Shown here one piece after another: positions 1 to 11,393 of a DNA stretch of 11,393 nucleotides; the first letter of the stretch is position 1, and the number at the start of each line of letters is the position of its first letter. The notes below the pieces were generated by a model, which was given only the letters and a program-made list of their open reading frames with translations, was not told where the DNA came from and made no database searches. Both the position numbers and the translations under genes were made by a program. The DNA is from a bacterium (GTDB taxonomy: Bacteria > UBP15 > UBA6099 > DSWB01). The stretch spans positions 1 through 11,393 of the forward strand of contig JAGUYV010000369.1 in NCBI GenBank assembly GCA_020061125.1, read 5' to 3'.

Positions 1-588
1 AGATTCCAGAGCCAGCGCGCTGCGGGCGATCACCACGGGCGCGGGGGCTTCGCCCTGCCCGTCTCCGGCGGCGCGCGCTTTCCAGGCCAGTTCGAGAGTC
101 ATGCCCGGCGCCGGTTTGTCCTTGTCCACAAGCTGCGGGCAAAGGGCCGCAACGGTTTTGGCGTCAATCCCGAAATCGCTGGACGCTCCCTTGTCCGCAG
201 GCGACCACAGGGACAAAACAAGCGGTTTCTGCCCGAGCGCCCACACGCCCGGGGCCTGGGTTGAGGCCTCCATCACAACGGGACCGTCCGCGACTGGCAG
301 AGAGGCATGGGCCACGAATGCGTCCGCCTGCTTGAATTGCAGCCAGTTGCCCTCGGCTGGGGCGCACACGGCAAACAGCGATTCGGGCGCGGGGCACGCC
401 AGCGCAACCAGGGGCTTGAATTCGGGCGCGCCGCCGTCTTCCGGATAAATGATTTGATCTGTGAGCGCGCACTGCACGGGCATGGGATCGTCTTTTTCCC
501 CTGCCGATGCCGCCACAGGCGCCGTGCACGATAAGACCAAGGTGAGCAATCCCGCCGCGGCTGCGCGCAAAGCTCTGGTAGTGTTCAT
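1..588 (-). CDS. Exported protein of unknown function, 3' end outside window
   Basis: I do not recognise the family. The frame opens with ATG at 588-586 and stays open for 196 codons to the left edge, so the C-terminus is missing. A strong Shine-Dalgarno (GGGGAGGG) sits about 8 bases upstream of the ATG. The N-terminus is a signal peptide: Arg5 and Arg8, a hydrophobic stretch at residues 9-20, then a likely signal peptidase I site at Ala27-Ser28-Ala29. Cys21 follows Val-Leu-Ser, a poor lipobox, so a lipoprotein is possible but less likely. The mature part has cysteines at 40, 65, 75 and 150, which could form disulfides outside the cytoplasm, and it is rich in Ala and Pro. It has its own promoter (636-663), so it is probably not part of the K+ operon. 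That it is a gene is well supported; its function is unknown. Confidence 0.85.
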   Translation of the reverse strand, partial: MNTTRALRAAAAGLLTLVLSCTAPVAASAGEKDDPMPVQCALTDQIIYPEDGGAPEFKPLVALACPAPESLFAVCAPAEGNWLQFKQADAFVAHASLPVADGPVVMEASTQAPGVWALGQKPLVLSLWSPADKGASSDFGIDAKTVAALCPQLVDKDKPAPGMTLELAWKARAAGDGQGEAPAPVVIARSALALES

Positions 589-635
589 TGAAAAACCCTC
601 CCCGCGAAATGTCGCTTCTCCGTTGCCTTGATCCC

Positions 636-663
636 ATTATACGGAAACGCGGCGCGCGCTCAA
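636..663 (-). promoter_or_regulatory. Sigma-70-type promoter for the exported protein
   Basis: Read on the minus strand, TTGAGC (663-658; four of six match TTGACA) is followed by a 16-base spacer and a perfect TATAAT (641-636). Transcription would begin near 629, giving a leader of about 40 bases that carries the strong Shine-Dalgarno of the gene at 588. The -35 begins 18 bases after the trkH stop codon, so this separates the exported-protein gene from the operon before it. Confidence 0.65.
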
Positions 664-680
664 TGCCCGGGCTTGGGGCA

Positions 681-2132
681 TCACGATTTGCCGCACAGGT
701 CCCGGATGATTTTCCAGATGCTTATGAACACGATGAAGAATTCGAGGCGGCCGAGAAACATGCCTGCGGTTTCCGTCCAGAGCACCGCCGGGGGCGCGGA
801 TGCGGAGGTCACGCCCACGGAAAGGCCCACTGTGCTCAATGAGGATGCAGACTCGAACATGGCTTCGGGGATTCCGAACCCGTATGCCGTGAGAATTCCC
901 GTGGATACAACGAACAATATCAAATAAAGATACAGAAAAAGCGACGCCTGGCGGATCCGGTCATCCTTGATGTAGTCCCTGTTCTCTGCCTGCCAGATAA
1001 AATTCTCGACCACGGCCGTTCGCGGCAGGAAGAATCGTTTCACTTCCCAGATCAGCGCTTTGAAGAGAAGATAGGCCCTGTATTGCTTGAGGCCGCCCGC
1101 CGTGGAACAGGACCCGCCACCCACGATCATCAGCACGATCAGAACAAACCATGCCATGGGCGGCCATGCGTTGTAGAACACCGTGGAAAACCCCGTGGTG
1201 GTGAGCGCGGACACGGTCTCGAACAGGGCGACGCGCACAGCCTTTCCGAACATGGGGTAAATGCTGCGGAAAGTTGAATAAAAAACCAGAAAAGCGCCAA
1301 CCGGAATCAGCAGAGCCATGACCCGTATCTCACCGTTCCTGGCCACGGATTTGAATTTGCCCTTGAGCATGAGGTATGCGGTGAGAAAATTCATGTTCCC
1401 GAGAATCATGAGAGGAATAGAAACCGCCTCCACTGCGGGCGAATCCCAGTAGCCGATATTTTCCGGCATGGTGGAGAATCCGCCCGTGGACACCGCAGCG
1501 AAGGAATGGTTGACCGCGTCGAAAGCGCCCATGCCCGCAAGCATGTACGCAGCGGTCCCGCACACGGCATAACCCATGTAAATGGTCATGACCAGCTTGG
1601 CGGATTTCCTCACATGAGGCGCCAGTTGATCGGTGCGGCCTTCGGCGAAGGCTAAGCCCGTGCCCGCAGGCCCGGCAATGGATGAGATCATGATGATGGC
1701 CAGCCCCGCGCCGCCCGCCAGTTGAATGATGCTGCGCCACAACAGAATTGCCGCGGGCGCACGGGTCACATCCACAACGCTCAAGCCCGTTGTGGTCCAG
1801 CCGCTTACGGATTCGAACACCGCCTGGGTGAAATTCAAATGGATCGCCGTCATGAATGGAATGGCCGAAAAGACAATCAGTGCCGCCCACCCGAACAGGA
1901 CGATCACCCCCCCTTCAAGCAGGGAGATTGATTGCGAACACAGGGAGCGGCCGCCAAGCCAGAAAATCAGTCCCAGAGCGCACAGCGCGGCCGACGGGAT
2001 GGCGAAATGCCGCCACAGCGCCCACTGCCCGGCGTCGAAAAAACACAGCAGCAGGGGAGTAAGCAGCAGCGGGCTTGCCAGCGCCATCAAGGCGCCGGTG
2101 TAGCACAGCATGGTGGCGTACTGTTTTTTCAT
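681..2132 (-). CDS. trkH: Potassium uptake protein TrkH
   Basis: Integral membrane K+-translocating subunit of a Trk system, expected to work with the TrkA-type RCK proteins encoded just before it. The 483 residues match the usual TrkH length. All four pore loops are visible, each with its filter glycine: TTTGLS (113-118), STGGFS (215-220), TTTGFS (311-316) and STVGLS (433-438). The Gly/Ser-rich gating loop in the third repeat (VGGGSCSTAGGLK, about 337-349) and the conserved C-terminal MFLGRLEFF (458-466) are also present. Hydrophobic segments at about 9-33, 45-60 and 73-98 agree with the two extra N-terminal helices of TrkH plus four helix-pore-helix repeats. The ATG lies 19 bases after the trkA stop, with a weak GGA upstream. 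It is the last gene of the operon. Family assignment is firm; ion specificity is inferred from the family. Confidence 0.95.
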   Translation of the reverse strand: MKKQYATMLCYTGALMALASPLLLTPLLLCFFDAGQWALWRHFAIPSAALCALGLIFWLGGRSLCSQSISLLEGGVIVLFGWAALIVFSAIPFMTAIHLNFTQAVFESVSGWTTTGLSVVDVTRAPAAILLWRSIIQLAGGAGLAIIMISSIAGPAGTGLAFAEGRTDQLAPHVRKSAKLVMTIYMGYAVCGTAAYMLAGMGAFDAVNHSFAAVSTGGFSTMPENIGYWDSPAVEAVSIPLMILGNMNFLTAYLMLKGKFKSVARNGEIRVMALLIPVGAFLVFYSTFRSIYPMFGKAVRVALFETVSALTTTGFSTVFYNAWPPMAWFVLIVLMIVGGGSCSTAGGLKQYRAYLLFKALIWEVKRFFLPRTAVVENFIWQAENRDYIKDDRIRQASLFLYLYLILFVVSTGILTAYGFGIPEAMFESASSLSTVGLSVGVTSASAPPAVLWTETAGMFLGRLEFFIVFISIWKIIRDLCGKS

Positions 2133-2151
2133 ATTATCCGGGACCCGGCCG

Positions 2152-2814
2152 TCACCGCCCGCCGGTCAGCAGCTTGATGACTCTGCCCATGTTTTCCGGC
2201 AGAGTGATGACCACAAGCCGGTCTCCTGCCGCAAGGACCGTTCCGCCTCGCGGAATTATCGGACTGCCGTTTCTGGTGACGATAGCGATCAGCGAATTTT
2301 CCGGCAGTGCAATATCGGACAGCGCACGGCCGGCTACGGGGGAAATGTCCCGGAGCACGACTTCCGTGAGGTTCACTTTGCCCTCTTCCAGGGGAACAAG
2401 GTTAATGATGTCCTCGAATCCGGTTCTCTGCTCAATGAGGCTGGTGATGATTCTGGTCGTGGAGAACGCCGCGCTGACCCCGAGCTTGCGGAAGACCTCT
2501 TCATTGTCGGGATCATTGACCATGGCCAGAGTGCGCTGAACATTAAACCGGATCCTGGCCTGCTGGCAGATGGCGAGGTTGTCCTGGTCATGGCCCGTGA
2601 CGGCGAGAATCGCGTCGCAGCGTTCCGCGCCGCATTCTTCGAGAATTTGCAGGTCCGTACCGTCGCCGTGAACGATGACCGCTTTGAGACGCCGCGCCAG
2701 CCAGGCGCACTCCGCGGAATCCCGGTTCACGATGGTCAGGCTGTACCCTTTTGAGATAAACGCTCGGCAGAGGAAATAGACGACCTTGCCGCCGCCTACG
2801 ATAAGCACATTCAT
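2152..2814 (-). CDS. trkA: TrkA-type RCK subunit (N and C domains)
   Basis: Cytoplasmic nucleotide-sensing subunit that gates TrkH. Residues about 1-125 are a Rossmann RCK-N (TrkA-N) domain and about 140-220 an RCK-C (TrkA-C) domain, with the typical hydrophobic run LPENSLIAIV and ending near LAAGDRLVVITLPEN. The nucleotide loop reads G7-G-G9-K-V-V12, so the third glycine of GxGxxG is valine. A conserved acidic position ends strand 2 (IVNRD, D33). The start overlaps the stop of the preceding TrkA-N gene as ATGA (2814-2811), which implies translational coupling and fixes the start. Together with that short protein it makes up 367 residues, against about 458 in the tandem-RCK TrkA of E. coli. 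The pair most likely forms a mixed ring under TrkH. Confidence 0.93.
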   Translation of the reverse strand: MNVLIVGGGKVVYFLCRAFISKGYSLTIVNRDSAECAWLARRLKAVIVHGDGTDLQILEECGAERCDAILAVTGHDQDNLAICQQARIRFNVQRTLAMVNDPDNEEVFRKLGVSAAFSTTRIITSLIEQRTGFEDIINLVPLEEGKVNLTEVVLRDISPVAGRALSDIALPENSLIAIVTRNGSPIIPRGGTVLAAGDRLVVITLPENMGRVIKLLTGGR

Positions 2815-3254
2815 GCGTTATGCGCCCCCTTTGGCGGCGTGGATTCGAGCGAAGCCATGAACGCGCGGCCAGCCAGCGTTGCTGGACAGATTGTCTCGAT
2901 TCCCAGCGCCCGGTAAATGTCTTCTTTTCGGGGATCCTCGATGCGGGCCACGACCCGCGGAACTTTGAACACGGTGGCGGCGATCTGCGCCGCCATGAGG
3001 TTCACATTGTCGTTGTCCGTGACGGCCACGACCAGATCCGCACTCACTGTTTTGGCCTGCTGAAGCACGGCGAACTCCGTGGCGTCGCCCTCGATTTTGT
3101 ATCCGCTGAACCTCGAGTCCAGGGCGTCAAAAGCGGACTGTCTGCTGTCCACTGCCACAACGCTGTGGCCCGCGGCGCTCATCCCGGACGCGAGATTCGC
3201 CCCCAGCCGCCCGCAGCCGATCACGATCACGAACAACATTTTGTCACCGGCCAT
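2811..3254 (-). CDS. Short TrkA-N (RCK-N only) protein
   Basis: A single Rossmann RCK-N domain of 147 residues with an intact nucleotide loop (GCGRLG, about 13-18) and an Asp ending strand 2 (VAVDSR), expected to bind NAD(H) or adenine nucleotides. There is no RCK-C domain; after the core only a short Gly/Pro-containing tail remains. The frame is open further upstream, but those starts would lie inside the preceding gene. The ATG at 3254 lies 10 bases after the response-regulator stop with GGTGA close by. A second ATG at 3239 (protein beginning MLFVIVIG, 142 residues) has an equally good GGTG and begins exactly at strand 1, so the true start could be either. It overlaps the next trkA by ATGA. 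Inferred role: partner RCK subunit for the TrkA encoded downstream, regulating TrkH. Confidence 0.9.
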   Translation of the reverse strand: MAGDKMLFVIVIGCGRLGANLASGMSAAGHSVVAVDSRQSAFDALDSRFSGYKIEGDATEFAVLQQAKTVSADLVVAVTDNDNVNLMAAQIAATVFKVPRVVARIEDPRKEDIYRALGIETICPATLAGRAFMASLESTPPKGAHNA

Positions 3255-3264
3255 GTTTTCACCG

Positions 3265-3948
3265 TCACTTTCCGGATGCGCCGTCGTCAAGCACAATCTC
3301 GCCCTCGCGCTTCAAACGGACCGTACGCTCCAGATTCTTGTGAGCGGGCCGGTACGCCGGATCCACAGCCAGGGCCGCTCGGTAGTATTTCTGCGCCTGG
3401 AGCGAATCGCCAAGGATTTCCGCCGCCGCGCCCAGCAGGTTGTAAGCGCCGGGCCGGGCCGTATCCAGAGCCACGGCGCGCTCAAACAGCGGGATCGCCG
3501 CGGCGCAGCGGCCTTCGGATATGTAGCGTTTGCCAAGCTCCATCAGGGATGCGTAATCCTGCGCTTTTGCTTCGTCGAGCTTGTCCCTGTCCAGCACGCT
3601 GCGGACCAGATCCCGGACTTCCTGCGGTGAGAACGGCTTTTGCAGAAAGTCAACAGCGCCCAGTTTCATGGCCTCGACTGCGGAATCCACGGACCCGTAG
3701 GCCGTGATGATGATCACCTTGATCTCGGGCCGTGTGAGCCGCAACCGGCGCAGGACTTCCATGCCGTCCATGCCGGGCATCTTCAAATCCAGAAGCACGA
3801 TGCTGAATTCCGCATCCTGGATCTTCTGCAACGCTTCTTCGCCGTTCATGGCCGTTTCTGTTTCGAGTTCCAATGCCTCGAAGGCCTGGCCGAGCGTCAT
3901 TCGGATGTTTTTTTCATCATCCACAATCAAAGCAAGGTTCCGTTTCAT
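3265..3948 (-). CDS. Response regulator with TPR output domain (REC-TPR)
   Basis: The receiver domain spans about 4-118 with acid pocket D10/D11, phospho-acceptor D54 (in LLDLKMP), the switch Thr82 and Lys104 (in QKPF), so all key residues are present. The receiver resembles those of NtrC-type regulators, but no AAA+ or DNA-binding domain follows. Instead residues about 131-200 form two tetratricopeptide repeats (alanine/leucine pattern, with DxxxxPxAYN- and DPAYRPAHKNL-like ends) and then a charged tail. The start overlaps the kinase stop as ATGA (3948-3945) and has a strong GGAGG 7 bases upstream, so the kinase of the same operon is the likely phosphodonor. With no DNA-binding domain the output should be a protein contact; neighbouring RCK proteins and transporters are obvious candidate partners, but this is inference. 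Confidence 0.92.
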   Translation of the reverse strand: MKRNLALIVDDEKNIRMTLGQAFEALELETETAMNGEEALQKIQDAEFSIVLLDLKMPGMDGMEVLRRLRLTRPEIKVIIITAYGSVDSAVEAMKLGAVDFLQKPFSPQEVRDLVRSVLDRDKLDEAKAQDYASLMELGKRYISEGRCAAAIPLFERAVALDTARPGAYNLLGAAAEILGDSLQAQKYYRAALAVDPAYRPAHKNLERTVRLKREGEIVLDDGASGK

Positions 3949-5792
3949 GGCGCATCCTCCATTCGTTGTTGATCCGCAACAGGCAGGGAAAAGGTGAAGG
4001 CGCTGCCCCTGCCGGGAACGGACTCGACCCAGATCGTTCCTCCGTGCGCGCGCACGATTTCCCGGCAGATGGCCAGGCCAAGCCCGGTTCCCGCGGGCTG
4101 CCCGCCGCTCTCAACGCGCACGAATTTATCAAAGATTCTCGACTGGTATTCGTGAGGGATACCCGCGCCGTTGTCCCGCACGCAAATGTGAACCTGCTCC
4201 CCGGCGCGGGCCGCGCTCACCGCGATGCGGCCGCCCGGCGAGGTGTACCGCAACGCGTTGGAAACAAGATTCGTGATCACCCAGGTGATTTTGTTTGCGT
4301 CCGCATTCACGCAGGGCATATCGCCCGGAGAATCCGATCCCAGCTCGATGGATTTCTCTTGCGCCTGCCGCTCCATGACATGCAGGGTTTTGCGGATCAG
4401 CTCGGCCGCGGAAACGCGCTCCAGGCTCATGCTGACCTTGCCGGACTCGATGCGGGACAAGTCGAGCAGGTCGCTGATGATGGCCTTGAGGCGCGCAAGC
4501 TCTTCGTGCGCGGCCAGGAGCAGTTCTCTTTCCCTCGCGTCAAGCTTTTCCAGCGCTTTCTCCATAAGCAGGCCCACGCTCATTTCTATGGTGGTGAGCG
4601 GCGTGCGCAGCTCATGGGATGCGGTGGATATGAAATCGCTTTTCAGGCGGTCCAATTCCTTGAGCCTGGTAATGTCTCGCAGCAGGAGAACAACGCCCTG
4701 AAGCCCTCCTTCCCCGTCCGTGATCGTCGTGACGGAATACAGGTAATGCGCTTCGCGGCCGTCCCTTTTCACAGTGAGCAGATTCCCGTGCTCCGCGGAC
4801 GCGGGTGCGGCTTCGGATTCCACGGCTGCTTTGAGACGGATGAACAAGTCCTCGCTCTTCACGCTTTCCAGGAAATGCCGTCCCTCGGCGCGCGCGGCGT
4901 CCACATCCAGAATGGCCGCGGCCACGGGATTGATGGTCGTGATCTTCAGATCCGAGTCCACGACCACCACCCCATCGTCTATCTCCCGCACAATGGCTTC
5001 GCTCTTGCTCTTTTCCTCAAGTATTTTCCGGAAATTCAGCTCGTGAAATCCACGCAGCCTTTTGACCATCTCGTTGAACTCGCCCGCCACAACGCCGAGT
5101 TCATCGGAAGAGCGCGCCTGCACTTCCACATCGTAATTCCCTTCCGACACCGTTTTTGTGGCCTCGATCATCTGGTGGAGCGGCCTAACCAGCAAATTTG
5201 ACAAAAAAAGACTGAAAACGACTCCGCCCCCAATAGCCGCGGCGCCAATCATCAACAGTGATGCAACCGCTCTTTGCGATAGGTTGCGCGCCCTGTCGCT
5301 GGCTCCGTACATCGTCTGCTGATTGAGTTCCCCGAGCCGCATGCATGAACCTCGGACCGCGAAAAACCGATTAGAAACAGTCTTGTGATAGAAGGTTTTC
5401 CGGGCCTTGATGTCATTTGTGTCCATGGATTCGAGCGCGGAAACAGAGGTGAGGTATGCGGCGTAATCTTTTTCGATTCCGGCAAGGATTCGCTCTTCCC
5501 CTTTTATGGTGATGTTGTCCTTGGCGCGGCCCAGCCATTCGGAGAAGCGGATTTCGTTTTCCTTGAACTGTGCGGCGGCGCGGGAGTGTCCCAGAATCAT
5601 GAGAAGCGTTGCGCTGTCCTGCCGCTCGATGGAATCAATCATGTTTTCCGCGGCGAGAATGCTCTTGTAGTTTTCCTTGAGAATCGCGTCGCTGGCGCTG
5701 CCGAGTTCGAGCAGGCTCGCGAACGCCCACGCCAGCACCGCCGCCAGCAGGCATAGAATCAGGCCGTAGCCCAGAAGGATCTTTTTCCTCAA
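3945..5792 (-). CDS. Membrane sensor histidine kinase, KinB-like
   Basis: Order of parts over 615 residues: first membrane helix (about 5-27), periplasmic four-helix-type region (about 30-175) ending in the hallmark LNQQTM (156-161), second membrane helix (about 176-200), HAMP (about 200-252), PAS (about 265-375), HisKA with phosphorylatable H393 in SHELRTP, and HATPase with N-box NLVSNALRYT (508-517), G1 DNGAGI (540-545) and G2 GTGLGLAI (568-575). All catalytic motifs are intact, so it should be an active kinase. The annotated start is a TTG with no convincing Shine-Dalgarno; an in-frame stop lies 21 bases upstream, which limits other choices. An ATC four codons upstream is the only alternative that would restore the longer N-terminus. 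The stop overlaps the response-regulator start. The ligand is unknown. Confidence 0.94.
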   Translation of the reverse strand: MRKKILLGYGLILCLLAAVLAWAFASLLELGSASDAILKENYKSILAAENMIDSIERQDSATLLMILGHSRAAAQFKENEIRFSEWLGRAKDNITIKGEERILAGIEKDYAAYLTSVSALESMDTNDIKARKTFYHKTVSNRFFAVRGSCMRLGELNQQTMYGASDRARNLSQRAVASLLMIGAAAIGGGVVFSLFLSNLLVRPLHQMIEATKTVSEGNYDVEVQARSSDELGVVAGEFNEMVKRLRGFHELNFRKILEEKSKSEAIVREIDDGVVVVDSDLKITTINPVAAAILDVDAARAEGRHFLESVKSEDLFIRLKAAVESEAAPASAEHGNLLTVKRDGREAHYLYSVTTITDGEGGLQGVVLLLRDITRLKELDRLKSDFISTASHELRTPLTTIEMSVGLLMEKALEKLDARERELLLAAHEELARLKAIISDLLDLSRIESGKVSMSLERVSAAELIRKTLHVMERQAQEKSIELGSDSPGDMPCVNADANKITWVITNLVSNALRYTSPGGRIAVSAARAGEQVHICVRDNGAGIPHEYQSRIFDKFVRVESGGQPAGTGLGLAICREIVRAHGGTIWVESVPGRGSAFTFSLPVADQQRMEDAP

Positions 5793-5826
5793 GGTGAAGT
5801 TGATGTCGGATCACATCCCGCGCCCG

Positions 5827-6492
5827 CTATTTTTCGTCCCTGATTTTGAGCAGGCTGGATTCGCGGCCGATCATGACAAGGATGTCGTTCGGCAACACCT
5901 TGTAATTGGGGCCGGGCAGGAATTCGAACCGGGTGGCGGTGGGGTCCTTGACCGCGATTACGAACGCGCCGAACCGGTGGCGCAGGTTCAGATCTATGAA
6001 GGAATGGCCGATGAACGAGGCCGGGGGCGTGATGTCCATGACACGGTAGTCTTCGGCGAGAGGCACGAAGTCCAGAAGGTTCGGGTTGATGATGTGCGCG
6101 GCCACGCGACGCGCGGTTTCGCGTTCGGGGAAGATGATCTCGGACGCGCCCAGGGACTCGAGGATCTCGGCGTGATCTTCGTTCAGCGCTTTGCAGCGAA
6201 TGGTTTTCACGCCGATTTTCTTGAGGTGCAGCGTGCACAGAACGCTGGCTTCGAGGCTGTCGCCCAGGCTGACAAGAGCCTCGTCGAACGCCGCCGTGAC
6301 GAGCGAGGCCAGGGATTTGAAATCCTTGGCGTCGAGGATCATGGCGCGCTGCACATGCTCGCTGATGGCGTTCACGCGCTCCTCGTCACTGTCCAGGGCC
6401 AGGACATCGCAGTACCGGGCCAGGTCCCGCGCCAGTTCGCTGCCGAACTGCCCCAGGCCAATCACGCATATCTGTTTTCTCGCTTTTTTCAT
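5827..6492 (-). CDS. ktrA: KtrA, RCK regulatory subunit of the Ktr K+ transporter
   Basis: A 221-residue cytoplasmic RCK protein. RCK-N covers about 7-125 with an intact nucleotide loop G12-L-G14-Q-F-G17 and D34 closing strand 2; RCK-C covers about 140-221. This is the usual KtrA size and layout. In the family, an octameric ring of KtrA binds ATP/ADP or NAD(H) and gates a KtrB dimer at the inner face of the membrane. The frame stays open 140 codons further upstream, but that extension lies inside ktrB and is not protein-like. The ATG at 6492 overlaps the ktrB stop as ATGA, which sets the start and couples translation. A 34-base gap separates it from the kinase gene. Direct pairing with KtrB is well supported by position. 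Confidence 0.95.
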   Translation of the reverse strand: MKKARKQICVIGLGQFGSELARDLARYCDVLALDSDEERVNAISEHVQRAMILDAKDFKSLASLVTAAFDEALVSLGDSLEASVLCTLHLKKIGVKTIRCKALNEDHAEILESLGASEIIFPERETARRVAAHIINPNLLDFVPLAEDYRVMDITPPASFIGHSFIDLNLRHRFGAFVIAVKDPTATRFEFLPGPNYKVLPNDILVMIGRESSLLKIRDEK

Positions 6493-7868
6493 CCTATCAT
6501 CACCACACCTTTGGGATAACGAATGTTCACATGGGTCTGCGGGATAATCCACAGCGCCAGGGTCAGAGGCCCGAGGCGGCCCACGAACATCGTAAGTATG
6601 ATCCACAGCTTGCCGAAGGCGGTCAGGTCCGGGGTGATGCCCGCGGACAGCCCCACGGTGCCGAACGCGGAAATCTGCTCGAAAACGATACGGCTCATAT
6701 CCGCGCCGTTCGCGGCAGGCTCCGTCGCCATGAGCAGGGCCATGCCCGCCAGGTTCCAGATAAGCGCCAGGGCCAGAAGCAGGGCCGTGCGCGAAACCAG
6801 ATCTCCGGGAATTCTGTTGCTGAATAGCCTTACCTCGCGCTGGCCGCGCAGCCCGGCCCGGATCTGCGCCAGCCAGATGGCCAGCGAAGTGGTCTTCACG
6901 CCGCCCGCGCACGACCCCGGGGAACCGCCGATGAACATCAGCAGCACAAGCACGAACAGCGACGCCAGGGGCAGCGCTCCGATGTCCACGGTATTAAAGC
7001 CCGCGGTGCGCGCGGTCACGGACTGGAACAGCGCATTGAACGCCTTCTCAAACGCGCCCTTCTCACCACCCGTCAGCCCGAACACAAGCATGAACGCCGC
7101 CCCCGCTGTGATCAGGATTCCCGTCATCCACAAAACCGTGCGCGCATGCAAGGAAAACAGCATGGCCCTCGGCTCACGATTCCTCGACGCCGCCCACTGC
7201 GCGTTTCTCCATAATTCATACAGCACCGTGTGTCCCAGCCCGCCCAGCACAATGAGGCCCATGATCGCAACCATTGCAATACGCATGCTCCGGTGGCCGA
7301 TCAGGTTGTCGGAATAGATGGAGAACCCCGCGTTGCAGAAAGCGGATATGGAATGAAACACCGCAGAAAACAGGGCATGACCCTGGCTGTGCACGGCTCG
7401 CATTGAAAGAAACAGCACAACCGCCCCGGCGAACTCGATGGCGAAGGTGAGCTTGAGGATGCCGCCGAACGCGGTCCTGAAATCATGGGCCGCGTCGCGC
7501 TGAAAAATCGAGTCCTGCACCGCGGCCTGGGAAGTGAGCGACATGCGCCGACCGAATATCCGAAACGCCAGGGCCGCAAAAGTCATGACGCCCAGCCCGC
7601 CAGCCTGAATCAGAATCACAATCACAACCTGGCCGAAGCGCGTGAAATCACGCCCGGTGTCCACGACCGTCAGCCCTGTGACGCACACTGCGGAGGTGGC
7701 GGTGAACAGCGCATCGAGGAAACCGACGCTGCCCTGCGCGTGCGACCACGGCAGCCACAGCAGCAGCGATCCGATGCCGATCAGCGCCGCAAAACTTCCC
7801 GCAAGAAGCGCCTGCGGGGATTGCGCCCGAATCTTGAATTTCCTTGCCGCTTCACTTCTATAGTTCAT
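6489..7868 (-). CDS. ktrB: KtrB, K+-translocating membrane subunit
   Basis: A 459-residue SKT-family transporter without the two extra N-terminal helices of TrkH, which together with the adjoining ktrA points to KtrB. Four pore loops are visible with filter glycines: CVTGLT (62-67), CNAGFS (178-183), RTAGFN (287-292) and GTVGLS (403-408). The intramembrane gating loop GGSPGSCAGGVKT lies at 314-326 and the conserved FVGRLGPLT at 428-436. Eight membrane helices in four helix-pore-helix repeats are expected. Family members are usually Na+-dependent K+ importers of the inner membrane. The ATG overlaps the end of the Cys-rich gene by 11 bases (7858-7868); AGGA lies about 9 bases upstream, inside that gene. 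Confidence 0.95.
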   Translation of the reverse strand: MNYRSEAARKFKIRAQSPQALLAGSFAALIGIGSLLLWLPWSHAQGSVGFLDALFTATSAVCVTGLTVVDTGRDFTRFGQVVIVILIQAGGLGVMTFAALAFRIFGRRMSLTSQAAVQDSIFQRDAAHDFRTAFGGILKLTFAIEFAGAVVLFLSMRAVHSQGHALFSAVFHSISAFCNAGFSIYSDNLIGHRSMRIAMVAIMGLIVLGGLGHTVLYELWRNAQWAASRNREPRAMLFSLHARTVLWMTGILITAGAAFMLVFGLTGGEKGAFEKAFNALFQSVTARTAGFNTVDIGALPLASLFVLVLLMFIGGSPGSCAGGVKTTSLAIWLAQIRAGLRGQREVRLFSNRIPGDLVSRTALLLALALIWNLAGMALLMATEPAANGADMSRIVFEQISAFGTVGLSAGITPDLTAFGKLWIILTMFVGRLGPLTLALWIIPQTHVNIRYPKGVVMIG

Positions 7869-8358
7869 GGCATTTCATCCTGTAATGCGGGCACTGCGCA
7901 TGTCCGGTGAGGCACCACGCCTGCATGTGGTGCTCCGCGAGCACCATACGATCGTTGTGCGCGCCGCACACGGACAGAACCACATTGTTGCCCCTCGTGC
8001 AATGCAGCAGCGGACAGACCGACTCGCACAGTTCGCCGACAGCGATCGCCTGCGCGGGATCCGCGTCCGTGCGCGCGGGCAGAAACGCAACGAGCAACCG
8101 CGCCTGTTTCCAATCGGCAAGGTGATGCAACGCGTCCAGCGTTGGGTGCGGGGTGATGAGGCATACGGCTTCCTGTGCGATGCCGCACTCGGCCGCTCGC
8201 TTCATGGTTCCGGTAATCTCCTGCATGGCGGCTTCGGGATCATTGGAGTAGATGCCCACCAGCGCCCCGTGGCTTGCGGCCGCATGCTGCAGGCCCGAAA
8301 ACACGCCGGTGCACTTTGTCCATTTCCCTGTCTGTTCTTCCCGAATGTAAAGTAGCAT
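7858..8358 (-). CDS. Cys/His-rich small protein of unknown function, operon leader gene
   Basis: I do not recognise the family. The 166 residues begin with an alternating strand/helix pattern (strands near 2-6, 33-37, 64-69 and 87-93; helices near 41-58 and 73-84), followed by a cysteine-rich C-terminus: C111, C115, C120, C131, C149, C156 and C163, with H119, H134, H143, H144, H153, H158 and H164. This is typical of a metal or Fe-S site, but the ligand cannot be told. There is no signal peptide or membrane helix, so it should be cytoplasmic. I chose the ATG at 8358: GGAG lies 6 bases upstream, while the ATG at 8376 would begin about 5 bases after the predicted sigma-54 start and has no ribosome site. 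It is the first gene of the operon and overlaps ktrB by 11 bases, so a sensing or regulatory role in K+ uptake is plausible, not shown. Confidence 0.85.
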   Translation of the reverse strand: MLLYIREEQTGKWTKCTGVFSGLQHAAASHGALVGIYSNDPEAAMQEITGTMKRAAECGIAQEAVCLITPHPTLDALHHLADWKQARLLVAFLPARTDADPAQAIAVGELCESVCPLLHCTRGNNVVLSVCGAHNDRMVLAEHHMQAWCLTGHAQCPHYRMKCHEL

Positions 8359-8364
8359 GGCATT

Positions 8365-8368
8365 CTCC
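8365..8368 (-). promoter_or_regulatory. Ribosome binding site that decides the leader-gene start
   Basis: GGAG on the minus strand, 6 bases before the ATG at 8358 and within about 16 bases of the predicted sigma-54 transcript start (about 8381). The upstream in-frame ATG at 8376 has only adenines and no Shine-Dalgarno before it. Confidence 0.65.
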
Positions 8369-8391
8369 GCCGGCATTTTTCACAAATAAAA

Positions 8392-8407
8392 TGCAAGCCG
8401 CATGCCA
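8392..8407 (-). promoter_or_regulatory. Sigma-54 (-24/-12) promoter of the K+ transport operon
   Basis: The minus strand reads TGGCATGCGGCTTGCA. Against the sigma-54 consensus TGGCACR-N4-TTGCW, all specified positions fit except the sixth base (T for C), including the essential GG and GC with exact 10-base spacing between them. Transcription would start near 8381, leaving a 23-base leader with a Shine-Dalgarno before the ATG at 8358. The activator it needs is probably the NtrC-type regulator encoded directly upstream (8602-9936). Confidence 0.82.
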
Positions 8408-8456
8408 TGCCCGGCCCGCGCGAAAAATGCGCGGACGCGCACCACCGGCATGCCAT
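8400..8456 (-). repeat. Direct repeat ATGGCATGC upstream of and into the -24 box
   Basis: The 9-base word ATGGCATGC occurs at 8456-8448 and again at 8408-8400 on the minus strand, 48 bases apart. The second copy includes the -24 element of the sigma-54 promoter; the first copy extends to a perfect palindrome GGCATGCC (8447-8454) and is not followed by a -12 element. It may be a binding site for a further regulator that could block sigma-54 polymerase, or a remnant of duplication. Confidence 0.45.
8414..8436 (-). other. GC-rich hairpin just upstream of the sigma-54 promoter
   Basis: On the minus strand GTCCGCGC and GCGCGGGC can pair (8 pairs, one of them G-T) around a 7-base loop ATTTTTC. It lies between the upstream palindromes and the promoter. 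No T-run follows on the minus strand, so it is not a standard terminator for the response-regulator transcript. It may affect DNA shape or slow read-through; a chance structure in GC-rich DNA is possible. Confidence 0.35.
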
Positions 8457-8468
8457 AAAAAAGGACTT

Positions 8469-8479
8469 ATTCAGTGAAT
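8469..8479. promoter_or_regulatory. Small palindrome ATTCA-G-TGAAT, possible activator site
   Basis: An 11-base palindrome, perfect apart from the central base, centred near -93 from the predicted transcription start. Its TGAAT/ATTCA arms are part of the same AATGAA-like word found in the two palindromes further upstream. The position suits a sigma-54 activator site, but its shortness makes chance a real alternative. Confidence 0.35.
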
Positions 8480-8491
8480 GTTTTCGTACGG

Positions 8492-8506
8492 AATGAAATC
8501 TTCATT
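8492..8506. promoter_or_regulatory. Palindrome AATGAA-N3-TTCATT, putative activator (UAS) site
   Basis: Perfect 6-base arms around three bases, centred near -118 from the predicted sigma-54 start. It contains the octamer AATGAAAT (8492-8499), which recurs twice more at 8561-8598. Size, symmetry and distance agree with an upstream activating sequence for an NtrC-family dimer, most simply the one encoded at 8602-9936. That this protein binds here is inference. Confidence 0.5.
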
Positions 8507-8560
8507 TTTTCGGGATTGAGATGTACCGGGGTGCGCCGAGCGCCCTTCTCCGCGCGATTC

Positions 8561-8598
8561 GCATTTCATTTTGCAATGCGCTTTTCAGAATGAAATGC
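8561..8598. repeat. 10-base perfect inverted repeat GCATTTCATT, putative UAS pair
   Basis: GCATTTCATT (8561-8570) and its exact complement AATGAAATGC (8589-8598) are separated by 18 bases, starting 4 bases beyond the response-regulator stop codon. Arm centres are 28 bases apart, near -185 and -213 from the predicted start. The octamer ATTTCATT is shared with the palindrome at 8492-8506. As RNA it could fold into a hairpin, but it is A/T-rich with an 18-base loop and no T-run after it, so a pair of activator sites fits better than a terminator. Confidence 0.5.
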
Positions 8599-8601
8599 AC
8601 T

Positions 8602-9936
8602 TTACAGGCCGAGTTTCTTGCGCTTTCGCCACAGGGTTGTGGTGTTCATGCCGAGCAGGCGTGCGGCTTCCTCGATGGGAATGTCCTGGGACAGCGCTTT
8701 GCGGATCATGTTTTCTTCGAGCACGGCCAGAGGCGTAATGCCCTGCTCGTCCGCATTGTTTTCGTGACCGCTGACGACCCTGTGCGGCAGGTGCTCCATG
8801 CGGATCGTGCGGCCGGGGCACACAAGCACCGCGCTTTCCAGCATGTGGGACAGCTCACGCACATTGCCCGGCCAGGAGTGCGAAATAAGAAACTGCTTGA
8901 CATCCTGATCCATGTCTTCGGCCGTGCGCTTGTGCGCGCTGTTGTATTCCGCGAGGAAGCGTTCGGCCAGGAGCATGATATCTTCTTTTCTCTTGCGCAG
9001 CGGCGGGATGTGCAGTTCCACCACATTGAGGCGGTAGAACAGGTCCTGCCGGAACTCCCTGGCCTCGACCATGGCGGCGAGGTCCCTGTTGGTGGCGGCG
9101 ATGATGCGCGCGTCCACGGAGCGCGGTGTGGGATCGCCAAGGCGCTCGAAGGTTTTCTCCTCGATAAGCCGCAGCATTTTCTGCTGCACGGCCAGCGGCG
9201 CCTCTCCGATTTCATCCAGGAACAGGGTGCCGCCGTTCGCGGTCTCCACTTTTCCGGGCTTGTCCGCCACCGCCCCCGTGAACGCGCCTTTTTTGTGTCC
9301 GAACAACTCGGATTCGAGCAGGGATTCCTGGAACGAAGCGCAGTCCACCACCGCGAACGGGCCTGCCGCGCGGGCGCTCCACCGGTGCATGAGCCGCGCC
9401 AGCAGGCCCTTGCCCGTGCCGCTTTCTCCCGTGATCAGAATGCTTGTGCCGGACTCGGCGACCGTGCGCGCCACTTCGAGCAGATGCCGCACGGCCGGGT
9501 TGCCGGAGATAAATTCCGTGGCGTACGGCAACTCGCCCAGGCGGCGGCGCAGGCCCGACACCTCGGTGCGGTATCCGCGCACGCTCTCGACCTGCGCAAT
9601 GCGGTGCCGCACCTGGTCCGGGGAAAACGGCTTGGTGATGTAGTCGTAAGCGCCCTCTTTCATGGCGTCTACCGCGCTCTCGATGGACCCGTGCGCGGTG
9701 ATGATGATGGCGTCCGTGTCCCGGTGCAGGTCGCGCAGCTTGCGCAGGAATTCGAGGCCGCTCATGCCCGGAAGCTGCAGATCCACGATGGCGATGTCCG
9801 CATGTTGCTGTTCGAGAAACGCCAGGGCGGATTCCGCGTCCGGCACGCTCCAGACCTCGTGCCCGTCGCGCTTCATCATGATTTCCAGGGACCGCAGAAT
9901 GTGCGGATCGTCGTCCAGTATGAGAATTTTGCTCAT
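8602..9936 (-). CDS. NtrC-family sigma-54-dependent response regulator (AlgB-like)
   Basis: Three parts over 444 residues. The receiver (about 3-118) has D8/D9/D10, phospho-acceptor D52 (VDLQLP), T80 and K102 (TKPF). The AAA+ domain (about 140-375) has Walker A GESGTGKG (170-177), the sigma-54 contact motif GAFTGA (217-222), Walker B LFLDE (238-242) and WPGNVRE (365-371). A Fis-type helix-turn-helix fills about 405-444 (EEAARLLGMNTTTLWRKRK region). Every motif needed for phosphorylation, ATP-driven sigma-54 activation and DNA binding is present. The ATG is 39 bases after the kinase stop with GGAGA about 9 bases upstream, so the two genes form a kinase/regulator pair. The sigma-54 promoter and palindromes just downstream make the K+ operon its likely target. 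The signal answered is unknown. Confidence 0.96.
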   Translation of the reverse strand: MSKILILDDDPHILRSLEIMMKRDGHEVWSVPDAESALAFLEQQHADIAIVDLQLPGMSGLEFLRKLRDLHRDTDAIIITAHGSIESAVDAMKEGAYDYITKPFSPDQVRHRIAQVESVRGYRTEVSGLRRRLGELPYATEFISGNPAVRHLLEVARTVAESGTSILITGESGTGKGLLARLMHRWSARAAGPFAVVDCASFQESLLESELFGHKKGAFTGAVADKPGKVETANGGTLFLDEIGEAPLAVQQKMLRLIEEKTFERLGDPTPRSVDARIIAATNRDLAAMVEAREFRQDLFYRLNVVELHIPPLRKRKEDIMLLAERFLAEYNSAHKRTAEDMDQDVKQFLISHSWPGNVRELSHMLESAVLVCPGRTIRMEHLPHRVVSGHENNADEQGITPLAVLEENMIRKALSQDIPIEEAARLLGMNTTTLWRKRKKLGL

Positions 9937-9975
9937 GGCCTTTGTCTCCGGGCGGATAAATGCGCCGCCGATCCG

Positions 9976-11393
9976 TTATTGTCCGGCCTCGCCGGGCAGC
10001 GGAATTTCGATGATAAACTCCGTGCCTTTTCTGATTTCGCTGTCCACGCGGATTTCGCCCCTGTGCGCGTCCACGATTTCCTTTGCGATGGTGAGTCCCA
10101 GGCCCAGCGAACCTGGCTCGCGGATTTTGTCCAGCGATGTGAAGGGCAGGAACAGGCGCTTGAGATCCTCGCGCGCGATGCCAGCGCCCGTGTCCGTAAT
10201 CGTGATTACGGCGCGGTCGCGCGTTTTCTCCAGCGCCAGGCTCACCGAGCCGCCGGGCCGCGTGTAGCGCAGCGCATTGCCCACGATATTCGTGACCACC
10301 CAGGGAAACTTGACTGGATCCGCGTCCGCGAACACGGGCGCAGCGGGCATGCTCTGCTTCCATTCGATGCCCTTGTCGCGCGCCTGCGCGGCCAGGGGCT
10401 TGAGCGCCGCGTCGAGCAGGCCCGCCAGATCAATGCGCAGGCGGCGCAGCATGAGCGTGGGCGCGGCGTCCCGCGCCGCCTCGATCAGTTCCGTGACCAG
10501 GCCCGAAAGCGTGGCGCAATCCGCCTTGAGCATGCGCAGCAGATCGTCGGTCTCCTCGTCCCGGCCCTTGAACGATTCGTTGATCAGGTTCACGGACATG
10601 GTCAACGAAGTGACCGGTGTTTTCAACTGGTGCGAGAACATGGACACGAACTTGCGGCGCGACTCCTCGAACTGTTTCTGTTCGGTCACATCCCAGAAGA
10701 TCAGCAGATACCCTTCGGTGTCTCCTTCAGGGGACTTGAAAGGCAGGAGTCTTGGGCTGTAGGTTTTGTCTTCTCCATCTCTGCGGAGCGTCATTTCCGG
10801 GAGGCTGGCCTCGGCTTGCGCGCCCGGGTTCATGGCGGGCAGAAGCGCGGCGCGTGCGCTCTCGGGCAGGCCGTCGTGGAACAGGTTCAGCGCGCCGCCC
10901 TCGCGCCCGGCGTTGAGCAGTTCCCTGCCGGTGCGGTTCATGCCCAGGATGTTCAGGTCCGTGTCCAGCAGGGCCAGGCCTTCGGCCACCTCCTCGATCA
11001 CGAACGCGAGGCGCGCCTGCAGGCGCGTGAATTTCCTGGCCTGTTCGTCCTCGTAACTGCTCAAGCGGTCGAGCAGATCGTCAAGCTCCTTGCGCAGTCG
11101 CAGAATTTCGTCCACGGGCTGGCCCGCCTCGGGTTCGCCAGTTTCCGCGGGCTTGAGCGCGCTGTGCAGATCTCCGGCCACGGACAAAATGGGACCGGAA
11201 ATTCTATCTGCCGCCACCAGGGCGAAGACCACCAGCGCGGCCATGGCCACGGCCAGGCACACGCTTGCGGCGCCCACCATGAGCCGCGCCGTGGAGCGCG
11301 TGCGGCGCTCGTGCCGGAACATGGCGTCTTCGTTCAGCGCAATGAGGTCTCCGACCTGCTTGTAGAGCGGAGACAGGAGCGCGATGCGTTCGC
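9976..11393 (-). CDS. Membrane sensor histidine kinase, KinB-like, 5' end outside window
   Basis: The frame runs into the right edge (last full codon 11391-11389), so the 471 visible residues lack the N-terminus. An ATG at 11322 looks like a start but belongs to the periplasmic signature LNEDAM, parallel to LNQQTM in the kinase at 3945-5792, so the first membrane helix and most of the periplasmic domain must lie beyond the edge. Visible parts: end of the periplasmic region (1-35), membrane helix (about 36-60), HAMP-like linker, PAS (about 129-245), HisKA with H254 in SHQLKTP, and HATPase with NIVGNALRYT, DTGAGI (400-405) and GLGLTI. The residue after the phospho-His is Gln, not the usual Glu. 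Its partner is the sigma-54 response regulator immediately downstream. Confidence 0.95.
   Translation of the reverse strand, partial: ERIALLSPLYKQVGDLIALNEDAMFRHERRTRSTARLMVGAASVCLAVAMAALVVFALVAADRISGPILSVAGDLHSALKPAETGEPEAGQPVDEILRLRKELDDLLDRLSSYEDEQARKFTRLQARLAFVIEEVAEGLALLDTDLNILGMNRTGRELLNAGREGGALNLFHDGLPESARAALLPAMNPGAQAEASLPEMTLRRDGEDKTYSPRLLPFKSPEGDTEGYLLIFWDVTEQKQFEESRRKFVSMFSHQLKTPVTSLTMSVNLINESFKGRDEETDDLLRMLKADCATLSGLVTELIEAARDAAPTLMLRRLRIDLAGLLDAALKPLAAQARDKGIEWKQSMPAAPVFADADPVKFPWVVTNIVGNALRYTRPGGSVSLALEKTRDRAVITITDTGAGIAREDLKRLFLPFTSLDKIREPGSLGLGLTIAKEIVDAHRGEIRVDSEIRKGTEFIIEIPLPGEAGQ

Follow-up and report, generated by a model that had tools for sequence, protein, structure and literature searches.

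A potassium uptake gene run with a predicted sigma-54 promoter combines Ktr, a two-subunit Trk and a receiver-TPR response regulator

The eight genes on the minus strand between positions 8376 and 681 of the analysed stretch of DNA (the window, an entire contig of 11,393 nucleotides) form a composite of two modules, each of which recurs elsewhere, and judged by their sequence they probably constitute a sigma-54-controlled potassium uptake operon, which would be activated by an NtrC-family protein (EBP) and in which the response regulator RR1 would control the gate of Trk. Bacterial potassium uptake is known to be controlled via KdpDE, via c-di-AMP and by nucleotides that bind to RCK rings; the present analysis points to two further layers. 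One is sigma-54 transcription of Ktr, which recurs in two phyla, and the other is a receiver-TPR protein that in many lineages is associated with the two-subunit ring of Trk. Gene content and order (Cys-rich orphan, KtrB, KtrA, HK1, RR1, TrkA-N, TrkA, TrkH) were obtained from ORF calls combined with Pfam/NCBIfam and PDB-sequence searches. Together with the promoter scan they agree with the original prediction that one compact run of genes, preceded by a sigma-54 promoter, contains two potassium systems. The genes of EBP and of a further kinase, HK2, are situated directly upstream of the run, beyond 681-8407. The features are as follows:

9976..11393, minus strand: HK2, sensor histidine kinase (TM, PAS_4, HisKA, HATPase_c; sensor N-terminus lost at the contig end)
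8602..9936, minus strand: EBP, NtrC-family sigma-54 activator (receiver, AAA+ with GAFTGA, Fis-type HTH)
8561..8598, minus strand: 38-bp palindrome, candidate EBP site (GCATTTCATT-N18-AATGAAATGC)
8392..8407, minus strand: predicted sigma-54 promoter (TGGCATGCGGCTTGCA; -24 GG and -12 GC, 10 nt apart)
7858..8376, minus strand: Cys-rich orphan protein (172 aa from ATG 8376; 166 aa from ATG 8358)
6489..7868, minus strand: KtrB, Ktr pore subunit (PDB KtrB chains, E 6e-75)
5827..6492, minus strand: KtrA, Ktr regulatory subunit (RCK_N and RCK_C; KtrA/KtrC chains matched in PDB)
3945..5792, minus strand: HK1, membrane histidine kinase (extracytoplasmic sensor, HAMP, PAS, HisKA, HATPase_c)
3265..3948, minus strand: RR1, response regulator (receiver and TPR repeats)
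2811..3254, minus strand: TrkA-N, TM1088A type (147 aa, RCK_N only; best PDB matches 3L4B_A and 2G1U)
2152..2814, minus strand: TrkA, TM1088B type (RCK_N and RCK_C; best PDB match 3L4B_C)
681..2132, minus strand: TrkH, pore subunit (3PJZ at E 3e-39; 69% identity to the TrkH of genome G006)

The predicted promoter at 8407-8392, with its GG and GC elements at the expected places of TGGCAY-N5-TTGCW, is the only site in the window that matches this pattern without a mismatch. In an order-1 Markov simulation the chance of a perfect site was 0.00095 when only this strand of the intergenic region was considered and 0.033 when both strands of the whole window were counted. The source genome encodes rpoN. 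Receiver, AAA+ domain with GAFTGA and HTH place EBP in the NtrC family, and it is the likely activator of the promoter. The palindrome, a putative and likely binding site of EBP, lies between the EBP gene, which it abuts, and the promoter, with the predicted transcription start about 200 bp downstream of its centre; the pattern with exact arms occurs once in the genome, and such an inverted repeat is expected in this stretch with a chance of about 0.026. A role of the inner kinase and response regulator as regulators of the promoter is not supported, because RR1 consists of a receiver and TPR repeats and no DNA-binding domain was detected in it by the Pfam/NCBIfam domain search. By adjacency, the incomplete HK2 would be the partner of EBP. 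An origin of HK2 as a paralogue of HK1 with a common sensor was considered and found unsupported (only 21% identity over 99 residues), and inspection of the specificity regions of kinases and receivers led to no conclusion on pairing.

A transcription start about 12 nt downstream of the promoter (~8381) would explain which ATG opens the first gene: it leaves a leader of about 5 nt before ATG 8376 and of about 23 nt, including GGAG, before ATG 8358, and the latter is the more likely start because of the GGAG upstream of it. The encoded Cys-rich protein belongs to no family in Pfam, NCBIfam or PHROGs, its homologue has no match among PDB sequences, and a single-sequence AlphaFold model of the window protein reached a pLDDT of 48. 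Profile comparison gave no support to a degenerate receiver that had been suspected in its N-terminal half.

A member of another phylum, genome G225, carries an EBP (41% identity to that of the window, with GSFTGA), a perfect sigma-54 site (L121:4891), a homologue of HK1 (48% over 607 aa), a homologue of the Cys-rich protein, KtrB and KtrA in this order, so that predicted sigma-54 control of Ktr recurs in a second phylum. Four Cys are conserved between the two Cys-rich proteins, of which that in G225 is likewise encoded directly upstream of KtrB. A pattern scan of genome contigs, for which the patterns were poor, returned only the already known relative. Among 478 kb of other loci one further perfect sigma-54 site was present, within a coding gene, and the loci with the Trk module in other genomes yielded no intergenic one; sigma-54 control is thus not general for the Trk module. 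The complete eight-gene order, proposed earlier as something to be sought in related genomes, was absent from every other genome examined.

Both pore subunits retain all selectivity-filter glycines (4/4 in KtrB and 4/4 in TrkH, read from the sequences), and the KtrB filter motifs VTGLT, NAGFS, RTAGFN and GTVGLS correspond to a pore of the Trk/Ktr/HKT superfamily. KtrA comprises RCK_N, with GxGxxG as GLGQFG, and RCK_C. As in KtrAB of B. subtilis and Vibrio (PDB 4J7C, 8K1S), KtrB and KtrA are of full length with filter motifs, whereas Ktr in the window is headed by the Cys-rich protein and the predicted sigma-54 promoter. Trk consists of a separate short RCK_N-only subunit and an RCK_N-RCK_C subunit, linked to TrkH, and by sequence similarity TrkA-N and TrkA are one two-subunit gate of the Thermotoga TM1088A/B type (PDB 3L4B); homology to 3L4B suggests a mixed octameric TrkA-N/TrkA ring. 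The TM1088A/TM1088B ring of Thermotoga maritima with TM1089 (3L4B, PMC4380455) shares with the window the overlapping genes for the short and the RCK_N-RCK_C subunit as well as the TrkH partner, but in the window a histidine kinase and a receiver-TPR protein are encoded ahead of them; a response regulator is not mentioned in PMC4380455. Ktr and Trk were originally said to be normally separate loci. Four other genomes likewise have them side by side, three of them, from the same order, as KtrB-KtrA-TrkA-TrkH and one, outside the window's phylum (G024), as TrkH-KtrB-KtrA; co-location in itself is therefore not strange.

The RR1 receiver retains D10, D11, D54, T82 and K104. In 23 of the 29 examined loci a receiver-TPR protein directly precedes TrkA-N/TrkA/TrkH, in some of them without an adjacent kinase, and nearly all of these proteins keep the Lys and an acidic residue at the phospho-acceptor position. 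The receiver-TPR gene adjoins TrkA-N with neither kinase nor EBP adjacent in Thermotogota loci and in locus L066. Three loci (L069, L108, L114) possess the short TrkA-N without a response regulator, which is thus dispensable for the ring; L108 and L114, taken to be from Thermotoga-type genomes, differ from the window in this respect. The gene linkage suggests a Trk gate under direct phospho-control. Only tentatively can it be generalised that a two-subunit Trk of the TM1088A/B type might be gated directly by a phosphorylatable receiver-TPR protein, perhaps in place of the missing RCK_C of the short subunit. HK1, whose sensor is weakly similar to KinB_sensor, is conserved over its full length, sensor included, in kinases linked to potassium transporters of other lineages. 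Direct gating, if true, would be a two-component system, widespread in Thermotogota and several little-known lineages, with an ion-transporter gate instead of transcription as its output; confirmed or refuted, it would change the view of the gate in a transporter that is structurally solved and physiologically little explained.

In the proposed mechanism, an extracytoplasmic signal, for which low potassium or osmotic upshift are candidates, would lead to phosphorylation of EBP by HK2 and perhaps by HK1 too. EBP bound to the palindrome would loop to the -24/-12 promoter and open the sigma-54 polymerase. A single transcript, from the Cys-rich protein through TrkH, would then co-produce Ktr and the two-subunit Trk. 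Phosphorylated RR1, via its TPR part, would most likely act on the TrkA-N/TrkA ring and alter TrkH gating; the ring is proposed as its target because RR1 lacks a DNA-binding domain and its kind recurs beside two-subunit TrkA, also at loci that have no neighbouring kinase. The amount of the importers would thus be set by transcription, and HK1-RR1 would adjust how active Trk is.

Unbroken transcription as far as TrkH is what the spacing suggests: the genes overlap by 11 nt (Cys-rich protein/KtrB) or 4 nt (KtrB/KtrA, HK1/RR1, TrkA-N/TrkA) or are 10 nt (RR1-TrkA-N) and 19 nt (TrkA-TrkH) apart. The terminator scan of the window found no minus-strand terminator-like site at the junctions within the run, the frequency of such sites across the window not exceeding that in shuffled sequence. 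The widest junction, 34 nt between KtrA and HK1, is where two or more transcription units might meet, one from the sigma-54 promoter through KtrA, the other from an internal promoter in the 3' end of ktrA through TrkH, so that the modules would be mere neighbours. HK1 starts with TTG without a clear Shine-Dalgarno, the HK1 to TrkH module is separate from KtrBA in G006, and the similarly packed plrSR-trkAH of Bordetella proved to have internal promoters (PMC13001219); however, a search near 5792 found no sigma-70-like site and the remaining spacing is typical of one operon, and we regard such a division as somewhat unlikely. An accidental sigma-54 site, with the operon served by other promoters, appears highly improbable: 3% of random sequences as long as the window contain a perfect site, yet this one has the EBP gene and the palindrome on one side and the first gene on the other, fits start codon and leader, and has its equivalent in G225.

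Control of Trk by RR1 has to be weighed against a relay, in which HK1 phosphorylates both RR1 and EBP, RR1 acts as phosphate sink or intermediate, and Trk is not directly controlled. The only response regulator adjacent to the HK1 homologue of G225 is the sigma-54 activator, the HK1 and EBP receivers fall within one broad NtrC/RR1-like set, and an extra stand-alone receiver accompanies the kinase in L060, L061 and L062, as in relays. The receiver-TPR genes of Thermotogota and L066, next to TrkA-N with no kinase or EBP nearby, nevertheless point to the transporter as partner, and the TPR output is a protein-binding part; a relay is consequently rather unlikely, and contact between RR1 and Trk, deduced from gene linkage, is preferred.

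While the parts are known, their wiring (a probable EBP-driven sigma-54 operon with two potassium importers and a response regulator that does not bind DNA) appears to be undescribed; literature searches on sigma-54/RpoN with Trk/Ktr and on response regulators with two-subunit Trk, mostly outside subscription journals, returned nothing directly matching. An Rfam search over the window revealed no riboswitch or other RNA. The system is not of the KdpDE type, as HK1 (HAMP-PAS-HisKA-HATPase) has no KdpD/UspA domain and RR1 no OmpR-type DNA-binding domain. Sigma-54 control of potassium uptake, described at the outset as unusual, has a precedent in Desulfovibrio vulgaris, where kdpFABC is a target of the sigma-54-dependent response regulator DVU3334 (PMC3333781, PMC4641369), as proposed here for Ktr/Trk, although that system comprises the Kdp ATPase and a KdpD-like kinase with UspA domain. 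In ntrYX/plrSR-trkAH of proteobacteria, two-component genes directly precede trkA-trkH with a 4-nt overlap, as here; these loci encode an NtrX/PlrR-type regulator and a one-piece TrkA (PMC13001219), whereas the window has the receiver-TPR protein RR1, TrkA split over two genes and Ktr in addition.

Two K+ importers lie in one compact run on the minus strand of the window, which spans an entire 11,393-base contig. The metagenome-assembled genome is 79% complete, and its phylum is represented by only seven genomes in the collection. The features of the run and those of the comparable run in G225, a genome of another phylum, are:

Window, minus strand: histidine kinase HK2 (truncated at the contig end), NtrC-family activator EBP, 225-base intergenic region, Cys-rich protein, KtrB, KtrA, histidine kinase HK1, response regulator RR1, TrkA-N, TrkA, TrkH
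Window 8561-8598: 38-bp palindrome, GCATTTCATT-N18-AATGAAATGC, between EBP gene and promoter
Window 8407-8392, minus strand: sigma-54 site, TGGCATGCGGCTTGCA
Window 7858-8358, minus strand: Cys-rich protein
G225, L121 (contig C12) 3349-7146 and L122 (contig C7) 1-2374: EBP, perfect sigma-54 site (L121:4891), HK1 homologue, Cys-rich homologue, KtrB, KtrA

From the Cys-rich protein to TrkH, junctions range from an 11 nt overlap to a 34-nt gap. KtrB and TrkH match KtrB and TrkH chains of solved structure, respectively, and no further TrkH-family gene was found in what has been assembled of the genome. The predicted double K+ importer operon is real and compact, and it is probably sigma-54-driven. 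After TrkH, a secreted or lipoprotein-like gene starts (1-590, minus strand), probably the next transcription unit; a sigma-70-like match ahead of it (TTGAGC-16-TATAAT, 663-636) is of a kind not above chance frequency.

The near-consensus promoter originally placed at the head of the operon proved to be a perfect TGGCAY-N5-TTGCW, unique in the window; such a site occurred in 0.1% of order-1 Markov sequences of equal intergenic length and in 3% of window-sized ones, both strands considered. Transcription from the predicted start, some 12 nt downstream, would give a leader of about 23 nt before ATG 8358, and since this leader and an upstream GGAG fit that codon, the Cys-rich protein probably has 166 aa. 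RpoN is encoded in the genome, and the EBP combines a receiver, an AAA+ domain with GAFTGA and a Fis-type HTH. The exact-arm pattern of the palindrome has no second copy in the genome, which fits a site reserved for one activator, here putatively the EBP, which from there would activate co-transcription of the run in response to a signal. Between palindrome and promoter, a short GC hairpin followed by ATTTTT (8429-8442, minus strand) may terminate the HK2-EBP transcript.

The independent recurrence in G225 is the strongest evidence both for genuine sigma-54 control of Ktr and for the Cys-rich protein as part of the system. There, the EBP (GSFTGA) is 41% identical to that of the window and the HK1 homologue 48% over 607 aa; the run is divided between two contigs, whose ends have about 84 bases in common. 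Only one further perfect site, within a coding gene, occurred in 478 kb of fetched relatives. The Cys-rich protein, directly upstream of KtrB in both genomes where it was found, is unclassified; its conserved CPxLH...VCGAxxDRMVL...C...C, with four shared Cys, is a possible metal or Fe-S site. Sigma-54-controlled K+ transport itself, originally regarded as unusual, has a precedent in kdpFABC of D. vulgaris (PMC3333781, PMC4641369); for Ktr no report was found in the literature searched, most subscription journals being outside its scope.

The inner pair, HK1/RR1, does not regulate the promoter, because RR1 consists of a receiver with every phosphorylation residue and TPR repeats, and a DNA-binding domain is absent. 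The HK1 sensor region (residues 1-250) is conserved (32-47%) among K+-linked kinases and not in HK2; its resemblance to the KinB sensor is weak (E 0.003, below cut-off). RR1 may act on the TrkA ring; its direct control of Trk gating is a tentative reading, possible but less likely than not. Two-component genes likewise precede trkAH in the ntrYX/plrSR clusters, in which six tightly packed genes proved not to form a single operon (PMC13001219). A receiver-TPR partner of a two-subunit Trk was not reported in the literature searched, again with most subscription journals outside its scope, and this link is the one new, testable idea in an operon of known parts in a new arrangement.

The two TrkA genes, judged by their sequences, form one system: among solved structures, TrkA-N, with RCK_N only, and TrkA, with RCK_N-RCK_C, best match TM1088A and TM1088B of the two-subunit Thermotoga maritima ring (3L4B; PMC4380455). 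That Ktr and Trk are normally separate loci was not borne out. KtrB-KtrA-TrkA-TrkH is contiguous in three genomes of the same order (G003, G004, G005), where TrkA is the usual one-piece form and a kinase is absent; G006 carries KtrBA on one contig and HK1-RR1-TrkA-N-TrkA-TrkH on another (65-76% identity), and in G024 KtrB-KtrA directly follows the Trk module. Because of these layouts, the operon looks like a KtrBA cluster in which the two-subunit module has supplanted a classical TrkAH partner.

Among 386 genomes spread over the domain, 14 had TrkH clearly of the window type (at least about 344 bits; next best 231), and in the phylum of one of these, presumably Thermotogota, a match to this type was present in 73 of 103 genomes. 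RR-TrkA-N-TrkA-TrkH was contiguous and co-directional in 23 of 29 loci read, all 23 with short TrkA-N, counts which are not independent as the loci share descent. Full-length TrkA-N occurred in three loci (L067, L068, L071), all missing the RR; L069, L108 and L114 have short TrkA-N without RR. In the window, G006, G030, G177, G024, G385 and G121 the RR follows an HK1-type kinase, but none adjoining the RR was detected among the Thermotogota loci read. Three loci (L060:9770-10255, L061:6318-6686, L062:202-657) have an extra stand-alone receiver, absent from the window, between HK1-type kinase and receiver-TPR protein. At L108:3911-4579, immediately ahead of TrkA-N, a rhomboid-protease-like membrane protein gene, assigned by eye from sequence, stands where the receiver-TPR gene would be.
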